The notes beneath the pieces are model-generated. The model did not search any database. It was given only the letters and a program-made list of their open reading frames with translations, and was not told the origin of the DNA. Below, in pieces: positions 1-64,000 of a stretch of 64,000 nt of DNA. This stretch comes from Clostridia bacterium. Its GTDB lineage: Bacteria; Bacillota; Clostridia; Christensenellales; Aristaeellaceae. The DNA lies in assembly GCA_017502305.1 (NCBI GenBank), contig JAFVVG010000024.1, forward strand, positions 1-64,000. The letters are read 5' to 3'. How positions within the stretch are numbered: position 1 is the stretch's first letter; each line of letters opens with the position of its first letter. Made by a program: the position numbers and the translations under genes.

Positions 1-81
1 GACCATTGCGCCGGTGGCCACAGCGCCAGCGGCAGCTGCGCCCTTGAGGAACGCGCGGCGGGAAATCAGCTTGTTGTCCAT
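1..81 (-). CDS. N-terminus of a Tat-exported protein (partial)
   Basis: Only the first 27 codons are in the window; the rest lies beyond the left edge. They read MDNKLISRRAFLKGAAAAGA and onward, a textbook twin-arginine signal (SRRAFLK followed by an Ala/Gly-rich hydrophobic stretch). The mature protein should therefore be exported folded, often with a cofactor such as an iron-sulfur cluster or flavin. A GGAGG ribosome site lies upstream of the ATG. The gene is divergent from the LysR regulator at 217, the usual arrangement for a LysR target. The mature function cannot be told. Confidence 0.75.
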   Translation of the reverse strand, partial: MDNKLISRRAFLKGAAAAGAVATGAMV

Positions 82-144
82 AGAAAATCCTCCATTCTTC
101 TGCATTTTCGGGCCTTTTTGCCCGGCTGGCTTCATTATATCAGC

Positions 145-173
145 TTTACTTTTTCCTCAAAAGGAGATATAAT
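145..173 (+). promoter_or_regulatory. Promoter of the LysR gene
   Basis: TTTACT and TATAAT are separated by 17 bases. On the opposite strand a TATAAT at 139-134 could serve the divergent Tat gene, with a poor -35, so the two promoters overlap and could share a LysR binding site. Confidence 0.6.
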
Positions 174-216
174 CAGCTTATAAACGCAGGCTCAGCCTGC
201 ATTTGTGGAGGAAACC

Positions 217-1110
217 ATGGACATCACGCAGATCCGGTATTTTCTCAAAACGGCAGAGCTGCTGAATTACTCCCGGGCGGCGGAGCAGCTGTTCATCGCC
301 CGGCAGTCGCTGCGGCAGTCCATCGCCGCGCTGGAGAAGGAGCTGGGCCTGCCCCTGTTCAACAACGAGCACAACAAGCTCTCCCTGACGCAGTACGGCG
401 CGTATCTGGCAGTGTCGGGTGCAGAAGCCGTGCAGGCCTTCGACAACATGCTGGCAGGCTTCGAGCGCTTTGCCAACCGGCAGACGCAGCTGCGGGTGGG
501 CTTCTCGGTCAGCCTGTTTCCCTTCATCCTGCCGGACACCACGTCGGCGCTGCGTTCCTTTGAGGAGCAGTACCCCAACATCCGCCTGGAGGTCACCCAC
601 CTGACCAACGACGAGGCTATCGAAGCAGTGGAGGCCGGGCAGCTGGACTGTGCCTGCATCATCCGCATGGCCTGCGCAGATCAGCCGCCCCTGCAGCACA
701 CGCTGGTCACCTTCGATGCGGGCGTTGACTTCGCGGATGATTCCCTGCTGGCCAGCAGAGCCGAGGTGCAGCTGTGCGACCTGACTGGAATGCGCTGCAT
801 CGGCATGGGCAGCCTGGAAAAGACGCTGCGGCCTGTCCATCAGGCCTGCCTTGCGCAGGGCGTCACGCTGGACTACGCCCCTATTCACTCCACCGTAGAT
901 GCCTTTTATCAGATCCGGCATGGACTGGCCGCCGCCTTTGACATTTACCGCCCGGACGCGCCCGGCTTTGATCCCAGGCACACGGCGCGGCTCACGGGCT
1001 ACTCGTGGGAGGTGGGGTTTCTTGGCAGCAAAGCCTGTGCGGACAGGGACGCTGTGACGATCTTCTGCGACTTCTGGCAGCATTATGCGGCAAGCCAGCG
1101 ACCGGATTGA
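217..1110 (+). CDS. LysR-family transcriptional regulator
   Basis: A 297-residue DNA-binding regulator. The N-terminus (MDITQIRYFLKTAELLNYSR) and the following helices, with the ELGLPLFNN segment, are the classic LysR winged helix; the rest is the periplasmic-binding-like effector domain. I start at the ATG at 217 because GGAGG at 207-211 is correctly spaced; an in-frame GTG at 205 would overlap that site. It lies divergent from the Tat-exported protein, so control of that gene is likely. The effector is unknown. It ends at a shared bidirectional terminator. Confidence 0.9.
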   Translation: MDITQIRYFLKTAELLNYSRAAEQLFIARQSLRQSIAALEKELGLPLFNNEHNKLSLTQYGAYLAVSGAEAVQAFDNMLAGFERFANRQTQLRVGFSVSLFPFILPDTTSALRSFEEQYPNIRLEVTHLTNDEAIEAVEAGQLDCACIIRMACADQPPLQHTLVTFDAGVDFADDSLLASRAEVQLCDLTGMRCIGMGSLEKTLRPVHQACLAQGVTLDYAPIHSTVDAFYQIRHGLAAAFDIYRPDAPGFDPRHTARLTGYSWEVGFLGSKACADRDAVTIFCDFWQHYAASQRPD

Positions 1111-1125
1111 ATCAAAATATGGAAA

Positions 1126-1157
1126 CGCCCGACTGATGATCAGCCGGGCGTCGTTTT
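1126..1157. terminator. Bidirectional terminator between LysR and GH32
   Basis: CGCCCG...CGGGCG stem with an inner CTGAT/ATCAG pairing, followed by a T-run on the plus strand. It sits between two convergent genes. Confidence 0.75.
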
Positions 1158-2640
1158 ATTCCGCAATTATGTCGAATTTCTCCACAGACATGATGACCGA
1201 ACGGTCGGCTTCGAAGCTGATGCCGTCTGCAGTCTGAGGCGTGTAGATCGCTGTGGACATGGCCTGTTCGCCGTCATTGACAAAGATCTCCAGGCTGAAG
1301 CGATCCAGCAGGATGCGCAGCTTGATCTCGCCATTCTGCTGGCGGACAAGGCAGTCGCGCTCGTGGATGATGTCGCGGGCCAGGCCGGAGTGTGCCCGGT
1401 TCACTCGCAGCACGGAGTTCTTGGGGAAGAAGGTGATGTTGGTGTAGTGCTGGCTTCCTTTTGCCACCTTGATGGTGAACTGCTGGAAGCCGTCAATGTC
1501 CGCTGGGCGCAGGGTCACGGTCATATCGACCATGCGGCCGTACACGCCCTTGAGGGAGACTTCCTCCTGCACCGTCACATCCTGATAGGCGACGCGGCGG
1601 CCATGGAGCGCTTCTATCTCGCGCACGGGCACCTGAATCAGCCGGCCATCCTTCAGAGACAGCTCGCGGGGCGTACTGGTCTGGCCGAACCACTTTGCGT
1701 TCGGCGGCTGGGCAGAGCAGGTATCCCAATTCTGAAGCCAGCCGATCATCACCCGGCGGCCGTCGGGAGTCAGCATCGTCTGGGGCGCGTAGAACTCCAG
1801 GCCGTAGTCGATGGCCTGTACCTGTTCGCGCACGAAATGGTGCGTGCTCCGGTCATAGCTGCCGATGAGTGCCATGGTGTTGTTGCCGTTGTGGAACTCC
1901 AGGCCCAGCGGGCTCATGTCCTGCGGGCTGGTGATCAGCAGCTGCTTGCCGTCCAGGGGGAAGAAGTCCGGACATTCCCACATGCGGCCGTACTCGTTGT
2001 AGCTGCGGTCCAGAATGGTCTCGTACTTCCACCGGAAGCCGTCGGGGCTGGTGAACAGCAGGATCGCGCCGCTGCCGTCCTCCGTGCGTGCACCGACGAC
2101 GCAGGCGTAGCTGCCGTCTTCCTCGCGCCAGAGCTTGGGGTCGCGGAAGTCTGCTGTGGTGAAGCCTTCCGGCAGATCCTTATCATCCAGCACGGGATTG
2201 TCGGCATGTTTGACGTAGTTCAGCCCGTTGCCCACCGCCAGGCATTGGGTCTGCTGGTCGCGGCGGGTGCCATCCTCATTGCGGCCCTGGCGGACGCCGG
2301 TATACATCAGCAGCTGGCGGCCGTCCGGCAGCTCGATGGCCGAGCCGGAGAAGCAGCCCACCTGATCGATCTCGGTATCCGGGGCAATGGCAGCCGGCAG
2401 GTACTTCCAGCGCAGCAGATCGGTGCTGACCGCATGACCCCAGTGCATAGGGCCCCACTCGGTGGAATAGGGGTGGTACTGGTAGAACAGGTGATACTCC
2501 CCGCCGTAGAAGGAGAAGCCATTGGGGTCGTTCATCCAGCCGACCTGCGGGGTCAGATGATAGCCGGGCCGTTCTTCCGGCGCAATGTAGACCCGGTACT
2601 TCTGTTCATATTCCCGGGCTTTCTGCAGGATGGTGCTCAT
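1156..2640 (-). CDS. Intracellular GH32 beta-fructofuranosidase / sucrose-6-phosphate hydrolase type
   Basis: A 494-residue glycoside hydrolase family 32 enzyme that releases fructose from sucrose or fructo-oligosaccharides. Family motifs are intact: WMNDPNG at residues 35-41 (nucleophile Asp38), FRDPK at 165-169 and WECPDF at 221-226 (acid/base Glu222), then a beta-sandwich C-terminus. There is no signal peptide, so it acts in the cytoplasm. It is the last gene of the permease-permease-binding-protein operon, suggesting that the imported fructan oligomers are its substrate. Because import is by an ABC system rather than a PTS, unphosphorylated oligofructose is more likely than sucrose-6-phosphate. 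Confidence 0.93.
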   Translation of the reverse strand: MSTILQKAREYEQKYRVYIAPEERPGYHLTPQVGWMNDPNGFSFYGGEYHLFYQYHPYSTEWGPMHWGHAVSTDLLRWKYLPAAIAPDTEIDQVGCFSGSAIELPDGRQLLMYTGVRQGRNEDGTRRDQQTQCLAVGNGLNYVKHADNPVLDDKDLPEGFTTADFRDPKLWREEDGSYACVVGARTEDGSGAILLFTSPDGFRWKYETILDRSYNEYGRMWECPDFFPLDGKQLLITSPQDMSPLGLEFHNGNNTMALIGSYDRSTHHFVREQVQAIDYGLEFYAPQTMLTPDGRRVMIGWLQNWDTCSAQPPNAKWFGQTSTPRELSLKDGRLIQVPVREIEALHGRRVAYQDVTVQEEVSLKGVYGRMVDMTVTLRPADIDGFQQFTIKVAKGSQHYTNITFFPKNSVLRVNRAHSGLARDIIHERDCLVRQQNGEIKLRILLDRFSLEIFVNDGEQAMSTAIYTPQTADGISFEADRSVIMSVEKFDIIAE

Positions 2641-2712
2641 ATCCGGAGCACTCCTTTCTGCGAGTGATTTGAAAAGGGCAGCCGCATCACCGGGACACGG
2701 CTGCCGCTGGGA

Positions 2713-4362
2713 TTACTTGCCGCTGTAGCGGTCATAGGCGCTCTGGTACGCAGCCAGCAGCTTCTCCATGCCGCAGTTCTTGGTCAGCATCTCCACATAG
2801 GCGTTCCACTCCTCATCGGTGGGGCCGCCGTTCTTGAGCCAAAGACCCTCCTGCTCGGAGACAGCGCTCTCGAAGTCCGCCTTGTAGCGGTCGATCACGT
2901 CCAGCTCATCCTGGGTATACACGCAGTCGATGGGGTAGGTGGTGGTGGACTTGACATAGGGCTGCATCCACTTGTAGTACAGATCCTCCAGACGGACGAT
3001 CGCGCGATCCTCCATGTAGAAGTTCTCGTTGTAGTACTTGCTCAGGATCAGCTTGGGGCCGTACACCTCATGCACGCCCTTGAGCTCGCCCGCGGACTTG
3101 CCGTACTTTTCACGGGCCTGGGCGTCGGTGATGGAGATCCACATGCCCTTCTCGTCCTGCTCGGTGAAGAACACGCCCTTGGGGCCGTACTGCAGCTGCA
3201 TGACGACCTCGCCGTCGTACCACATATCGTAGAACTTCAGCAGCGCTTCGGGGTTGGAGCAGGCAGAGGTGATGTTCAGGTTGCCGGAGTTGACCGCGCC
3301 GCCGTCACGGACGGTGACGTTGTAGGTGCCGTCAGGGCCGGCCAGGATGGGCAGGAACACATAGTCACCGGACTTGTCACCCATGACCTCCTCGATGTAC
3401 CACCAGGTGGCCACGCCGACCTGACCCTGGGAGCACTTGGCGATCAGCTGGTTGGTGTCCTGAGAGAACATTTCGATGTCCATCAGGCCCTCGGCATACC
3501 AGTCATGGAAGTAGGTGACGGCCTTGCGGTAGTTGTCCGTCGCGCAGACAAAGGATACCTTGCCGTCGTCGCCCAGCAGCAGGTCGTTGCACACGTCGTT
3601 GGGCCAGTTGGTGAAGCCAAAGCCCGCATAGAACACGTTCTGGCCCCAGCACCACTGGTCAAAGCCGGTGGACATGGGGATGGTGGAGCCGGGCGCATTG
3701 CCGTAGAAGGTGGCGGACATGTCATTGTCCTTGAACGCCTGCAGGCAGACCTTCAGCTCATCCAGCGTGGTGGGAACCTCCAGACCCAGCTTATCCAGCC
3801 ATGCCTTGTTGATCATGGAGAACTGGGGAATGGTGTAAATGCTGTAATCGTCCTGGAGGCCGATGCCGGCAGTGCCCATCTGCTCGGCGGCGGGCAGGCC
3901 GTAGATCTTGCCATCCGCCATGGTGATGGCAGAGCGGATATCGGGGTTCTCCTCCAGGATCTTGGTCAGGTTGGGCATGACGTCCTTGTTCAGGTAGGGC
4001 GTCAGGTCGATGAACACACCGTCAGCACCGTAGGTGGCGATGTCGTAGTTGCTGAAGCCCACGCCCATGAACGCGTCAGGGTACTGCTCGCCGGCAATGC
4101 GGATGTTCACCTGCTCGGCGAGGGAGTCGCTCATGGTATCCCATTCGATGTTGATGCCGGCCTTCTGGGCCAACTCGTTCAGCACGACATTGCTGTCGTA
4201 GCCTGCGGACAGGGCGCTCATGCCGCCCATGATGTAGAAGTCTTTCTGGGCTTCGCCGGACTTCTTGTCGTCCTTGCCGGAGGAGGAGCAGCTGGTCATC
4301 AGCGCGCACACGGCGCACAGGCACAGCATCAGACTCAGGATCTTTTTCCAGTTGCGCTTCAT
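2713..4362 (-). CDS. Sugar ABC transporter substrate-binding lipoprotein (fructan locus)
   Basis: A 549-residue extracellular solute-binding protein. It has a lipoprotein signal (lipobox LMTSC, lipidated Cys25) followed by a Ser/Lys-rich linker. The sequence pattern (DFYIMGGMSAL, YPDAFMGVG, ADGKIYGLP) is that of large LplA/YtcQ-like binding proteins for oligosaccharides. It lies between the two permeases and the intracellular GH32, so fructo-oligosaccharides are the inferred ligand. It is the only sugar-binding protein in this window with a clear lipobox; the other three have ordinary signal peptides. Confidence 0.88.
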   Translation of the reverse strand: MKRNWKKILSLMLCLCAVCALMTSCSSSGKDDKKSGEAQKDFYIMGGMSALSAGYDSNVVLNELAQKAGINIEWDTMSDSLAEQVNIRIAGEQYPDAFMGVGFSNYDIATYGADGVFIDLTPYLNKDVMPNLTKILEENPDIRSAITMADGKIYGLPAAEQMGTAGIGLQDDYSIYTIPQFSMINKAWLDKLGLEVPTTLDELKVCLQAFKDNDMSATFYGNAPGSTIPMSTGFDQWCWGQNVFYAGFGFTNWPNDVCNDLLLGDDGKVSFVCATDNYRKAVTYFHDWYAEGLMDIEMFSQDTNQLIAKCSQGQVGVATWWYIEEVMGDKSGDYVFLPILAGPDGTYNVTVRDGGAVNSGNLNITSACSNPEALLKFYDMWYDGEVVMQLQYGPKGVFFTEQDEKGMWISITDAQAREKYGKSAGELKGVHEVYGPKLILSKYYNENFYMEDRAIVRLEDLYYKWMQPYVKSTTTYPIDCVYTQDELDVIDRYKADFESAVSEQEGLWLKNGGPTDEEWNAYVEMLTKNCGMEKLLAAYQSAYDRYSGK

Positions 4363-4389
4363 GGTATCTCTTCCTTTCTTGATGGTTCG

Positions 4390-5289
4390 TCAGCCCTTCA
4401 CCGCGCCGGTCATGAAACCCTGCTCAAAGTACTTCTGCACGAAGGGATAGATGATGAGCATGGGAGCGGCCGCCACGATGATGGAGGCAAACTTGATCAT
4501 TTCGGTTACCTTGTTGAGCTCTGCATAGCCGCCGGAAATGGTGCTGGCCTGGCTGGCAGAGGCGGAGGAACGAATGAGGATGTTGCGCAGCACCAGGGGC
4601 AGGGGCGCCTGGTCGGCCTTGAGGTAGATCAGGGCAGTGAACCAGTCGTTCCAGTAGGCCACCATGGAGAAAACCACCATAACCGCCATGATCGACCGGC
4701 TCAGCGGGATCACGATGCTCACGAACGTACGCAGATGGGATGCGCCGTCGATCTCCGCCGCCTCCAGCAGCTCGCCGGGGAGGCTGTTCTCGAAGAAATT
4801 GCGCACGATGATCACGTTGCCCACCGCTACGCCGCCGGGCAGGAACAGCGCCCACATGTTGTTCAGCAAGCCGGTGTTCTTGACCACCAGATAGGTCGGC
4901 ACCAGACCGCCTCCGAAATACATCGTGATGATGAAGAAGATGCTGATCCACTTGCGGCCGGGGAGCGACTTCTTGCTTAGCGGATAAGCAGTGCAGAAGA
5001 TGAGCACCACAGAGTAAATCGTACCGATGATGGTGTACTTGATGGAGTTGAGGTAGCCGGAGAAGATACGCTGGTCGGCAAAGACGGAGGTATAGCCCTT
5101 GAAGGTGAACTGGCTGGGCAGCAGGAAGGTCTTGCCGGCGTACACGTCGTAGGGATCAGAGAAGGACGCGACGAGCACGTAATACAGCGGGTAGGCGACG
5201 ATCAGCATGATGACCGTGCAGAAAACAACGAGGATGATGTCGCTTGTCTTGTCGGACAGGCTGCGAAGCTTCTTTTCTTTGACCTGCAT
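4390..5289 (-). CDS. Carbohydrate ABC transporter permease (YtcP/LplC type)
   Basis: A 299-residue inner-membrane permease with about six membrane segments and the binding-protein-dependent EAA loop (LLEAAEIDGASHLRTF), which contacts the ATPase. AAGGAGG lies 8 bases before the ATG. It follows the partner permease by 13 bases and precedes the binding-protein gene. It forms the heterodimeric channel for the inferred fructan-oligomer importer. No ATPase gene is present in this operon. Confidence 0.9.
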   Translation of the reverse strand: MQVKEKKLRSLSDKTSDIILVVFCTVIMLIVAYPLYYVLVASFSDPYDVYAGKTFLLPSQFTFKGYTSVFADQRIFSGYLNSIKYTIIGTIYSVVLIFCTAYPLSKKSLPGRKWISIFFIITMYFGGGLVPTYLVVKNTGLLNNMWALFLPGGVAVGNVIIVRNFFENSLPGELLEAAEIDGASHLRTFVSIVIPLSRSIMAVMVVFSMVAYWNDWFTALIYLKADQAPLPLVLRNILIRSSASASQASTISGGYAELNKVTEMIKFASIIVAAAPMLIIYPFVQKYFEQGFMTGAVKG

Positions 5290-5302
5290 ATCGCTGCCCT
5301 CC

Positions 5303-6250
5303 TTACACGAAGCTGACGTCCGCGGCCTTCTTGGCGATCGTGTTCACGATGAACAGCAGTGCAATGTTGATCACCGTATTGAACAGACCGACAGCCGTGG
5401 CGTAGCTGTACTTGGCGTTTTCGATACCCTGCTGGTAGACGTACACCGCGATGACGTCGCTGGTGGCCTTGTTCAGATCCGTCTGCAGCAGCCAGACCTT
5501 TTCAAAGCCCACGTTCATCAGGCTGCCGGCGCTCATGATGAGCATCAGCACGGCCATGGGCACCAGGGCAGGGAAATCAATGTGGGCGATGCGCTGGAAC
5601 ATGGACGCGCCGTCGATCTTTGCTGCCTCGTACAGCGCCGGATCTACGGTGGAGAGCGTCGCGAGGTACACGATGGTGCCCCAGCCCGCTTCCTGCCAGA
5701 TGCCGGAGACAATGTAGATCGTACGGAAGGCCGAGGCTTCGGTGAGGAAGTCGATCTTCGTGCCCAGCAGCAGGTTCAGCAAACCACCCGAGGGACTGAG
5801 GAAGATGCGGATCATGCCGCACACGACCATGATGGAAATGAAGTGGGGCGCGTACAACACCGTCTGCACCACCCGGCGGTAACGCTTGAAGCGCATCTGG
5901 TTCATCGCCAGCGCCAGGATGATCGGGATGGGGAAGCTCCATAGCAGGCTGAAGAAGCTCAGCAGCACCGTGTTGCTGATCATGCGGCTGAAGGTCGGCG
6001 CGGTGAAGAACCGCTCAAACCATTCCCAGCCCACCCACTCGCTCCCGAGGAAGCCGCGGCTTGCCTTGAAATCGCGGAAGGCGATCTGTACGCCGTACAT
6101 GGGGATGTATTTGTAAATGACGGTAATGACAACGGGAACCAGCAGCAGCAGATACAGCTGCCAGTGTTCAAGGATTCGTCTGCCCAGCGACTTGCCGCGG
6201 CGTACCGGCGGCATCGCCACAGAGGCAGCAGCGGATGTGCCCTTGCTCAT
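5303..6250 (-). CDS. Carbohydrate ABC transporter permease (LplB type)
   Basis: A 315-residue permease, first gene of the fructan import operon, with about six transmembrane helices and an EAA loop (LYEAAKIDGASMFQRI). The frame is open 26 codons further upstream, but AAGGAGG lies 8 bases before the ATG at 6250, so I start there (MSKGTSAAAS). A TTGACA promoter and a LacI-type operator lie upstream. Role: membrane channel half for oligosaccharide uptake, pairing with the 4390-5289 product. Confidence 0.9.
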   Translation of the reverse strand: MSKGTSAAASVAMPPVRRGKSLGRRILEHWQLYLLLLVPVVITVIYKYIPMYGVQIAFRDFKASRGFLGSEWVGWEWFERFFTAPTFSRMISNTVLLSFFSLLWSFPIPIILALAMNQMRFKRYRRVVQTVLYAPHFISIMVVCGMIRIFLSPSGGLLNLLLGTKIDFLTEASAFRTIYIVSGIWQEAGWGTIVYLATLSTVDPALYEAAKIDGASMFQRIAHIDFPALVPMAVLMLIMSAGSLMNVGFEKVWLLQTDLNKATSDVIAVYVYQQGIENAKYSYATAVGLFNTVINIALLFIVNTIAKKAADVSFV

Positions 6251-6368
6251 CCGGAGGACCTCCTTCAGGTTCGTATTCATTTGTTGGGGAATGCGGGGGG
6301 ATCCTTGCTCCCGACGCAGCTGCGTCATGGCCGGGTCACCAACCTGTGCCAGAGCTCGGACGACGTTC

Positions 6369-6382
6369 GTGAAACGTTATAT
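6369..6382. promoter_or_regulatory. LacI-type operator 1 (ABC operon)
   Basis: GTGAAACGTTATAT, an imperfect palindrome around AACGTT. It lies just downstream of the -10 of the minus-strand promoter, at about +8, where a bound repressor would block transcription. It shares TGAAACGTT with sites at 6521 and 8692. Confidence 0.7.
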
Positions 6383-6396
6383 GAGCTTACGGCAAA

Positions 6397-6425
6397 ACAG
6401 TAGCACAGTTTTTAGTGCTTGTCAA
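6397..6425 (-). promoter_or_regulatory. Promoter of the fructan ABC/GH32 operon
   Basis: On the minus strand a perfect TTGACA (6425-6420), 17-base spacer and TACTGT (6402-6397). The predicted start is near 6390, leaving a leader of about 140 bases before the permease ATG. Confidence 0.75.
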
Positions 6426-6520
6426 TAGAATTTTGCACAATCTGACGATTTTTTCGACATTTTCTACACATAACCCCAATAAAAAACGCGTTCCCAGCCT
6501 GAAAACAATGCGCAAATCCG

Positions 6521-6533
6521 TGAAAACGTTTCA
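6521..6533. promoter_or_regulatory. LacI-type operator 2 (regulator promoter)
   Basis: TGAAAACGTTTCA; read on the minus strand it gives ATGAAACGTTTTCAC, matching the TGAAACGTT core of the two other sites. It lies 8 bases upstream of the regulator's -35 box, suggesting autoregulation. Confidence 0.65.
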
Positions 6534-6541
6534 TTTTTCCC

Positions 6542-6570
6542 TTTACAAATATCTCGAACCCGGCTATAAT
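6542..6570 (+). promoter_or_regulatory. Promoter of the LacI regulator-fructokinase operon
   Basis: TTTACA, exactly 17 bases, then TATAAT at 6565-6570. Transcription should start near 6577, so upstream in-frame start codons at 6569 and 6572 cannot be used. Confidence 0.85.
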
Positions 6571-6601
6571 GGTGACAACTCTGACGAAAGAGGCGATCCA
6601 A

Positions 6602-7591
6602 TTGTCCAAGCAGAACTCCGCCCCCACGATGAAGGACGTAGCCCGCGAGGCCGGCGTCGCGCTGGGAACGGTGTCCAAGGTAATCAACGGCATTCCCGTG
6701 GGCGAAAGCTACCGTGTCCGCGTGGAAGCTGCCATTGAAAAGCTTAATTACCGCATCAACAGCTACGCCCAGGGGCTCAAGAGCAACAAGACCTATACCA
6801 TCGCTGTGATGGTGCCCAATCTGGTCAGCCCCTACTTCTGCAAGGTGGTCAACTGCATCAACCGCGAGCTGGCCAAACGCAGCTACCGTATGCTCCTGTG
6901 CGCCACCGACTATGACCCGGAGCAGGAGCAGGCCTACGTCATCATGGCCGAACAGCAGAAGGTGGACGGTATCATCTGCTTGTCCTACAACCCGAAACTG
7001 CAGGTGTCCCCCCAGACGCCGCTCATCTCCATCGACCGCTATTTCGGCGCGCACATCCCCTGCGTGGCCAGCGACAACTTCGGTGGCGGCATGCTGGCAG
7101 CGCAGAAGCTGATCGAAAACGGCTGCAAACGTCTGGCATTCCTGCGCATCGGCTCCAGGCTGACCAACGAGCCCAACAAGCGCCGCGACGGCTTCGTGCA
7201 GGCCTGCGAGGCAGCGGAGATTCCCTACATTATGAAGATCCTCGACGACGGCACGCCCTATGAGGCCTTCGAGGACTTCCTGCAGGAGCATCTGGCCGAC
7301 GGCAAACGGGATTTTGACGGCATCTTCTGCGTCACCGACGCGCTGGCGCACCGCATCACCGGCTCCCTGAAACGGATGGGGCTGCGGGTGCCGGAGGACA
7401 TCCAGATCATCGGCTTTGACGGCTTGCAGGCCTTCGGCGATCTGGAGTATGTGTGCTCCACCATCGTGCAGCCGGTTGAGGAGATCGCCCGCACCTGCGT
7501 GGAGCTGGTGCTGGAGGACCGGGACGCCAAAGCGCCTTCCCTGATCTGTCTGCCCGTGCATTACGCCCCCGGCGGCACCACCCGGGAATAA
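6602..7591 (+). CDS. LacI-family regulator of the fructan locus
   Basis: A 329-residue LacI-family repressor. The helix-turn-helix (MKDVAREAGVALGTVSKVINGI) is followed by the hinge helix and a periplasmic-binding-like sugar domain (YTIAVMVPNLVSPYF, VDGIICLSY). I choose the TTG start at 6602 because AAAGAGG at 6587-6593 is well spaced and the upstream ATG overlaps the -10 box; the ATG at 6629 is an alternative. The gene is divergent from the import operon and 12 bases upstream of fructokinase. It probably binds the three TGAAACGTT sites in this locus, with a fructose derivative as the likely inducer. Confidence 0.9.
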   Translation: MSKQNSAPTMKDVAREAGVALGTVSKVINGIPVGESYRVRVEAAIEKLNYRINSYAQGLKSNKTYTIAVMVPNLVSPYFCKVVNCINRELAKRSYRMLLCATDYDPEQEQAYVIMAEQQKVDGIICLSYNPKLQVSPQTPLISIDRYFGAHIPCVASDNFGGGMLAAQKLIENGCKRLAFLRIGSRLTNEPNKRRDGFVQACEAAEIPYIMKILDDGTPYEAFEDFLQEHLADGKRDFDGIFCVTDALAHRITGSLKRMGLRVPEDIQIIGFDGLQAFGDLEYVCSTIVQPVEEIARTCVELVLEDRDAKAPSLICLPVHYAPGGTTRE

Positions 7592-7603
7592 GGAGGAAAC
7601 ACC

Positions 7604-8545
7604 ATGCTTGATATCACGACCATCGGCGAGATCCTGATCGATCTGACCCAGACCGGCACGGACGAGCGGGGCATCCCGCAATTTGCGGCGAATCCCGGCG
7701 GAGCCCCGGCAAATCTGGCGGTGGCAGCATCCCGGCTGGGCGCGAAAACCGCCTTTATCGGCAAGGTCGGACAGGACAGCTTCGGCGACTATCTGAAGAA
7801 TGTTCTGGCGGAGAACCATGTAGATGTATCCGCGCTGCAGACCGATCCGGTGCAGCACACGACCCTCGCGGTGGTGTCGGTAGACAAGACCGGCGAGCGG
7901 GATTTCAGCTTCTACCGCGATCCCAGCGCAGATGTGAACCTGTCCGCGGAAGATGTGCCGGAAGCCCTGCTGAAGAACACCCGGATCCTGCATTTCGGCT
8001 CGGTCAGCCTGACGGCGGAACCGGCCCGCAGCGCCACGATGCATGCCGCCCGGCAGGCAAAGGCTCTGGGCAAAATCGTCAGTTATGACCCGAATTACCG
8101 CGCCCGTCTGTGGAAGAGTGAGGCCGAGGCCATCGAACAGATGAAGGCGCCGCTGCCGCTGGCAGACATCCTGAAGGTGTCCGACGAGGAGCTGCCCCTG
8201 CTGACCGGGACGACTGACCCGGCAGAAGGCACCCGCATCCTGGCAGAGAGCGGCGTGCAGCTGATCCTCGTCACCCTCGGCCCGGACGGCGCGTTCTACC
8301 GCCTTGGTGAAAGAACCGGTCATGTGCCCGGCGTGCCCTGCAAGGTGGGCGATACCAACGGCGCGGGCGACACCTTCTTCGGTGCGCTGCTGTCAAAGCT
8401 GTGCAGGTACGCCAAGGTTGCAGACATCCCTGTGGACGTGCTGGAGGAAGCCATCGCCTTCGCCAACAAGGCAGCCAGCATCACCACCAGCCGGCGCGGA
8501 GCGATTCCTGCCATGCCCACGCTGGATGAAGTGGAAACCGTATAA
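7604..8545 (+). CDS. scrK: Fructokinase, PfkB family
   Basis: A 313-residue PfkB-family sugar kinase. The first signature GGAPANLAVAASRLG lies at residues 32-46 and the second, DTNGAGDTFFGALL, begins at Asp250, with catalytic Asp256. It probably converts the fructose released by the intracellular GH32 to fructose-6-phosphate. AAGGAGG precedes the ATG and the gene is in an operon with the LacI regulator. Other PfkB substrates such as ribose or KDG are possible on sequence alone; the neighbours strongly favour fructose. Confidence 0.88.
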   Translation: MLDITTIGEILIDLTQTGTDERGIPQFAANPGGAPANLAVAASRLGAKTAFIGKVGQDSFGDYLKNVLAENHVDVSALQTDPVQHTTLAVVSVDKTGERDFSFYRDPSADVNLSAEDVPEALLKNTRILHFGSVSLTAEPARSATMHAARQAKALGKIVSYDPNYRARLWKSEAEAIEQMKAPLPLADILKVSDEELPLLTGTTDPAEGTRILAESGVQLILVTLGPDGAFYRLGERTGHVPGVPCKVGDTNGAGDTFFGALLSKLCRYAKVADIPVDVLEEAIAFANKAASITTSRRGAIPAMPTLDEVETV

Positions 8546-8555
8546 ACTAAAGCCA

Positions 8556-8585
8556 ACGCCGTGAAACCTTTCGCGGCGTATTTTG
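8556..8585 (+). terminator. Terminator after fructokinase
   Basis: ACGCCGTGAAA / TTTCGCGGCGT inverted repeat (one G-U pair) followed by ATTTTG. Confidence 0.75.
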
Positions 8586-8647
8586 ATGCAGAAACCGTCA
8601 GCAGGTGTAATAACAGGCACTATTTTGACCTTTTTTGAAAAAGTGTA

Positions 8648-8676
8648 TTGACAAACCGGTTCTTCCTGCATATACT
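8648..8676 (+). promoter_or_regulatory. Strong promoter of the surface fructanase operon
   Basis: TTGACA, 17 bases, TATACT. The predicted start is near 8683, so the operator at 8692-8705 falls at about +10, the same geometry as at the import operon. Confidence 0.85.
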
Positions 8677-8691
8677 ATAAGCAACCAACCC

Positions 8692-8705
8692 GTGAAACGT
8701 TACAC
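8692..8705. promoter_or_regulatory. LacI-type operator 3 (surface enzymes)
   Basis: GTGAAACGTTACAC, the best palindrome of the three (GTG-W-AACGTT-W-CAC). Likely bound by the LacI protein encoded at 6602. Confidence 0.75.
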
Positions 8706-8746
8706 GCATCCGATACACACTAACGACAGGAAGAGAGGAATTCGTC

Positions 8747-10939
8747 ATGACGAAGAACCCCAAGAAGTCCAACAAGAAGCTTTGGTGGCTCATCGCGGCT
8801 GCGGCAGTCGTGGTCATCGCCATCGCGGTGGTCTGCATCCTGCTGAACGCGGGCCCTAAGTATCCCGCTGAGATCCCCAACGGCGATTTCGAGCTGGATC
8901 ATGAGATCGGCAAGTGGAACGGCTGGACCCGTTCCGACGCAGCCTTCAACGTGCGCGGCCTGGTGGGCGACGAGAAGCTCAACGGCGCTGTGATGGAAAA
9001 GAGCGGCAGCCTGTACTTCGGCGGAACCGCCGGCGGCAACCAGACCATGCGCGGCACGCTGACCTCCGACGTCTTCAACCTCGGTGGCAACGGCTTCATC
9101 ACCTTCAAGATGGGCGCCGGCAAGAACACCGAGAAGGTCTACGTTGAGTTCATCGACGCCAAGGACGACAAGGTGCTGGCCAAGGTCGCCAACGAGGACT
9201 GCGACGGCCTGTTCATTACCGATCACCTGATCACCAAGGTGGTTGATCTGAGCGCCTACAAGGGCAAGAACATCTACATCCGCGTCACCGACAATGACGA
9301 CGGTACCGATTTCTCCTACGTCAACCTGGACGCCTTCAAGTTGTGCCAGACCGACGCTGAAGTGGAAGCGGCCCGCGCGGACTACAAGCGTCAGATCGAG
9401 GAATACGGCGAGAAGCCCTTCGTCGAGGACGAGACCTCCAACACCATCCAGAACGGCGGCTTCGAGACCGGCGATCTGACCGGCTGGAAGACCCTTGAGG
9501 GCACCGCGCTGGTGCGTGCCGGCGTCGTTCCCACCTCCCAGCGCTACTGGACCGACCGCGCCGTTTACGGCGAGGGCGAATACTACCTGGACGGCAACAA
9601 CAACGGCGCGATCGCCGAGTCCCTGACCGGCGCGATCCGCTCCAGCAAGTTCACCCTGGGCGGCGATGGCTTCATCACCTTCATGATGGGCGCGGGCAAC
9701 AAGAACTGCTATGTGGCCCTGTGCGACGGCGCGACCGATGAAGAGCTGATCAAGGTCGAAAACACCTACTTCTCCGATCCTTCCCTGGCCCTGACCCTGC
9801 TGCGCTACTATATGGATGCCAGCGAGTACCTGGGCAAAGTTGTGTACCTGAAGGTCGTGGACGCCAACGACACCGCTTCCTTCGCCTTCATGAACGTGGA
9901 CGACTTCCGCGTGTCCCTGACCCGCGACGAAGTGGCGGCCCTGGAGGTCGAGCAGATCGAAAAGATCCAGAACGAGACCTACAACTCCGCCTCCTATGAC
10001 GATCTGGCAGCCCTTCTGAACTACTACACCAACTACCCCTACCCCATCCCGCTGGCCAGCCTGACCATGACCGCCTACGCCCCCCATCAGGTCGTGGACT
10101 GCGGCACGGTGGACGTGACGGCCATGATCGGCGCTGCGGCTGCTACCTACGGCGAGACCGCCGTGACCGACTTCGCGGTCAGTAAGGTCACCTTCGAGGG
10201 CACCGAGATCACCTCCGGCTTCGAGGCGGTTGACATGTCCAAGCCCGGCTATTACCATGTGACCTACGGCACCTCCTACAACGGCAAGACCATCGAGGCG
10301 ACCTTCACCGTCGTCGCCATGGCGGATCGCACTACCATCGCCAACGGCGGCTTCGAGTCCGGCAACCTGGCGGGCTGGACGATCCTCGCCGACAACTGGG
10401 GCTACGTCGAAGGCCAGCCCACCGGCGTCATCTCCGCCGCCACCTACTGGGGCGAGAACCTGCCCTACAACCAGGCGGACAATTACCACCTGGACGGCTG
10501 GAACACCGGCATCGGTGAGCCTGAAGGCTGGGCGATCCAGTCCACCAACTTCACCCTGGGCGGCTCCGGCTTCATCTCCGTACGCATGGGCGCTGCGGCG
10601 GCTTCCGTGAAGGTCTGCCTGGCGGACGGCACCGAGATCGGCTACTACAAGCAGAACCGCTTCAACGACGCCAACTTCCCCAACGTCGGCCCCGGCATGG
10701 GTTCCTGGGCGGATATGGGCACCTATGTGATGGATCTGTCCGCCTACATCGGCCAGGAGATGTACATCGTCCTGTGCGATGAGGTGATCGAGGGCGGCTG
10801 GGCGCATGCCTTCTTCGACGAGATCGTCACCTATTACGAGACTGCTCCCGACTACGCGAATCTGTCCGACAAGGTCAACCAGAGCGTCACCGGCGAGGAA
10901 GTCTTCTTCCCCTGGCAGCTGGCTGTCAACCTGAAGTAA
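8747..10939 (+). CDS. Membrane-anchored protein with three repeated carbohydrate-binding-like modules
   Basis: 730 residues. A basic N-terminus and one membrane helix (about residues 12-34) anchor it outside the cell. Three similar modules follow, near residues 43-200, 232-395 and 530-715. Each opens with an NGDFE/NGGFE-type motif and a GW, contains LGGxGFITFxMGAG or a close variant, and has a (V)DLSAYxGKxxYI-type strand, all typical of jelly-roll binding modules. An Ig-like segment (about 430-525) separates modules two and three. No catalytic domain is visible. It is co-transcribed with the anchored GH32 and carries the fructan operator, so capturing fructan at the cell surface is inferred. 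I do not recognise the CBM family. Confidence 0.75.
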   Translation: MTKNPKKSNKKLWWLIAAAAVVVIAIAVVCILLNAGPKYPAEIPNGDFELDHEIGKWNGWTRSDAAFNVRGLVGDEKLNGAVMEKSGSLYFGGTAGGNQTMRGTLTSDVFNLGGNGFITFKMGAGKNTEKVYVEFIDAKDDKVLAKVANEDCDGLFITDHLITKVVDLSAYKGKNIYIRVTDNDDGTDFSYVNLDAFKLCQTDAEVEAARADYKRQIEEYGEKPFVEDETSNTIQNGGFETGDLTGWKTLEGTALVRAGVVPTSQRYWTDRAVYGEGEYYLDGNNNGAIAESLTGAIRSSKFTLGGDGFITFMMGAGNKNCYVALCDGATDEELIKVENTYFSDPSLALTLLRYYMDASEYLGKVVYLKVVDANDTASFAFMNVDDFRVSLTRDEVAALEVEQIEKIQNETYNSASYDDLAALLNYYTNYPYPIPLASLTMTAYAPHQVVDCGTVDVTAMIGAAAATYGETAVTDFAVSKVTFEGTEITSGFEAVDMSKPGYYHVTYGTSYNGKTIEATFTVVAMADRTTIANGGFESGNLAGWTILADNWGYVEGQPTGVISAATYWGENLPYNQADNYHLDGWNTGIGEPEGWAIQSTNFTLGGSGFISVRMGAAAASVKVCLADGTEIGYYKQNRFNDANFPNVGPGMGSWADMGTYVMDLSAYIGQEMYIVLCDEVIEGGWAHAFFDEIVTYYETAPDYANLSDKVNQSVTGEEVFFPWQLAVNLK

Positions 10940-10950
10940 TCCAACATCAA

Positions 10951-10980
10951 AGCCCGGACAGTTCGCTGCCCGGGCTCCTT
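10951..10980 (+). terminator. Intra-operon hairpin before the anchored GH32
   Basis: AGCCCGGACAG / CTGCCCGGGCT stem with a TTCG loop and a short CCTTT tail, just before the GGAGG of the next gene. It is probably a partial terminator. Confidence 0.6.
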
Positions 10981-10996
10981 TCCATCGGAGGCACTC

Positions 10997-13375
10997 ATGA
11001 AGAAGAAAATCATCATCGCCGCGGTGTGCGCGGTGCTCGTGCTGGCCATCGGCGTGACGGCGGCGGTGCTGCTCCTGGGCGGCGACAGGCGCGCCGGGGA
11101 CCTGATGCTCCACCTTGCCTTTGACGAAGGCAAGGGCCTGACCCTGACCGATTCCTCCGGGAATCTGCCGGACACGGACATGAACTACGGCTTTGCCCAC
11201 GCGGTATTCATGGAGGACCAGGAGCCCCAGTGGCGGAGCGCGGGCGTCAAGGGCGGCTGTCTGCTCTTTGACGGCGCAACCACTTACCTGTCCTACAAGA
11301 AGAACGACATTTCTGTTTCCGGCGACGCACTGACCATCAGCGTGTGGATCGCCCCCCGCACCTTCGAGTGGGATGACCCCAGCGCCGCCGACAACGGAAA
11401 TGACAAGCTGACCGGCATCATCAGCCAGTCCGTCAAGGACAGCAAGCAGGGCTTCATCCTCGGCTACCAACGGCACGGCGCGCTGAGCTTCCAGGTCGGC
11501 ACAGGCAGCGAGTGGCTGTCCATCTGGACCAACGGCGACAATCTGCAAAAGTACCGCTGGAACCATGTCGCTGCCACCTTTGACGCCAAGGCCGGGCAGA
11601 TGTGCCTCTACCTCAACGGCGAACTGGTGACCTCCCGTTCCGTGCCCGCCGGCGCACAGATCGCCCCGGCAAAGAACCGCACCCTCCTCATCGGCCGCAA
11701 CGGCGAGGGCGAACGCCTGACGGCAGGCTTCCTCAACGTTGCCAGCGGCTACATGGACGAGCTGAAGGTGTACAGCGCTGCCCTGACCGAAAAGGAAATC
11801 GCCGCGGAGTACAAAAAGACGACCGTTCCGGAGATCGCCTTTGAGGACATCTGGCTGCAGAATCTCCTCACCGGCGACTATACCCGCCCCCAGTACCACG
11901 CTGCGCCCTACCAGTTCTGGATGAACGAGCCCCATGCGCCTGTTTACTATAACGGCATGTACCATCTCTTCTTCCAGCAGAACATGACCGGCTCCTATTG
12001 GCGCAACATCGGCTGGGGCCACTGGGTCTCCGCCGACATGGTGAACTGGAAGCCCGTGAAGGAGGCCATCGTCCCCACAGCTGATTCCGTCACCCCGGAC
12101 GGCGTATGGTCCGGCGGCGCGACGCTGGATGAAAACGGCGTGCCGCTGCTGTTCTTCACCGCCGGCAACGACGCCTTTGGCCGGGTGGACGGCCTGATCT
12201 CCAACCAGAACATCGGCGTGGCCTATCCCGCCGATCTTGGCGATCCCGAGCTGACCGACTGGGTCATCTGCGATGATCTGGCCATCATCCAGAAGGGCGG
12301 TCAGGGCCGTCGGGGCGAGTTCCGCGATCCCCACATCTGGAAGGAAGGCAGCACCTGGTGCATGCTGATCTGCTCCGGCTCGACCGCTTCCAATGGCGGA
12401 ACGGCGCTGCTGTACACCACGGACACCCTCGAATTGCAGTCCGACGGCACTATTGCCCAGAACTGGACCTACCGCGGCCCGATCTTCGAAATGAAGAACC
12501 AGTCCATGCTCTACGGCAAGACCTGGGAACTGCCCATCTTGCTGCCCGTGACCAACGAGACGGGCACCATCCGCAAGTACATGTTCGCCTTCTCTCCCGC
12601 TCCCGCCAGCATCGCAGACAACAAGGTGTACTACTTCGTGGGCGACTTTGACGTGACCACCGGCAAGTTCACGCCTGACGAGCGATTCGGCGGCATTCCT
12701 GACCTGCTGGATTACGGCGCGAACGTCTTCACCGGCCCCAGCGCCTTCATCGATCCGGTTTCGGGCGATGTGGTCATGTTCAGCATCATGCAGGATCAGC
12801 GCAGCGCTGCCGATCAGGGCGCGTCCGGCTGGGCGCACACCGCTGGCCTTGCAAGGCGCATCTGGCTCAGCGACGACGGCACCGATCTGATGATCGCTCC
12901 GATAGAAGCCATGAACAGCCTTCACGGCGAGGTGCTGATCGACCAGCAGAACATCTCCCTGGAGGACGCCAACCAGCTGCTCTCCGCCGTGAAGGAGGAC
13001 ATGTACTGCCTGCGGCTGACGGCAGACGTTTCCGCCGCATCCAGCTTCACCGTGAACATCCTGCAGGGCGGCCGCTGGGACTGCACCACCTACACCTACG
13101 ACGCAGCCGCACAAATCATCCACGGCTCGACCGAAAACAAGGGCGACGGCGCACCCACCAGCTATGTATCCGGCCCGCTGACAGTGCAGGACGGCATTCT
13201 GACCATGGAGCTGTACGTGGATCGTTCCCTGGCGGAGGCATTCTTCAATGACCACAAGGCACTGACCATCCGCGCGTACACCGAAGAGCACGATTCCGAG
13301 GGCATCACCCTTGCAGCGGAGGGCGCGGTGCAGATCCGGTCGATCTATCTGGCACGGATGAAGCCGATCTTCTAA
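10997..13375 (+). CDS. Membrane-anchored LamG-GH32 fructanase with variant nucleophile motif
   Basis: 792 residues. An N-terminal membrane anchor (residues 4-28) is followed by a concanavalin-like LamG domain (about 35-275; SVWIAPRTF, WNHVAATFD, GYMDELKVYSAALTEKEI). A GH32 five-bladed propeller and C-terminal sandwich fill the rest. FRDP (442-445) and the acid/base region WELP (Glu511) are kept. However, the usual WMNDPNG is WMNEPHA at 308-314, with Glu311 where the nucleophile Asp should be. It probably cuts inulin or levan outside the cell to feed the importer; the substrate and mode (exo, endo or transferase) are open. Confidence 0.85.
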   Translation: MKKKIIIAAVCAVLVLAIGVTAAVLLLGGDRRAGDLMLHLAFDEGKGLTLTDSSGNLPDTDMNYGFAHAVFMEDQEPQWRSAGVKGGCLLFDGATTYLSYKKNDISVSGDALTISVWIAPRTFEWDDPSAADNGNDKLTGIISQSVKDSKQGFILGYQRHGALSFQVGTGSEWLSIWTNGDNLQKYRWNHVAATFDAKAGQMCLYLNGELVTSRSVPAGAQIAPAKNRTLLIGRNGEGERLTAGFLNVASGYMDELKVYSAALTEKEIAAEYKKTTVPEIAFEDIWLQNLLTGDYTRPQYHAAPYQFWMNEPHAPVYYNGMYHLFFQQNMTGSYWRNIGWGHWVSADMVNWKPVKEAIVPTADSVTPDGVWSGGATLDENGVPLLFFTAGNDAFGRVDGLISNQNIGVAYPADLGDPELTDWVICDDLAIIQKGGQGRRGEFRDPHIWKEGSTWCMLICSGSTASNGGTALLYTTDTLELQSDGTIAQNWTYRGPIFEMKNQSMLYGKTWELPILLPVTNETGTIRKYMFAFSPAPASIADNKVYYFVGDFDVTTGKFTPDERFGGIPDLLDYGANVFTGPSAFIDPVSGDVVMFSIMQDQRSAADQGASGWAHTAGLARRIWLSDDGTDLMIAPIEAMNSLHGEVLIDQQNISLEDANQLLSAVKEDMYCLRLTADVSAASSFTVNILQGGRWDCTTYTYDAAAQIIHGSTENKGDGAPTSYVSGPLTVQDGILTMELYVDRSLAEAFFNDHKALTIRAYTEEHDSEGITLAAEGAVQIRSIYLARMKPIF

Positions 13376-13383
13376 AGTATAAT

Positions 13384-13415
13384 AAGCCCGGTTGATGATT
13401 GCATCAGCCGGGCTT
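13384..13415. terminator. Terminator after the surface fructanase operon
   Basis: A 14-bp stem, AAGCCCGGTTGATG / CATCAGCCGGGCTT, with one G-U pair and a four-base loop. Confidence 0.85.
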
Positions 13416-13420
13416 AACTG

Positions 13421-13792
13421 TTTCGTCGTTAGCGTTGTTATGCGTGTTTGCTTAGATGACGCACATGATTAAGGTGTGTTTTTCATGCTTCCACCAGCAG
13501 CAGTATAATGACTGCGACATCTGACAAGTATAAGTAATATTATGGAGAAAGAGAGTCTTTGTGAAAAAGTAACTTGATCGAGATAAATTTATCCTTGACA
13601 AATCACATTCCACTTTTTTGAGTTGTGCACTCTCTCACTGGGCGCGCTGCAAGCAGCCCGACCGGCCGTTCGTTCGTGTAAGGAAGCGATTTTGCAAGCG
13701 AAATCGCACGGAAATCGCCGCACATGTCGCCGATTTCCGATACAGAGTCGAAGGGCCTGCAGGCCCTCCGACGCCACCCAGGTTCCTGATAG
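13421..13792. other. Intergenic region with clustered inverted repeats
   Basis: About 370 bases without a convincing gene. 13421-13617 is AT-rich. From 13618 the sequence becomes GC-rich and contains a row of inverted repeats: GCGATTT/AAATCGC (13686-13707), CGGAAATCG/CGATTTCCG (13709-13739) and the perfect 16-base palindrome AGGGCCTGCAGGCCCT near 13751. Short open frames here have no ribosome site and read as low-complexity Arg/Pro/Cys-rich peptides, so I do not call them. It may be a dispersed repeat element. Confidence 0.5.
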
Positions 13793-14596
13793 TCAGAATC
13801 CGCCATGGGCGGCGGATGAAAGATCAATCATGTTGCGGCGCAGCGCTGCTTCCAGCACATCGGCAAAGCGCTGAATATCGGGGCCAAGGCTGCCGGCCAA
13901 AGCCATAAGCTGAGGATCATCAAGGGCGGCGGCGGGATCCTGTCGTGCGGAAAGCGTTGCCTTCAGCGCATCAGGGATGGGGCAGAGATGCTGCTCCAAC
14001 GCCCATTGGCCTGCCTGGGTTTTGGCGGCGATGCCGCCGGTGCGCAGCGTGTACAGGCAGCGGGCAATATCAAGCAGCCATCCGAAGGAATGCAGGCTGG
14101 CGCTGGTCTTTTGCGCGTGCCGGCGGATGGTGGCCAGATGCGCGGCCACACCGGCCACAAGGTCCTCGCGGCGGGGAGTGGGCAGCTGGGGGCGGATGTC
14201 CTCGCCCCAAAGCAGGCGGCTGTGCTGGCAGAGTTCCAGCATGGAAAAGCTGTCGCAACGGTAGCGGGTATCCACCCGCTGGCCGCTGGTGCCCCAGTAA
14301 ACCACGGTATCCTCCTGGCTGGAAAGGAAACCTTCCAGACACAGCATGCCGCCCTCGAAACAGCGGAAGAAGGGGTTCTCCGGGTGTTCTGCCGCCAGGG
14401 TTTGCCGCAGGGTCACAAGCTCGGCGGCCTGGGCGGGGGAAATGGCCTGGCGGGTGAGCACCATAAGGTCAATATCGCTCCAGCCGGGGCGGAAATCATC
14501 CAGGGGAACGGAACCGTAGAGAAGGATGGATGGCGCGTTTTCTGCCAGAATGGCGGCGATGCGCTTTGTCATGATGTCAATGGCGGTGGTCAGCAT
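13793..14596 (-). CDS. Nucleotidyltransferase, aminoglycoside adenylyltransferase (AadA/DUF4111)-like
   Basis: 267 residues. The N-terminus carries the polymerase-beta-type nucleotidyltransferase motif (YGSVPLDDF, then WSDIDLMV, with Gly28-Ser29 and metal-binding Asp41 and Asp43). The C-terminus (DIARCLYTLRTGGIAAKTQAG) resembles the helical DUF4111 domain of AadA/ANT(9) enzymes. Such enzymes adenylate streptomycin or spectinomycin, but many chromosomal relatives have no shown resistance role. The ATG overlaps the end of rluD by 7 bases, so it is translationally coupled in an otherwise housekeeping operon. Confidence 0.75.
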   Translation of the reverse strand: MLTTAIDIMTKRIAAILAENAPSILLYGSVPLDDFRPGWSDIDLMVLTRQAISPAQAAELVTLRQTLAAEHPENPFFRCFEGGMLCLEGFLSSQEDTVVYWGTSGQRVDTRYRCDSFSMLELCQHSRLLWGEDIRPQLPTPRREDLVAGVAAHLATIRRHAQKTSASLHSFGWLLDIARCLYTLRTGGIAAKTQAGQWALEQHLCPIPDALKATLSARQDPAAALDDPQLMALAGSLGPDIQRFADVLEAALRRNMIDLSSAAHGGF

Positions 14597-15507
14597 AAAT
14601 CAATCCCGTTGCTGTGCAGCCCTTTCACAAACTCTGCCGGCAGGGGGGCGGTGAAGGTCATGCGCTCGCCGGTTGTGGGGTGGGTGAAGGCCAGCGACCA
14701 GGCGTGGAGCATCAGCCGGGGAACCTTCGCGCCACGGGGGCTGCCGTAGATGGGATCGCCGCAGACGGGGTGGCCCAGATGCTTCATGTGCACGCGAATC
14801 TGATGGGTGCGGCCGGTGAGGATATGCACATTCACCAGCGTTACGCCCCGGCCGCGCTCAAGCACCTGCCAATCGGTAATGGCCTCCCGGCCCTCGGGAT
14901 CGATGGCCATTTTCTTGCGGTCTTTCTTGCTGCGGGCGATGGGCTCATTCACCCGGCCGGCATCTTCCTTGAAGTTGCCGTCCACCAGGGCCCGGTAGTG
15001 CTTTTCCATCAGCCGGTCCTGGAGCTGCTGGCTCAGGGCCAGCTGGGCGGCGTCGTTCTTGGCCACCAGCAGCAGGCCGGAGGTATCCTTGTCCAGCCGG
15101 TGGACGATGCCCGGCCGCAGTTCGCCGCCGATGCCTCCCAGGCTGTCCAGGTGGTGCAGAAGGGCGTTGACCAGGGTGCCGTCCTCGTTGCCGGCGGCGG
15201 GGTGCACCACCATGCCGCAGGGCTTCACTACCACGGCCAGGTCGGCATCCTCGTACAGGATCTCGAGGGGGATGTCCTCGGCCTGGGGAATGGCCGGCTT
15301 GGGAGCGGGAAGGGTCAGCGCAACGCGCAGGCCGGGCTTGGCCTTTGCGCCGGCTTTTTTTTCAATCTTGCCGTCCACGGTGCACAGGCCGTCCTCTATC
15401 AGGGTGGCCACACGGGAGCGGGTCAATCCGGTGGCTTCGGAAAGCAGCACATCCAGCCGGCGGCCGTCGCCTATGGCCTCAAACAGGGTTTCCTTTTGTA
15501 TCTCCAT
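14590..15507 (-). CDS. rluD: RluA/RluD-family 23S rRNA pseudouridine synthase
   Basis: 305 residues from the ATG at 15507, which has TTGGAGCG 8 bases upstream; the in-frame upstream extension lacks a site. An S4 RNA-binding domain occupies about residues 15-70 (RLDVLLSEATGLTRSRVATLIEDG). The catalytic domain has the invariant HRLDKDTSG motif (Asp139) and the terminal region GRTHQIRVHMKHLGHPVCGDPIYG. It isomerises uridines in ribosomal RNA. The start lies inside the end of lspA (29-base overlap), a pairing of lspA and rluD common in Firmicutes. Confidence 0.93.
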   Translation of the reverse strand: MEIQKETLFEAIGDGRRLDVLLSEATGLTRSRVATLIEDGLCTVDGKIEKKAGAKAKPGLRVALTLPAPKPAIPQAEDIPLEILYEDADLAVVVKPCGMVVHPAAGNEDGTLVNALLHHLDSLGGIGGELRPGIVHRLDKDTSGLLLVAKNDAAQLALSQQLQDRLMEKHYRALVDGNFKEDAGRVNEPIARSKKDRKKMAIDPEGREAITDWQVLERGRGVTLVNVHILTGRTHQIRVHMKHLGHPVCGDPIYGSPRGAKVPRLMLHAWSLAFTHPTTGERMTFTAPLPAEFVKGLHSNGIDLC

Positions 15508-15952
15508 GCTTTTCGCTCCAATCATCGGGCCTGAAGATCAGCGACCAGGCCATCAGTCCGCAGCCCACGGTCAGGGCCGCGTCCGCCACGTTGAAAATGG
15601 CAAAATCAATAAACAGAATCTCGATCATGTCCACCACATAGCCGGTGAACAGCCGGTCGATCATATTGCCCACGGCGCCGCCCAGCATCAGCATGGCGGC
15701 GATCATGGGCAGCGTACCCAGGCGATAACGCCTGAGAACCAGAAAGCCCACAAGAATCAGCGCCCCGCTGAGCAGCCCCAGCAGCCAGGGCTTGCCGGAA
15801 AGCAGGCTGAAGGCCATGCCGGTGTTTTCGGCATACCGCAGGCCCACCACCCCGGGGATCAGGGGAACGGGGACCGTCAGGCCCCGGACGGCCAGCTTGG
15901 TGAGTTGATCTGCCAGCAGCACAACCAGGGCGATCCAACCGAATTTTCGCAT
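15479..15952 (-). CDS. lspA: Lipoprotein signal peptidase (signal peptidase II)
   Basis: 157 residues with four membrane helices. The aspartyl protease catalytic pair is present: Asp99 in GNMIDRLF and Asp124 in FNVADAALTVG. It cleaves lipoprotein signal peptides after lipidation, for example that of the binding protein at 2713-4362. It is preceded by a DUF5665 gene and overlaps rluD. Confidence 0.96.
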   Translation of the reverse strand: MRKFGWIALVVLLADQLTKLAVRGLTVPVPLIPGVVGLRYAENTGMAFSLLSGKPWLLGLLSGALILVGFLVLRRYRLGTLPMIAAMLMLGGAVGNMIDRLFTGYVVDMIEILFIDFAIFNVADAALTVGCGLMAWSLIFRPDDWSEKHGDTKGNPV

Positions 15953-15954
15953 GC

Positions 15955-16239
15955 TTACTCCAATCTCCGCTGCACCACGGTGACGATCTGCGCCAGGAAA
16001 TCGCCGATGAGGGGCAGGTTTTGCTCCGCCAGCCGCCGCAGGATCACCACCAGCACCGCGCCCAGCACGGTGAAGCCGATGGCCATGCCCACGCCCCGGG
16101 CCAGGCCCGAGAGAAAATGGCTGCGCATTAGCCGCCTGCGGTCATCCACATAGGCAATGTACTCCGCCAGGCGAAGCCGCTCCAGACGCTGCAGGTGCTC
16201 CTCCATCTTTTTCGCCAAATCATCCCGGCATTCCTTCAT
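15955..16239 (-). CDS. DUF5665-type small membrane protein
   Basis: 94 residues from the ATG at 16239, chosen because GGGGGAGG lies about 10 bases before it; the frame is open 32 codons further upstream without a better site. An N-terminal amphipathic helix leads into RLAEYIAYVDDRRRLMRSHFLSGLARGVGMAIGFTVLG and one membrane segment. This matches the DUF5665 pattern from memory. The function is unknown. It lies 2 bases from lspA and probably starts the lspA-rluD operon. Confidence 0.75.
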   Translation of the reverse strand: MKECRDDLAKKMEEHLQRLERLRLAEYIAYVDDRRRLMRSHFLSGLARGVGMAIGFTVLGAVLVVILRRLAEQNLPLIGDFLAQIVTVVQRRLE

Positions 16240-16270
16240 GGCAGCATAACCTCCCCCTGCAATGGTATGC

Positions 16271-16297
16271 AAAAAGCGGCGTGCACATACACGCCGC
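16271..16297 (-). terminator. Terminator after the CotJ genes
   Basis: On the minus strand GCGGCGTG / CACGCCGC with a six-base loop is followed by TTTTTG, shortly after the CotJC stop. Confidence 0.85.
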
Positions 16298-16316
16298 AGG
16301 AATATTATGCCTGGGA

Positions 16317-16925
16317 TTACTTGCCGCATCCGCACTGGAAAGCCGGGTTGAAGGCGTAGAAGTTTTTCTCCTCCAGTCGATCCTGCACCAGGGCCAGGGC
16401 CTCGGCGAAGCGTTGATAATGGACGATCTCCCGGGCCCGCAGGAACCGCAGTACGTCAATGACGTCCGGGTCATCGGCCAGGTGGATCAGGTTCTCGTAG
16501 GTGGTGCGGGCCTTCTGCTCTGCTGCAAGATCCTCGTGCAGGTCGGTGATGGGGTCGCCCTTCACGGCCATGGCGGCGGCATGATAAGGCTGACCACTGG
16601 CAAACTGGGGGTACACGCCCAGGCCGTGATCGGTGAAATAGGGGGCGAAGGCGCTGTCCTGGATCTGGCAGTCGGAAAGGTCGCGGGTGAGCTGATGAAT
16701 CATGCTACCAACCATCTCCAGGTGTCCAAGCTCCTCGGTGCCGATGTCGGTGAGGAGGCCCTTCAGTTCGTCATAGGGCATGGAGTAACGCTGGCTCAGG
16801 TAACGCAGGGAGGCGCCCAGCTCGCCATCGGGTCCGCCGTATTGGCTGATGATCACCGAGGCCATGCGCTGGTCGGGCTTACGGATGCGAACGGGATACT
16901 GCAGCTGTTTTTCATAGACAAACAT
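16317..16925 (-). CDS. cotJC: Spore coat protein CotJC, manganese-catalase family
   Basis: 202 residues of the CotJC/manganese catalase family, a ferritin-like four-helix bundle. Di-metal ligand motifs are seen at EELGHLEMVG and DLAAEQKARTTYENL, with a third cluster at LRAREIVHYQRFAEAL. CotJC is an inner spore-coat component in Bacillus and Clostridia and may remove peroxide. The C-terminus ends in CGCGK, an unusual Cys-rich tail. The start lies 3 bases after the stop of the CotJA-CotJB fusion gene, so they form an operon. Confidence 0.92.
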   Translation of the reverse strand: MFVYEKQLQYPVRIRKPDQRMASVIISQYGGPDGELGASLRYLSQRYSMPYDELKGLLTDIGTEELGHLEMVGSMIHQLTRDLSDCQIQDSAFAPYFTDHGLGVYPQFASGQPYHAAAMAVKGDPITDLHEDLAAEQKARTTYENLIHLADDPDVIDVLRFLRAREIVHYQRFAEALALVQDRLEEKNFYAFNPAFQCGCGK

Positions 16926-16928
16926 GGC

Positions 16929-17642
16929 TTATGCTTCCTTTCCGCAGCAATGCTGATATTCCCAGGGCCAGGGGCCTTCTGTCCAGGACCAGCGGTTGCC
17001 GCAATCCGGGTTGAAGGCGCAGCCGCAGTCTTCGTCCATCTGGGAGACGAGCTTGCGCATCAGCGCCTGGGCCTGCTGGTCGCAGGGGTGGGTGTTCAGG
17101 TACAGCCGCAGTTCCCAGATGGCGAATTTGTCCGCCTGGCACTGGGTAAAGCAGGGGTTTTCCATGCAGCGCTCGTGGCACATGGGTTTGTCGAGGCAGC
17201 CAAACAGCGTGCCGCGGAACAGGGCCTTTTCGGCGCAGTAGAGGGAATCCAGATCATGATGGGCGGCATAAACCATGGCGGGGGTATGGCCGTTGCAGCG
17301 AGTGTTGCCGGCGTGATGCTGGCAGGTGCAGTTGTCATTGCCGCAGCGGGAGCAGGGCTTGGTCTGGTAGCAGCCGTCGTCGCAGGCGGAGCGGTTCTGG
17401 CAGGTGCAGTTGTCATTGCCGCAGCGGGAGCAGGGCTTGGTCTGGTAGCAGCCGTCGTCGCAGACGGAGTGGTTCTGACAGGTGCAGTTCACCTGGCCGC
17501 AGCGGGAGCAGGGCTGGGTACGCTGATTTTCGCAGGCGGTATAGCGGGGCTGCCGGGCGCCGCAGCCGCAGCCGGCGGAGCGGCTCTGGCCTGCTCCGCG
17601 GGCGTCGCCGTCGATGCTGACGCCAATATATTCATTACGCAT
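16929..17642 (-). CDS. Cysteine-rich CotJA-CotJB fusion spore-coat protein
   Basis: 237 residues, about 32 of them Cys. Residues 43-120 hold three roughly 26-residue repeats (PCSRCGNDNCTCQN..CDDGCYQT). Residues 122-155 (MVYAAHHDLDSLYCAEKALFRGTLF) resemble CotJA, with its AL-x-x-GTLF core. Residues 172-230 (AIWELRLYLNTHPCDQQA..., then WSWTEGPWPWEYQ) match CotJB. CotJA and CotJB are normally separate small proteins encoded just before cotJC; here they are one polypeptide with extra Cys repeats, followed by cotJC. It is expected in the mother cell or spore coat, where the cysteines could cross-link or bind metal. The fusion is my inference from motif matches. Confidence 0.8.
   Translation of the reverse strand: MRNEYIGVSIDGDARGAGQSRSAGCGCGARQPRYTACENQRTQPCSRCGQVNCTCQNHSVCDDGCYQTKPCSRCGNDNCTCQNRSACDDGCYQTKPCSRCGNDNCTCQHHAGNTRCNGHTPAMVYAAHHDLDSLYCAEKALFRGTLFGCLDKPMCHERCMENPCFTQCQADKFAIWELRLYLNTHPCDQQAQALMRKLVSQMDEDCGCAFNPDCGNRWSWTEGPWPWEYQHCCGKEA
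17321..17520 (-). repeat. 78-base tandem repeat inside the CotJA-CotJB gene
   Basis: Copies start at 17321, 17399 and 17477. The first two are nearly identical; the third is partial and diverged. The period of 78 bases equals 26 codons and matches the protein repeat, so copy number could change by slippage without breaking the frame. Confidence 0.85.
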
Positions 17643-17668
17643 AGGAGCTTCATCCTTTCTGTGGAAAT

Positions 17669-17685
17669 TGCAGGCGGTGCCTGCA
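17669..17685. other. Small hairpin upstream of the CotJ operon
   Basis: TGCAGGC-GGT-GCCTGCA, 27 bases upstream of the ATG. No sporulation-sigma promoter could be recognised with confidence nearby. Confidence 0.4.
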
Positions 17686-17716
17686 TGATCAGACTATGCG
17701 CGGGAACGCCGGACGT

Positions 17717-17746
17717 GAAAAATCCCCTGCGCAAGGCAGAGGGGAT
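17717..17746 (-). terminator. Terminator of the VanY-pyruvyltransferase-phosphatase operon
   Basis: On the minus strand ATCCCCT / AGGGGAT followed by TTTTT, 13 bases after the phosphatase stop. Confidence 0.8.
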
Positions 17747-17758
17747 GGAAGTGCGTTT

Positions 17759-18445
17759 TCAGTTGCCGAAGTAGTTTTCCACGGTCATGCCCTGGATGTG
17801 TTTGGCATCGTTGAGCATCTGGAAGCGGGGAGTCACCAGGGCGCCGGGGGTATCCGGCAGGGTGACGATGGTGATGCCGGTGTAATCCGGCCCCATGGTG
17901 GTGCACACCAGGGGGAAGGGCAGGTTGAACAGGTGGCTGAGGATGGCGGTGGAGGCGCCGCCGTGGCCGAAGGCCGCAACGGTTTGGGGCGGCGTGCCGG
18001 TCACCTGGTAGTAGTGACCCTCCCGGGTATAGCCCAGGCCTTGCAGCCATTCATCGGTGCAATGGGCAATGTTTTCCACGCACTGCACCACGGAATTGCG
18101 GCGGAAGATCTCGCCTGTGGCCCAAGTGGGATCCATCAGGGGCTGCCCCTGAGCCACCATGCGGTCGGCGGTATCCCAGGGGTGGCCGTTCAGGGGAAGC
18201 TCCTCCCCGTTTGTGCCGCCCCAGGTGATCTCCCGCATGAAATCACACTTCACAATGGGGAGCCCCAGCGTTTCCGCCAGGTGAGAGGCGGTTTCATAGG
18301 CCCGGCCGCAGGTGGAGGAGAAGATCTGCTCGATGCCCTCGTTCTTCAGGCGAAGGGCGGCGGCCGCGGCGTGCTTCACGCCCAGCTCCGTCAGGCAGTC
18401 GCGCTCGTAATTGGGATGACCGTGGCGGACAAAAAAGATGCGCAT
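17759..18445 (-). CDS. Histidine phosphatase (phosphoglycerate mutase-like) family protein
   Basis: 228 residues starting at the ATG at 18445 (MRIFFVRHGHPN). The RHG motif with catalytic His8 is at the N-terminus and a second catalytic His is in AAFGHGGAS. GCGAGG precedes the start; the upstream open frame is only an extension over the intergenic region. The substrate is not evident: family members act on phospho-sugars, nucleotides or phosphoproteins. It is the last gene of a three-gene operon, 16 bases after a pyruvyltransferase. Confidence 0.82.
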   Translation of the reverse strand: MRIFFVRHGHPNYERDCLTELGVKHAAAAALRLKNEGIEQIFSSTCGRAYETASHLAETLGLPIVKCDFMREITWGGTNGEELPLNGHPWDTADRMVAQGQPLMDPTWATGEIFRRNSVVQCVENIAHCTDEWLQGLGYTREGHYYQVTGTPPQTVAAFGHGGASTAILSHLFNLPFPLVCTTMGPDYTGITIVTLPDTPGALVTPRFQMLNDAKHIQGMTVENYFGN

Positions 18446-18461
18446 CGGTGTGGTTCCTCGC

Positions 18462-19706
18462 TTATTCGTCGCTTTCGGGCCAGCCCAGCAGCTGCAGCTG
18501 CTCCATGGCCTGGGCATGCCAGTCTTCGGGGGTCAGCTTGCCCTTTTTCATCTGCAGCCAGGCCAGGGGGCGCTGGTGCAGGGGATAGCCCCGCAGGAGC
18601 TTGCGCCGGGCGGCCTTTTGCAGGGCGGAGCGGACCTCCGGCTCGTTCAGCATGGCGGTGAGAACGGATTTGGCGCTGTCCTCCCGGAGAATGAAGGAGA
18701 ATTTCTCGTGCAGGGCGGTCAGCTGCTGCTGTTCCAGCCGGCGGATTTTTCCGGCGCTGCTCACAGCCAGCTGGCGGAGCCGCTGGGTACGCCAGGCCTG
18801 GATGGTTTCCCCGGGAAGAATGGGCAGGGGCATGGTCTCCGCGGCACTGAGTCCGTTTTCCACGGCGGCGGTGAGCTTCTCCTGCCAGGCCTCGTGACCC
18901 ATGGGGTTGGTCCAGGCTTCCGGCATGCCGTTTTGCTTCAGCTGGGCGATGAACGCCTCCACGGGCATGGTGCGGACCATCTGATCCATGGGGGCGAAGC
19001 GGGTCACGTCCTCATAATCGCTGTTGTAGAGCAGCAGCACCGGAGTGCCTACGGCCAGGCAGGCCATGGCGCAGTGCAGCCGCCGGGTGACAATGAACCG
19101 GGCGCCGGCGTAGATCCGCAGCATCTGCCGCACGTTTTCCATGCGGGCGTCAAAATCGGCGGAGGGGTTATCCAGCTGGTGGGTCAGCTCCTGCACGTCG
19201 CATCCGGCTGCGTAGGTGCGCAGCGTCTGCACCACGTCCCTGGGCACGTCCACGCAGCAGACATAATTCTGGGTGCGCACCTGGGGCCGCTTGAGCGTCA
19301 GGGTCAGGCAGCCGGTCAGGGTGTGGGGGATGCCTGTTTGCTCCATCAGCTTCACGGTACGCTGGTCACGGCAGCCGATGGGCGCGCAGGCGGCGAGATA
19401 ATCCTTTCCGGCGCCATTCAGCCGGGCAAAGGGCATGCCCCACACATCCTCCTGGGAAAGGTGCACGCCCACGCATACCGGGGCGATGTGCTTCTCCGGC
19501 AGCCAGTGGGTGTTTTCCCGGAGCACATTGCCTGAAAGCAGGGCAATGACGCGGTCGTCATCCGCCAGACCTTCCAGGGGCGCATCCAGGTTGTCGGCGT
19601 CCAGCACCCGGTCAACACGGGGCAGGAGCTGCATGGCCGCGTAGGTGCGCAGGTCGTCGCCAAGGTTGTCGGAGTGGGGCTGCCACGCGATGGCGTATTG
19701 GATCAT
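18462..19706 (-). CDS. Polysaccharide pyruvyl transferase family protein
   Basis: 414 residues. The pattern DNLGDDLRTYAAMQLLP near the start, then ACAPIGCRDQRTVKLMEQTGIPHTLTGCLTLTL and FIVTRRLHCAMACLAVGTPVLLL, is typical of the CsaB/pyruvyl-transferase fold (PF04230). These enzymes add ketal-linked pyruvate to cell-wall or exopolysaccharides. The C-terminal 110 residues are helical and charged and are not recognised. AAGGAGCG precedes the ATG. It sits 15 bases after a VanY-like carboxypeptidase, which fits a cell-envelope role. Confidence 0.78.
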   Translation of the reverse strand: MIQYAIAWQPHSDNLGDDLRTYAAMQLLPRVDRVLDADNLDAPLEGLADDDRVIALLSGNVLRENTHWLPEKHIAPVCVGVHLSQEDVWGMPFARLNGAGKDYLAACAPIGCRDQRTVKLMEQTGIPHTLTGCLTLTLKRPQVRTQNYVCCVDVPRDVVQTLRTYAAGCDVQELTHQLDNPSADFDARMENVRQMLRIYAGARFIVTRRLHCAMACLAVGTPVLLLYNSDYEDVTRFAPMDQMVRTMPVEAFIAQLKQNGMPEAWTNPMGHEAWQEKLTAAVENGLSAAETMPLPILPGETIQAWRTQRLRQLAVSSAGKIRRLEQQQLTALHEKFSFILREDSAKSVLTAMLNEPEVRSALQKAARRKLLRGYPLHQRPLAWLQMKKGKLTPEDWHAQAMEQLQLLGWPESDE

Positions 19707-19721
19707 TTGGGTCGCTCCTTA

Positions 19722-20792
19722 TCAATAACTGCCGTATTTGGCGATGTATTCCTCAAGGCAAAGATTCTGCTGGCGCATGGGCAGGGAGTGTTCCGTGCCC
19801 ACATAACGGATGTGCCAGGGCTCCGCCAGGATGCCGGTGACGTCTTCCTTGTCGGCGGCGTAGCGGATGATGAAGCCGTAATCCCAGCAGTTGTCCGCCA
19901 GCCATTCGGCCTGCTCGGTGCCCTTGAAGGCCACGCCGGGCACGGTGATGTCAAAGGCCAGACCGGTATGGTGCTCGCTGGAGCCGGGCTCCATCACGGT
20001 GAGTTTGGTGGCGCTGACGGCGTCGGCATAGCTCAGGTCGTTCTTGTCCATGTATTCCTTCACCTGCTGGTCGAACAGCTGCTGCTGGTAGCTTTCGCCC
20101 CGGTAGGCGGCGCTGACCTGCCACACGGTGATACCCTGGGTGTGGGCGTCCTTGAGCATGCGGATCAGGGCGTCCACCGCCACACGCTCGGCCTGGGTGC
20201 CGGAATACTTGATCTTCACGATATTGCCGGGGCAGTAGCTGGACATATCCACCAGCTCCTGGGGCTGATAGCCCTGGGGCATGAAGTGCTCACGGTTTAC
20301 CAGCAGCGGCATGCCGTCGGAGCGGACCCAGGCAGGGATCACCTCCGGCACGGCGGTGGGCGGGTTGGTGGGGGGCGCGGTGGGCTTGGGCTGGGCGGCA
20401 GCGGAATACAAAACGGCCTTGGTGCCCTCGCCCACGATGCCGTCGGCGTCCAGGCCATGCTGGCGCTGGAAATCAATCACAGCGCTGCGGGTGCCGGGGC
20501 CGAACTGACCGTCCACCGAGGAGGTGTAATAGCCCAGCTCCTGCAGGCGTGTCTGCAGCTGCCATACCTCCTCACCCTGCGAGCCGCTGCGCAGCACCGG
20601 CGGAGGCGTGGGGGCATTGGGGTCGATGGTGACCTGCATAATGTTCCGGGTGGGGGGTACCGGGGTGGGGGTGGTGGCCATCTCCACGCGGGTCAGGTCC
20701 ACCAGATTCGCCACGCGGACGCCCATCACAATGGCAATGATGACCAGCACAGCCAGCGCGGCCATGCCGATGAAACGTTTGATGTCCTTCAT
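19722..20792 (-). CDS. Membrane-anchored VanY-type D,D-carboxypeptidase with peptidoglycan-binding domain
   Basis: 356 residues. An N-terminal membrane anchor (8-27) and Pro/Thr-rich linker lead to a PG_binding_1 domain (about 68-130; GEEVWQLQTRLQELGYYTSSVDG). A second linker and a VanY/peptidase M15 domain (about 165-350) follow. The zinc ligands are visible: His274 and Asp281 in SEHHTGLAFD, and His327 in EPWHIRY. It trims the terminal D-Ala of peptidoglycan stem peptides outside the cell. There is no VanRS/VanHAX gene nearby, so it is more likely for wall maintenance or spore cortex than vancomycin resistance. Confidence 0.88.
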   Translation of the reverse strand: MKDIKRFIGMAALAVLVIIAIVMGVRVANLVDLTRVEMATTPTPVPPTRNIMQVTIDPNAPTPPPVLRSGSQGEEVWQLQTRLQELGYYTSSVDGQFGPGTRSAVIDFQRQHGLDADGIVGEGTKAVLYSAAAQPKPTAPPTNPPTAVPEVIPAWVRSDGMPLLVNREHFMPQGYQPQELVDMSSYCPGNIVKIKYSGTQAERVAVDALIRMLKDAHTQGITVWQVSAAYRGESYQQQLFDQQVKEYMDKNDLSYADAVSATKLTVMEPGSSEHHTGLAFDITVPGVAFKGTEQAEWLADNCWDYGFIIRYAADKEDVTGILAEPWHIRYVGTEHSLPMRQQNLCLEEYIAKYGSY

Positions 20793-20823
20793 ATGTTAAT
20801 TCCTCTCTGAATATCCAATGATA

Positions 20824-20852
20824 AGTATACGATAAAATCGCCGGAAAGGCAA
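20824..20852 (-). promoter_or_regulatory. Promoter of the VanY operon
   Basis: Minus strand TTGCCT, 17 bases, TATACT, about 32 bases upstream of the ATG. Confidence 0.65.
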
Positions 20853-20910
20853 GGGAGGGGGACAAGCTGTTACAGTGGCGAAAAAACGTGGAAAACCCTG
20901 CAAAATGGGG

Positions 20911-20939
20911 CTTGCAATTCGTTGCGCAACGTGCTATAA
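20911..20939 (+). promoter_or_regulatory. Promoter of rpsB-tsf
   Basis: TTGCAA, 17 bases, TATAAT. The predicted start near 20946 leaves a leader of about 97 bases before rpsB. Confidence 0.8.
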
Positions 20940-20964
20940 TTCATTCGATTACGCACCTTTGTCC

Positions 20965-21004
20965 CGCGATTGCTTGTGCCGCCACACGGCGGTGGCTGGT
21001 CGCG
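20965..21004 (+). promoter_or_regulatory. Two-tier hairpin in the rpsB leader
   Basis: Outer stem CGCGA/TCGCG (20965-20969 with 21000-21004) encloses CCGCC/GGCGG (20979-20983 with 20988-20992). It lies fully inside the predicted 5' leader. Ribosomal-protein leaders often carry autoregulatory structures; this one is a candidate S2-binding leader and matches nothing I can name. Confidence 0.4.
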
Positions 21005-21042
21005 CAGGGTCAGAGGGTGGAAAAACAAGGAGGAATACCCAA

Positions 21043-21768
21043 ATGGCAGTCATTTCCATGAAGCAGCTCCTGGAAGCGGGCGTGCACTTCGGTCACCAGA
21101 CCCGCCGCTGGAACCCCAAGATGGCTCAGTACATCTTCACTGAGCGCAACGGCATCTACATCATCGACCTGCAGAAGACCGTGAAGAAGGTGGACGAAGC
21201 TTACGCCTTCATCCGCGACGTGGCGATGGAAGGCAAGTCCATCCTGTTCGTGGGCACCAAGAAGCAGGCCCAGGAGTCCATCGAGTCCGAGGCCAAGCGC
21301 TGCAACATGTTCTACGTCAACAACCGCTGGCTGGGCGGCATGCTGACCAACTTCCGCACCATCCAGACCCGCATCAAGCGTCTGAACGAGATCGACCGCA
21401 TGGAGCAGAACGGCCAGTTCGAAGTTCTGCCCAAGAAGGAAGTCATCCAGCTGAAGGCCGAGCGCGAAAAGCTGGAAGCCAACCTGGGCGGCATCCGCGA
21501 GATGAAGAAGCTCCCCGGCGCCCTGTTCGTGGTTGACCCCCGCAAGGAGCACATCGCCGTGACCGAGGCCCGCATCCTGAACATCCCGATCGTGGGCATC
21601 GTTGACACCAACTGCGATCCCGACGAGATCGACTACGTCATCCCCGGCAACGACGACGCCATCCGCGCCGTGAAGCTCATCGCCGGCAAGATGGCCGACG
21701 CTGTGCTGGAAGGCAAGCAGGGCGAGCAGACCGAAGTGGCCGAAGAAGCCGCCAAGGTCGAGGAATAA
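21043..21768 (+). CDS. rpsB: 30S ribosomal protein S2
   Basis: 241 residues starting at the ATG at 21043 ([27 protein letters not shown]), with AAGGAGG 8 bases upstream; the open frame continues upstream but only through the leader. Typical S2 motifs follow: [40 protein letters not shown] and [15 protein letters not shown]. It binds the 30S subunit head and is needed for recruiting S1. It is followed by tsf, the conserved bacterial order. Confidence 0.98.
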
Positions 21769-21817
21769 TTCCCGGGCGCAAGCCTGAACTCAACTACATC
21801 ATAGGAGGTTGATTCCA

Positions 21818-22747
21818 ATGGCAGCTATTACTTCTGCTATGGTTAAGGAACTGCGCGAGCGCACCGCCGCTGGCATGATGGATTGCAAGAAGGCCCTGAT
21901 GGCTACCGATGGCGACATGGAAAAGGCCATCGAGTGGCTGCGTGAGAAGGGCCTGGCCCAGGCCGCCAAGAAGGCCAGCCGTATCGCCGCTGAAGGCGTT
22001 GTGGCCCAGTACGTCGCTCCCTGCGGCTGCACCGGCGTGATCGTCGAGGTCAACTGCGAGACCGACTTCGTTGCCAAGACCGATAACTTCAAGAACTTCG
22101 CCAACAACGTGGCCAAGCACATCGCCAAGGCCAATCCCGCTTCCGTTGAGGAAATGCTGGAGCAGAAGTTCGTTGACGACGAGACCAAGACCATCTCCGA
22201 CCTGATCAGCGACGCCACCGTCGCCATCGGCGAGAAGATCTCCGTCCGCCGTTTCGCCCGCTATAAGACCGAAGGCGCCGTTTCTACCTACATCCACATG
22301 GGTGGCAAGGTTGGCGTGCTGGTGGAAGTCGCTTGCGACGAGGCCCACAAGGACGACGAAGCCGTGAAGGAATTCGCCCACGACCTGGCCCTGCAGATCG
22401 CCGCCGCCAAGCCCGAGGCTGTCCGCCGCGAAGAGGTTGACTCCTCCAAGCTGGAGAAGGAAAAGGAAATCCTGCGCGCTCAGGCCCTGAACGAAGGCAA
22501 GCCCGAGAAGATCGTCGATAAGATGGTCGAAGGCCGTATCGAGAAGTACTACAAGGAAGTGTGCCTCATCGACCAGGCTTTCGTCAAGGACGGCGACAAG
22601 AACATCAAGGCCTACATGGCTGAGGTCGCCAAGGCTACCGGCGCTGAGCTGGACATCGTGCGCTTCACCCGCTTCGAGCGCGGCGAGGGCATCGAGAAGC
22701 GTCAGGACAACCTGGCCGAAGAAATCGCCAAGATGGCTCAGGCCTAA
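21818..22747 (+). CDS. tsf: Elongation factor Ts
   Basis: 309 residues starting at the ATG at 21818, with AGGAGG 9 bases upstream; an in-frame TTG at 21809 touches that site. The UBA-like N-terminus ([37 protein letters not shown]) and the core [10 protein letters not shown] motif are diagnostic. It is the GDP exchange factor for EF-Tu. The gene uses many favoured codons and ends at a strong terminator. Confidence 0.98.
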
Positions 22748-22760
22748 TGGCTTAACAAAA

Positions 22761-22790
22761 AAGGGAATCGCAGCGATGCGGTTCCCTTTT
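22761..22790 (+). terminator. Terminator of rpsB-tsf
   Basis: AAGGGAATCGCA / TGCGGTTCCCTT, four-base loop, T-run. Confidence 0.9.
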
Positions 22791-22813
22791 CCTGTTGGAG
22801 GGGGGATGTGCAT

Positions 22814-23359
22814 ATGGAGCAGATTTTGACCGTCAACCGAAAGGAGTACCGGATCCTTCGTCTGCTGGGCAAGGGAAAGGGCGGCTACTCCTATCTGGCG
22901 CAGGGTGATGGCGCGCCGGTCGTCCTCAAGCAAATCCATCACGAACCCTGCGATTACTACACCTTCGGTAACAAGATCGAGGCAGAACGAAACGATTATG
23001 CCCGGCTGTGCGCTGCTGGCATCCGTATCCCCGCGATGCTGGATGTGGACGTGGAACAAGAGCGAATTGTGAAGGAGTATATCGATGGGCCCGCCATCTA
23101 TGAGCTGGTGCGGGATGGCGGCATGCGGGAGGAGTATCTTGCCCAGGTGCGGGAGATGGCGCGGCAGGCCTTTGCTGCCGGGTTGAACATTGATTATTTC
23201 CCCACCAACTTCATTGCGCGGAATGGTCTTCTGTGGTACATTGACTATGAGTGCAACGAATATATGGAGGAATGGAACTTCGAAAACTGGGGCGTGAAAT
23301 ACTGGACCCAGACAGCGGAGTTCCAGGCATATCTGGACACCCACAAGGAGGAATGCTGA
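22814..23359 (+). CDS. Small protein-kinase-like protein
   Basis: 181 residues with a shortened protein-kinase fold. A glycine-rich loop (LGKGKGGYSYLAQ, about 19-30), Lys39 in VVLKQ, Glu58 in IEAERN, a catalytic-loop-like NIDYFPTNFI (Asp127, Asn132) and a metal-binding IDYE (Asp144) are all present. The C-lobe is very short for a Ser/Thr kinase and suits small-molecule or atypical kinases. Its stop codon overlaps the ATG of a Nudix hydrolase gene (TGATG), so they are translationally coupled. The substrate is unknown. Confidence 0.7.
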   Translation: MEQILTVNRKEYRILRLLGKGKGGYSYLAQGDGAPVVLKQIHHEPCDYYTFGNKIEAERNDYARLCAAGIRIPAMLDVDVEQERIVKEYIDGPAIYELVRDGGMREEYLAQVREMARQAFAAGLNIDYFPTNFIARNGLLWYIDYECNEYMEEWNFENWGVKYWTQTAEFQAYLDTHKEEC

Positions 23360-23844
23360 TGTTCACCCTGCGCCCCATGACAGGCATTTACTTGCTGCAC
23401 GATCATCACATCCTGATGCTTCACCGCCATGGCTCCAGGGTGGTGGACGGCCTGTGGGTGGCTTCCGCCGGCGGGCATTTTGAGCAGGAGGAGATGAAGG
23501 ATCCCGCCGCCTGTGCACTGCGGGAGCTGAAGGAAGAGCTGGGCATCGCCCCGGAGCAGCTTCGTGGATTGGCTATGCGCTATGTGACCCTGCGCCGGGT
23601 AGGGGAGGAGATCCGGGAGAACTACTATTTCTTCGCCCAGCTGGCGGAGGATGTGTCCCTCACCTCCAACGAGGGCGAGTTGCGCTGGGTACCCCTGAAT
23701 GAGGTGATGGCGCTGGAAATGCCCTTCTCCGCCAGGTTGATGATGGAGCACTACCTGACCACCGGGCGCTTTACCACGGGTCTGTATGCCGGGGTGACGG
23801 ATGATATGCGCATGCACTTTACGGAAATGAAAGAAAAGCTGTGA
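23359..23844 (+). CDS. Nudix hydrolase
   Basis: 161 residues starting at the ATG at 23359, which overlaps the previous stop by one base; AAGGAGG lies 7 bases upstream. The Nudix box is GGHFEQEEMKDPAACALREL followed by KEELGI, with two extra residues between the first Glu and the RE pair compared with the canonical box. Such enzymes hydrolyse nucleoside diphosphates linked to another moiety, for example oxidised dNTPs. The exact substrate is unknown. It is coupled to a kinase-like protein. Confidence 0.85.
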   Translation: MFTLRPMTGIYLLHDHHILMLHRHGSRVVDGLWVASAGGHFEQEEMKDPAACALRELKEELGIAPEQLRGLAMRYVTLRRVGEEIRENYYFFAQLAEDVSLTSNEGELRWVPLNEVMALEMPFSARLMMEHYLTTGRFTTGLYAGVTDDMRMHFTEMKEKL

Positions 23845-23860
23845 CGATGGGTCACAGCTT
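23836..23860. terminator. Convergent terminator overlapping the Nudix stop codon
   Basis: AAGCTGTGAC / GTCACAGCTT with a five-base loop; the TGA stop of the Nudix gene lies in the stem. Confidence 0.7.
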
Positions 23861-23872
23861 CTCTTTATGTGT

Positions 23873-25069
23873 TTAGGCAGGTTTCTTCATTTTGATGGTG
23901 GCGGCGTAGGCGCTGTTGCACAGTCCCAGCACTGCGGAGACGATAAACAGCAGCTCAATCCCCAGTGTCTGCCAGATCCAGCCGCCGAACAGGGCGATGA
24001 AGATGGTGATCACGTGGTTGATGGAAACGCCGGTGGAAATGGTGGCCTTCACCTCGTCGCTGGAATCGGAAAGATCCTGCACGTAGAGGTTGGAGGCCAT
24101 GGAGGCCAGGGAGATCACCGCGTCCAGCACGTAATTCACGCAGCAGATAATGAAGGCGACGTCCTTGGGGAAAACGTGGTGGGCAAAGCCATAGCAAAGG
24201 CATACGATGACTAGGATCAGGGTGTCCGCCACCATGACTACCTTGTAGCCCAGCCTATCGATGATGCGGCCCACAATGGGGGAGGCGAAGAAGCACGCCA
24301 CCGCCGAAATGGCAAACAGCAGGCTGATGGTGGCGGCGTTGGCGCCGTAGAAAAGGATCAGCACATAGGGGCCAAAGGTGAGGAACACCTGCTTGCGGGC
24401 GCCGTAGAACATCTCCAGCATGTAATACTTGGTGTACTTCTTGTGGATGTAGAAGCGGCGCTTGGTGCTGTCGGTTTCGCTCTTGCCGGAAATGCCGAAG
24501 GAGCACACAGCGCTCACGGCGGCCAGCCCCGCCGCCAGCACGAAGAACAGCCGATAGGGCTGATCCTTGGTGAGAAGGCTGAAGGCCGCTACCACAGTCA
24601 GATAGCCCACAAGGGTGCCGATCTGCCCGCTGGCTCCCAATACGCCCATGGCCGCGCCAGCCTTTCCGGGGGTGGCGTATTTCAGCGAGAGGGTGCTCTT
24701 CATGCCCAGCTGGATGTGCTCGCCCAGGGAGTATACGCAGATGGCCAGGGTCATCAGCACCTTGGTGGGGGGCAGGCCCGCCAGCATGGTCATGCCGCCC
24801 AGCATGATCAGCGCGCCGGCCTTGTACATGGTTTCGGCGGAGAGCATATAGAACACCGCCAGGATAAACATCAGCAGGATGCCGGGAATCTCACGGAAGA
24901 ACTCCGTTACGCCCCGGTCCATTTCGCCCATACCGACGACCTCAGCCAGGAAATTGTCCAGCACGCCCTTGTACAACCCGCAGGAGAGGCCGGTGATCAG
25001 CACCGAGAGCAGAAAGAGCTTCACGCCCCGTTCCTTGCGGAAGGCGTCGCGGTTGAGCAGTGTGTTCAT
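23873..25069 (-). CDS. Major facilitator superfamily transporter
   Basis: 398 residues and about 12 membrane helices. I start at the ATG at 25069 (MNTLLNRDAFRKERG), which is 8 bases from a GGAAG; an ATG at 25075 is possible. The N-terminal half has GVLDNFLAEVVGM and the second half GRIIDRLGYKVVMV, an MFS loop motif. The substrate is not evident. It stands alone with its own promoter and a convergent terminator. Confidence 0.82.
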   Translation of the reverse strand: MNTLLNRDAFRKERGVKLFLLSVLITGLSCGLYKGVLDNFLAEVVGMGEMDRGVTEFFREIPGILLMFILAVFYMLSAETMYKAGALIMLGGMTMLAGLPPTKVLMTLAICVYSLGEHIQLGMKSTLSLKYATPGKAGAAMGVLGASGQIGTLVGYLTVVAAFSLLTKDQPYRLFFVLAAGLAAVSAVCSFGISGKSETDSTKRRFYIHKKYTKYYMLEMFYGARKQVFLTFGPYVLILFYGANAATISLLFAISAVACFFASPIVGRIIDRLGYKVVMVADTLILVIVCLCYGFAHHVFPKDVAFIICCVNYVLDAVISLASMASNLYVQDLSDSSDEVKATISTGVSINHVITIFIALFGGWIWQTLGIELLFIVSAVLGLCNSAYAATIKMKKPA

Positions 25070-25103
25070 TATCATACTTCCAATCTTTGGTGATACTTGC
25101 AAT

Positions 25104-25132
25104 ATTGTACATCAACTGGCGGTGGCGCACAA
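25104..25132 (-). promoter_or_regulatory. Promoter of the MFS gene
   Basis: Minus strand TTGTGC, 17 bases, TACAAT. Confidence 0.55.
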
Positions 25133-25150
25133 GATGGGAAAAACAAAAAC

Positions 25151-25180
25151 TTGCGCGGCATGGAAGCCTTATGCTATAAT
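25151..25180 (+). promoter_or_regulatory. Promoter of the Nudix gene at 25220
   Basis: TTGCGC, 18 bases, TATAAT; the two divergent promoters here lie back to back. Confidence 0.6.
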
Positions 25181-25219
25181 GCACCATCCTGAAAAACAAG
25201 CATTGGAGGAGCGGAAAAC

Positions 25220-25639
25220 ATGACCTGGGAAAAATCCTGCGGCGCGGTGGTGTTCACCAGGGTGAACGACCAGGTAAAATACCTGCTAATTGCCAACCTG
25301 AAGGGAATCTATGGCTTTCCCAAGGGCCATGTGGAGGCCGGAGAGACGGAAGAAGCCACTGCCCTGCGGGAGATCAGGGAGGAAACCGGCCTGCGGGTGA
25401 CGCTGCTGGCGGGCTTCCGCACGGTGGATGAACACCTGATCCCCGAAAAGACAGATACCATGAAGCAGATTGTGTATTTCCTGGCGGAGTATGAGGGACA
25501 AGAAATCACCTATCAGAAAGAGGAGCTTTCCGGGGCATACCTGGTAAGCTATGAAGAGGCCATGGGGATGTTTCAGTTTGAGAGCTCCAGGCGGATTCTG
25601 CGGGAGGCGGATATTTTTTTACAGCAGATGCAGGCATGA
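25220..25639 (+). CDS. Nudix hydrolase, diadenosine-tetraphosphatase type
   Basis: 139 residues. A canonical Nudix box runs from Gly36 (GHVEAGETEEATALREIREETGL). The opening EKSCGAVVFTRV and the GIYGFPKGHVE context are typical of the asymmetric Ap4A hydrolase group. It probably removes dinucleoside polyphosphates or damaged nucleotides. It is a single gene between its own promoter and a bidirectional terminator. Confidence 0.87.
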   Translation: MTWEKSCGAVVFTRVNDQVKYLLIANLKGIYGFPKGHVEAGETEEATALREIREETGLRVTLLAGFRTVDEHLIPEKTDTMKQIVYFLAEYEGQEITYQKEELSGAYLVSYEEAMGMFQFESSRRILREADIFLQQMQA

Positions 25640-25640
25640 G

Positions 25641-25673
25641 AAACCCCGGGGCGATGTGCTCGCTCCGGGGTTT
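25641..25673. terminator. Bidirectional terminator between Nudix and amino-acid ABC genes
   Basis: AAACCCCGGGGCGA / TCGCTCCGGGGTTT, one G-U pair, separating convergent genes. Confidence 0.8.
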
Positions 25674-25676
25674 GCG

Positions 25677-26468
25677 TTACAGATTATTGCTCGTGTAGTT
25701 GTTCAGGAACTGCCGGGTGCGCTCCTGCTGGGGGTTTTCAAACACCTGCTGGGGCGTGCCCATTTCGCAGATGTTGCCGTCGTCCATGAAGATCACCTTG
25801 CTGGCTACGTCACGGGCGAAGGACATTTCGTGGGTCACGATGATCATGGTGGTGTCCTTGTCCGCCAGCTCCCGGATGACCTTCAGCACCTCGCCGGTGA
25901 GCTCCGGGTCAAGGGCGGAGGTGGGCTCGTCGAAGCAGAGGATGTCCGGGTGCAGGTTCAGCGCCCGGGCGATGGCCACGCGCTGGCACTGACCGCCGGA
26001 AAGCTGGTGGGGATAATGCTGCATTTTGTCCTTCAGGCCCATCTGGATCAGCAGCGCCTCGGCCTGCTGCTGGATCTCCTGGCGGATGAGGCGCTTGTTG
26101 TCTTTGTAGTCGGGCTGCTCCCTGGCCAGCAGCTCCCGGGCCAGCATCACGTTCTGAAGGGCCGTGTATTGGGGGAAGAGATTGAAGTTCTGGAACACCA
26201 GGCCGAAGTGCAGCCGCTTTTTGCGGATCTCGCTCTCCCGCAGGGTGTGCTTGTCATCGGCGTCGAAAAGGACTTCGTCACCCATGAGGATACGGCCGCC
26301 ATCGGGCCGCTCCAGGAAGTTCAGGCACCGCAGCAGCGTGGTTTTGCCGCTGCCGGAGGAGCCGATCATGCTCAGCACCTCGCCCTGCTCCATGGTGAAG
26401 GAGATGTCCTTCAGCACGCTGGTATCGCCAAAGGATTTCTGAATGTTTTCCACCTGCAAAAATGCCAT
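25677..26468 (-). CDS. Polar amino-acid ABC transporter ATPase (GlnQ type)
   Basis: 263 residues from the ATG at 26468, placed by the G-rich site before it; a GTG at 26477 is the alternative. Walker A is GSSGSGKTT, the signature is LSGGQCQRVA (Cys replaces the usual Gln/Arg position after LSGGQ), Walker B is LCFDEP and the switch His is in IIVTHEM. It powers the neighbouring permease. The GlnQ/HisP group fits polar amino acids; the substrate cannot be narrowed further. Confidence 0.92.
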   Translation of the reverse strand: MAFLQVENIQKSFGDTSVLKDISFTMEQGEVLSMIGSSGSGKTTLLRCLNFLERPDGGRILMGDEVLFDADDKHTLRESEIRKKRLHFGLVFQNFNLFPQYTALQNVMLARELLAREQPDYKDNKRLIRQEIQQQAEALLIQMGLKDKMQHYPHQLSGGQCQRVAIARALNLHPDILCFDEPTSALDPELTGEVLKVIRELADKDTTMIIVTHEMSFARDVASKVIFMDDGNICEMGTPQQVFENPQQERTRQFLNNYTSNNL

Positions 26469-26481
26469 CTGCTTCACCCCC

Positions 26482-27180
26482 TTACCTGAAATAATCCAGT
26501 TTCTTTTCCAAACGGCCCAGCAGCCAGGAGAGCACGCCGTTCCACACCAGGTAGTATACGCCGGTGAAGAACAGGGGCCAGATGGCGCCGGAAATGCCCT
26601 GGCTGCCCTTCATGAAGGCCTGGCCGGCCCAGATGACCTCCTGCAGGGAGATGATGCGGGCCAGGGAGGTATCCTTCACCAGGGTGATGATCTCGTTGGA
26701 GATGGGCGGTACGATGCGCTTGATCATCTGCATCAGCTTGACACGGAAGAAGATCTGCCCGGGCTTCATGCCCAGTACCAGGCCGGCTTCCTCCTGACCC
26801 ACGGGAATGCCCTGGATGCCGCCGCGGTAGATTTCGGAGAAATAGCAGGCGTAGTTGATAATGAAGGCAATGGATGCCGCCGCGAAACGGCCTGCCTCGC
26901 CGCTGCCCCAGATGTTCTTTTTCAGCACCAGGCCGGGGAAATAGAAGAAGATCAGCAGCTGGATCATCAGCGGTGTGCCGCGGATAATGCCCACAAACAT
27001 GCGGGTGAGCCACTTGAGGGGCTTGAAGCGGCTCATGGAGCCGAAGGAGATCACCAGGCCCAGGGGCAGCGCGCCTGCCAGGGTCACAAAAAACAGGCGC
27101 AGCGTCTGACCGAAACCGTTGTTGAGGGATCGGAGCACGATGGGCATCTGCTGGGATATCTGCTGCAGCAGCTCTTGCAT
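26482..27180 (-). CDS. Amino-acid ABC transporter permease (GlnP/HisM type)
   Basis: 232 residues from the ATG at 27180; the site before it is weak (TTGGA) and a TTG 21 bases upstream is the alternative. It has about five membrane helices, IIRGTPLMIQLLIFFYF, and the EAA-like loop EEAGLVLGMKPGQIFF typical of polar amino-acid permeases. It lies 13 bases upstream of the ATPase gene. A strong hairpin separates it from the binding-protein gene. Confidence 0.9.
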   Translation of the reverse strand: MQELLQQISQQMPIVLRSLNNGFGQTLRLFFVTLAGALPLGLVISFGSMSRFKPLKWLTRMFVGIIRGTPLMIQLLIFFYFPGLVLKKNIWGSGEAGRFAAASIAFIINYACYFSEIYRGGIQGIPVGQEEAGLVLGMKPGQIFFRVKLMQMIKRIVPPISNEIITLVKDTSLARIISLQEVIWAGQAFMKGSQGISGAIWPLFFTGVYYLVWNGVLSWLLGRLEKKLDYFR

Positions 27181-27218
27181 ATCAAATCCAACTTTCTTCA
27201 ATCAGATGAATGAATATA

Positions 27219-27246
27219 GGGGAAACCGCTGCTGAACGGTTTCCCC
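27219..27246 (-). terminator. Intra-operon hairpin between amino-acid binding protein and permease
   Basis: GGGGAAACCG / CGGTTTCCCC, ten perfect pairs. With the binding-protein gene promoter-proximal, partial termination or mRNA end protection would give excess binding protein over permease. Confidence 0.75.
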
Positions 27247-27269
27247 TGCTAAAAAGAGAGGGAGAAAGC

Positions 27270-28052
27270 TTACTTCTGCTCGATGAGCGCGGCCTGCACC
27301 TTGTAGGTTTCGGCAACCTTCTGCAGCTCGCCCTCGGCGTAGTACTTCACCAGGAAGGCGTTCAGCTCGGCGGCCAGGTCGGAACCCTTGCGGAAGCCTA
27401 CGCCGTATTCTTCGCTGTTCAGGCCGACGGTGTAGGTCAGGTTCTCATAGCTGGTGCCCTCGCCGATCATGGCGGCGGCCATCAGAGCGTCGATAACGGC
27501 GGCGTCGGAGGTGCCGGCGGCCACTTCCATCAGGGCGTCAGCCTGGGCCAGCACAGGGTTGGCGGCCAGGCCCAGGGCGGCGACTTCAGCCTCGCCGGCG
27601 CTGCCGGCTTCCACAGCGAAGACCAGATCCTTCAGACTTTCGATGGTCTGATAATCGGCGGCCTTCTCGGCGGGCACAACCACCACCTGGGCGTTGTTCA
27701 TATAGGGGTTGGAGGTTTCCATGGCGGCCTTCACGGCGTCGGTGAGGGTCATGCCGTTCCAGATGCAGTCAACGGCCTTGGCGTCCAGTTCGAGGATCTT
27801 GTTGTCCCAGTCGATCTCAACGAACTCAACCGCAACGCCCAGCTCAGCGGCGAAGGCCTTGGCCACGTCAGCGTCGAAGCCGATCCAGTTGCCCTCGGCG
27901 TCCTTATAGTCCATGGGCTCGAAATCGGTGATGCCTACCACCAGCACGCCCTTGTCGATAACGTACTGCTTGTCGCTGGCGCCCTCGGCGGAAGCGGTCA
28001 GCATGGAGAAGGCCATCACCAGGGCCAGCAGCGCAACGAGAATCTTCTTCAT
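27270..28052 (-). CDS. Amino-acid ABC transporter substrate-binding protein
   Basis: 260 residues from the ATG at 28052 with AAGGAGG upstream. The signal peptide MKKILVALLALVMAFSMLTASA ends at a signal-peptidase-I-like site with no lipobox Cys. The mature part is a PF00497-type domain: KGVLVVGITDFEPMDYKDAEGNWIGFDADVAKAFAAELG. The ligand is probably a polar amino acid. It is the first gene of the operon with the permease and ATPase. Confidence 0.92.
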   Translation of the reverse strand: MKKILVALLALVMAFSMLTASAEGASDKQYVIDKGVLVVGITDFEPMDYKDAEGNWIGFDADVAKAFAAELGVAVEFVEIDWDNKILELDAKAVDCIWNGMTLTDAVKAAMETSNPYMNNAQVVVVPAEKAADYQTIESLKDLVFAVEAGSAGEAEVAALGLAANPVLAQADALMEVAAGTSDAAVIDALMAAAMIGEGTSYENLTYTVGLNSEEYGVGFRKGSDLAAELNAFLVKYYAEGELQKVAETYKVQAALIEQK

Positions 28053-28093
28053 AGGGATATCCTCCTTGATCAAATAGTTGCTTTCTTTATTGA

Positions 28094-28115
28094 TTCATCG
28101 CTTTAGCGCGATGAA
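28094..28115 (-). promoter_or_regulatory. Stem-loop at the mRNA 5' end of the amino-acid importer
   Basis: TTCATCGC / GCGATGAA with a six-base loop. The predicted transcription start near 28117 puts it at the very 5' end of the message, where it may protect against decay. Confidence 0.45.
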
Positions 28116-28123
28116 CTGATAGC

Positions 28124-28152
28124 ATCATATCACCGAAGCCAATCTTTGTCAA
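28124..28152 (-). promoter_or_regulatory. Promoter of the amino-acid ABC operon
   Basis: Minus strand TTGACA (28152-28147), 17 bases, TATGAT (28129-28124). Confidence 0.85.
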
Positions 28153-28204
28153 CCCCTTATGCAAAAAATAAGCAGCATTTTTTCAAATGTGCGCAGCATC
28201 CGCG

Positions 28205-28233
28205 TAGACAAGGGGAAAAACCTCTTGTATAAT
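28205..28233 (+). promoter_or_regulatory. Promoter of the GH120 gene
   Basis: TAGACA, 17 bases, TATAAT, about 50 bases upstream of the ATG. Confidence 0.75.
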
Positions 28234-28287
28234 GATGGCAGAAAACCCGTTCTTACCATATTGAATATACTGTAAGGAGGAACCACT

Positions 28288-30258
28288 ATGATTTATTATG
28301 TGAATCAGTCTGCTCCCCGCGATGGCGACGGCTCCAGGGAGCGCCCCTTCCGGCGCATCAGCGACGCGGCTTACCTGGCCCAGCCCGGCGATGAGGTGCT
28401 GGTATATCCCGGCGTCTACCGCGAGAACGTCTCCCCCCGCAACGGCGGCACCGAGGACAAGCGCATTGTGTACCGCTCCGTGGAGCCCCTGGGCGCGGTG
28501 ATCACCGGCGCCGAGGAAATCACCGGCTGGCAGCGGGTGGAAGGCAGCGTGTGGACCGTCCGGGTGGACAACGCTATCTTCGGCAAGTTCAACCCCTATG
28601 TGGAGGAAGTCTACGGCGACTGGTACTTCGCCCCCACCGTGCGTCACACCGGATGCGTCTACATGAACGACCGCGCTCTCTACGAAGCCCTGTCCATGGA
28701 AGAACTGAAGGCCGGCGAGGTCTACAAGCCTTCCTGGGAGCCGGAATATTCCATTTATAAGTGGATCAGCGTGCAGGAAGGCAACGAGACCGTGCTCTAC
28801 GCCAACTTCCAGGACAAGGACCCCAACAAGGAAAAGATCGAGATCAACGTGCGCCGCCGCTGCTTCTTCCCCGAGGAAACCGGCCGGGGCTACATCACCT
28901 TCTCCGGCTTCAAGGTAGAGAAGGCCGCCACCACCTGGGCGCCTCCCGCCGCCTTCCAGGACGGCATGGTGGGCCCCCACTGGTCCAAAGGCTGGATCAT
29001 CGAGGACTGCGATATCTCCAACAGCAAGTGCTGCGGCATCTCCCTGGGCAAGTACTACGACCCGGAGAACGACCACTACTTCACCACCAAGCATCTGAAG
29101 TCTCCCACCCAGATGGAGCGCGACGCCCTGTGCCGCGGCCAGTACCATGGCTGGCTGAAGGAAAAGGTGGGCAGCCATATCGTCCGCCGCTGCCACATCC
29201 ACCACTGCGAGCAGACCGGCATCGTGGGCCGCATGGGCGCTGTGTTCTCCCTGATTGAGGACAATCATATCCATCACATCAATAACATGCAGGAACTGGG
29301 CGGCGCCGAGATCTCCGGCATCAAGCTCCATGCCGCCATCGACGTGACCATGCGCCGCAACCACATCCACCACTCCACCATGGGCATCTGGTGCGACTGG
29401 CAGGCCCAGGGCACCCGTATCACCCAAAACCTGCTGCATGATAACCAGCGCCCCGCTTTCTGCGAGTGGGCCGAGGGCGGCATGGAAAGCCAGGATATCT
29501 TTGTGGAGGTCAGCCACGGCCCCACGCTGATTGACAACAACATCCTGCTGTCCCAGGTGTCCCTGCGCATCGCCACCCAGGGCGTGGCCATGGTGCATAA
29601 TCTCATGATGGGCACCCTTACCTTTGTGGGAGAAGGCACCGGCGACCGTTACACCCCCTATCATATCCGTCACCGCACGGAGGTGGCCGGCTTCATGACC
29701 ATCCTCCATGGCGATGATCGCTTCTATAATAATATCTTTGTGCAGGGCTTTGACCCCAATGGCGAAATCCGCCGGGGCGAGCCCGGGGAAAACGAGCGCG
29801 TCTGCGGCACCTGGCAGTTTGACGAGTATCCCACCTATGACGAGTGGATCAGCTGGTTCGACCTGGATGTGAAGCGCCCCAACATGATGAAGCTGGGCGA
29901 GTTCCACATGAAGCACCTGCCCGTGTGGGCCAAGGGCAATGTGTACCTGGGCGGCGCCAAGCCCTGGAAGCACGAAGGCGAGTGCCTGGTGTCCAACCAA
30001 ATGCCCGTGGTGGAATTGGTGGAGAAGGAAGGCCGTCCTGTGCTGCGCACCAACGTCTATGACCTGATCAGGGATTTCCGCGCCGGCATGATCAACAGCG
30101 ATATCCTGGGCTGTGCCTTTGAACCGGAGCAGCGCTTTGAGAATAACGATGGTTCCGCCATCACCTTCGACCGCGACTATTACGGCAATACCCGCGGCAT
30201 CGGCGTGCTGCCCGGCCCCTTCGCCAAGGCGGAGGACCTGGAAGTACCGCTTTGGTAA
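28288..30258 (+). CDS. GH120 beta-xylosidase-like right-handed beta-helix enzyme
   Basis: 656 residues without signal peptide, so cytoplasmic. It closely follows the GH120 beta-xylosidase pattern I recall for Thermoanaerobacterium XylC: FGKFNPYVEEVYGDW, YANFQDKDPN, INVRRRCFFPEETG, GPHWSKGWIIED, EISGIKLHAAIDV. The catalytic segments are CDWQAQGTR (Asp370, nucleophile) and FVEVSHGP (Glu407, acid/base). The gap between the two is about 14 residues longer than in XylC, an insertion around CEWAEGGMES. It probably releases xylose from imported xylo-oligosaccharides. It is a single gene with its own promoter and terminator. Confidence 0.88.
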   Translation: MIYYVNQSAPRDGDGSRERPFRRISDAAYLAQPGDEVLVYPGVYRENVSPRNGGTEDKRIVYRSVEPLGAVITGAEEITGWQRVEGSVWTVRVDNAIFGKFNPYVEEVYGDWYFAPTVRHTGCVYMNDRALYEALSMEELKAGEVYKPSWEPEYSIYKWISVQEGNETVLYANFQDKDPNKEKIEINVRRRCFFPEETGRGYITFSGFKVEKAATTWAPPAAFQDGMVGPHWSKGWIIEDCDISNSKCCGISLGKYYDPENDHYFTTKHLKSPTQMERDALCRGQYHGWLKEKVGSHIVRRCHIHHCEQTGIVGRMGAVFSLIEDNHIHHINNMQELGGAEISGIKLHAAIDVTMRRNHIHHSTMGIWCDWQAQGTRITQNLLHDNQRPAFCEWAEGGMESQDIFVEVSHGPTLIDNNILLSQVSLRIATQGVAMVHNLMMGTLTFVGEGTGDRYTPYHIRHRTEVAGFMTILHGDDRFYNNIFVQGFDPNGEIRRGEPGENERVCGTWQFDEYPTYDEWISWFDLDVKRPNMMKLGEFHMKHLPVWAKGNVYLGGAKPWKHEGECLVSNQMPVVELVEKEGRPVLRTNVYDLIRDFRAGMINSDILGCAFEPEQRFENNDGSAITFDRDYYGNTRGIGVLPGPFAKAEDLEVPLW

Positions 30259-30284
30259 GCCCTGAAAAAACCATGTAACCTGTT

Positions 30285-30314
30285 ACACCCCCGCTGCCGC
30301 GCGGGGGTGTTTTT
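30285..30314 (+). terminator. Terminator after GH120
   Basis: ACACCCCCGC / GCGGGGGTGT with a six-base loop and TTTTT. The palindrome TGTAACCTGTTACA (30274-30287) overlaps its left edge. Confidence 0.9.
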
Positions 30315-30363
30315 GCATTGTTTTTTGTCCGAATTTTCGTGGGATTCGTCTGAAATGTCGGGT

Positions 30364-30393
30364 TTGTACATAAAAAGATTTGTTTTGTATATG
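30364..30393 (+). promoter_or_regulatory. Candidate promoter of the pectin-type operon
   Basis: TTGTAC, 18 bases, TATATG, about 136 bases before the first gene. An inverted repeat GTACATA...TATGTAC (30366-30396) spans it and could be an operator. This is a weak prediction. Confidence 0.35.
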
Positions 30394-30528
30394 TACTTGT
30401 GAGGGGCATAGAAGGTAAAATAAGGTTGGAAATGGTTCGAATCAGGCCGTTTTTGCCTGGTTTGAACAACGTGAATTGCAAAGAACCTGTCGGAGATGTT
30501 TATTTCGCGATTCCCTGGAGGGCAAGAA

Positions 30529-31128
30529 ATGAAACAGCAGATCACCTTCCGGCAGTACCGCGCGATGGATCTGTTTCTGTTCAGCGCCCTTTTGTGCGTT
30601 TGTGAAACGCTGATTACCCTGAGCGCTACCCGCTGGTTTACCGGGGAGCCCTACACGCTTTCCATCACGCCGGCGGTAACGGCCATCGTTATGGTTCGCT
30701 GGGGCGGCTTTGCCGCGATACCCGCAGTTCTTGGGGCATTCGTGTTCTGCCTCGTTTCCGGGGCCACGCTTCCGCAATATATCATCTACTGTGTCGGCAA
30801 TCTGGCATCGCTTGTGCTGACACAGGTTCTTTGTCGGGATGGATGGAAGCGCTTACACGAAAACGTGCTTTTTACCCTGTTGTATGGCCTGCTGACGGCG
30901 CTTGCGATGCAGCTGGGCCGCTTCCTTCTGGCGCTGGTGATGGGCAACAGCCTGCGGCTGTGCATCGGATTCATCACCACGGATACGCTGTCTGTTCTCT
31001 TCGCGGTGCTGATCGTGTGGATCACCCGCAGGCTGGACGGCGTGCTGGAGGAGCAAAGGCACTATCTCAAGCGGGTACAAGAGGAAATGGAAAGAGAAAA
31101 GGCTCAAAGCCACGGCTGGGAGCCCTGA
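30529..31128 (+). CDS. Six-helix membrane protein, accessory to ABC importer (unknown function)
   Basis: 199 residues from the ATG at 30529 with GGAGGG upstream. About six hydrophobic helices are visible and it ends in a charged helix (LEEQRHYLKRVQEEMEREKAQ). The compact size and helix count recall S-components of ECF transporters or similar integral proteins, but no signature motif is seen. It is the first gene of the operon and its stop lies 20 bases before the permease ATG. It is one of five small membrane proteins in this operon. Confidence 0.6.
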   Translation: MKQQITFRQYRAMDLFLFSALLCVCETLITLSATRWFTGEPYTLSITPAVTAIVMVRWGGFAAIPAVLGAFVFCLVSGATLPQYIIYCVGNLASLVLTQVLCRDGWKRLHENVLFTLLYGLLTALAMQLGRFLLALVMGNSLRLCIGFITTDTLSVLFAVLIVWITRRLDGVLEEQRHYLKRVQEEMEREKAQSHGWEP

Positions 31129-31148
31129 TGAACAAGGAGGTAAGGGTT

Positions 31149-32195
31149 ATGGCAGCGAAAGCAGCGGACTTTCTTGTCTATGACAAGGCAGCCGGTGTTT
31201 ACCGTGAAAACCCGGAACAGCTGGTGCGTGACGATGTGGAAAAGCACGCCTGGCGCCATGTGGGTCTGACGATCCTCAAGGACTGGCGTCTGTATCTGAT
31301 GCTGGTGCCCATGCTGCTGGTGTTCCTTTTCTGGCGCTATCTGCCCATGTACGAGCTGCTGGGCTGCTTCAAGGTGCCCGATGAGGTGCTTCCCGTGGCG
31401 GATCAGTATTTCTCCGGCTTCTCTTATTTCAAGAGTCTGCTGGTGGGTACGGACGCGCCTGATTTCTGGCGTGCCCTGCGCAACACCTTCCTGCTGAGCT
31501 TCTACGGGCTGTGCTTCGGCTTCCCCATGCCGATCATCCTGGCGCTGTTCTTCAACGAGATCCGCTCCAACCTGGTGCGCAGCACCTGCCAGGTGCTGAC
31601 CTACCTGCCCAAGTTCATGTCCACGGTTGTAATGACCTCCCTGGTCACCATGCTGGTGAAGCAGGGCGCCATCACCTCGGGCTACGGTATTGTGAGCCAG
31701 GCGCTGGAGTCCCTGGGCCTCATCAGCAACGAGGTGGCTAAGGCCGGATTGCTGAACAACCCGGATTTCTTCCGTGCCATTTACCAGATCTCCGGTATCT
31801 GGGAGGGCGCGGGCTATGACAGCATCGTGTACTTCGCAGCGATCATCGCCATCTCTCCCACCAGCTACGAGGCCGCACAGATCGACGGCGCCGGCAAAAT
31901 GGCCCAGATGCGCTATGTGGTGCTGCCGGGCATCCTGTCTACGGTGGTCATCATGCTGATCACCCGTATCGGCGCCCTGCTGAACATCGGCTACGAAAAG
32001 GTGCTGCTGCTGTACAACCCCACCACCTATGTGACGGCCGACGTGGTTTCCACCTTTGCCCAGCGCAAGGGCCTGGAGGGCTCCCAGAAGGGCCTGGCCG
32101 CCGCCGCTGAAATGATGAACAACGTCATCAGCATGCTGCTGGTCATCAGCGCCAACACCATTGCCCGCAAGGCTTCTGACACGTCGCTGTATTAA
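31149..32195 (+). CDS. Carbohydrate ABC transporter permease (LplB/YteP type)
   Basis: 348 residues from the ATG at 31149, with AAGGAGG 8 bases upstream; an ATG at 31128 overlapping the previous stop is less likely. A hydrophilic N-terminal stretch of about 45 residues (DFLVYDKAAGVYRENPEQL) precedes the first helix, which is longer than usual. Six helices and the EAA loop SYEAAQIDGAGKMAQM follow. It pairs with the next permease. The operon ends with a GH105 enzyme, so rhamnogalacturonan oligomers are the inferred cargo. Confidence 0.9.
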   Translation: MAAKAADFLVYDKAAGVYRENPEQLVRDDVEKHAWRHVGLTILKDWRLYLMLVPMLLVFLFWRYLPMYELLGCFKVPDEVLPVADQYFSGFSYFKSLLVGTDAPDFWRALRNTFLLSFYGLCFGFPMPIILALFFNEIRSNLVRSTCQVLTYLPKFMSTVVMTSLVTMLVKQGAITSGYGIVSQALESLGLISNEVAKAGLLNNPDFFRAIYQISGIWEGAGYDSIVYFAAIIAISPTSYEAAQIDGAGKMAQMRYVVLPGILSTVVIMLITRIGALLNIGYEKVLLLYNPTTYVTADVVSTFAQRKGLEGSQKGLAAAAEMMNNVISMLLVISANTIARKASDTSLY

Positions 32196-32210
32196 GGAGG
32201 GATAAGTGAT

Positions 32211-33101
32211 ATGAAAAGAAAGCTTGAAACCTCCGAGATGATTTTCAAGGTCATCAGCTACACGCTGCTGAGCATCTTTGCGCTGGCCTGCCTGTATCCC
32301 TTCGTGTACGCCATTTCCGCTTCCATCAGCGGCGCGCACGCGGTGGACTACTGCGAAGTGGTGCTCTTCCCCAAGGATATCCAGTTCGACGCCTTCGCCC
32401 GCATGTTCAACGACAACATGTTCTGGAATTCCTATTCCAATACCCTGTTCCTGACCTTCTACGGCACCATCTGGGCTCTGGCGGTGGCCATCCTGGGCGC
32501 CTACGCCCTTTCCAAGAAGCGCCTTTTGTTCCGCCGGTTCTTCAATTTCTTCCTGGTGTTCACCATGCTGTTCTCCGCCGGCCTTGTGCCCCAGTACCTG
32601 AACTACCTGGCTACCAAGGACGTGTTCAACTCCGTGGGCATCACCGACGATAAGTGGCTGGTGGTTATTGCCATGGGTATGGCGGCCATGAACATCATCC
32701 TGCTGCGCAACGCCTTCGAGGGCGTACCCAGCGAGATCGAGGAAGCTGCCATCGTGGACGGCGCCACGGAATTCCAGGTGCTCAAGCGGGTGTACATCCC
32801 CATGTGCAAGTCCACCATCGCCACGGTGACGCTGTTCTTCGCCATCTCCCGCTGGAACGGTTACTTCTGGGCCCGCCAGATGATCTCCAACTCCAACGAG
32901 CATCCCCTGCAGGTGTTCATCCGCCTGCGCCTGGAGGAATACACCGACCCAGAGCAGATGGCCGGCTGGAACGAGATCTTCTCTTCCGATTCGGTGATCT
33001 ACGCGCTGATCGTGTGCTCCATCGTGCCGATCCTGATCATCTACCCCTTCATCCAGAAGTACTTCGCCAAGGGCGTCAACGCCGGCGGCGTGAAGGAGTA
33101 A
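32211..33101 (+). CDS. Carbohydrate ABC transporter permease (YtcP type)
   Basis: 296 residues and about six helices, with EAA loop IEEAAIVDGATEFQVL and the conserved C-terminus IYPFIQKYFAKGVNAGGVKE. It lies 15 bases after the partner permease. Together they form the channel of the inferred pectin-oligosaccharide importer. Confidence 0.92.
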   Translation: MKRKLETSEMIFKVISYTLLSIFALACLYPFVYAISASISGAHAVDYCEVVLFPKDIQFDAFARMFNDNMFWNSYSNTLFLTFYGTIWALAVAILGAYALSKKRLLFRRFFNFFLVFTMLFSAGLVPQYLNYLATKDVFNSVGITDDKWLVVIAMGMAAMNIILLRNAFEGVPSEIEEAAIVDGATEFQVLKRVYIPMCKSTIATVTLFFAISRWNGYFWARQMISNSNEHPLQVFIRLRLEEYTDPEQMAGWNEIFSSDSVIYALIVCSIVPILIIYPFIQKYFAKGVNAGGVKE

Positions 33102-33195
33102 AGGCTTTTCATCCCGGTGTTTACTGGCATTGCCAGTCAGCATAAATCGTTTATTGCACCGTAGAAAAACGGTGACAAAAAAGGAGGAAAAACAT

Positions 33196-35271
33196 ATGAA
33201 GCGTATTCTCTCCCTGCTGATGACCCTGGCCATGATCATGACCATGTTCGTTGGCACGGCTGCCGCTGAAGGCGCCGAACTGACCTACGCCGAGGGCACC
33301 GTGCTCCGCATGGCCACCGGCTATAACAATGCCAAGACCGGTCTGTTCTTCGATGCTGGCGTTGCCGGCGAAGGCGTGACCCTGGCCGACGGCAAGACCT
33401 ATCTGGCTGGCGACCTGAAGCCCACCTGGGTTGAGGTCGAGAACGTTCTGGGCGTGAAGTTCGAGAACCAGTACCAGGGCAACAGCGCTTCCAAGGAGTT
33501 TGACTTCTGGAAGGATCGCCTGGCTGAGGTCGACATGATCAGCGGTACCGCTGCCAAGCTGACCGAGTACGGCGAGGCTGGTTCCATCGTGAACATTGCC
33601 GAGTACCTGGACATGATGCCCAACTTCAAGGCTTACATGGAAGCCAACCCCATCGTTAAGCTGTCCATCACCGGCAACACCGATACCGGCGCCATCTACT
33701 TCTCCCCCTATTTCGACGGCGTGAACGACATCGAGCGTATGCCCCTGATGCGCGTTGACTGGGTGCAGAAGCTGCTGGACGGCGAAGGCGAATTCACCGC
33801 TGAGGCTTCCAACAAGCTGGCTGCCGCCGTGTACACCCCCTACATGCCCACTTCCGGCGCCGTGGAAGTTGACGTTGTCAACCTGGAAGGCACCGCTGTG
33901 GAAAAGGTGACCAAGAACTATGACGCCGCCGGCAACATCGTCGATAAGATGAACAACGCTGGCGAACTGGATGGCGTTGCCGCCGTCAACATGCTGCGCG
34001 CTTACATCGACACCGCTTACAACGGCTACTACGGCACCGAGCGTTCCAACCTGTTCATCGGTCAGAACGCTGCCTGGGACGCTGACGAGATGGTTGCCCT
34101 GCTGCGCTGCGTGGTCGCCAACCCCCAGACCCTGAATGGCACCGATACTGTGCAGGGCCTGTTCTCCCGTGAAGACAACAACAACCAGCGCCGTGTGGAT
34201 ATGTTCCGCTTTGCCGGCACCCTGTTCGGCGTGCGCGGCCTGGAATCCCGTCAGGACTTCCTGTGGATCGACTCCGAGGGCCTGCTGCATGACGCCCGCC
34301 AGGAGCTGGACGCCTACAACGCCATGGCCAAGATGAACGAAATGGTTCAGGAAGGCCTGATCTCCAAGGCTTTCGTGGAGATGGCCGAAGAGTCCACCGC
34401 CACCTACCTGGAGAACGACCTGGGCTTCATGCACTATGACTACAACCAGACCCAGACCGTGTACAACAAGACCAAGCTGCAGGACGGCGAGAAGTACATG
34501 GCCGTGATGGTTCCCGTGGCCCGCTGGTTCGACGGCACCAACGAGGAAGGCGTGTTCATGCGCTTTACCGAGTCCTGGCGCTCTGTGAAGACCGACGGCT
34601 GGGGCATCTCCGTGGCTGGCGTGGAAGGCAACCAGGATAAGCTGTACGCTGCCCTGAAGCTGATCGACTACGCTTACAGCCCCGAAGGCATGATCCTGAT
34701 GAGCTATGGCCCCGACGCCTTCATCAAGACCAACGAAGACGGCACCTATGCCACCTTCAACTTCAACGGCACCGAAATGCCCGTCATCGCTGACGCCACT
34801 TACGCTGAGCTGTGGGAGAAGGCCTCCGGCAACTACACCAACTATGCCCGTCAGTTCCTGGGCTCCACCCTGTCCTTCGCCAAGAGCCAGGCTTTCGAGT
34901 ATCAGTGCACCCACGAAGTCGGCAAGGAAGGCGCCGGCAAGATCTCCACTGCTATCGCTCTGGGCACCATCAAGCATCCTGAGCTGGCTGTGACCGAGAA
35001 CGGCTGGTACACCTCCGTGCCCACCGTGCTGCCCAACACCAAGAACGAGAACGAGACCCTGGCCAGCTATTCTCAGCTGACTGAGAAGTTCAACGCTGCC
35101 AAGGGCGGCGCTAACGCTTTCGTTGACGTGATCGTCTCCGGTTTCGCCTTCGAGGGCATGTTCTCCGCTGATGAAGCTGTGACCACCATCTCCGAAACTC
35201 TGGGCGGCGCCGACTACCTGTTCCTGAAGCAGGAAGCCTTCGACCGTCTGATCGAGTACTTCAACAAGTAA
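33196..35271 (+). CDS. Large extracellular solute-binding protein (pectin-type importer)
   Basis: 691 residues, well above the usual 430-550. The start at 33196 has AAGGAGG upstream. The signal peptide (MKRILSLLMTLAMIMTMFVG, then TAAAEG) ends at an AxA site and has no lipobox Cys, so how it stays at the cell surface is unclear. The mature part has typical binding-protein features (LMRVDWVQKLLDGEG, NTDTGAIYFSPYFDG). Codons ending in T for Ala and Val are frequent compared with neighbours, as in highly expressed genes. Small hairpins lie before the gene and a large 22-bp hairpin after it. Confidence 0.85.
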   Translation: MKRILSLLMTLAMIMTMFVGTAAAEGAELTYAEGTVLRMATGYNNAKTGLFFDAGVAGEGVTLADGKTYLAGDLKPTWVEVENVLGVKFENQYQGNSASKEFDFWKDRLAEVDMISGTAAKLTEYGEAGSIVNIAEYLDMMPNFKAYMEANPIVKLSITGNTDTGAIYFSPYFDGVNDIERMPLMRVDWVQKLLDGEGEFTAEASNKLAAAVYTPYMPTSGAVEVDVVNLEGTAVEKVTKNYDAAGNIVDKMNNAGELDGVAAVNMLRAYIDTAYNGYYGTERSNLFIGQNAAWDADEMVALLRCVVANPQTLNGTDTVQGLFSREDNNNQRRVDMFRFAGTLFGVRGLESRQDFLWIDSEGLLHDARQELDAYNAMAKMNEMVQEGLISKAFVEMAEESTATYLENDLGFMHYDYNQTQTVYNKTKLQDGEKYMAVMVPVARWFDGTNEEGVFMRFTESWRSVKTDGWGISVAGVEGNQDKLYAALKLIDYAYSPEGMILMSYGPDAFIKTNEDGTYATFNFNGTEMPVIADATYAELWEKASGNYTNYARQFLGSTLSFAKSQAFEYQCTHEVGKEGAGKISTAIALGTIKHPELAVTENGWYTSVPTVLPNTKNENETLASYSQLTEKFNAAKGGANAFVDVIVSGFAFEGMFSADEAVTTISETLGGADYLFLKQEAFDRLIEYFNK

Positions 35272-35280
35272 AACCTTTTA

Positions 35281-35352
35281 CCATGGCGGGGCTCCAGCCC
35301 CGTCATGGGCTCCCATCAGCCTCCGCAAGCCGGAGGCTGATGGGAGCCCATG
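35281..35352 (+). repeat. Two overlapping hairpins after the binding-protein gene
   Basis: Hairpin A (35281-35308) pairs CCATGGCGGGGCT with AGCCCCGTCATGG. Hairpin B (35304-35352) is a perfect 22-bp stem with a 5-base loop. They share CATGG at 35304-35308, so they exclude each other at that point. No T-run follows, which argues against a simple terminator and for mRNA 3'-end protection or processing. Confidence 0.8.
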
Positions 35353-35405
35353 TGTGCTATTTCCGCGCCAGCAGATTGCCGGCTTGCGTTTTACAGGAGG
35401 TTCGT

Positions 35406-36002
35406 ATGTATAAAAAGCAACTGACGTGGCAGAAGATCCTTTGCTTCGCTGCTCTGGCAGCGGGCGGATTGGTGTTCCTGTATGCCCTGGGCCTTTCCAC
35501 GGACCTCTACGACGGCCTGTTCTATGCCCTGCCCGAGGAGGCGAAGCTGGCCACCGCCAAGGTCAACGTGCCCGGCGCCGAGATCTATTACAACATCCAG
35601 CCCTTCAACCGCGCGCTGCTGAACAGCTCCATCGTGCTGATCCTGCTGGGATGTCTGCTGTTCATCACCAGTACCCACAGCCGCCGCCGCTATTACATCG
35701 GCAACGCGGTGAGCACCTTCACCTTTGCCGGCGCGGGCATCGCCCTGAGCGTGTGGGCCCACCAGCAGGTGGAAGCCTTCAAGGCGCAGTTCCTGCAGAT
35801 GGACTTTGAGGCCTATGCCAAGTATGCCAAGCGCCGCAAGAAGGCGTACATCGATTCCACCTTCTGGTTCGACGCCCATTATGTGGTCTTTGCCGTGGTG
35901 GCGCTGGTGTGCCTGGCGTTGATCATCAACTTTGTCTGGAAGCTTTACCTGATGAAGGCCGAAAAGAAACTCATCGACGAAGGAAAGGGGCTGAAAGCAT
36001 GA
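35406..36002 (+). CDS. Four-helix membrane protein of the pectin-type operon (unknown function)
   Basis: 198 residues from the ATG at 35406, with AGGAGG upstream. One helix (about 10-31) is followed by a loop of some 35 residues (STDLYDGLFYALPEEAKLATAKVNVPGAEIYYNI) that is probably outside. Two helices, a charged stretch (AYAKYAKRRKKAYIDSTFW) and a last helix follow. I recognise no family. Its stop overlaps the next start (ATGATG), so expression is coupled. Confidence 0.65.
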   Translation: MYKKQLTWQKILCFAALAAGGLVFLYALGLSTDLYDGLFYALPEEAKLATAKVNVPGAEIYYNIQPFNRALLNSSIVLILLGCLLFITSTHSRRRYYIGNAVSTFTFAGAGIALSVWAHQQVEAFKAQFLQMDFEAYAKYAKRRKKAYIDSTFWFDAHYVVFAVVALVCLALIINFVWKLYLMKAEKKLIDEGKGLKA

Positions 36003-36511
36003 TGACCCTTAGCCTGGAAGACAAGAAAACCATCCAGCTGGACCGGATGCGCTATACCAAGAATACCTTCTCCTCCAGCATGGTGTATCTGGCGATCCTC
36101 TTCAACGTGCTCTATTTCGTCAGCATCTACGAATCCGACGTGGGCAGTTGGTATTACGCCTGGATCATCGGCGTGTCCATTGTGTATAACCTGGTGTTCA
36201 TGCTGATTTCCTTCCTCTGCTCCGAGGGCGTGAAAAACTACAAGCTGGGCTACGGCTATCTGCTGCTGGGCCTGGGCGTGGGGCAGATCGTCCGCATGTT
36301 CATCCTGCCGGCCATGGCCCATGCCGCTGTGACCAAGCGCGTCATCGAAAAGAAGGCTGTGGAAGTCCCCGTGATGGAGACGCCCCAGTATGTGCTGACC
36401 ATCGTTCTGCTGGCCCTTTCCGCCGCGTGCTGCTTTGCCGCGGGCCTGGTGGCTGTGAAGCGCAGCCGCACCCTGGCGGCCTATAATGCTTCTCTGGTGG
36501 AGAAGGCGTAA
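35999..36511 (+). CDS. Four-helix membrane protein of the pectin-type operon (unknown function)
   Basis: 170 residues; the ATG at 35999 overlaps the previous stop, and a second ATG follows at once. A cytoplasmic start (LEDKKTIQLDRMRYTKNTFS) leads to two helices, a YKLGYGYLLLGLGVGQIVRMFILP helix, a charged loop and a final helix. No known domain is recognised. It lies between the 198-residue membrane protein and the ABC ATPase, so a role with the importer is inferred. Confidence 0.65.
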   Translation: MMTLSLEDKKTIQLDRMRYTKNTFSSSMVYLAILFNVLYFVSIYESDVGSWYYAWIIGVSIVYNLVFMLISFLCSEGVKNYKLGYGYLLLGLGVGQIVRMFILPAMAHAAVTKRVIEKKAVEVPVMETPQYVLTIVLLALSAACCFAAGLVAVKRSRTLAAYNASLVEKA

Positions 36512-36529
36512 AGGTAAAGGAGATGCCCT

Positions 36530-37603
36530 ATGGCAAATATCAGCTTACAGCACCTGGACAAGATCTACGATAACAAAGTGCAGGCCGTGTTTGACTTCAA
36601 CCTGGAGGTGAAGGACGGCGAGTTTATTGTGCTGGTGGGTCCCTCCGGCTGCGGCAAATCCACCACGCTGCGCATGGTGGCCGGCCTGGAGGATATCTCC
36701 GCCGGCAAGCTGCTCCTGGACGGCAAGGACATTACCTCCGCCCCCGCCAAGGACCGCGACATGGCCATGGTGTTCCAGAACTACGCCCTCTATGGCCATA
36801 TGACCGTTTACGAGAACATGGCCTTCTCCCTGACGCTGCGCAAGGAGGATCCCAATGTGATCCACAAGAAGGTGCTGGCGGCGGCGGAGATCCTGGGCCT
36901 GACGGATCAGCTGAACAAAAAGCCCAAGCAGCTTTCCGGCGGCCAGCGCCAGCGTGTGGCCATGGGCCGCGCCATCGTGCGCAACCCCAAGGTGTTCCTC
37001 TTTGACGAACCCCTCTCCAACCTGGACGCCAAGCTCCGCGGCGCCACCCGCCGTGAGATCCTTTTGCTCCACAAGCGCATGAACGCCACCATGCTTTATG
37101 TAACCCACGACCAGACCGAGGCCCTGACCCTGGCTGACCGCATTGTGTGCATGTCCATGGGCCATGTGCAGCAGGTGGGCACTCCCCTCGAGCTATACGA
37201 TACCCCCGCCAATCTCTTCGTGGCCAGCTTCATCGGCCTGCCGCCCATGAATTTCTTCAACGTCCGCATGGAAGGCGATCAGCTGGAGGGCAGCTTCTTT
37301 GCCTACAAGCTCACAGCAGAGCAGAAGGAACTGCTGAAGGACTATCAGGGCCGGGAACTGGTGCTGGGCGTCCGCCCCGAGGATATCGAGACTGGCGGCG
37401 ACATCGACGTGCAGGTTTTCTCCAATGAAAATCTGGGTATGAGCACCCTGGTGCATGGCCGCCTGATGGGCCGCAACACCCAGGATGCGCAGATCACCTG
37501 CAAGCTCCGCGGCTGGTGCGATTACAAATCCGGCGACCACGTGAACGTGAAGTTCAGCAAGTGCCACTTCTTTGACAAGGAAACCACCAACGCCATCCGC
37601 TGA
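36530..37603 (+). CDS. Sugar ABC transporter ATPase, MsmK/UgpC family
   Basis: 357 residues. Walker A GPSGCGKST is at 37-45, signature LSGGQ at 135-139, Walker B FLFDEP (Asp159, Glu160), switch His193, and a C-terminal TOBE-like domain (LVLGVRPEDIE). This is the class that energises many different sugar importers in one cell. It lies in the pectin-type operon and is one of only two such ATPases in the window, while three other sugar importers have none. Confidence 0.94.
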   Translation: MANISLQHLDKIYDNKVQAVFDFNLEVKDGEFIVLVGPSGCGKSTTLRMVAGLEDISAGKLLLDGKDITSAPAKDRDMAMVFQNYALYGHMTVYENMAFSLTLRKEDPNVIHKKVLAAAEILGLTDQLNKKPKQLSGGQRQRVAMGRAIVRNPKVFLFDEPLSNLDAKLRGATRREILLLHKRMNATMLYVTHDQTEALTLADRIVCMSMGHVQQVGTPLELYDTPANLFVASFIGLPPMNFFNVRMEGDQLEGSFFAYKLTAEQKELLKDYQGRELVLGVRPEDIETGGDIDVQVFSNENLGMSTLVHGRLMGRNTQDAQITCKLRGWCDYKSGDHVNVKFSKCHFFDKETTNAIR

Positions 37604-37617
37604 AAGGAGGAGTCACC

Positions 37618-38190
37618 ATGGCCAAACAGGGCAAAATGCAGCGCGGCGGACTGAAAGAGTTCATCCGCAAGACTATCGTTTCCCTTAAGCGTAAGCCCCA
37701 GACCATCCCCATGCTGGTGCTGGCGGTGGGCTTCCTCTATTATTCCCTGAACCTGACCCATGTGTCCGATACCACGGCCAAGCTGCAGCTCAGCGGCATG
37801 GGCCTGAGCGGCTTCTGCACGATGCTGTTCTCCATGCTGTCCTTCGTCTGCTTCCTGAATGCCTATCCCCACCGCAAGAAGACCAACATCCCCATGCTGA
37901 CGCTGATGTTCCTGATGCTGGGTTTGCTTATTTTCTGCGATACCTACTACATGGACTGCATCACCCGGGCCCTGACCCGCGAGGTGAACCCCATCACCGT
38001 GGACGCCAGCACCCAGTATATCACCACCGCTTATGACATGCTGGGCGTGCACCGCATTATCATCGCCGTCGGCGCCGTGCTGACGCTGCTGGTGCCTGTG
38101 CTGCGCAAGCTGCTCCGGAAGATCGATACCTCCCTGCCGGTGGAAGAAGTGGGCCAGATGGAGGCCATCCTTCTCAGCGAGGAAGCCTGA
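37618..38190 (+). CDS. Four-helix membrane protein of the pectin-type operon (unknown function)
   Basis: 190 residues with AAAGGAGG before the ATG. A basic N-terminus (KEFIRKTIVSLKRKPQTI) precedes four helices, with HRKKTNIPML in a cytoplasmic loop and a loop of DASTQYITTAYDM outside. The C-terminus is acidic. No family is recognised. It follows the ATPase gene by 14 bases. Confidence 0.65.
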   Translation: MAKQGKMQRGGLKEFIRKTIVSLKRKPQTIPMLVLAVGFLYYSLNLTHVSDTTAKLQLSGMGLSGFCTMLFSMLSFVCFLNAYPHRKKTNIPMLTLMFLMLGLLIFCDTYYMDCITRALTREVNPITVDASTQYITTAYDMLGVHRIIIAVGAVLTLLVPVLRKLLRKIDTSLPVEEVGQMEAILLSEEA

Positions 38191-38194
38191 TCCT

Positions 38195-38806
38195 ATGAGC
38201 GACAAGCAGAAGGAAAAGCAATCCTCCTACTATGACCTGCATACAGGGGCCGTGGAGGATCTGGTTTCCGCCGACAAGGAAAACACCCCGCGGTATTCCC
38301 GCGAGGAGCTGGAGAAATACCGCTCCGGCAAGGTGAAATGGCATTTCCCCGAGTGGCTCAAGGTGATCCTCATCAAATTCTGGTTCTATGGCGCGGTATG
38401 CTTCTTTGTGTTCATGGGCCTGGGCATGCTGGTGCCCAACCAGATTGATCTGATGTTCATCGGCGCCATCATCATGGGCATGGTGACAGATCTGCTGATC
38501 AACCACTTTCTCCGCTTCACGGAGAAGCTGCCCGGCGGCAGCGCCCGGTGGATGCTGATCACCCGCAGGGGCGCGATGGGCTTCGGCCTGAACCTGATGT
38601 ACGGCTTTCTGCTGATGTTCCTGGTGGTGACGGTGTATAACGCCATCAACAGCGGCATCTTCGCCATCACCGGCGGCGATCCCAATACCAGGCTGCTCAG
38701 CGTGGAGCCCATTGGCTTTGGCTTGATCGCCACGGGGGCCGATATGCTGTGCGTGGCCCTGAAGCGTACCTTCATGAAGATCGTGGAGGACGCCAAAAAG
38801 AAGTAA
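38195..38806 (+). CDS. Four-helix membrane protein of the pectin-type operon (unknown function)
   Basis: 203 residues. A long soluble N-terminus of about 60 residues (YYDLHTGAVEDLVSADKENTPRYSREELEKYRSG) is followed by four helices and a basic C-terminus. It starts 4 bases after the previous stop, so it is coupled. No domain is recognised. A homologous family may be widespread in Clostridia next to sugar importers; that would need a database search. Confidence 0.65.
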   Translation: MSDKQKEKQSSYYDLHTGAVEDLVSADKENTPRYSREELEKYRSGKVKWHFPEWLKVILIKFWFYGAVCFFVFMGLGMLVPNQIDLMFIGAIIMGMVTDLLINHFLRFTEKLPGGSARWMLITRRGAMGFGLNLMYGFLLMFLVVTVYNAINSGIFAITGGDPNTRLLSVEPIGFGLIATGADMLCVALKRTFMKIVEDAKKK

Positions 38807-38822
38807 CGGAAAGGGAAAAAGG

Positions 38823-39950
38823 ATGTACAGGAAGATCGACAGCTATGTGCTGGGCCTGATTGAAAAATCCTCCCCGGAAAAGACCGCCTGGAACATCGAG
38901 CGTGTCCGCCAGGGCAAGCCGGCCTCCTGGAATTATATCGACGGCTGCATGCTTACCGCTTTGCTGGAAATGTCCCGGATCCTTGGGGACAGCCGGTATG
39001 CGGATTTTGTGGAGATGTTCGTGGACAGCTTCATCGGCGGGGATGGCACCATCCGCACCTTTGAAGCCGACAAGCAAACCCTGGACGACATCAACGAGGG
39101 CCGGGTGCTCTTCCCCCTTTATGAAATGACGGGGAAGGAAAAGTACCGCCTGGCTGCCGAGAACCTGCGCAAGGCCCTTGATAATCAGCCCCGCACCCAT
39201 CAGGGCAGCTGGTGGCACAAGGCCATCTATCCCAACCAGGTGTGGCTGGATGGCATTTACATGGCCCAGGTGTTCTCTGCCCTGTATGAGAAGCACTTCG
39301 GCCAGGGGGATTACAGCGATATCATCGGACAGCTGCGCGTTGTGCGCGGCCATATGTTTGATGAAGGCAAGCACCTGTACTACCACGGCTACGACGCCAG
39401 CCGGAGCGCCTTCTGGGCGGATAAGGAAACCGGCCTTTCCCAAAGCTTCTGGCTGCGGGCCATGGGCTGGTACGCCATCGCTCTGGCGGATCTGGCGGAG
39501 ATCCTGCCCCAGGGCGCGGAGCAAAGCGAAGTGGCGGCGCTCCTCAGCGAGATGCTGCAGGGCGTGGCCGCCTATGCCGATGAAGCCACCGGCATGTACT
39601 GGCAGGTGGTGGACCAGGCGGGCCGCGAAGGCAACTACCTGGAAACCAGCGGCAGCAGCATGATCGCCTACGCCATGCTGAAGGCCGCCCGGCTGGGTAT
39701 TCTGCCCAAAGAATATGCCGCCAAGGGCCAGAAGACCTTCGACGGCATTGTGAAAACATATCTGACTTTCCATGACGAGGGCATCGACCTGGGCGGCATC
39801 TGCCTGGTGGCGGGCCTGGGGCCGGAGGATAACCGCCGCAGGGACGGCACCTACGGGTATTACATCTCCGAGCCCATCGTCAATAACGACGCCAAGGGCG
39901 TGGCGCCCCTGGTGCTGGCTTATACGGAGATCCGCCGGCTCACTCTGTGA
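38823..39950 (+). CDS. GH105 unsaturated rhamnogalacturonyl/glucuronyl hydrolase
   Basis: 375 residues without signal peptide. The (alpha/alpha)6 barrel motifs match YteR/YesR: WNYIDGCMLTALLEM, HQGSWWHKAIYPNQVWLDGIYMA (catalytic Asp143, the same number as in YteR), SQSFWLRAMGWY and GGICLVAGLG. It removes the unsaturated uronic acid left at the non-reducing end by pectate or rhamnogalacturonan lyases. As last gene of the operon it identifies pectin fragments as the likely cargo of the importer. Its 3' end overlaps the convergent AraC gene by 11 bases. Confidence 0.93.
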   Translation: MYRKIDSYVLGLIEKSSPEKTAWNIERVRQGKPASWNYIDGCMLTALLEMSRILGDSRYADFVEMFVDSFIGGDGTIRTFEADKQTLDDINEGRVLFPLYEMTGKEKYRLAAENLRKALDNQPRTHQGSWWHKAIYPNQVWLDGIYMAQVFSALYEKHFGQGDYSDIIGQLRVVRGHMFDEGKHLYYHGYDASRSAFWADKETGLSQSFWLRAMGWYAIALADLAEILPQGAEQSEVAALLSEMLQGVAAYADEATGMYWQVVDQAGREGNYLETSGSSMIAYAMLKAARLGILPKEYAAKGQKTFDGIVKTYLTFHDEGIDLGGICLVAGLGPEDNRRRDGTYGYYISEPIVNNDAKGVAPLVLAYTEIRRLTL

Positions 39951-40734
39951 GGTTGATCTTCTGGCTGTCGGAATCCTCCTCGGGGGGCTGCTCCTGCAGT
40001 TTCTGCCGGCAGTAGACGCTGGGGGAGACCTCATAACGCTTTTTGAACAGCCGGGAGAAGTAAAGCGGATCACGGAAGCCACACAGGTGGGCGATCTCCG
40101 CGATGCCCCCCTCGGCATAGCCTGAAAGCAGCATGTCCGCCGCCACCTGCAATCGCAGGTTGGTGAGATACTTGTGGGGGGTGGTGCACACCTCCTGCCG
40201 GAAGAGCCTGCACAGGTAATCATAGCAGTAGGGCATGGAGGAAAGCACCTCGTCCAATTCATAATTGGGGTTGGCGTAATTCTGCACGATGCTCTGCTCA
40301 ATGGCTTCCACCACCCGGTTTTTCGGGCGGGAGGCACGGCTGAGGCCGATGTGCCGCACGATGAGGTTGCCATAGGAGGAAAGCAGCGCCGCCCGGCGCT
40401 CCGCATCGCCGCAGAAGAGGTAATAGGCGTCGGCAAACAGGTGCAGGATGGTTTGGTTGCCGTCGTCCCTCACCACGGTAGGCTGGCGGAAGGACAGCGT
40501 GGCGTTTTCAACATTCAGGTGGATGTTGGTAAAACCGTCGCTGCTCACGTTTTCGTGGGGCACCTCCGGGGGGATGATCACGATATCCCCCTCCGCATAG
40601 GGGAGTTCAAAGTCGCTGAAGACGAACTTGCCGGAATCCCCGGTGCAGTAGACCAGCTCCCAGTTTTTATGCTTGTGCCGGCTCACGTTGTAGGTAAGCA
40701 CATGCTTGCCGGCGAAAATGATGTCGTTCATCAT
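39940..40734 (-). CDS. AraC-family regulator with cupin sensor domain
   Basis: 264 residues. The N-terminal half is a cupin-like sugar-sensing domain (HKHKNWELVYCTGDSGKFVF, GDIVIIPPEVPHENV). The C-terminal half has two helix-turn-helix motifs (GGIAEIAHLCGFRDPLYFSRLFKKRYEVSPSVYCR). Two adjacent ATGs are possible; the second (40731) is better spaced from GAGG. It is convergent with GH105 and divergent from the MsmK-like ATPase at 40834, so it may control either. Confidence 0.9.
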   Translation of the reverse strand: MMNDIIFAGKHVLTYNVSRHKHKNWELVYCTGDSGKFVFSDFELPYAEGDIVIIPPEVPHENVSSDGFTNIHLNVENATLSFRQPTVVRDDGNQTILHLFADAYYLFCGDAERRAALLSSYGNLIVRHIGLSRASRPKNRVVEAIEQSIVQNYANPNYELDEVLSSMPYCYDYLCRLFRQEVCTTPHKYLTNLRLQVAADMLLSGYAEGGIAEIAHLCGFRDPLYFSRLFKKRYEVSPSVYCRQKLQEQPPEEDSDSQKINLTE

Positions 40735-40833
40735 GTCACCTCAATGGTTGTTCGTGATGAATATTGTACCAAAACAAGTCGGTTTTGTCTATCCCATGGC
40801 AGAAAATGCCGTCGAGTAAAGGAGCAAAGCGCT

Positions 40834-41910
40834 ATGGCATACCTTACGCTGAAGAACATTAACAAGATCTACCCCAACGGCTTCCACGCCGTGCACGACT
40901 TCAACATGGAAGCCGAACGGGGCGAGTTTATCGTGTTTGTAGGTCCCTCGGGCTGCGGTAAATCCACCACGCTGCGGATGATCGCCGGCCTGGAGGACAT
41001 CAGCAAGGGCGAGTTCCTCATCGATGGCGAGCTGGCCAACAACTGGGGCCCCCGCCAGCGCGAGGTGGCTATGGTGTTCCAGAGCTATGCCCTTTACCCC
41101 AACATGACGGTTTACGATAACCTGGCCTTCGGCCTGAACCTGCAGGGCGTGGACGAGGACGTCATTGAGGAGCGGGTGCAGAAAACCGCCAAGATTCTGG
41201 GCCTGACGGACTACCTTGACCGTATGCCCCGTGCCCTTTCCGGCGGCCAGCGCCAGCGTGTGGCTGTGGGCCGTTCCATCATCCGCAAGGTGGGTATCTT
41301 CCTGATGGACGAGCCCCTCTCCAACCTGGACGCCAAGCAGCGCGTGACCATGCGCTCCGAGATTACCCAGATCCACCGGGAAACCGGCGCCACCACCATC
41401 TACGTTACCCACGACCAGACCGAGGCCATGACCATGGCGGACCGCATCGTGGTGATGAAGAACGGTTATGTGCAGCAGGTGGGCACCCCCAAGGAGGTCT
41501 ACTTCAACCCCGTGAACATGTTTGTGGCCGGCTTCATCGGCGAGCCGCCCATGAACTTCATCCGCCGCAAGGTGGAAAAGGGCTGCGTCACCATCGGCAG
41601 CAGCAGCCTCGATCTGACCGGCAAGCTGGGCGAAAAGGCCGCCGAATACGAGGGCAAGGAGATCGTCTTTGGTTTCCGGCCCGAGGCTGTTGTTCTGGGC
41701 GAGCAGCAGGACGCCTACACCATCTCCGGCATGGTGGAGCTCACCGAAATGCTGGGCGACAACGCCAATGTTTACGTGGATGTGGACAGCGACAAGGTTA
41801 TCCTGAAGGTGACGCCCCACGAGATTCCCGAAATGGACACGGAGGTTGCCTTCTCCATCCCCGTGGAGAGCGTTTACCTCTTCGACGGCGAAACGGAAAA
41901 CGTGATCTGA
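40834..41910 (+). CDS. Sugar ABC transporter ATPase, MsmK/UgpC family (stand-alone)
   Basis: 358 residues. Walker A GPSGCGKST at 37-45, LSGGQ at 135-139, Walker B FLMDEP (Asp159, Glu160), and the TOBE-containing tail with FGFRPEAVVLGEQQ. The ATG at 40834 has AAAGGAGC upstream; the frame is open far upstream through the antisense AraC gene, which is a shadow. It has no permease gene beside it and is divergent from an AraC gene, as expected for a shared multitask ATPase serving the importers at 2713, 44544 and 60805. Confidence 0.94.
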   Translation: MAYLTLKNINKIYPNGFHAVHDFNMEAERGEFIVFVGPSGCGKSTTLRMIAGLEDISKGEFLIDGELANNWGPRQREVAMVFQSYALYPNMTVYDNLAFGLNLQGVDEDVIEERVQKTAKILGLTDYLDRMPRALSGGQRQRVAVGRSIIRKVGIFLMDEPLSNLDAKQRVTMRSEITQIHRETGATTIYVTHDQTEAMTMADRIVVMKNGYVQQVGTPKEVYFNPVNMFVAGFIGEPPMNFIRRKVEKGCVTIGSSSLDLTGKLGEKAAEYEGKEIVFGFRPEAVVLGEQQDAYTISGMVELTEMLGDNANVYVDVDSDKVILKVTPHEIPEMDTEVAFSIPVESVYLFDGETENVI

Positions 41911-41925
41911 ACGCAAGACACCAAC

Positions 41926-41956
41926 GGCGCATTCCCGCAAGGGGTGCGCCTTTTTT
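41926..41956 (+). terminator. Intra-cluster terminator between ATPase and glycosidase
   Basis: GGCGCA-TT-CCC / GGGG-TGCGCC followed by TTTTTT, immediately before the ribosome site of the next gene. Confidence 0.85.
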
Positions 41957-41967
41957 CGGAGGAACAG

Positions 41968-43407
41968 ATGAAGTATCCTGTAACCCGGGTGAGCTTTGCC
42001 ACCGAAGACGCTGCGCTGCAGCACCTCTACGATGTGGCCTGCCGCAAATGCCTGAACAACCTGCAGATGTTCGGGGACGACCAGGTGCTGGTGGAGGGCG
42101 GCGGCTATGAGAAGATCTGGCTGGAGACCCAGCCCATGGGCGGTGAAATGTATGCCAAGCACAACATGACCGCCGCCATGAACAACCAGCTTTTGTTCAT
42201 CCGCACCCAGCGGGAGGACGGGCGGCTGGCGGGATCCATCCAGTGCCACGCCGATGGCTGGGTGGAGCCGCAGTTCAACAAATTCCAGGGGTTCTGCTTT
42301 CCTTGGCCGGCGCTGAACATGTATTACTGGGCGGAGGAGGACCGTGCCTATCTGGATGAGCTGGCCACGGCGCTTGAGAAGTTCGACGCCTATTTGTGGC
42401 GCACCCGGGACAGCGACGGCGATGGCTGCTTGGAATCCTTCTGCGTGTATGATACCGGCGAGGACAACGCCCTGCGCTATGGCGATGCCCCCAACTACTG
42501 CACCACCGATGCGCCGCCGGAAGGCAGCAGCGTGGTGCCCATGGCCTCTATGGACATCATGTCCTTTTCCTATGCGGCCCGGGACACCCTGGCGGAGATC
42601 AGCCGCATCCGGGGTGACGGTCAGGAAAACCGCTGGAGGGCTGCTGCGCAGGAGGTTGCCGCTGCTCTGAAGGAACATTTGTGGGATGAGGCCCGTGGCG
42701 CCTGCTTCGACAAGGACAAGCATGGTTATGCGATGCCCACGCTGACCCACAACAACCTGCGGTGCATGTATTGGGGCTCCTTCTCCCAGGAAATGGCGGA
42801 CAGGTTTGTGCATGAACATCTGCTGAATCCCGAGGAATTCTGGACGGCGCTGCCCCTGCCCTCGGTGGCGGCGAATGATCCCTTGTTCCGCAACGCGCCG
42901 GAAAACAACTGGAGCGGACAATGCGAGGGACTGACCTATCAGCGGACCATCCTTGCCCTGGAGCGATACGGCTATGAGAAGCTGGTGACGGCCTTGGGCA
43001 AAAAGCTGCTGGCGGCGGTGATGGAGGCCGGCTGCGTTTTTACCCAGCAGTTTGATCCCTTTACCGGGGAGCCCAGCCGGGTGTCCTCCATCACCAAGGA
43101 GCCCATGGCGCCAGGCAGTGACGATCCCTTCCAGGACAGCTACGGCCCAACGCTGCTGGCGGTGCTGGAGTATATCGCCCACATCTGGGGCGTGACCATG
43201 AGCATGGGGGAAGTCTGGTTCAGCCTGGGCAGCGGCAGACCATACAGCTATGAGCAGGTCTGGGGAGAAAGGGTATACCGCATCGAAAGCGACGGTCACA
43301 CCGCCCGGGTGCTGGTGAACGGCCGGGAAACGCATGTGTCCCCCTGCGGTGTGCGCCTGGTGACGGACAGGGAAGGACACCTTTTGAAAACGGTGGAGAT
43401 TGAATAA
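41968..43407 (+). CDS. MGH1-like (GH63-related) glycosidase
   Basis: 479 residues from the ATG at 41968 with GGAGGAAC upstream, no signal peptide. The (alpha/alpha)6-type pattern fits mannosylglycerate-hydrolase-like/GH63-like enzymes: FPWPALNMYYW, DSDGDGCLESFCVYDTGEDNALRYGDAP, ARGACFDKDKHG, WTALPLPSVAANDPLF, NNWSGQCEGLTYQRTILALERYGYEKL. It probably cleaves an imported oligosaccharide in the cytoplasm; the substrate is unknown. It follows the MsmK-like ATPase, with a terminator between. Confidence 0.78.
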   Translation: MKYPVTRVSFATEDAALQHLYDVACRKCLNNLQMFGDDQVLVEGGGYEKIWLETQPMGGEMYAKHNMTAAMNNQLLFIRTQREDGRLAGSIQCHADGWVEPQFNKFQGFCFPWPALNMYYWAEEDRAYLDELATALEKFDAYLWRTRDSDGDGCLESFCVYDTGEDNALRYGDAPNYCTTDAPPEGSSVVPMASMDIMSFSYAARDTLAEISRIRGDGQENRWRAAAQEVAAALKEHLWDEARGACFDKDKHGYAMPTLTHNNLRCMYWGSFSQEMADRFVHEHLLNPEEFWTALPLPSVAANDPLFRNAPENNWSGQCEGLTYQRTILALERYGYEKLVTALGKKLLAAVMEAGCVFTQQFDPFTGEPSRVSSITKEPMAPGSDDPFQDSYGPTLLAVLEYIAHIWGVTMSMGEVWFSLGSGRPYSYEQVWGERVYRIESDGHTARVLVNGRETHVSPCGVRLVTDREGHLLKTVEIE

Positions 43408-43451
43408 GACAGGCGGCGGGACGTTCTTTTCCCGCGTCGGACAAACATACA

Positions 43452-43481
43452 AAACACCCGCCGGAGTATCGGCGGGTGTTT
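43452..43481. terminator. Bidirectional terminator
   Basis: AAACACCCGCCG / CGGCGGGTGTTT, 12 perfect pairs, six-base loop, between convergent genes. Confidence 0.9.
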
Positions 43482-43499
43482 CGTGTGCTATAGAGGCGG

Positions 43500-44324
43500 T
43501 TATTCCTCGGATTCCAGGTCATCCAGGTCGTTGTGGATGGACAGCTTGGCGCGGAACTGGTTCGGGGGCATGCCGCACTGGGCCAGGAAAGCCCGGTGGA
43601 AGGTGCGGGGGTTGCCGTAGCCGCACAGATAGGCGATCTGGGAAATGGAGTAGCTGGGATCCTTCAGCAGGGTGCAGGCTTTATCGATGCGCAGGGTGTT
43701 GATATACTGCCGGAAGTTGATATGCAGTTGCTGGGAGAAGATGTGGCTCAGGTGAATCCGGCTGATGCCCAGGGCGTGGGCGGTACTCTCCAGGGAGAGC
43801 GGCTCGGTAAAGTGTTCGGAGATATAGTGCAGCACTTGGTAGCTCAGGTTGGCCTGCACATGCTTTTCGATGGGCTGCAGGGTGATACAGGTGAACAGAT
43901 ATGCCAGGAACAGGTGCAGATAACCCAATTCAAGGGGGCTGTTCTCCTGGGCGGAAAGCTTGATCAGGTTGCGGACCACCACATTGACCTCGCTGGCCTT
44001 ATCTTTTTTCAGCAGAACGGGATTGGCGGGGATCATGGTGCGGAAGGTTCGGCTGAACTCGGATATGGTGTCTGGCAGGAAGATCACCGTCAGGCCCTGG
44101 ATGTCCTCGGAAACGAAATCATAGCTGTGGGGAACGGCGGGGAAAACAACGGCAATGTCACCTGGCATCAGATGATATTTCTTGCCGGAGATGGTCATGC
44201 TCAGTGTGCCTGTGGTGGGACAAACAATTTCCACCGGGTCGTGCACGTGGGCAGGGAAGGGATGATCACAGATGGTGCCGATGAATCGATTTTCCGGACG
44301 TTTCTCATAAAAAACGCTGGACAT
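43500..44324 (-). CDS. AraC-family regulator with cupin sensor domain
   Basis: 274 residues from the ATG at 44324 (MSSVFYEKRPENRF), with AAAGGAGG 9 bases upstream; the frame continues open upstream antisense to the binding-protein gene, which I reject. The cupin domain has FPAHVHDPVEIVCPTTG and LMPGDIAVVFPAVPHSYDF. The C-terminal double helix-turn-helix has YSISQIAYLCGYGNPRTFHRAFLAQCGMPP. It is divergent from the ABC operon at 44544, which it probably activates. Confidence 0.92.
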   Translation of the reverse strand: MSSVFYEKRPENRFIGTICDHPFPAHVHDPVEIVCPTTGTLSMTISGKKYHLMPGDIAVVFPAVPHSYDFVSEDIQGLTVIFLPDTISEFSRTFRTMIPANPVLLKKDKASEVNVVVRNLIKLSAQENSPLELGYLHLFLAYLFTCITLQPIEKHVQANLSYQVLHYISEHFTEPLSLESTAHALGISRIHLSHIFSQQLHINFRQYINTLRIDKACTLLKDPSYSISQIAYLCGYGNPRTFHRAFLAQCGMPPNQFRAKLSIHNDLDDLESEE

Positions 44325-44463
44325 GGACACCCGCCTCCTTTCGGTTATTGGTATCGTTTGCAGAAAACATGGGACAAAAATTACTTCATTGTTAGTGTAC
44401 ATGAAAAGTTTAGCATAGTAAAGAGAAAGGATATTTTTGTCCTCAATAAATTTCGAAAGAGCA

Positions 44464-44492
44464 TTGCGGAAAACAAAAGACCTGTCTATACT
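44464..44492 (+). promoter_or_regulatory. Promoter of the 44544 ABC operon
   Basis: TTGCGG, 17 bases, TATACT. The weak -35 suits an activator-dependent promoter, consistent with the divergent AraC gene. Confidence 0.6.
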
Positions 44493-44543
44493 TGTGTCAA
44501 ACGGGAAAGAAATTCCCAGAAATGAAAAGAGGAGGCACCCACC

Positions 44544-46175
44544 ATGAAGAAGTTCCTGGCTGGCATTCTGGCGCTGATTATGGTTCTGTCCCTGTGCAGC
44601 TTCGCTGTGGCAGAAGAGCCCATCACCGTGACCGTGTTCCGCGGCGATCCCGGCGATCAGCCCACCGACGACAACAAGATCTACAAGCTGATCGAAGAAG
44701 AATTCGGCATCAAGTTTGAGTTCGAGTTCCTCGCTGGCGACCTGGACGAGACCCTGGGCACCAAGCTGATGAACGAAGACTATCCCGATCTGTTCGACGG
44801 CGGCAACTCTGCTGAGAAGCTGATCAATGCCGGCGCCCTGATCAACCTGCTGGACTACATGTCCGAGGAAAAGACCCCCAACCTGTGGAATCACATTGCC
44901 GCGATCAAGGATCAGATCGTCAACGAAAACGGCGAACTGTTCATCATCCCCAACTACGGCATCAACTACAACGAGCAGGTTGTTAACGCCTGCAACGGCC
45001 CCGCTTTCTTCCTGCAGAAGCAGGTTCTGGCTTGGGCTGGCTATCCCCAGGTGAAGACCCTCAACGAGTACTTCGACCTGATCGAGAAGTTCATCGCTGA
45101 GAACCCCACCGACGCCAACGGCGCTAAGTACGAAGGCTTCGCCATCCTGTGCGAAGACTGGCGTCACTTCTGCCTGATCAACCCCGTGCAGCACCTGATG
45201 GGCCAGCCCAACGAAGGCGAAGTGTTCATCAACCGCACCGCCGACGAGAACGGCAACCACGAAGTTGACGTTTTCATCGTGCAGGATTATGCCAAGCCCT
45301 ACTACAAGAAGCTGAACGAAATGTTCAACAAGGGCCTGATCAATGCCGATACCTTCGTTATGAACTATGACCAGTATATCGCCAAGCTGTCTTCCGGCGT
45401 GGTGCTGGGCATGTTCGACCAGACCTGGGACTTCGGCCCCGCTACCGACGCCCTGAACACCGCTGAGATGTTCGGCAACACCTATGTGGCTCTGCCCCTG
45501 GTGTATGACGAGTCCTACGGCTTCGGCGCCATCTCTGAGCAGTACCTGAACGGCGGCGTGCCCAACAAGGACCGCGGCTTCGGTATCTCCGTTTCCTGCG
45601 AATATCCCGAGCGTCTGGTCATGATGTTCGAAGAACTGCTGTCCGACAAGTGGCAGACCATCCTGCAGTGGGGCATCGAAGGCGAAGACTACTATGTCGA
45701 GAACGGCCGCCTGCTGATGACCAAGGAACAGTACAACCAGCGTGCTGACGCTACCTGGAAGATGGCCAACATGGCCGCTACCATCTGGGAATCCTCTCCC
45801 AAGAAGCAGGGCCTGATGGACGACGGCAATGCTTGGACTCCCGGCGACCAGGGCGAAATCCTGATGGCCTTCATGTCCGACTACGACAAGGAGTTCCTGG
45901 GCAAGTACGGCTTCACCAAGTGGGCTGACTTCTTCAATGCTCCCTGCGAACTGGCTCCTTGGGGCGAGGCTTGGCAGATTGACAAGGCTCCCATCAACGA
46001 CGATTACACCGACTTCAACTCCATCCAGGATAAGTGGCTGCCCATCTGCATCATGAGTGCTGATGACGCTACCTTCGACGCCAACTGGGATGCCTTCCAG
46101 GCTGAGATCGCTCCCAGCGCCAAGGTGTACGAAGACTTCATGCAGGAAGAAGTCATGAAGCTCGTGAACAAGTAA
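44544..46175 (+). CDS. Sugar ABC transporter substrate-binding protein
   Basis: 543 residues. The signal peptide MKKFLAGILALIMVLSLCSF then AVAEEP ends at an AxA site; a Cys is present at residue 18 but not in a lipobox context. The mature domain begins ITVTVFRGDPGDQPTDDNKI and has the LplA/YtcQ-like layout (NEDYPDLFDGGNSAEKLI, NENGELFIIPNYGIN). Codon choice (many GCT, GTT) suggests high expression. The ligand is unknown. A strong terminator follows before the permeases. Confidence 0.88.
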   Translation: MKKFLAGILALIMVLSLCSFAVAEEPITVTVFRGDPGDQPTDDNKIYKLIEEEFGIKFEFEFLAGDLDETLGTKLMNEDYPDLFDGGNSAEKLINAGALINLLDYMSEEKTPNLWNHIAAIKDQIVNENGELFIIPNYGINYNEQVVNACNGPAFFLQKQVLAWAGYPQVKTLNEYFDLIEKFIAENPTDANGAKYEGFAILCEDWRHFCLINPVQHLMGQPNEGEVFINRTADENGNHEVDVFIVQDYAKPYYKKLNEMFNKGLINADTFVMNYDQYIAKLSSGVVLGMFDQTWDFGPATDALNTAEMFGNTYVALPLVYDESYGFGAISEQYLNGGVPNKDRGFGISVSCEYPERLVMMFEELLSDKWQTILQWGIEGEDYYVENGRLLMTKEQYNQRADATWKMANMAATIWESSPKKQGLMDDGNAWTPGDQGEILMAFMSDYDKEFLGKYGFTKWADFFNAPCELAPWGEAWQIDKAPINDDYTDFNSIQDKWLPICIMSADDATFDANWDAFQAEIAPSAKVYEDFMQEEVMKLVNK

Positions 46176-46191
46176 TCAAATGCTTTCGTAG

Positions 46192-46227
46192 CTATGGGGA
46201 GAGATCCTTCTCTCCCCATAGTTTTTT
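46192..46227 (+). terminator. Intra-operon terminator between binding protein and permeases
   Basis: CTATGGGGAGAG / CTCTCCCCATAG, 12 perfect pairs, six-base loop and TTTTTT: a complete intrinsic terminator. Only read-through reaches the permeases, unless a second promoter exists. Confidence 0.9.
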
Positions 46228-46244
46228 CGGAAAGGGGTACAGCA

Positions 46245-47198
46245 ATGACAACCAAGGCGATCAATAATAAGCCGGCCCAGGCTGCCAAGAGAAAGAAAAT
46301 ATGGAGAACTCTCTGGGATCAGAAGTACCTGATGCTGATGTCGATCCCGGTGCTTCTTTATGTGCTTTTCTTTAACTATTATCCCCTGTGGGGCTGGCGG
46401 TATGCTTTCCAGAACCTCAACCTGAATAATCTGAAGAAGGGCGCAGACTGGATCGGCTTTGAAAACTTCACCTGGCTGTTCAATCGCCCCGAATTCATCA
46501 ACAGCATCCGTAATACCCTGGCGATGAGCACCATCAACCTGATCGTTGGCACCATCGCCTCCATCGTTCTGGCAATTCTGCTGAACGAGGTCCGCAACAA
46601 GGCCTTCAAGCGCACCGTGCAGACGGTGACCTATCTGCCCCACTTCCTGAGTATGGTTATCGTTGTGGGTATGGCTCAGAACATGTTTATGAGCGACGGC
46701 CCCATCAATAACATGCTGATCGCAGCGAAATTGGTGGATTCGCCGGTTTACTGGCTGGGTGAAGGCAAGTACTTCTGGTTCCTGGTGGCCATCATTAACG
46801 TGTGGAAGGAAGTTGGCTGGAACTCCATCATCTACATTTCCACCATGACCTCCATCGACCCCACTCTCTACGAGGCTGCCTCCATTGACGGCGCCGGCCG
46901 CTTCAAGCGCATCCTCCACGTTACGTTGCCCGGCATCAAGTCCACGTTCATGGTGCTTCTGATCATGAACATCGGCCACCTGATGGAAGCTGGCTTCGAA
47001 ATCCAGTACCTGATGGGCAACGACCTGAACATCGATTTTTCTCAGACCATCGACGTGTTCGTCATGAAGTATGGTATTTCCGCCGGCAACTACGGCCGTG
47101 CCATTGCTTCGGGCATGTTCAAGAGCGTTGTTGGCATCATCCTGCTGTTTGGCGCGAACTTCATTGCCAAGAAGCTGGATGAAGATACTTTGCTGTAA
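46245..47198 (+). CDS. Carbohydrate ABC transporter permease (LplB type)
   Basis: 317 residues from the ATG at 46245 (AAAGGGG upstream); the open frame begins earlier inside the terminator. Six helices and the EAA loop LYEAASIDGAGRFKRI. It partners with the permease at 47213. The cargo is unknown; a carboxylesterase gene follows, hinting at acetylated plant oligosaccharides. Confidence 0.91.
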   Translation: MTTKAINNKPAQAAKRKKIWRTLWDQKYLMLMSIPVLLYVLFFNYYPLWGWRYAFQNLNLNNLKKGADWIGFENFTWLFNRPEFINSIRNTLAMSTINLIVGTIASIVLAILLNEVRNKAFKRTVQTVTYLPHFLSMVIVVGMAQNMFMSDGPINNMLIAAKLVDSPVYWLGEGKYFWFLVAIINVWKEVGWNSIIYISTMTSIDPTLYEAASIDGAGRFKRILHVTLPGIKSTFMVLLIMNIGHLMEAGFEIQYLMGNDLNIDFSQTIDVFVMKYGISAGNYGRAIASGMFKSVVGIILLFGANFIAKKLDEDTLL

Positions 47199-47212
47199 GG
47201 GAGGGATATCTT

Positions 47213-48136
47213 GTGACTGCTGCTACCATGCCTAAGATCCAGAAAAGAAAGAGCAAGAACCATGATATCGCGTTCCCGCTGGTCAATGGTATCTTCCTCT
47301 GTGTGCTGATGTTTGTAACCCTGTTCCCCGTTCTGAACACCGTGGCCATTTCCTTCAACGATGGTATCGACGCCGTTCGCGGCGGCATCGGCATCTGGCC
47401 CCGCATCTTCAGCACCGAAGCCTACAATGCCCTGCTTTCCGATAAGCTGACCTACACGGCTTTCGGCATCTCTGTTGCCCGTACTGTGCTGACCACCCTG
47501 CTGAACCTGCTGCTCACCTCCATGCTGGCCTTCGCCCTGAGCCGCAAGGAGTATGTGTTCAACAAGTTTATTACCTTCATTGTGGTTATGACGATGTACG
47601 TCAACGCTGGTCTGATTCCTAATTACCTGCTGATCGCCAAGACCCTGAAGCTGACCAAGACGTTCTGGGTTTATATCATTCCCACCATGTTCTCCTGCTT
47701 CAACATGATCGTTATCCGCACCTACATCATGGGCCTGCCGGAAGCCCTGGCAGAATCCGCCCGTATCGACGGCGCCAACGATTTCCGCATCTTCTGGCAG
47801 ATCATCTTCCCCCTGTGCACCCCCGTGCTGGCTACCGTGGCCCTGTTCGTGGCTGTGGGCAGCTGGAACCAGTGGTTCGATACCCAGCTGTACAACGGCA
47901 GCAAGAAGAACCTTTACACCCTTCAGTACCTGCTGAAGATGAAGCTGGCAACCTCTATGCAGAGCGCCAACGCGGCCAATACCTCTGTTGACGCGCTGGT
48001 GCAGACCAGCAAGTCCACGCCTGTGACCGTCCGCTGCGCCACCACCGTGGTGTCCGCTGTGCCGATCCTGATCGTGTACCCCTTCCTGCAGCGCTACTTC
48101 GTTACCGGCATGGTGCTGGGCGGCGTTAAGGGCTAA
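47213..48136 (+). CDS. Carbohydrate ABC transporter permease (YtcP type)
   Basis: 307 residues, starting at GTG 47213, which lies 7 bases after AGGGAGGG; no ATG is better placed. Six helices, EAA-type loop LAESARIDGANDFRIF and the C-terminus VYPFLQRYFVTGMVLGGVKG. It completes the channel with the preceding permease. Confidence 0.91.
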   Translation: MTAATMPKIQKRKSKNHDIAFPLVNGIFLCVLMFVTLFPVLNTVAISFNDGIDAVRGGIGIWPRIFSTEAYNALLSDKLTYTAFGISVARTVLTTLLNLLLTSMLAFALSRKEYVFNKFITFIVVMTMYVNAGLIPNYLLIAKTLKLTKTFWVYIIPTMFSCFNMIVIRTYIMGLPEALAESARIDGANDFRIFWQIIFPLCTPVLATVALFVAVGSWNQWFDTQLYNGSKKNLYTLQYLLKMKLATSMQSANAANTSVDALVQTSKSTPVTVRCATTVVSAVPILIVYPFLQRYFVTGMVLGGVKG

Positions 48137-48148
48137 TCAGTAATTCTT

Positions 48149-48186
48149 AATGCGGAATGCGAAAGTAAGCGCGTTCCGCATTTTCT
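48149..48186 (+). terminator. Intra-cluster terminator before the esterase
   Basis: AATGCGGAATGCG / CGCGTTCCGCATT (one G-U pair), eight-base loop, then TTCTTT, immediately before the esterase ribosome site. Confidence 0.8.
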
Positions 48187-48201
48187 TTAGGAGTGAAGAA
48201 A

Positions 48202-49719
48202 ATGATTCGCAAAGTGAAGGTTGAAAACGGCTGGGTTCGCGGCTTGCCCGCAGCGGATCCACGCATTACAAGCTACAAGGGCATCCCCTTCGCGGATAAG
48301 CCCATCGGCAAGAACCGCTGGCGCGCGCCCCAGCCCTGCCCGGACTGGGAGGGCGAGCTCTTCGCGGCGGACTTTGGCCCCATTGCCATGCAGGCCAACT
48401 GTGCTGGTGACCCTGCCAAGGATATCTATTCCCGCGAGTGGGCCGTGGACAAGGAGCTGCCTATGAGCGAGGACTGCCTGTACCTGAACGTGTGGGCCCC
48501 CGCTGACGGCCGCAAGGACATGCCCGTGTATGTGTGGTACTTCGGCGGCGGCCTGCAGGTGGGCAACACCACCGAGATGGAATTCGACGGCGAGCGCCTG
48601 GCCCGACGCGGCATTGTGGTGGTCACCGTGGGTTACCGCCTGAACTGCTTCGGCTTCCTGTGCCACCCGGAAATCACCGCCCAGCAGCCCGAGGCGCCCG
48701 CCAACTTCGGCTTCCTGGATCAGCAATTCGCCACCCGGTGGGTGAAGCGGAACATCGCGGCCTTTGGCGGCGATCCGGAGAACATTACCATCGGAGGTCA
48801 GTCCGCCGGAGGCATGAGCGTCTGCGCCCAGATGACCTCTCCCCAGAACAAGGGCCTGTTCCAGCGGGCCATTGTGGAAAGCGGCACCTTCACACCGCCC
48901 TATGGCAACCGGATGGGCCTGGCACCCCGTGGGTTGAAGGAAGCGGAGGAGCAGGGCGTGCGCTTCTTTGAGGCCCTGGGCGTGAAGACTCTGGAGGAAG
49001 CCCGGCAGCTGGATGCCCGCACGGTGGAAAACATGTCCCTTTCCTGGCCCTGGGGCTGCTGGAGCGAGGCGGTGGACGGCGTGTTTTCGACCTATCCCAG
49101 CGGCGAATGGTACCTCCACGAGGATCGTGTGCTCTGCCCCGTGATGCTGGGCCAGACCAGCACGGAATTCACCGCCGCCCCTATGGCCAGGACGGACGCT
49201 GAGTTCGAGGCGCTGGCCCGGGAAAACTTTGGCGAGGACGCTGAGAAGCTGCTTTCTTTCTTCACCCGCCCCGCTACGGAGGAGAGCCTGCGCAAGGAAG
49301 GTACCCAGCACGCCATTGGCTTCGCCATCCGTGCAGCTGCCCGCATGAACGAGAAGAAAGGCGTCCGGCAGCCGTTGTTTGCCTACAACTTCGATGCGGA
49401 GATTCCCGGCTGGGATAACCCCGGCACCTTCCACTCGGTGGACCTGTGGTTCTTCTTTGAAACCCTGGCCAAGTGCTGGCGGCCCTTCACCGGCAAGCAT
49501 TACGACCTGGCCCGGCAGATGTGCGATTACTGGGTGAACTTCATCAGGCACGGCGATCCCAACGGTACGGACAGCCAGGGCAAGATCCTGCCCCTGTGGC
49601 CCGAGCTGAAAACGGACGCTCCCGCCTGGATGGTCTTTGCCGACAGCGCCAATCCTAAGCCCTGGCCCGTGGAGAAGCTGGAAGGGTTCCTGCTGGACCA
49701 CTATCTGAAGGACAAATAA
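48202..49719 (+). CDS. Type-B carboxylesterase
   Basis: 505 residues from the ATG at 48202, TAGGAG upstream. The alpha/beta-hydrolase pattern of type-B esterases is clear: GIPFADKPIGKNRWRAPQP, SEDCLYLNVWAP, the oxyanion loop YFGGGLQVG and the nucleophile elbow GGQSAGG with Ser201 (Gln replaces the commoner Glu). There is no signal peptide, so it acts on imported esters. Next to a sugar importer it may remove acetyl or feruloyl groups from plant oligosaccharides; this is inference. Confidence 0.88.
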   Translation: MIRKVKVENGWVRGLPAADPRITSYKGIPFADKPIGKNRWRAPQPCPDWEGELFAADFGPIAMQANCAGDPAKDIYSREWAVDKELPMSEDCLYLNVWAPADGRKDMPVYVWYFGGGLQVGNTTEMEFDGERLARRGIVVVTVGYRLNCFGFLCHPEITAQQPEAPANFGFLDQQFATRWVKRNIAAFGGDPENITIGGQSAGGMSVCAQMTSPQNKGLFQRAIVESGTFTPPYGNRMGLAPRGLKEAEEQGVRFFEALGVKTLEEARQLDARTVENMSLSWPWGCWSEAVDGVFSTYPSGEWYLHEDRVLCPVMLGQTSTEFTAAPMARTDAEFEALARENFGEDAEKLLSFFTRPATEESLRKEGTQHAIGFAIRAAARMNEKKGVRQPLFAYNFDAEIPGWDNPGTFHSVDLWFFFETLAKCWRPFTGKHYDLARQMCDYWVNFIRHGDPNGTDSQGKILPLWPELKTDAPAWMVFADSANPKPWPVEKLEGFLLDHYLKDK

Positions 49720-49728
49720 GCTTTTTTG

Positions 49729-49752
49729 CCCCGGCCTTTGCGCCGGGGTTTT
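49729..49752 (+). terminator. Terminator after the esterase
   Basis: CCCCGGC / GCCGGGG followed by TTTTCC. Confidence 0.85.
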
Positions 49753-49794
49753 CCATTTGTATAGAAAACAATTTTTCTCTCGGGAGGAATTGCA

Positions 49795-49833
49795 ATGGCC
49801 GCCACGAATCCTTACCATGTATGCCTGAATTGA
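49795..49833 (+). CDS. Possible 12-codon leader peptide upstream of the MFS gene
   Basis: An ORF encoding MAATNPYHVCLN, with a near-ideal site GGGAGGAA five bases upstream and a TGA stop 15 bases before the MFS gene. The site is stronger than many real ones here, so translation seems likely. It could couple or regulate translation of the transporter. No repeated regulatory codon is present. It could equally be a remnant. Confidence 0.4.
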   Translation: MAATNPYHVCLN

Positions 49834-49848
49834 CACAAAGGAGCGTAC

Positions 49849-51249
49849 ATGATGAATCTCTCGTTTCTGAAAAGACGGTTTTCAGCCAGCCTGGGCAAAG
49901 GCCCCCTGGACACCCTCTACGATGAGGCACACCTGGAAAAGCCTGTCCGCCGGGGATTGAACTGGATCATGGGCGGCAACATGTTTGGCACGCTGCACGG
50001 CATTATCTGTGCGGGCGGCACGGCGGCCATGGTTGGCCTGGCGGGTGAGCTGGGCGCCGGCGACATGGAATTCGGCCTGCTGGTGGCCCTGCCCCAGATT
50101 GCCGCGCTGATGCAACTGCCCTTTTCCATGCTGGTGAATAAAACGCAGAAGCGCAAGATCTGGCTGCTCACCATCGGTCTGTTCTCCCGCTTCCTGTGGA
50201 TGTTCTTCGGTTTCCTGCCGCTTCTGGGCGGCATGGAGGCCAATACCATGAAGCTGTATACCCTTATCACCCTGTTGGGCGTGGTGTCCATCTGCGGCTC
50301 GGTAATCAATGTGTGCTGGTTCCCCTGGTTTTCGGATCTTTGCCCCATCCGGATCCGGGGACGATGGCTTTCCTTCCGCGACAGCATTCTGGCGGTGGGC
50401 AGCCTGCTGTTTGGCCTGCTGGTAGCCTATATGCTGGATGCCCTGCCCATTGACAGCAAGTATATTGTGATTTTTCTCATCGGCGGCGCCCTGGGCGTGA
50501 TGGACATGGTTTGCTTCGGTTTCGCGCCGGAGGTGAAGCCTGCCGCCTCCAAGAAGATCCAGATGGGCAAGACCATGGTGGAAGCCCTGAAAAACAAGCC
50601 CTTCCGCCAATTGACCATCATGTGGACGGCATGGTGCTTCACCGCCAACCTTTCCGGTGCGTACCTGACACCCTACGCCATGAACACCATGGGCCTGAAC
50701 TTTATGCAGATCACCCTGTTCGGCACGGTGGCGGCCTCGGTGGCGACGATTATCATCGTCCCCCGCTGGGGCCGGGCCCTGGATCAATACGGCGCCCGGA
50801 ACGTGATGCTGCTGGGGTGCATCGGCGCTTCGCTGACGCCTCTGTTCTACCTGATTTCCACCCCGGGCAATGTGCTGCCCACGCTCCTCCACAACCTGGT
50901 GGGCGCACTGTTCTGGTGCGGCAGCAACCTGGCGGCCAACAACATGCAGCTTTCCACCTCCCCGGACGACAGCCGCCCCACCTACATTGCCATCTATTCC
51001 TGTGTGACGGCGCTGGCGGGCTCGGCCCTGGGTACCATGGTGGGCGGTTGGCTGCTGGAGTGGTGGAACGCCTCGGGCTGGTTTGTGGGCTTCTTCGACC
51101 GGTATAAGGTGCTGATCCTCCTCTCTGTGGCGCTGCGCTTTGGCTTTACCATGCTGCTGGTGCCCCGGATGGAGAAGTCCAAATCCGACGAGGGCAACCT
51201 GCGGGATGTGCTGCACATGCTGCTGCCTGCCAAGCGGGTGAGGTATTGA
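49849..51249 (+). CDS. Major facilitator superfamily transporter
   Basis: 466 residues and about 12 helices. It starts at the ATG at 49849 or 49852 after AAGGAG. Loop motifs include NKTQKRKIWLL and the mid-protein SDLCPIRIRGRWLSFRDS, the pattern of an MFS group with a conserved RGR after helix 4. A soluble N-terminus of about 35 residues precedes helix 1. The substrate is unknown; as it follows a sugar-import and esterase cluster, sugar or product export is possible. Confidence 0.82.
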   Translation: MMNLSFLKRRFSASLGKGPLDTLYDEAHLEKPVRRGLNWIMGGNMFGTLHGIICAGGTAAMVGLAGELGAGDMEFGLLVALPQIAALMQLPFSMLVNKTQKRKIWLLTIGLFSRFLWMFFGFLPLLGGMEANTMKLYTLITLLGVVSICGSVINVCWFPWFSDLCPIRIRGRWLSFRDSILAVGSLLFGLLVAYMLDALPIDSKYIVIFLIGGALGVMDMVCFGFAPEVKPAASKKIQMGKTMVEALKNKPFRQLTIMWTAWCFTANLSGAYLTPYAMNTMGLNFMQITLFGTVAASVATIIIVPRWGRALDQYGARNVMLLGCIGASLTPLFYLISTPGNVLPTLLHNLVGALFWCGSNLAANNMQLSTSPDDSRPTYIAIYSCVTALAGSALGTMVGGWLLEWWNASGWFVGFFDRYKVLILLSVALRFGFTMLLVPRMEKSKSDEGNLRDVLHMLLPAKRVRY

Positions 51250-51260
51250 TACGAAATGAA

Positions 51261-51297
51261 CCCGGCATGATGCTTGTCATGCCGGGCTTTGTTTTAT
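51261..51297. terminator. Bidirectional terminator between MFS and anti-sigma genes
   Basis: CCCGGCATGA / TCATGCCGGG with a six-base loop and CTTTGTTTT. Confidence 0.88.
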
Positions 51298-52559
51298 TGC
51301 ATGGGTACATATAGGGATGTGTTCCAATCCAGTTTGCCCAGATTATCCGTCATCCATACCAGGTATACACCGCGGGGAAGCGTGCCGTGGGTGGCACCGA
51401 AGGACGCATCGATGTCGAAGGTGGCAGGCTGATCGGATTCCGGGTCGATCGCCCCAGCTCCGTTCTGGGTGCGGATCGGCAGGGACATCATGAAGTCATC
51501 GTGTTCCCTGGCCTGCTCGAACGTCTCTTCGGGGAAGGCATAGAAGAAGGAGAGATCGGCGGGGAGTGCGTCCTTCACCTTGACGGGGGAGGGAATGGTG
51601 ATGCGTCCCTTCAGCTGGCCGCTGGTGGCGCTGAGGGTGAACTCCTGCATCTCCAGGGAGAAAAGGTCATTCCAGTATACGCCGGGAAGGGCGCTCACGG
51701 TCGTGAGGTTTGCCTTGCCCATGCGGATGGGGAAGGTGAAGGTCTTGGTCTCGACCTTTTCCAGCAGCGTTGCATCCGGGTGTGCCAGCAGTTCCCGAAG
51801 CTGCAGGAGGTTGCTTTCCTGCTCGATGGCCAGCGTTCCCTGGCCGAGGAAGGTGCTTTCCGTCAGGGTCTCTCCGGCGGCCAGATAGGCCAGGGGAGCA
51901 TGGGCGCGGTACACATCCACCTGAATGGAAAGCTCAGCCGGATCGGCAGAGTGCAGCGGCGCGGGCGTGGCGGCGACCATAGGTTCTTCCCGGGGCGCGG
52001 AAGCACCTGCAAAGGTCGCTACCACCCGGGCAGTGCTGGAGATGGCCTGGCCGTCCACTTCACCGCTCAGAGCCTGGCCGTAGCCTTTGGCAAAGGGCAG
52101 CAGGGCGCTTTCGGCAAAGAGATCTTCGCCGTTCAGTCTGGCATCGCCAATGGTGTAGATCAGCAGCTCATCGGTGGGGTTTTGCAGGGTGAAGCTCACG
52201 GACAGCTTCCTGCCGTCAAAAAGGGTCTCGGTCAGGGTAAGGTCGATGTAATCGGTAAGCTGGTGCTGATTGGGCTGATCCAGCAGATCAAGGACTTCCT
52301 GAGACGGGTCAATATCATCATTACGGAACAGCCAGCTCAGTACGTCGGAATTGAACAGCGTGGCGGCGAATGCGCCGGAAACCAACAGGATCATGACCAT
52401 GGCCAGCGCCAGGGCTGCGGAAATCTTCTTTTTCACAGGGGGTTCTCCTTTCGCCTGCTTCAGGATCTGGTATCGCAGGGAAGGAGCCTCATGGATGCCC
52501 CGGGTGCAGTCATCGATGGCAGAACGCACCTGTTGCATGATCTCCCGGTCATTCTTCAT
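51294..52559 (-). CDS. Membrane-bound anti-sigma factor (DUF4179-like)
   Basis: 421 residues from the ATG at 52559, with AAGGAGGG 7 bases upstream. A short cytoplasmic N-terminus (MKNDREIMQQVRSAIDDCTRGIHEAPSLRYQ) should bind the sigma factor. One membrane helix (about 45-67) is followed by a large extracytoplasmic region rich in beta strands. This layout, coupled by an 11-base overlap to an ECF sigma gene, is typical of Clostridial DUF4179-type regulators. The signal sensed outside is unknown. The family assignment is from layout rather than clear motifs. Confidence 0.75.
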   Translation of the reverse strand: MKNDREIMQQVRSAIDDCTRGIHEAPSLRYQILKQAKGEPPVKKKISAALALAMVMILLVSGAFAATLFNSDVLSWLFRNDDIDPSQEVLDLLDQPNQHQLTDYIDLTLTETLFDGRKLSVSFTLQNPTDELLIYTIGDARLNGEDLFAESALLPFAKGYGQALSGEVDGQAISSTARVVATFAGASAPREEPMVAATPAPLHSADPAELSIQVDVYRAHAPLAYLAAGETLTESTFLGQGTLAIEQESNLLQLRELLAHPDATLLEKVETKTFTFPIRMGKANLTTVSALPGVYWNDLFSLEMQEFTLSATSGQLKGRITIPSPVKVKDALPADLSFFYAFPEETFEQAREHDDFMMSLPIRTQNGAGAIDPESDQPATFDIDASFGATHGTLPRGVYLVWMTDNLGKLDWNTSLYVPMQ

Positions 52560-53070
52560 GGTCATTCCCTCCTTCCAGGTCAAGTTTCAGTTTTTGTTTG
52601 GCTTTGCGGATTCGGGTGGAAACGGCTGCCTCGGTGATGCGGAGCATTTGGGCGATCTCGTTCATCCGGTAGCCCTCGTAGTAATACAGCAGCACCACTT
52701 CCAGGTATCGGGGTTTCAGCTTCATGATGGCTGTATGGAGAGCCAGGTGATCCGCGCTGGGCGGCGGGGAGGCAAGGGGCAGATCATCAATGGATACCCG
52801 AGGATCAATGAATCGGTACCATGCACTGCGGCGCATATCCCGGCATTGATTCAGGGCAATCTGGGTCAGCCAGGTCTTCACGTGGCTTTCTCCACGGAAG
52901 GAATCCATTTGCTTGTATGCCTTCAGAAAGGTTTCCTGCACCGCGTCCTCGGCGGCGTGCCAATCGCGCAGGTATAGGCAGCAAATACGCAGCAGATCCT
53001 TTTCATATGTCAGGATCCATTGATCCAACCTTTCCAATGGGGTCTGATTCGGCGCCTGAATCATGCCCAT
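52549..53070 (-). CDS. ECF RNA polymerase sigma factor
   Basis: 173 residues from the ATG at 53070; GGAGG lies about 8 bases upstream. Sigma region 2 (YEKDLLRICCLYLRDWHAAEDAVQETFLKAYKQM...WLTQIALNQCRDMRR) and region 4 (KLKPRYLEVVLLYYYEGYRMNEIAQMLRITEAAVSTRIRKAKQKL) are clear. It directs transcription of a stress or envelope regulon when released by the anti-sigma encoded downstream. Its own promoter was not recognised. Confidence 0.94.
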   Translation of the reverse strand: MGMIQAPNQTPLERLDQWILTYEKDLLRICCLYLRDWHAAEDAVQETFLKAYKQMDSFRGESHVKTWLTQIALNQCRDMRRSAWYRFIDPRVSIDDLPLASPPPSADHLALHTAIMKLKPRYLEVVLLYYYEGYRMNEIAQMLRITEAAVSTRIRKAKQKLKLDLEGGNDHEE

Positions 53071-53199
53071 GGAGATCACCTCCTCAACCAATTAGACGCA
53101 GGGAGAGGAAAAAACTTAAATTGGTTTCAGAAAATATTATACGATATTCTGTACGATGGGGCTGCTTTTTTTCTGTATGGTAAACGGTGCTTTCCTACC

Positions 53200-53228
53200 T
53201 TGACAAACCCCTGTTTCTTGGCTACAAT
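53200..53228 (+). promoter_or_regulatory. Promoter of the ZTP-controlled pfl operon
   Basis: TTGACA, 17 bases, TACAAT. The predicted start near 53235 lies just before the riboswitch. Confidence 0.85.
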
Positions 53229-53242
53229 ATAAATGCTTCTGC

Positions 53243-53347
53243 ATGACTGACGGATTTTCGCGGGTCACCGCGGGGAAGTGTGGAAGATACAAATGCCGAC
53301 CGTCTGGGCAATTCAGTGCAGAGCTGGATTGCCCAGTTTTGTTATTT
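53243..53347 (+). promoter_or_regulatory. ZTP riboswitch (pfl motif) with terminator expression platform
   Basis: The leader contains the conserved elements of the ZTP/ZMP riboswitch: GACTGACGG near the 5' end, a hairpin CGCGG-GTCA-CCGCG followed by GGGAAGTG, then AATGCCGACCGTCTGGGC. GACGG and CCGTC can form the aptamer's pseudoknot. The terminator CTGGGCAATTCAG / CTGGATTGCCCAG (53304-53336) with TTTTGTTATTT shares the CTGGGC strand with the aptamer, so ligand binding would prevent termination. ZTP signals 10-formyl-tetrahydrofolate shortage; pyruvate formate-lyase makes formate, its precursor. The match is from memory of the family consensus. Confidence 0.85.
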
Positions 53348-53361
53348 ACAGGAGGAAGAAT

Positions 53362-55593
53362 ATGGATTTCAAGCAGTGGCATGAATTCAATGGAGGCGCC
53401 TGGCAGAATGAGATCAATGTCCGCGATTTCATCCAGCGCAACTATACCGAATACACCGGGGATGAGAGCTTCCTGTCTGGAGCCACCCCCCGCACCAAAG
53501 CCCTGATGGAAAAGCTTCAGGGTCTGTTCAAGCTGGAGCGGCAGTTCGGCGGCGTGCTGGACATCGACACCGCCACCGTGTCCTCGCTGACCAGCTTTTC
53601 TCCCGGCTATCTGGACGAGGAAAACGAGCTGATTGTTGGCCTGCAGACCAACCGCCCCCTGAAGCGCGGCGTGAACCCCTTCGGCGGCATGCGCATGGTG
53701 CGCCAGGCCTGCGAAGCCTATGGCTACAAGCTTTCCCGCAAGGTGGAGGAGGAGTTCCGCTTCCGCACCACCCACAACGACGGCGTGTTCCGTGCCTATA
53801 CCGATGAAATGCGCGCCGTCCGCAAGTGCCACGTCATCACCGGTCTGCCCGACGCCTATGGCCGCGGCCGCATCATCGGCGACTATCGCCGTGTGGCGCT
53901 GTATGGCGTGGATAAGCTGATTGAGGAAAAGAAGAAGGATAAAAGCAACCTTTCCGGCGGCGCTTTTGATACCGCGCACATCCGCCTGGATGAGGAGCTT
54001 TACCAGCAGATCGCCTTCCTGGGCTATCTGAAGGAAATGGCTGCCATGTACGGCTTCGATATCAGCCAGCCCGCCGCCAACGCCCGCGAGGCCATCCAGT
54101 GGACCTACTTCGCCTACCTGGGCGCCATCAAGGAGCAGAACGGCGCCGCTATGTCCCTGGGCCGCGTGAGCACCTTCTTTGATATCTACATCGAGCGTGA
54201 CCTGCGCAACGGTACCCTCACCGAGGAAGGCGCCCAGGAGCTGATGGACGATTTCGTGATGAAGCTGCGCATGGCCCGCCATCTGCGCACCCCTGAATAC
54301 AACGAGCTCTTCGGCGGCGATCCCATGTGGATTACCGAGGCCGTGGGCGGCATGGGCGAGGATGGCCGTACCCTGGTGACCAAGTCCAGCTACCGTGTGC
54401 TGAACACCCTGTACACCCTGGGCTCTTCCCCCGAACCCAACCTGACGGTGCTCTGGTCCACCGCCCTGCCGGAAAGCTTCAAGCGCTTCTGCGCCAAGGT
54501 TTCCGCCGACACGGACTCCATCCAGTATGAAAACGACGATGTGATGCGCCCCTCCTATGGTGACGACTACGCCATCGCCTGCTGCGTTTCCGCCATGAAG
54601 GTGGGCAAGCAGATGCAGTTCTTCGGCGCCCGCTGCAACCTGGCGAAGCTTTTGCTCATTGCTATCAACGGCGGCTATGACCACACCAGCGGCATGCACA
54701 TCGGCCCCCAGATGCCCGTGCTGGAGGGCGATACCCTTGATTTCGACACGGTGATGGAGCGGTTCGACATTTACATCGCCTGGCTCAGCCACCTGTATGT
54801 CAACACCATGAACATCATCCACTACATGCATGATAAATACGCCTACGAGAAGATCCAGATGGCCCTGCACGATACCGACGTGCACCGCTTCATGGCCTTT
54901 GGCATCGCCGGCCTTTCCGTGGTGGCGGACAGCCTCAGCGCCATCAAGTACGCCAAGGTGCATCCCGTGAAGGGCGCCGATGGCTTCATTACGGATTTCG
55001 AAACCGTGGGCGACTTCCCCAAGTATGGCAACGATGACGACCGGGTGGATCTGATCGCTAAGGACATGACCCACCGTGTGATCACCGAGCTTCGCAAGAC
55101 CCCCACCTATCGCCACGCGGAGCACACCCTGTCTGTTCTGACCATCACCTCCAACGTGGCTTACGGCAAGCACACCGGCGCTACCCCCGACGGCCGCAAG
55201 GCGTCCGCGCCCTTTGCACCCGGCGCCAACCCCATGCACAACCGCGAGGAAAACGGCGCTCTGGCGGCTTTGAACTCCGTGGCCAAGCTGGATTATGACG
55301 ACTGCCGCGACGGCATCTCCAACACCTTCTCCATCACACCCCAGGCCCTGGGCCACACCGAAGAGGAGCGTATCGCCAACCTGGTGGCCATCCTGGACGG
55401 CTACTTTGCCAAGAAGGCCCATCACATCAACGTGAACGTGATGAACCGGGAAACCCTGCTGAAGGCCTATGAGAACCCTGAGGAGTATCCCAACCTGACC
55501 ATCCGTGTTTCCGGCTACGCGGTGAACTTCAACAAGCTCTCCCGCGAGCAGCAGCGTGAGGTCATCAGCCGTACCTTCCACGAGGCCGTGTAA
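53362..55593 (+). CDS. pflB: Pyruvate formate-lyase (formate acetyltransferase)
   Basis: 743 residues, the normal length. It converts pyruvate and CoA to acetyl-CoA and formate by a glycyl radical, only without oxygen. Adjacent catalytic cysteines are Cys407-Cys408 ([10 protein letters not shown]) and the radical glycine is Gly718 in RVSGYAVNF near the C-terminus. The ATG at 53362 has GGAGGAAG upstream. It is controlled by a ZTP riboswitch, and its stop overlaps the pflA start. Confidence 0.97.
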
Positions 55594-56315
55594 TGGAAGG
55601 CCGCGTTCATTCCTTTCAGAGCCTGGGCACCCTGGACGGCCCCGGCGTGCGGTTTGTGGTGTTTATGCAGGGCTGCAACCTGCGCTGCGGCTGCTGCCAT
55701 AACCCGGATACCTGGGATTGTGCCGCCGGCACCGCCTACACCCCGGAGGAGGTAGTGAAGCGGGCGGTGAGGTTCAAGGAATATTTTGGCACGGCGGGAG
55801 GAATCACCGTTTCCGGCGGCGAACCGCTATTGCAGGCGGAATTCGTGAGGGAAGTGTTCCGTTTGTGCCATGCGTCTGGCATCAACACCTGCCTGGATAC
55901 CTCCGGCAGCATATGGAACGAAAAAGTCGCTGCCCAGCTGGAGGAAACTGACCGGGTGCTGCTGGATATCAAATATGTCTCCGACGGGGACTATCGCCGC
56001 CACGTGGGCTGCGGCATGGCCGCCCCCATGGCGTTCCTGGATGAGGTGAACCGGCGGGGCATTCCCGTGTGGCTGCGCCAGGTGACCATCCCCACCCTGA
56101 CGGACAGCCGGGAAACCGTGCTTGCCCTGGGGAAGATCGCCGCCGATCACCCCTGCGTGGACAAGGTGGAGCTTCTGCCCTTCCGCAAGATCTGCCAGGT
56201 GAAGTACGATCAGCTGGGCATTCCCTTTGCCTTTGGGCATCTGCCGGAGCCCTCCGGCGAAACCATGAAGGAACTCAACGCATTACTCATACATCAGGAG
56301 GAATCACCATGCTGA
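55593..56315 (+). CDS. pflA: Pyruvate formate-lyase activating enzyme (radical SAM)
   Basis: 240 residues. The radical-SAM cluster motif is Cys28-x3-Cys32-x2-Cys35 (GCNLRCGCCHNP), followed by TVSGGEPLLQ. It uses S-adenosylmethionine to install the glycyl radical on PflB. The ATG overlaps the pflB stop (TAATG), so the two are translationally coupled. Confidence 0.97.
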   Translation: MEGRVHSFQSLGTLDGPGVRFVVFMQGCNLRCGCCHNPDTWDCAAGTAYTPEEVVKRAVRFKEYFGTAGGITVSGGEPLLQAEFVREVFRLCHASGINTCLDTSGSIWNEKVAAQLEETDRVLLDIKYVSDGDYRRHVGCGMAAPMAFLDEVNRRGIPVWLRQVTIPTLTDSRETVLALGKIAADHPCVDKVELLPFRKICQVKYDQLGIPFAFGHLPEPSGETMKELNALLIHQEESPC

Positions 56316-57241
56316 AGAAGATGGGTATCTACCGGGGCATCAACCTGGGCGGCTGGCTCTCCCAGTGCGATTACAGCGATGAACGCCTGAATGAGTTCAT
56401 CAAGGAAGAGGACTTTGCCACCATCGCTTCCTGGAAGCTGGATCATGTGCGCATTCCCGTGGACTATAACGTGCTGGACGACGGACGCGGCTATGAGAAG
56501 CTGGACTTCGCCGTGGAAATGTGCCGCAAGTATGGCTTGAAGATGGTGCTGGACCTGCACAAGACCGCTGGCTTCTCCTTTGATAAGGGCGAGGCCGAGA
56601 GCGGTTTCTTCGACAGCGAAAGCTATCAGGAGCGTTTCTATGTGCTGTGGGAGAATCTTGCCCGCCGCTATGGCCGGATGACGGATCTGCTGGTGTTCGA
56701 ACTGCTGAACGAGGTCACCGAAGCTCGCTTCATCGACGCCTGGAACCGGATCTCCAACGAGGCCATCCGCCGCATCCGGCAGATCGCGCCCGATGTGATC
56801 ATCCTGGTGGGCAGCTACTGGAACAACAGCGCATCCTCCGTGAAGGACCTGGCTGCCCCCGCCGACGATAAGGTGATCTACAATTTCCATTGCTACGAGC
56901 CCATGGCGTTCACCCATCAGGGCGCGCCCTGGGTGGAAAGCCTGCCCCGGGATGTACGTGTTTCCTTTGAGGAAAGCGGCGCCACCGAGGAATACTTCGA
57001 GGGCCTGTTTGCCTCCGCCATCGAGAAGGCCAACAGCCACAACACGCCCCTGTACTGCGGCGAATACGGTGTGATCGACCAGGCTCAGCCCGAGGATACC
57101 GTGAAGTGGCTCAAGACCATCAACGCTGTGCTGGAGAAGCATGGTATCGCCCGCGCCCTGTGGAGCTACAAGCAGATGGACTTCGGCGCTTCCGACACCC
57201 GCCTGGACGGTGTGCGCGAGGAGATGCTCAAGTATCTGTAA
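56309..57241 (+). CDS. GH5-family intracellular glycosidase
   Basis: 310 residues from the ATG at 56309, GGAGGAATCACC upstream. GH5 motifs: INLGGWLSQC near the start, HVRIPVDYN, the acid/base Glu135 in FELLNEV, NFHCYEP, and the nucleophile Glu252 in YCGEYGV. No signal peptide, so it would cut imported beta-glucan, manno- or cello-oligosaccharides. Its start overlaps the pflA stop by 7 bases, an odd partner for the pfl genes: it may ride on the ZTP-controlled transcript. Confidence 0.85.
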   Translation: MLKKMGIYRGINLGGWLSQCDYSDERLNEFIKEEDFATIASWKLDHVRIPVDYNVLDDGRGYEKLDFAVEMCRKYGLKMVLDLHKTAGFSFDKGEAESGFFDSESYQERFYVLWENLARRYGRMTDLLVFELLNEVTEARFIDAWNRISNEAIRRIRQIAPDVIILVGSYWNNSASSVKDLAAPADDKVIYNFHCYEPMAFTHQGAPWVESLPRDVRVSFEESGATEEYFEGLFASAIEKANSHNTPLYCGEYGVIDQAQPEDTVKWLKTINAVLEKHGIARALWSYKQMDFGASDTRLDGVREEMLKYL

Positions 57242-57247
57242 TCCTGC

Positions 57248-57274
57248 AAACCAGCCCCCAACCGGGCTGGTTTT
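57248..57274 (+). terminator. Terminator of pflBA-GH5, before GH43
   Basis: AAACCAGCCC / GGGCTGGTTT, six-base loop, TTTT. Confidence 0.88.
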
Positions 57275-57306
57275 GCCATACAGAAAAAAGTCAGGAGTCA
57301 AGAATA

Positions 57307-58719
57307 ATGAAAAAGCCTGTGCTGAACCCCTATCTGCCCTCCTGGGAGTACATCCCCGACGGCGAGCCCTATGTGTTTGACGGCCGTGTGTATGTGTACG
57401 GCTCCCACGACGCCTTCAACGGCGCCTTGTTCTGCCTGAATGATTACGTCTGCTGGTCCGCGCCGGTGGATGACCTGGGTTCCTGGCGCTACGAGGGCGT
57501 GATCTACCGCAAGGAGCAGGATCCCCGCAACCGGGAAGGCCGCTCCTGCCTTTACGCGCCTGACGTGACCAAGGGTCCTGATGGAAGATACTATCTCTAT
57601 TACGTGCTGGACAAGGAGCAGATCGTTTCTGTGGCGGTGTGCGATACCCCTGCCGGCCGGTATGAATTCCTGGGTTACGTCCACGACAAGGACGGGGGCA
57701 TTCTGGGCGAGCGCCCCGGTGACGAGGGCCAGTTCGACCCCGGTGTGCTCACCGAGGGGGACAAGACCTACATGTACACCGGCTTCTGCTGGCACTACCG
57801 CAAGGATCGCCACGGCCCCATGGTCACCGTGCTGGACAAGGACATGCTCACCATTGTGGAGGAGCCGGTGTTCATCGCCCCCAGCGCGCCTTACAGCGCC
57901 GGCAGCGGCTATGAGGGCCACGAGTTCTTCGAGGCCAGCTCCATCCGCAAGCGGGGCGGCAAGTATTACTTCATCTATTCCTCCATCCGCTTCTGCGAGC
58001 TGTGCTATGCCATCAGCGACAACCCCACCTCCGGGTTCAAATACGGCGGTGTCATCGTGGCCAACAACGATACCAACATTTCCACCTACAAGCCGGCGGA
58101 AAAGCCCATGTACTTCGGCGGCAACAACCATGGCAGCATGGTGGAGATCGAGGGGCAGTGGTATATCTTCTATCACCGCCACACCAATGGCCATGCCTTC
58201 TCCCGCCAGGGCTGCCTGGAGAAGATTGCCTTTGACGAAAACGGCCATATCCCCCAGGTGGAAATGACCTCCTGCGGTTCCACGCCCCTGCCCGGCGTGG
58301 GCGAATGGCCGGCGTACATCGCCTGCAACCTCTTTGCCAAAGAGCCCCGGGCCTATGATGAAAACGCCCGTGACTGGGTGGACTGCCTGGTGCCCAAGAT
58401 CACCCAGGACGGCAAGGATGGCGATACGGACCCTGCCTATATCTTCAACATGAAGGATGGCGCCACCGCCGGCTTCAAGTACTTCGATATGAAGGGCGTG
58501 AAGGCCATCAGCATCACGGTGCGGGGCCAGATGAACGGTCATGTGCTGGTGAAGACCGCCTGGGACGGCGAGGCCCTGTGCCGCATTCCCGTGGGGAAGG
58601 AAAACTACTGGCACATTTTGAAGCAGGACGTTGCCCTGCCGGACGGCGTGAATGCCCTGTACTTCACTTACGAGGGCGGCGGGTATATGTCGCTGAAGAG
58701 CTTCGAACTGCATGTGTAA
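57307..58719 (+). CDS. GH43-family beta-xylosidase/arabinofuranosidase-like enzyme
   Basis: 470 residues, no signal peptide. The five-bladed GH43 propeller shows the catalytic base Asp18 (YIPDGEPYVF), pKa modulator Asp86 (LYAPDVTKG) and acid Glu209 (HEFFEASSIRK). A C-terminal beta-sandwich (about 385-470) resembles CBM6-type modules. AGGAG lies 10 bases before the ATG. It probably removes xylose or arabinose from imported oligosaccharides. It follows the GH5 gene but a strong terminator separates them. Confidence 0.9.
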   Translation: MKKPVLNPYLPSWEYIPDGEPYVFDGRVYVYGSHDAFNGALFCLNDYVCWSAPVDDLGSWRYEGVIYRKEQDPRNREGRSCLYAPDVTKGPDGRYYLYYVLDKEQIVSVAVCDTPAGRYEFLGYVHDKDGGILGERPGDEGQFDPGVLTEGDKTYMYTGFCWHYRKDRHGPMVTVLDKDMLTIVEEPVFIAPSAPYSAGSGYEGHEFFEASSIRKRGGKYYFIYSSIRFCELCYAISDNPTSGFKYGGVIVANNDTNISTYKPAEKPMYFGGNNHGSMVEIEGQWYIFYHRHTNGHAFSRQGCLEKIAFDENGHIPQVEMTSCGSTPLPGVGEWPAYIACNLFAKEPRAYDENARDWVDCLVPKITQDGKDGDTDPAYIFNMKDGATAGFKYFDMKGVKAISITVRGQMNGHVLVKTAWDGEALCRIPVGKENYWHILKQDVALPDGVNALYFTYEGGGYMSLKSFELHV

Positions 58720-58724
58720 ATGAA

Positions 58725-58756
58725 AAAGGAGCCTTGTCGTATGACAAGGCTCCTTT
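58725..58756. terminator. Bidirectional terminator between GH43 and malQ
   Basis: AAAGGAGCCTTGTC / GACAAGGCTCCTTT, a perfect stem of about 14 bp with a GTAT loop. Confidence 0.92.
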
Positions 58757-58766
58757 GCTGCTGATA

Positions 58767-60374
58767 TCAGGCTTCTTCGGTGGTTTCAGCTTCTTTCGCT
58801 TCATTTTCGGCTTCCTCAGCAGCCTTCTTTGCGGCCTCCTCGGCAGCGATGCGCTCTTCCTCTTCCTTCTTCAGGATGGGGTTCAGGCGGCCGTAGCGGC
58901 GGGTCATATCGAAAACGAACTCGCGCATTTCTTCGTCCAGCTGGCCGGGGGTGAGGCGCCAGCGCCAGTTGGTGCCGATGGTGGAGGGGAAGTTCATGCG
59001 GGCGGAGTTGTCCAGGCCCAGATAGTCCTGGGCGGGGATGATGCAATCCTTGGCGGGGCTGCGCAGCACCAGGGCGATGAGGGACTTGTACAGCTGCTTC
59101 TTGGGGGTGTGGTGGTCGCACAGGTAGCTGCGGACCATTTTCACCTCGGCACGGCTGATGTTGTCCAGCCAGCTGACCAGGGTTTCGTTATCGTGGGTGC
59201 CGGTGTAGGCCACGCAGTTTTCGGAATAGTTGTGGGGCAGGTAGTCGCTGGCGGAGCCGGTGTCCCGGGCGTCGAAGGCAAATTCCAGCACCTTCATGTT
59301 GGGGAAGCCGGAATCCTTCACCAGCTCGCGGACGGTATCGGTCATGTAACCCAGGTCCTCGGCGATGACCTCGTGCTTGCCCAGGTTTTCCTCCAGGGCG
59401 TTGAACAGGTCCATGCCGGGGCCGGGCATCCACTTGCCGTTGACGGCGGTAGGCTCGCCATAGGGGATGGCGTAATACTCGTCAAAACCGCGGAAGTGGT
59501 CAATGCGGGTGACGTCGTAGAGCTGGTAGCAATACCACAGGCGGGTGGTCCACCACTGGAAGCCGGTTTCCTTGTGGTAATCCCAGCGGTACAGGGGGTT
59601 GCCCCAAAGCTGGCCCGTGGCGGCGAAGCCATCCGGCGGGCAGCCGGCCACGGCGGTGGGGGTGTTGGTCTCGTCCAGCTGGAAGAGCTGGGGGTTGGCC
59701 CAGGTGTCGGCGCTGTCCATGGCCACATAGATCGGGATGTCGCCCACAATCTTGATGCCGCGGCTGTTGGCGTATTTCTTCAGGGCACGGTATTGCTGGA
59801 AGAACTTGAACTGCAGGTACATCTGGAATTCAATGTCGAAATACAGCACCCGGCGGTAGTGATCCAGGGCGAAATCCCAGCGCAGGCGGATGTCCTCGGG
59901 CCAGGTGGACCAGCTCTGGCCGCAGAAGAAATTCTTCAGGGCCATGAACAGGGCGTAATCGTTCAGCCACCAGTGGTTTTCCGCCAGGAAGGCCTGGTAA
60001 TCGGGATTCTTGCTGATGTCGGAGCGCTCATAGGCCTTGCGCAGCAGGGGATAGCGGTTGTTGCACAGGGCGGCGTAGTCCACATCGGCGGGATTGGAGC
60101 CAAAGTCGGCGGCGTCGCACTCCTCCTGGGTCAGCACGCCCTCCTCGATCAGCGCCTCAAGGCTGATGAAATAGGGGTTGCCGGCGTAGGTGGAGAAGCT
60201 CTGGTAGGGGGAATCGCCGTAGCTGGTAGGGCAGATGGGAAGAATCTGCCAATAGGTCTGGCCGGCATCGTGCAGCCAGTCCACAAAATCGTAGGCGCAC
60301 TGGGAGAAGCAGCCGATGCCGTATTTGGAAGGCAGGCTGGAAATGGGCAGCAGGATACCTGCGTTGCGCTGCAT
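58767..60374 (-). CDS. malQ: 4-alpha-glucanotransferase (amylomaltase) with charged tail
   Basis: 535 residues from the ATG at 60374, AAAGGAG upstream. GH77 catalytic residues are Asp292 (RIDHFRGF), Glu339 (AEDLG) and Asp395 (GTHDNET), in positions close to Thermus amylomaltase. It disproportionates malto-oligosaccharides in the cytoplasm. The last 35 residues (EEEERIAAEEAAKKAAEEAE and onward) form a highly charged Ala/Glu-rich helix absent from typical MalQ proteins. It is divergent from an ABC importer that may carry maltodextrins. Confidence 0.95.
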   Translation of the reverse strand: MQRNAGILLPISSLPSKYGIGCFSQCAYDFVDWLHDAGQTYWQILPICPTSYGDSPYQSFSTYAGNPYFISLEALIEEGVLTQEECDAADFGSNPADVDYAALCNNRYPLLRKAYERSDISKNPDYQAFLAENHWWLNDYALFMALKNFFCGQSWSTWPEDIRLRWDFALDHYRRVLYFDIEFQMYLQFKFFQQYRALKKYANSRGIKIVGDIPIYVAMDSADTWANPQLFQLDETNTPTAVAGCPPDGFAATGQLWGNPLYRWDYHKETGFQWWTTRLWYCYQLYDVTRIDHFRGFDEYYAIPYGEPTAVNGKWMPGPGMDLFNALEENLGKHEVIAEDLGYMTDTVRELVKDSGFPNMKVLEFAFDARDTGSASDYLPHNYSENCVAYTGTHDNETLVSWLDNISRAEVKMVRSYLCDHHTPKKQLYKSLIALVLRSPAKDCIIPAQDYLGLDNSARMNFPSTIGTNWRWRLTPGQLDEEMREFVFDMTRRYGRLNPILKKEEEERIAAEEAAKKAAEEAENEAKEAETTEEA

Positions 60375-60399
60375 ATGGAAGACTCCTTTCGGAATGATT

Positions 60400-60446
60400 G
60401 GTAACGTTTTCAATGTCGTTATATCATATAAGAACAGAAGTTGCAA
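60400..60446 (-). promoter_or_regulatory. malQ promoter with LacI/CcpA-type operator
   Basis: Minus strand TTGCAA (60446-60441), 17 bases, TATAAC (60423-60418). GGTAACGTTTTCAATG at 60400-60415 lies right at the start point. Read on the minus strand, TGAAAACGTTACCA differs from the cre consensus at one position, so either CcpA or a LacI-type maltose repressor could bind. Confidence 0.65.
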
Positions 60447-60719
60447 GGGGGCTGGAGAAATTTTCTTTTGAAAGAGGCAAAGAAGGACGCCGGTGCAGGG
60501 AAATCCTGCTGCCGGTGACTATGCGTTTCTTGTCGGGTACTATCTGGCTGGAAACAGAAGCCAGATTTTCCTGTTTTGTGAATAATAACCATAAAAGAAG
60601 GGTTCACTGCAGCATGATGTCATAAGTTACGAAAACGTTAGAGTGGAAATAGTTGTCACTTTGCGCACGTTTCTATCACAAAAATTGCATCTTTCACATA
60701 GTATCAAGCAGGATTTGCA

Positions 60720-60748
60720 TAGAACTGGGAGAACAATAACTCTATAAT
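60720..60748 (+). promoter_or_regulatory. Promoter of the 60805 ABC operon
   Basis: TAGAAC, 17 bases, TATAAT (60743-60748). The weak -35 suggests an activator. Confidence 0.5.
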
Positions 60749-60804
60749 GGATTTATGGTATTCTGGTTATCAAGCAAAATATCACACATGTAAGGGGGAG
60801 GATT

Positions 60805-61737
60805 ATGACGGATCTTCGTCGTGCCCGTCGAGGCGTCATGTATTCCATTTTACAGAACTGGCGTCTGTATGTGATGCTGCTTCTGCCGGTTGCCTTCTAT
60901 ATCATCTTCTGCTATAAGCCTATGATCGGTGTCGGCATTGCCTTCACCAAGTACAACCCTGTAAAGGGCATGTGGGCCAGCCGCTGGGTGGGCTTTGACA
61001 ACTTCAAGTTTGTTATGAAGATGCCCGACTTCCCTGTGGCCCTGGGCAATACCCTGCTGCTGAACTTCATGGGCCTGATCGCTGGCTTCCCGGTTCCGAT
61101 CATCCTGGCCATCATGCTCAACGAAGTCCGCTCCATTAAGGTCAAGAAGCTCTCCCAGACGCTTTTGTACCTGCCTCACTTCCTGAGCTGGGTTATCATC
61201 GGCGGTATGGTGCTGCAGATCTTCGCCCCCACCACCGGCGTGGTGAACGCCACCCTGCTGAAATGGGGCTGGATCGACCAGAACGTTCCCTTCCTCACCG
61301 AAGGCTGGCCCTGGCGCATTACCTACACCCTGGTTGGTGTGTGGCAGTCCATGGGCTGGGGCACGATCCTCTATCTGTCTGCCATCACCGGCATCAACAT
61401 GGAGCTGTTCGAGGCCGCCAAGATCGACGGCGCCAACAAGCTCCAGCAGATCTGGCACGTCACCCTGCCCGGCATCCGCTCCACCATCGTGGTGCTGCTG
61501 ATCCTGAACGTGGGCCAGATGATGAACATCAGCTTCGACCGCCCCTACATCATGGGTAACACCCGCGTGCAGAACTACTGCGACGTGCTGTCTACCTTCG
61601 TGTATCGCGCCGGTATTACCAACTCCAAGTTCGACCGCGCTACTGCCATCGGCCTGTTCCAGTCCGTGGTTGGCCTGATCATGGTTGGCACCGCCAACTT
61701 CGTTACCAAGCGCCTCGGCGAAGACGGTATCTGGTAA
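60805..61737 (+). CDS. Carbohydrate ABC transporter permease (LplB type)
   Basis: 310 residues, with GGGGGAGG before the ATG. Six helices and the EAA loop LFEAAKIDGANKLQQI. First gene of a permease-permease-binding-protein operon without ATPase. The divergent malQ makes alpha-glucan oligomers a possible cargo, though this permease class usually carries plant-wall oligosaccharides. Confidence 0.91.
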   Translation: MTDLRRARRGVMYSILQNWRLYVMLLLPVAFYIIFCYKPMIGVGIAFTKYNPVKGMWASRWVGFDNFKFVMKMPDFPVALGNTLLLNFMGLIAGFPVPIILAIMLNEVRSIKVKKLSQTLLYLPHFLSWVIIGGMVLQIFAPTTGVVNATLLKWGWIDQNVPFLTEGWPWRITYTLVGVWQSMGWGTILYLSAITGINMELFEAAKIDGANKLQQIWHVTLPGIRSTIVVLLILNVGQMMNISFDRPYIMGNTRVQNYCDVLSTFVYRAGITNSKFDRATAIGLFQSVVGLIMVGTANFVTKRLGEDGIW

Positions 61738-61752
61738 GGAGGTGGATGAAAA

Positions 61753-62664
61753 ATGACGACTGTAAATCCTGCTCAGCCCATTAAGATGAAAAAGGAAAAG
61801 ATCTGGACCGGTTATCAGATTGTGCTGGCCATCTTCATCCTGGGCGCCTCCCTGATCTGCCTGCTTCCCTTTGTGAACGTTATCGCCGTTTCCTTCTCTT
61901 CCAAGTCTGCCATTCTCCGCGGCGACGTCGGCTTCTGGCCGGTGGAGTTCACCACCATGGCCTATCAGGCGATCTTCAACGATAAGTCCATGATGCAGAG
62001 CTTGTGGTATACCGTGGGCATCACCGTGAGCTACACGGTCATCGCCATGGTGCTGACGATCCTCATGGCTTATCCCCTGACGAAGAAGCGCCTCAAGGGC
62101 CGCAAGTTCTTCAACCTGATGGCGCTGTTCACCATGTATTTCTCCGGCGGCACCATCCCGATCTATCTGAACATCAAGGAGCTGGGCATGCTGGATACTG
62201 CCTGGTCCCTGATCATCCCCGGCGCGCTGTCCACCTATAACATGATCATCCTCAAGAGCTTCTTCTCGGCCCTGCCCGAATCTCTCGAGGAGGCTGCCAC
62301 CATCGACGGCGCCAACGATTTCCAGATCCTGTTGCAGATTTATCTGCCCCTGTCCCTGGCTTCCCTGGCTACCCTGACCCTGTTCTATGCCGTTGGCAAG
62401 TGGAATAGCTTCCAGGACGCCCTGTACTACATCACCAGCCGTTCCCTGCAGCCCCTGCAGCTGAAGCTGTATAACCTGATCAAGGGTTCCCAGGCGGTGG
62501 ACGTGGCCATGATGGAAGGCGGCGCCTCGACTGTTGCCACCAGCGTTTCCGAGTCTATCGAATCCGCTACCATCATCTTCGCCACCCTGCCCATCCTGGT
62601 GGTGTATTCCTTCGTGCAGCGTTACTTCGTTTCCGGTGTGACCATCGGTGCTGTGAAGGGCTAA
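61753..62664 (+). CDS. Carbohydrate ABC transporter permease (YtcP type)
   Basis: 303 residues, AAGGAGG upstream. Six helices and EAA loop LEEAATIDGANDFQIL; C-terminus VQRYFVSGVTIGAVKG is typical. It lies 15 bases after its partner permease. Confidence 0.91.
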   Translation: MTTVNPAQPIKMKKEKIWTGYQIVLAIFILGASLICLLPFVNVIAVSFSSKSAILRGDVGFWPVEFTTMAYQAIFNDKSMMQSLWYTVGITVSYTVIAMVLTILMAYPLTKKRLKGRKFFNLMALFTMYFSGGTIPIYLNIKELGMLDTAWSLIIPGALSTYNMIILKSFFSALPESLEEAATIDGANDFQILLQIYLPLSLASLATLTLFYAVGKWNSFQDALYYITSRSLQPLQLKLYNLIKGSQAVDVAMMEGGASTVATSVSESIESATIIFATLPILVVYSFVQRYFVSGVTIGAVKG

Positions 62665-62675
62665 TTACAACGTAC

Positions 62676-62695
62676 TTTACCGCAGGTGCGGTAAA
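62676..62695 (+). other. Hairpin between permease and binding-protein genes
   Basis: TTTACCGCA / TGCGGTAAA with an almost closed loop and no T-run; more likely an mRNA processing or stability element than a terminator. Confidence 0.5.
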
Positions 62696-62721
62696 AATAT
62701 AATCAAAGGAGAGACTTAACC

Positions 62722-64000
62722 ATGAAAAAGACTCTGTCCCTGATCATGGCGCTGGTTATGCTTCTGAGCATGATCAGCATCCCTGCCTTCGCTGAGGAAG
62801 AGGGCTGGATCACCCTGCGCGTGGAAGCTTACGACCGTTCCATCGCCGGCTTCAACGTGGAAGACTGCTGGCAGCTGAAGTATGCCCAGGAGCACTTCGG
62901 CAACCCCAACAAGATCAAGCTGCAGTTCGTGGCTGTGCCCCGCTGGACTGAGGGCGACGTTCTGACCACCCAGCTGGGCGGCGGCACCGCTCCCGACATC
63001 TGCATGACCTACAACGGCGGTCTGGTGAACGAGTATATCACCTACGAAGGCCTGTGGAAGCTGGATGACCTGCTGGATCAGTATGGTCCCAACATCAAGG
63101 CTTTCCTGGGCGATGAACTGCTCAAGTTCGGCCAGCAGGACCAGGATGGCGACGGTGTGAAGGAACAGTGGTTCCTGCCCGCCCGCCGTCTGGACGTATC
63201 CAACGTTGGCAACTTCATCCGTAAGGACTGGCTGGACAAGCTGGAGATGGAAGAACCCACCGATATCGCTTCCTTCACCGAGTATCTGCGTGCTGCCAAG
63301 GCTGCCAATCTGGGCGGCGAGCGCACCATCCCCATGCAGTTCGACCTGTATGAGTCTGATCCCCTGTACAACGTCGTTCGCTTCATCGACGCTTTCATTG
63401 ACTTCAACCAGGTTACCGCGGAAGACTGGTATGCTTATTCCGGCCTGCACGAGATGCTGCCCGGCTCCAAGGAAGGCTATCGTTGGCTGAACACCCTGTT
63501 CCATGAGGGCCTGCTGTACGAAAACTTCGACATCAACGACGACCAGGCTACCGACTCTGCTCTGATGAACGGCTACTTCGGCTTCTTCTCCATGCAGCCC
63601 GATCAGCCCTGGCGTACTGACAAGAACTACCAGAAGGAAATGGAAAAGGCCGTGGAAGGCGCCTGGTGGACCTCTGTCAACTGCTTCAAGAACGAATCCC
63701 TGGGCAAGCACCTGCACGACGTGTACGCTGCTAATGGCCTGAGCGTCATCCTGCCCAAGACCAAGGACTCCAAGGAAGAAGTGGCCATCGCCGCTATCAA
63801 GTACATCGACTGGATGTGCCAGCCCGAGAACATGTTTGCCCTGCAGAACGGCGTGGAAGGCATCAACTACCTGGCCGTGACCGCGGACGGCATTCCCACT
63901 CAGGTTCAGTCTGCTGACGCTGTGCCGGACGAGCACAAGATGCACGCTGGCGACATTTGCTTCATCGCCAATGGCCTGTACTATGGCTCCGACGAGAAGA
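62722..64000 (+). CDS. Sugar ABC transporter substrate-binding protein (partial, runs off the window)
   Basis: 426 codons are visible without a stop; the C-terminus lies outside. AAAGGAGAG precedes the ATG. The signal peptide MKKTLSLIMALVMLLSMISI then PAFAEEE ends at an AxA site with no lipobox Cys. The mature part starts ITLRVEAYDRSIAGFNVEDC and includes TQLGGGTAPDICMTYNGGLV and FIRKDWLDKLEMEEPTD, typical of large oligosaccharide-binding proteins. The ligand is unknown. Confidence 0.88.
   Translation, partial: MKKTLSLIMALVMLLSMISIPAFAEEEGWITLRVEAYDRSIAGFNVEDCWQLKYAQEHFGNPNKIKLQFVAVPRWTEGDVLTTQLGGGTAPDICMTYNGGLVNEYITYEGLWKLDDLLDQYGPNIKAFLGDELLKFGQQDQDGDGVKEQWFLPARRLDVSNVGNFIRKDWLDKLEMEEPTDIASFTEYLRAAKAANLGGERTIPMQFDLYESDPLYNVVRFIDAFIDFNQVTAEDWYAYSGLHEMLPGSKEGYRWLNTLFHEGLLYENFDINDDQATDSALMNGYFGFFSMQPDQPWRTDKNYQKEMEKAVEGAWWTSVNCFKNESLGKHLHDVYAANGLSVILPKTKDSKEEVAIAAIKYIDWMCQPENMFALQNGVEGINYLAVTADGIPTQVQSADAVPDEHKMHAGDICFIANGLYYGSDEK

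Follow-up and report, generated by a model that had tools for sequence, protein, structure and literature searches.

The window analyzed here, a stretch of 64,000 nucleotides from an Aristaeellaceae genome (contig JAFVVG010000024.1, assembly GCA_017502305.1), encodes the spore-coat proteins CotJA and CotJB as one continuous chain that begins with a Cys-rich repeat array and lies directly ahead of an intact cotJC. From sequence comparisons, we lean towards a one-chain CotJA/CotJB adaptor of the spore coat that would be transcribed with cotJC from a sigma-K-type promoter, pack CotJC, and be disulfide-linked. In relatives, the neighboring cotJC is itself split by recombinase-bearing elements. See Table 1 for the coordinates of all features.

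CotJA and CotJB share a single open reading frame

The earlier note on this DNA had read a CotJA-like core and a CotJB domain in one 237-residue chain, and Pfam and profile searches bear this out for both domains. CotJB (PF12652) was matched clearly by hmmscan over residues 166–228, with an E value of 5.5e-11 and 42.9 bits against a cut-off of 29. CotJA (PF11007) was matched over residues 121–153 with an E value of 3.4e-5 and 24.1 bits, which is 0.9 bits under its cut-off of 25; in a six-frame search of the genome, the same stretch scored 26.9 bits and passed the cut-off. Additionally, a profile built from ten fused CotJA parts matched one built from five stand-alone CotJA proteins in the same family with a probability of 98.7% and an E value of 3.6e-16. 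The full protein had no match in NCBIfam, and no solved structure matched the fused core. A structure prediction of the core, allowing two sequences, gave a pLDDT of 45.7, too poor to show contacts.

The genome holds one CotJA match and one CotJB match, and both fall within this reading frame. CotJA is not a separate small protein here but is joined in frame to CotJB, and no separate cotJA or cotJB was found elsewhere in the assembly. Neither of the two outcomes that the earlier note had set as refuting its reading was thus seen. With the assembly at 87% completeness, a second copy of either gene is unlikely, yet possible. A 497-amino-acid antisense frame (16281–17774, plus strand) that overlaps cotJC in part and the fusion gene in full was set aside as probably an artefact of high GC content.

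Table 1. Features of the fused gene, its operon, and the uninterrupted cotJC sites in the window
Feature	Position	Strand	Basis or comment
Fused CotJA-CotJB gene with N-terminal Cys array, 237 aa	16929..17642	-	Single ORF, Pfam and profile matches
CotJA core, residues 121-153	17184..17282	-	Pfam (hmmscan, genome search), profile-profile match
CotJB domain, residues 166-228	16959..17147	-	Pfam
Cys array, residues 25-118, three CSRCG-type units	17289..17570	-	Composition conserved, sequence not
78-bp tandem repeat, 2.6 copies, in frame, 93% matches	17319..17519	-	Tandem Repeats Finder
cotJC, manganese-catalase-like coat protein, 202 aa, intact, CxC tail	16317..16925	-	Mn_catalase E 7.3e-54
Sigma-K-type promoter motif	17691..17716	-	-35 AC 17715-17716; -10 CATAGTCT 17691-17698; kept in homologues
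Empty equivalent of insertion site A in cotJC, TTGCAGCA-GA-GCAGAAGG, codon of E136	16503..16528	-	Uninterrupted; split in relatives
Empty equivalent of insertion site B in cotJC, codons 61-65, IGTEE (E65)	16731..16745	-	Uninterrupted; split in other families
Empty equivalent of insertion site C in cotJC, codons 33-35, DGE (GGPDGE, E35)	16821..16829	-	Uninterrupted; split in G1039

The fusion is conserved in the genus and rare elsewhere

Next, we looked for the fused protein in other genomes, most of them fragmented assemblies. It is present in 16 of the 18 genomes of the genus and in two sister genera (family genera g1, g14, and g16) and is rare elsewhere. Because the same two domains recur as single reading frames in these 16 genus genomes, and in a public record (L003) at 56% identity, the fused frame is not a frameshift artefact. 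Among 396 genomes of the order, stop-free matches over both domains were confined to g1 and g14. Elsewhere in the order, CotJA and CotJB are not joined; in some cases they share a frame but are divided by a stop codon, and such same-frame neighbors suggest how the fusion arose. A sample of 398 genomes of the phylum contained at least two further stop-free fusions (G730 and G738), both lacking the Cys array. We found no description of a CotJA-CotJB fusion in the open-access literature. One member of the genus (G024, 94% complete) has SpoIVA, no match to CotJA or CotJB, and only residues 64–186 of CotJC.

The fusion gene heads a cotJ-type operon

As in the cotJ operon of B. subtilis and clostridia, the two domains are encoded ahead of a manganese-catalase homologue, and a promoter motif of mother-cell type is shared as well. 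The gene for CotJC begins 3 bp downstream of the fusion gene, which agrees with the pairing suggested earlier. The arrangement differs from that operon in that CotJA and CotJB form one chain, a Cys-rich repeat array stands in front of them, and the CotJC tail carries Cys. Alignment to 1jku, using the positions that we take to be its di-manganese ligands, indicates that the CotJC of the window keeps all five (E35, E65, H68, E136, and H169). At least two Cys were found in the CotJC tail of eight of the nine genus members with an intact gene. Such tails are rare in other genera, with hardly any in g14 or in those relatives whose cotJA and cotJB are separate.

Upstream of the fused gene, AC-N16-CATAnnnT was found in 17 of 19 homologues and AC-N15/17-CATAnnnT in the other two; shuffling gave an expectation of 2.2 of 19 for the -10 element alone. 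This pattern is the sigma-K-type consensus, and from the motif and the gene order, the fusion and cotJC are predicted to be transcribed together. SpoIVA is encoded in this genome and in 15 of the 18 genus genomes in all, so by gene content these organisms are spore formers.

The cysteine array keeps its composition while its repeats change

The reading frame contains exactly 32 Cys (estimated before at about 32), with 20 in residues 1–118, 5 in residues 119–165, and 7 in the remainder. The three CSRCG-type repeats noticed ahead of the CotJA core have their motifs at residues 45, 71, and 97. Tandem Repeats Finder gave a period of 78 bp, confirming a frame-preserving repeat. Copy number, which had been suspected to vary between strains, varies between species. 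The units vary in sequence and length, with 2.4 to 8.8 copies and periods of 78 bp here, 99/108 bp in L040, 54 bp (8.8 copies) in L016, and 57 bp (5.6 copies) in L018. All periods are multiples of three and keep the frame; L035 has no tandem repeat. The first two units of the window differ at 8 nucleotides, affecting one synonymous and five non-synonymous codons. Throughout this turnover, Cys makes up 11–17% of the stretch ahead of the CotJA core in 15 of 16 genus members. Arrays also occur in genera g14 and g16. One fusion within the genus (L045, from G089) has almost no Cys, and the array is therefore not required for the fusion.

A composition that is maintained while the sequence turns over is more in keeping with cross-linking than with a fixed metal site. 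We consider it unlikely that the array is a low-complexity extension, loosely constrained and of little function, with only the CotJA-CotJB part mattering. Such an extension would account for the fast turnover of units, for L045, and for the mainly non-synonymous codon differences between the first two units, but it would not account for the steady Cys content within the genus or for the arrays of g14 and g16. A metallothionein-like store for manganese or another metal, from which CotJC or the coat would be loaded, is rather improbable, since Cys spacing is wholly different between species at constant content (unusual for a metal site), manganese sites seldom use Cys, and the array has no Pfam match, despite CxxC and CxC motifs with acidic residues in several species and a neighboring manganese-catalase homologue with its full set of ligands.

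We favor the one-chain adaptor described above. The fusion and cotJC would be transcribed late in the mother cell, and the CotJA/CotJB part would bind and place CotJC, as proposed for the separate proteins elsewhere. The array, evolving by in-frame turnover of its repeats, may form disulfides internally as well as to the coat and to the Cys-tailed CotJC, and the products of the operon would thereby become one cross-linked unit. Here, we infer the coat location of the fusion, its placing of CotJC, and the disulfide linkage. What stood of the first reading is the fusion, its pairing with CotJC, and the absence of separate cotJA and cotJB genes; as it proposed, the Cys may cross-link the coat or, less probably, load metal into it. 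Neither the Cys array nor the Cys tail is essential, because the L045 fusion nearly lacks Cys and g14 fusions mostly lack Cys in the CotJC tail. The fusions of G730 and G738, which have no array, also count against the favored reading, and so does the report that the catalase activity of CotJC is seemingly unimportant for coat assembly in B. subtilis (PMC3533761). Other Cys-rich proteins of spore surface layers include CdeC and CdeM of C. difficile and CotY and ExsY of the B. cereus group, which are reported to self-assemble or to play a structural role. We liken the array to these without claiming homology; here, unlike in those proteins, it is joined to CotJA-CotJB.

cotJC is split at one site in family relatives

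In several relatives, the cotJC beside the fusion ends after residue 135, and in all eight genomes first tested, the 3′ part of the gene was found elsewhere. A search with a CotJC profile showed cotJC in two pieces, split at residues 136/137 (site A), in 12 of 47 family genomes belonging to genera g1, g14, and g30. In a 13th (G235), the 3′ piece alone was clear. At the split family loci (L058, L059, L123, and L124; L060–L071 and L125–L129), cotJC adjoins the fusion or, in g30, separate cotJA and cotJB genes. Of the 13 genomes, 11 have homologous large serine recombinases next to the 3′ piece. Against known phage records, the site-A recombinase had only relatives below 60% identity. It has no match in the window's own genome, where cotJC is intact, so the result on elements concerns the relatives.

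In four site-A cases, both pieces are on the same contig, separated by elements of 9,150, 11,179, 10,872, and 11,300 bp. At their junctions, GCAGCAGA is common to both ends in three of the four (12 bp in G084), and G237 shares only CAGA. Joining the flanks gives a full CotJC reading frame in all four. The cargo of L058 (2078–9533) includes, by eye, a signal-peptidase-like frame and several similar frames that look TasA-like, and is unlike that of L059 or L123.

Three sites in cotJC carry elements across the phylum

We then extended the search to a sample of the phylum. Among about 200 genomes with CotJC, leaving out weaker manganese-catalase matches, 13 had cotJC split at places unexplained by contig ends (G730, G831, G728, G881, G817, G996, G906, G702, G977, G754, G1042, G856, and G1039; loci L163–L190). 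Breaks in G668, G1012, and G872, and the site-A break in G906, coincide with contig edges and were left out, as was G1044, where the 3′ piece alone was found. Taking family and phylum together, the elements are about 3–60 kb long, carry large serine recombinases, and use three sites. By the alignment to 1jku, sites A, B, and C each code for a di-manganese ligand. Site A is used outside the family in G856, G881, and G817, and three genes (G881, G817, and G1039) each appear to contain two elements.

A recombinase was found in 12 of these 13 genomes, often within 60 nt of the junction. In G996, the 53-kb element has genes for a phage tail sheath and a DnaB-like protein. The 22-kb element of G728 (L165, G728:C13), between two cotJC pieces, carries genes for an Fe-hydrogenase, MTHFR, and formate-tetrahydrofolate ligase; these metabolic genes thus sit in a possibly excisable element. 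From these two cargos, it follows that prophages and non-phage islands both use cotJC. Simple matching resolved no direct repeats at site B. Several pairs of pieces in the phylum set lie on different contigs, and restoration of the frame covers the four site-A cases only.

Excision of the elements during sporulation is probable

We think it probable that elements excised during development have repeatedly targeted cotJC across the clostridial phylum, a target so far undescribed. With three recombinase sites on di-manganese ligand codons, a split gene could not make active catalase before rearrangement in the mother cell, where the recombinase-bearing elements of the relatives would be removed and cotJC rejoined; one gene may carry two elements. 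We observed the split structure directly, as well as restoration of the frame in the four site-A cases on one contig, and from these we infer excision and its timing.

The elements resemble skin, gin, vfbin, vrin, yin, and SP-beta, which likewise place a serine-recombinase element inside a sporulation gene and have short direct repeats at which joining restores the frame, as at site A of the relatives (PMC5595907, PMC4191935, PMC6957869, PMC10747680). They differ from these in their target, cotJC, with three alternative ligand sites and up to two elements per gene. In the open-access papers found, the named targets of intervening elements are sigK, spoVFB, spoVR, spsM, gerE, and yabG, with cotJC not among them; this does not prove priority, and cotJC appears to be a target of skin-like elements that has gone unreported. 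We rejected C. difficile phage phi027 as an example, as published accounts place it beside, not inside, a CotJC-like gene.

Alternatively, ordinary integrated mobile elements may simply destroy cotJC with no developmental excision, which we regard as possible, if doubtful. Some site-A recombinases are almost identical between species, as expected from recent transfer. The insertion may therefore be recent, the intact 3′ pieces may just be young, and their pN/pS of 0.27, compared with 0.21 in intact genomes, argues only weakly that they are still functional. A sigma-E/K -10 motif precedes the site-A recombinase in L058 only, and loss of CotJC causes no clear defect in B. subtilis (PMC12122855). 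Against plain destruction, the 3′ pieces remain open at this pN/pS, the recombinases are intact and in most cases close to a junction, every site-A case on one contig rejoins in frame, and excision during sporulation is known for the elements in sigK, gerE, spsM, and spoVFB.

Implications for the spore coat

The fusion ties CotJA and CotJB into one chain, which supports the view that the two act jointly on CotJC and makes them testable as one protein. As the repeat unit and its number differ between species and one species has almost no Cys, the arrays provide a natural series for studying the role of cysteines in coat proteins. If the split cotJC of the relatives is rejoined in sporulation, it would be a further common target of programmed DNA rearrangement, with many separate cases to compare.
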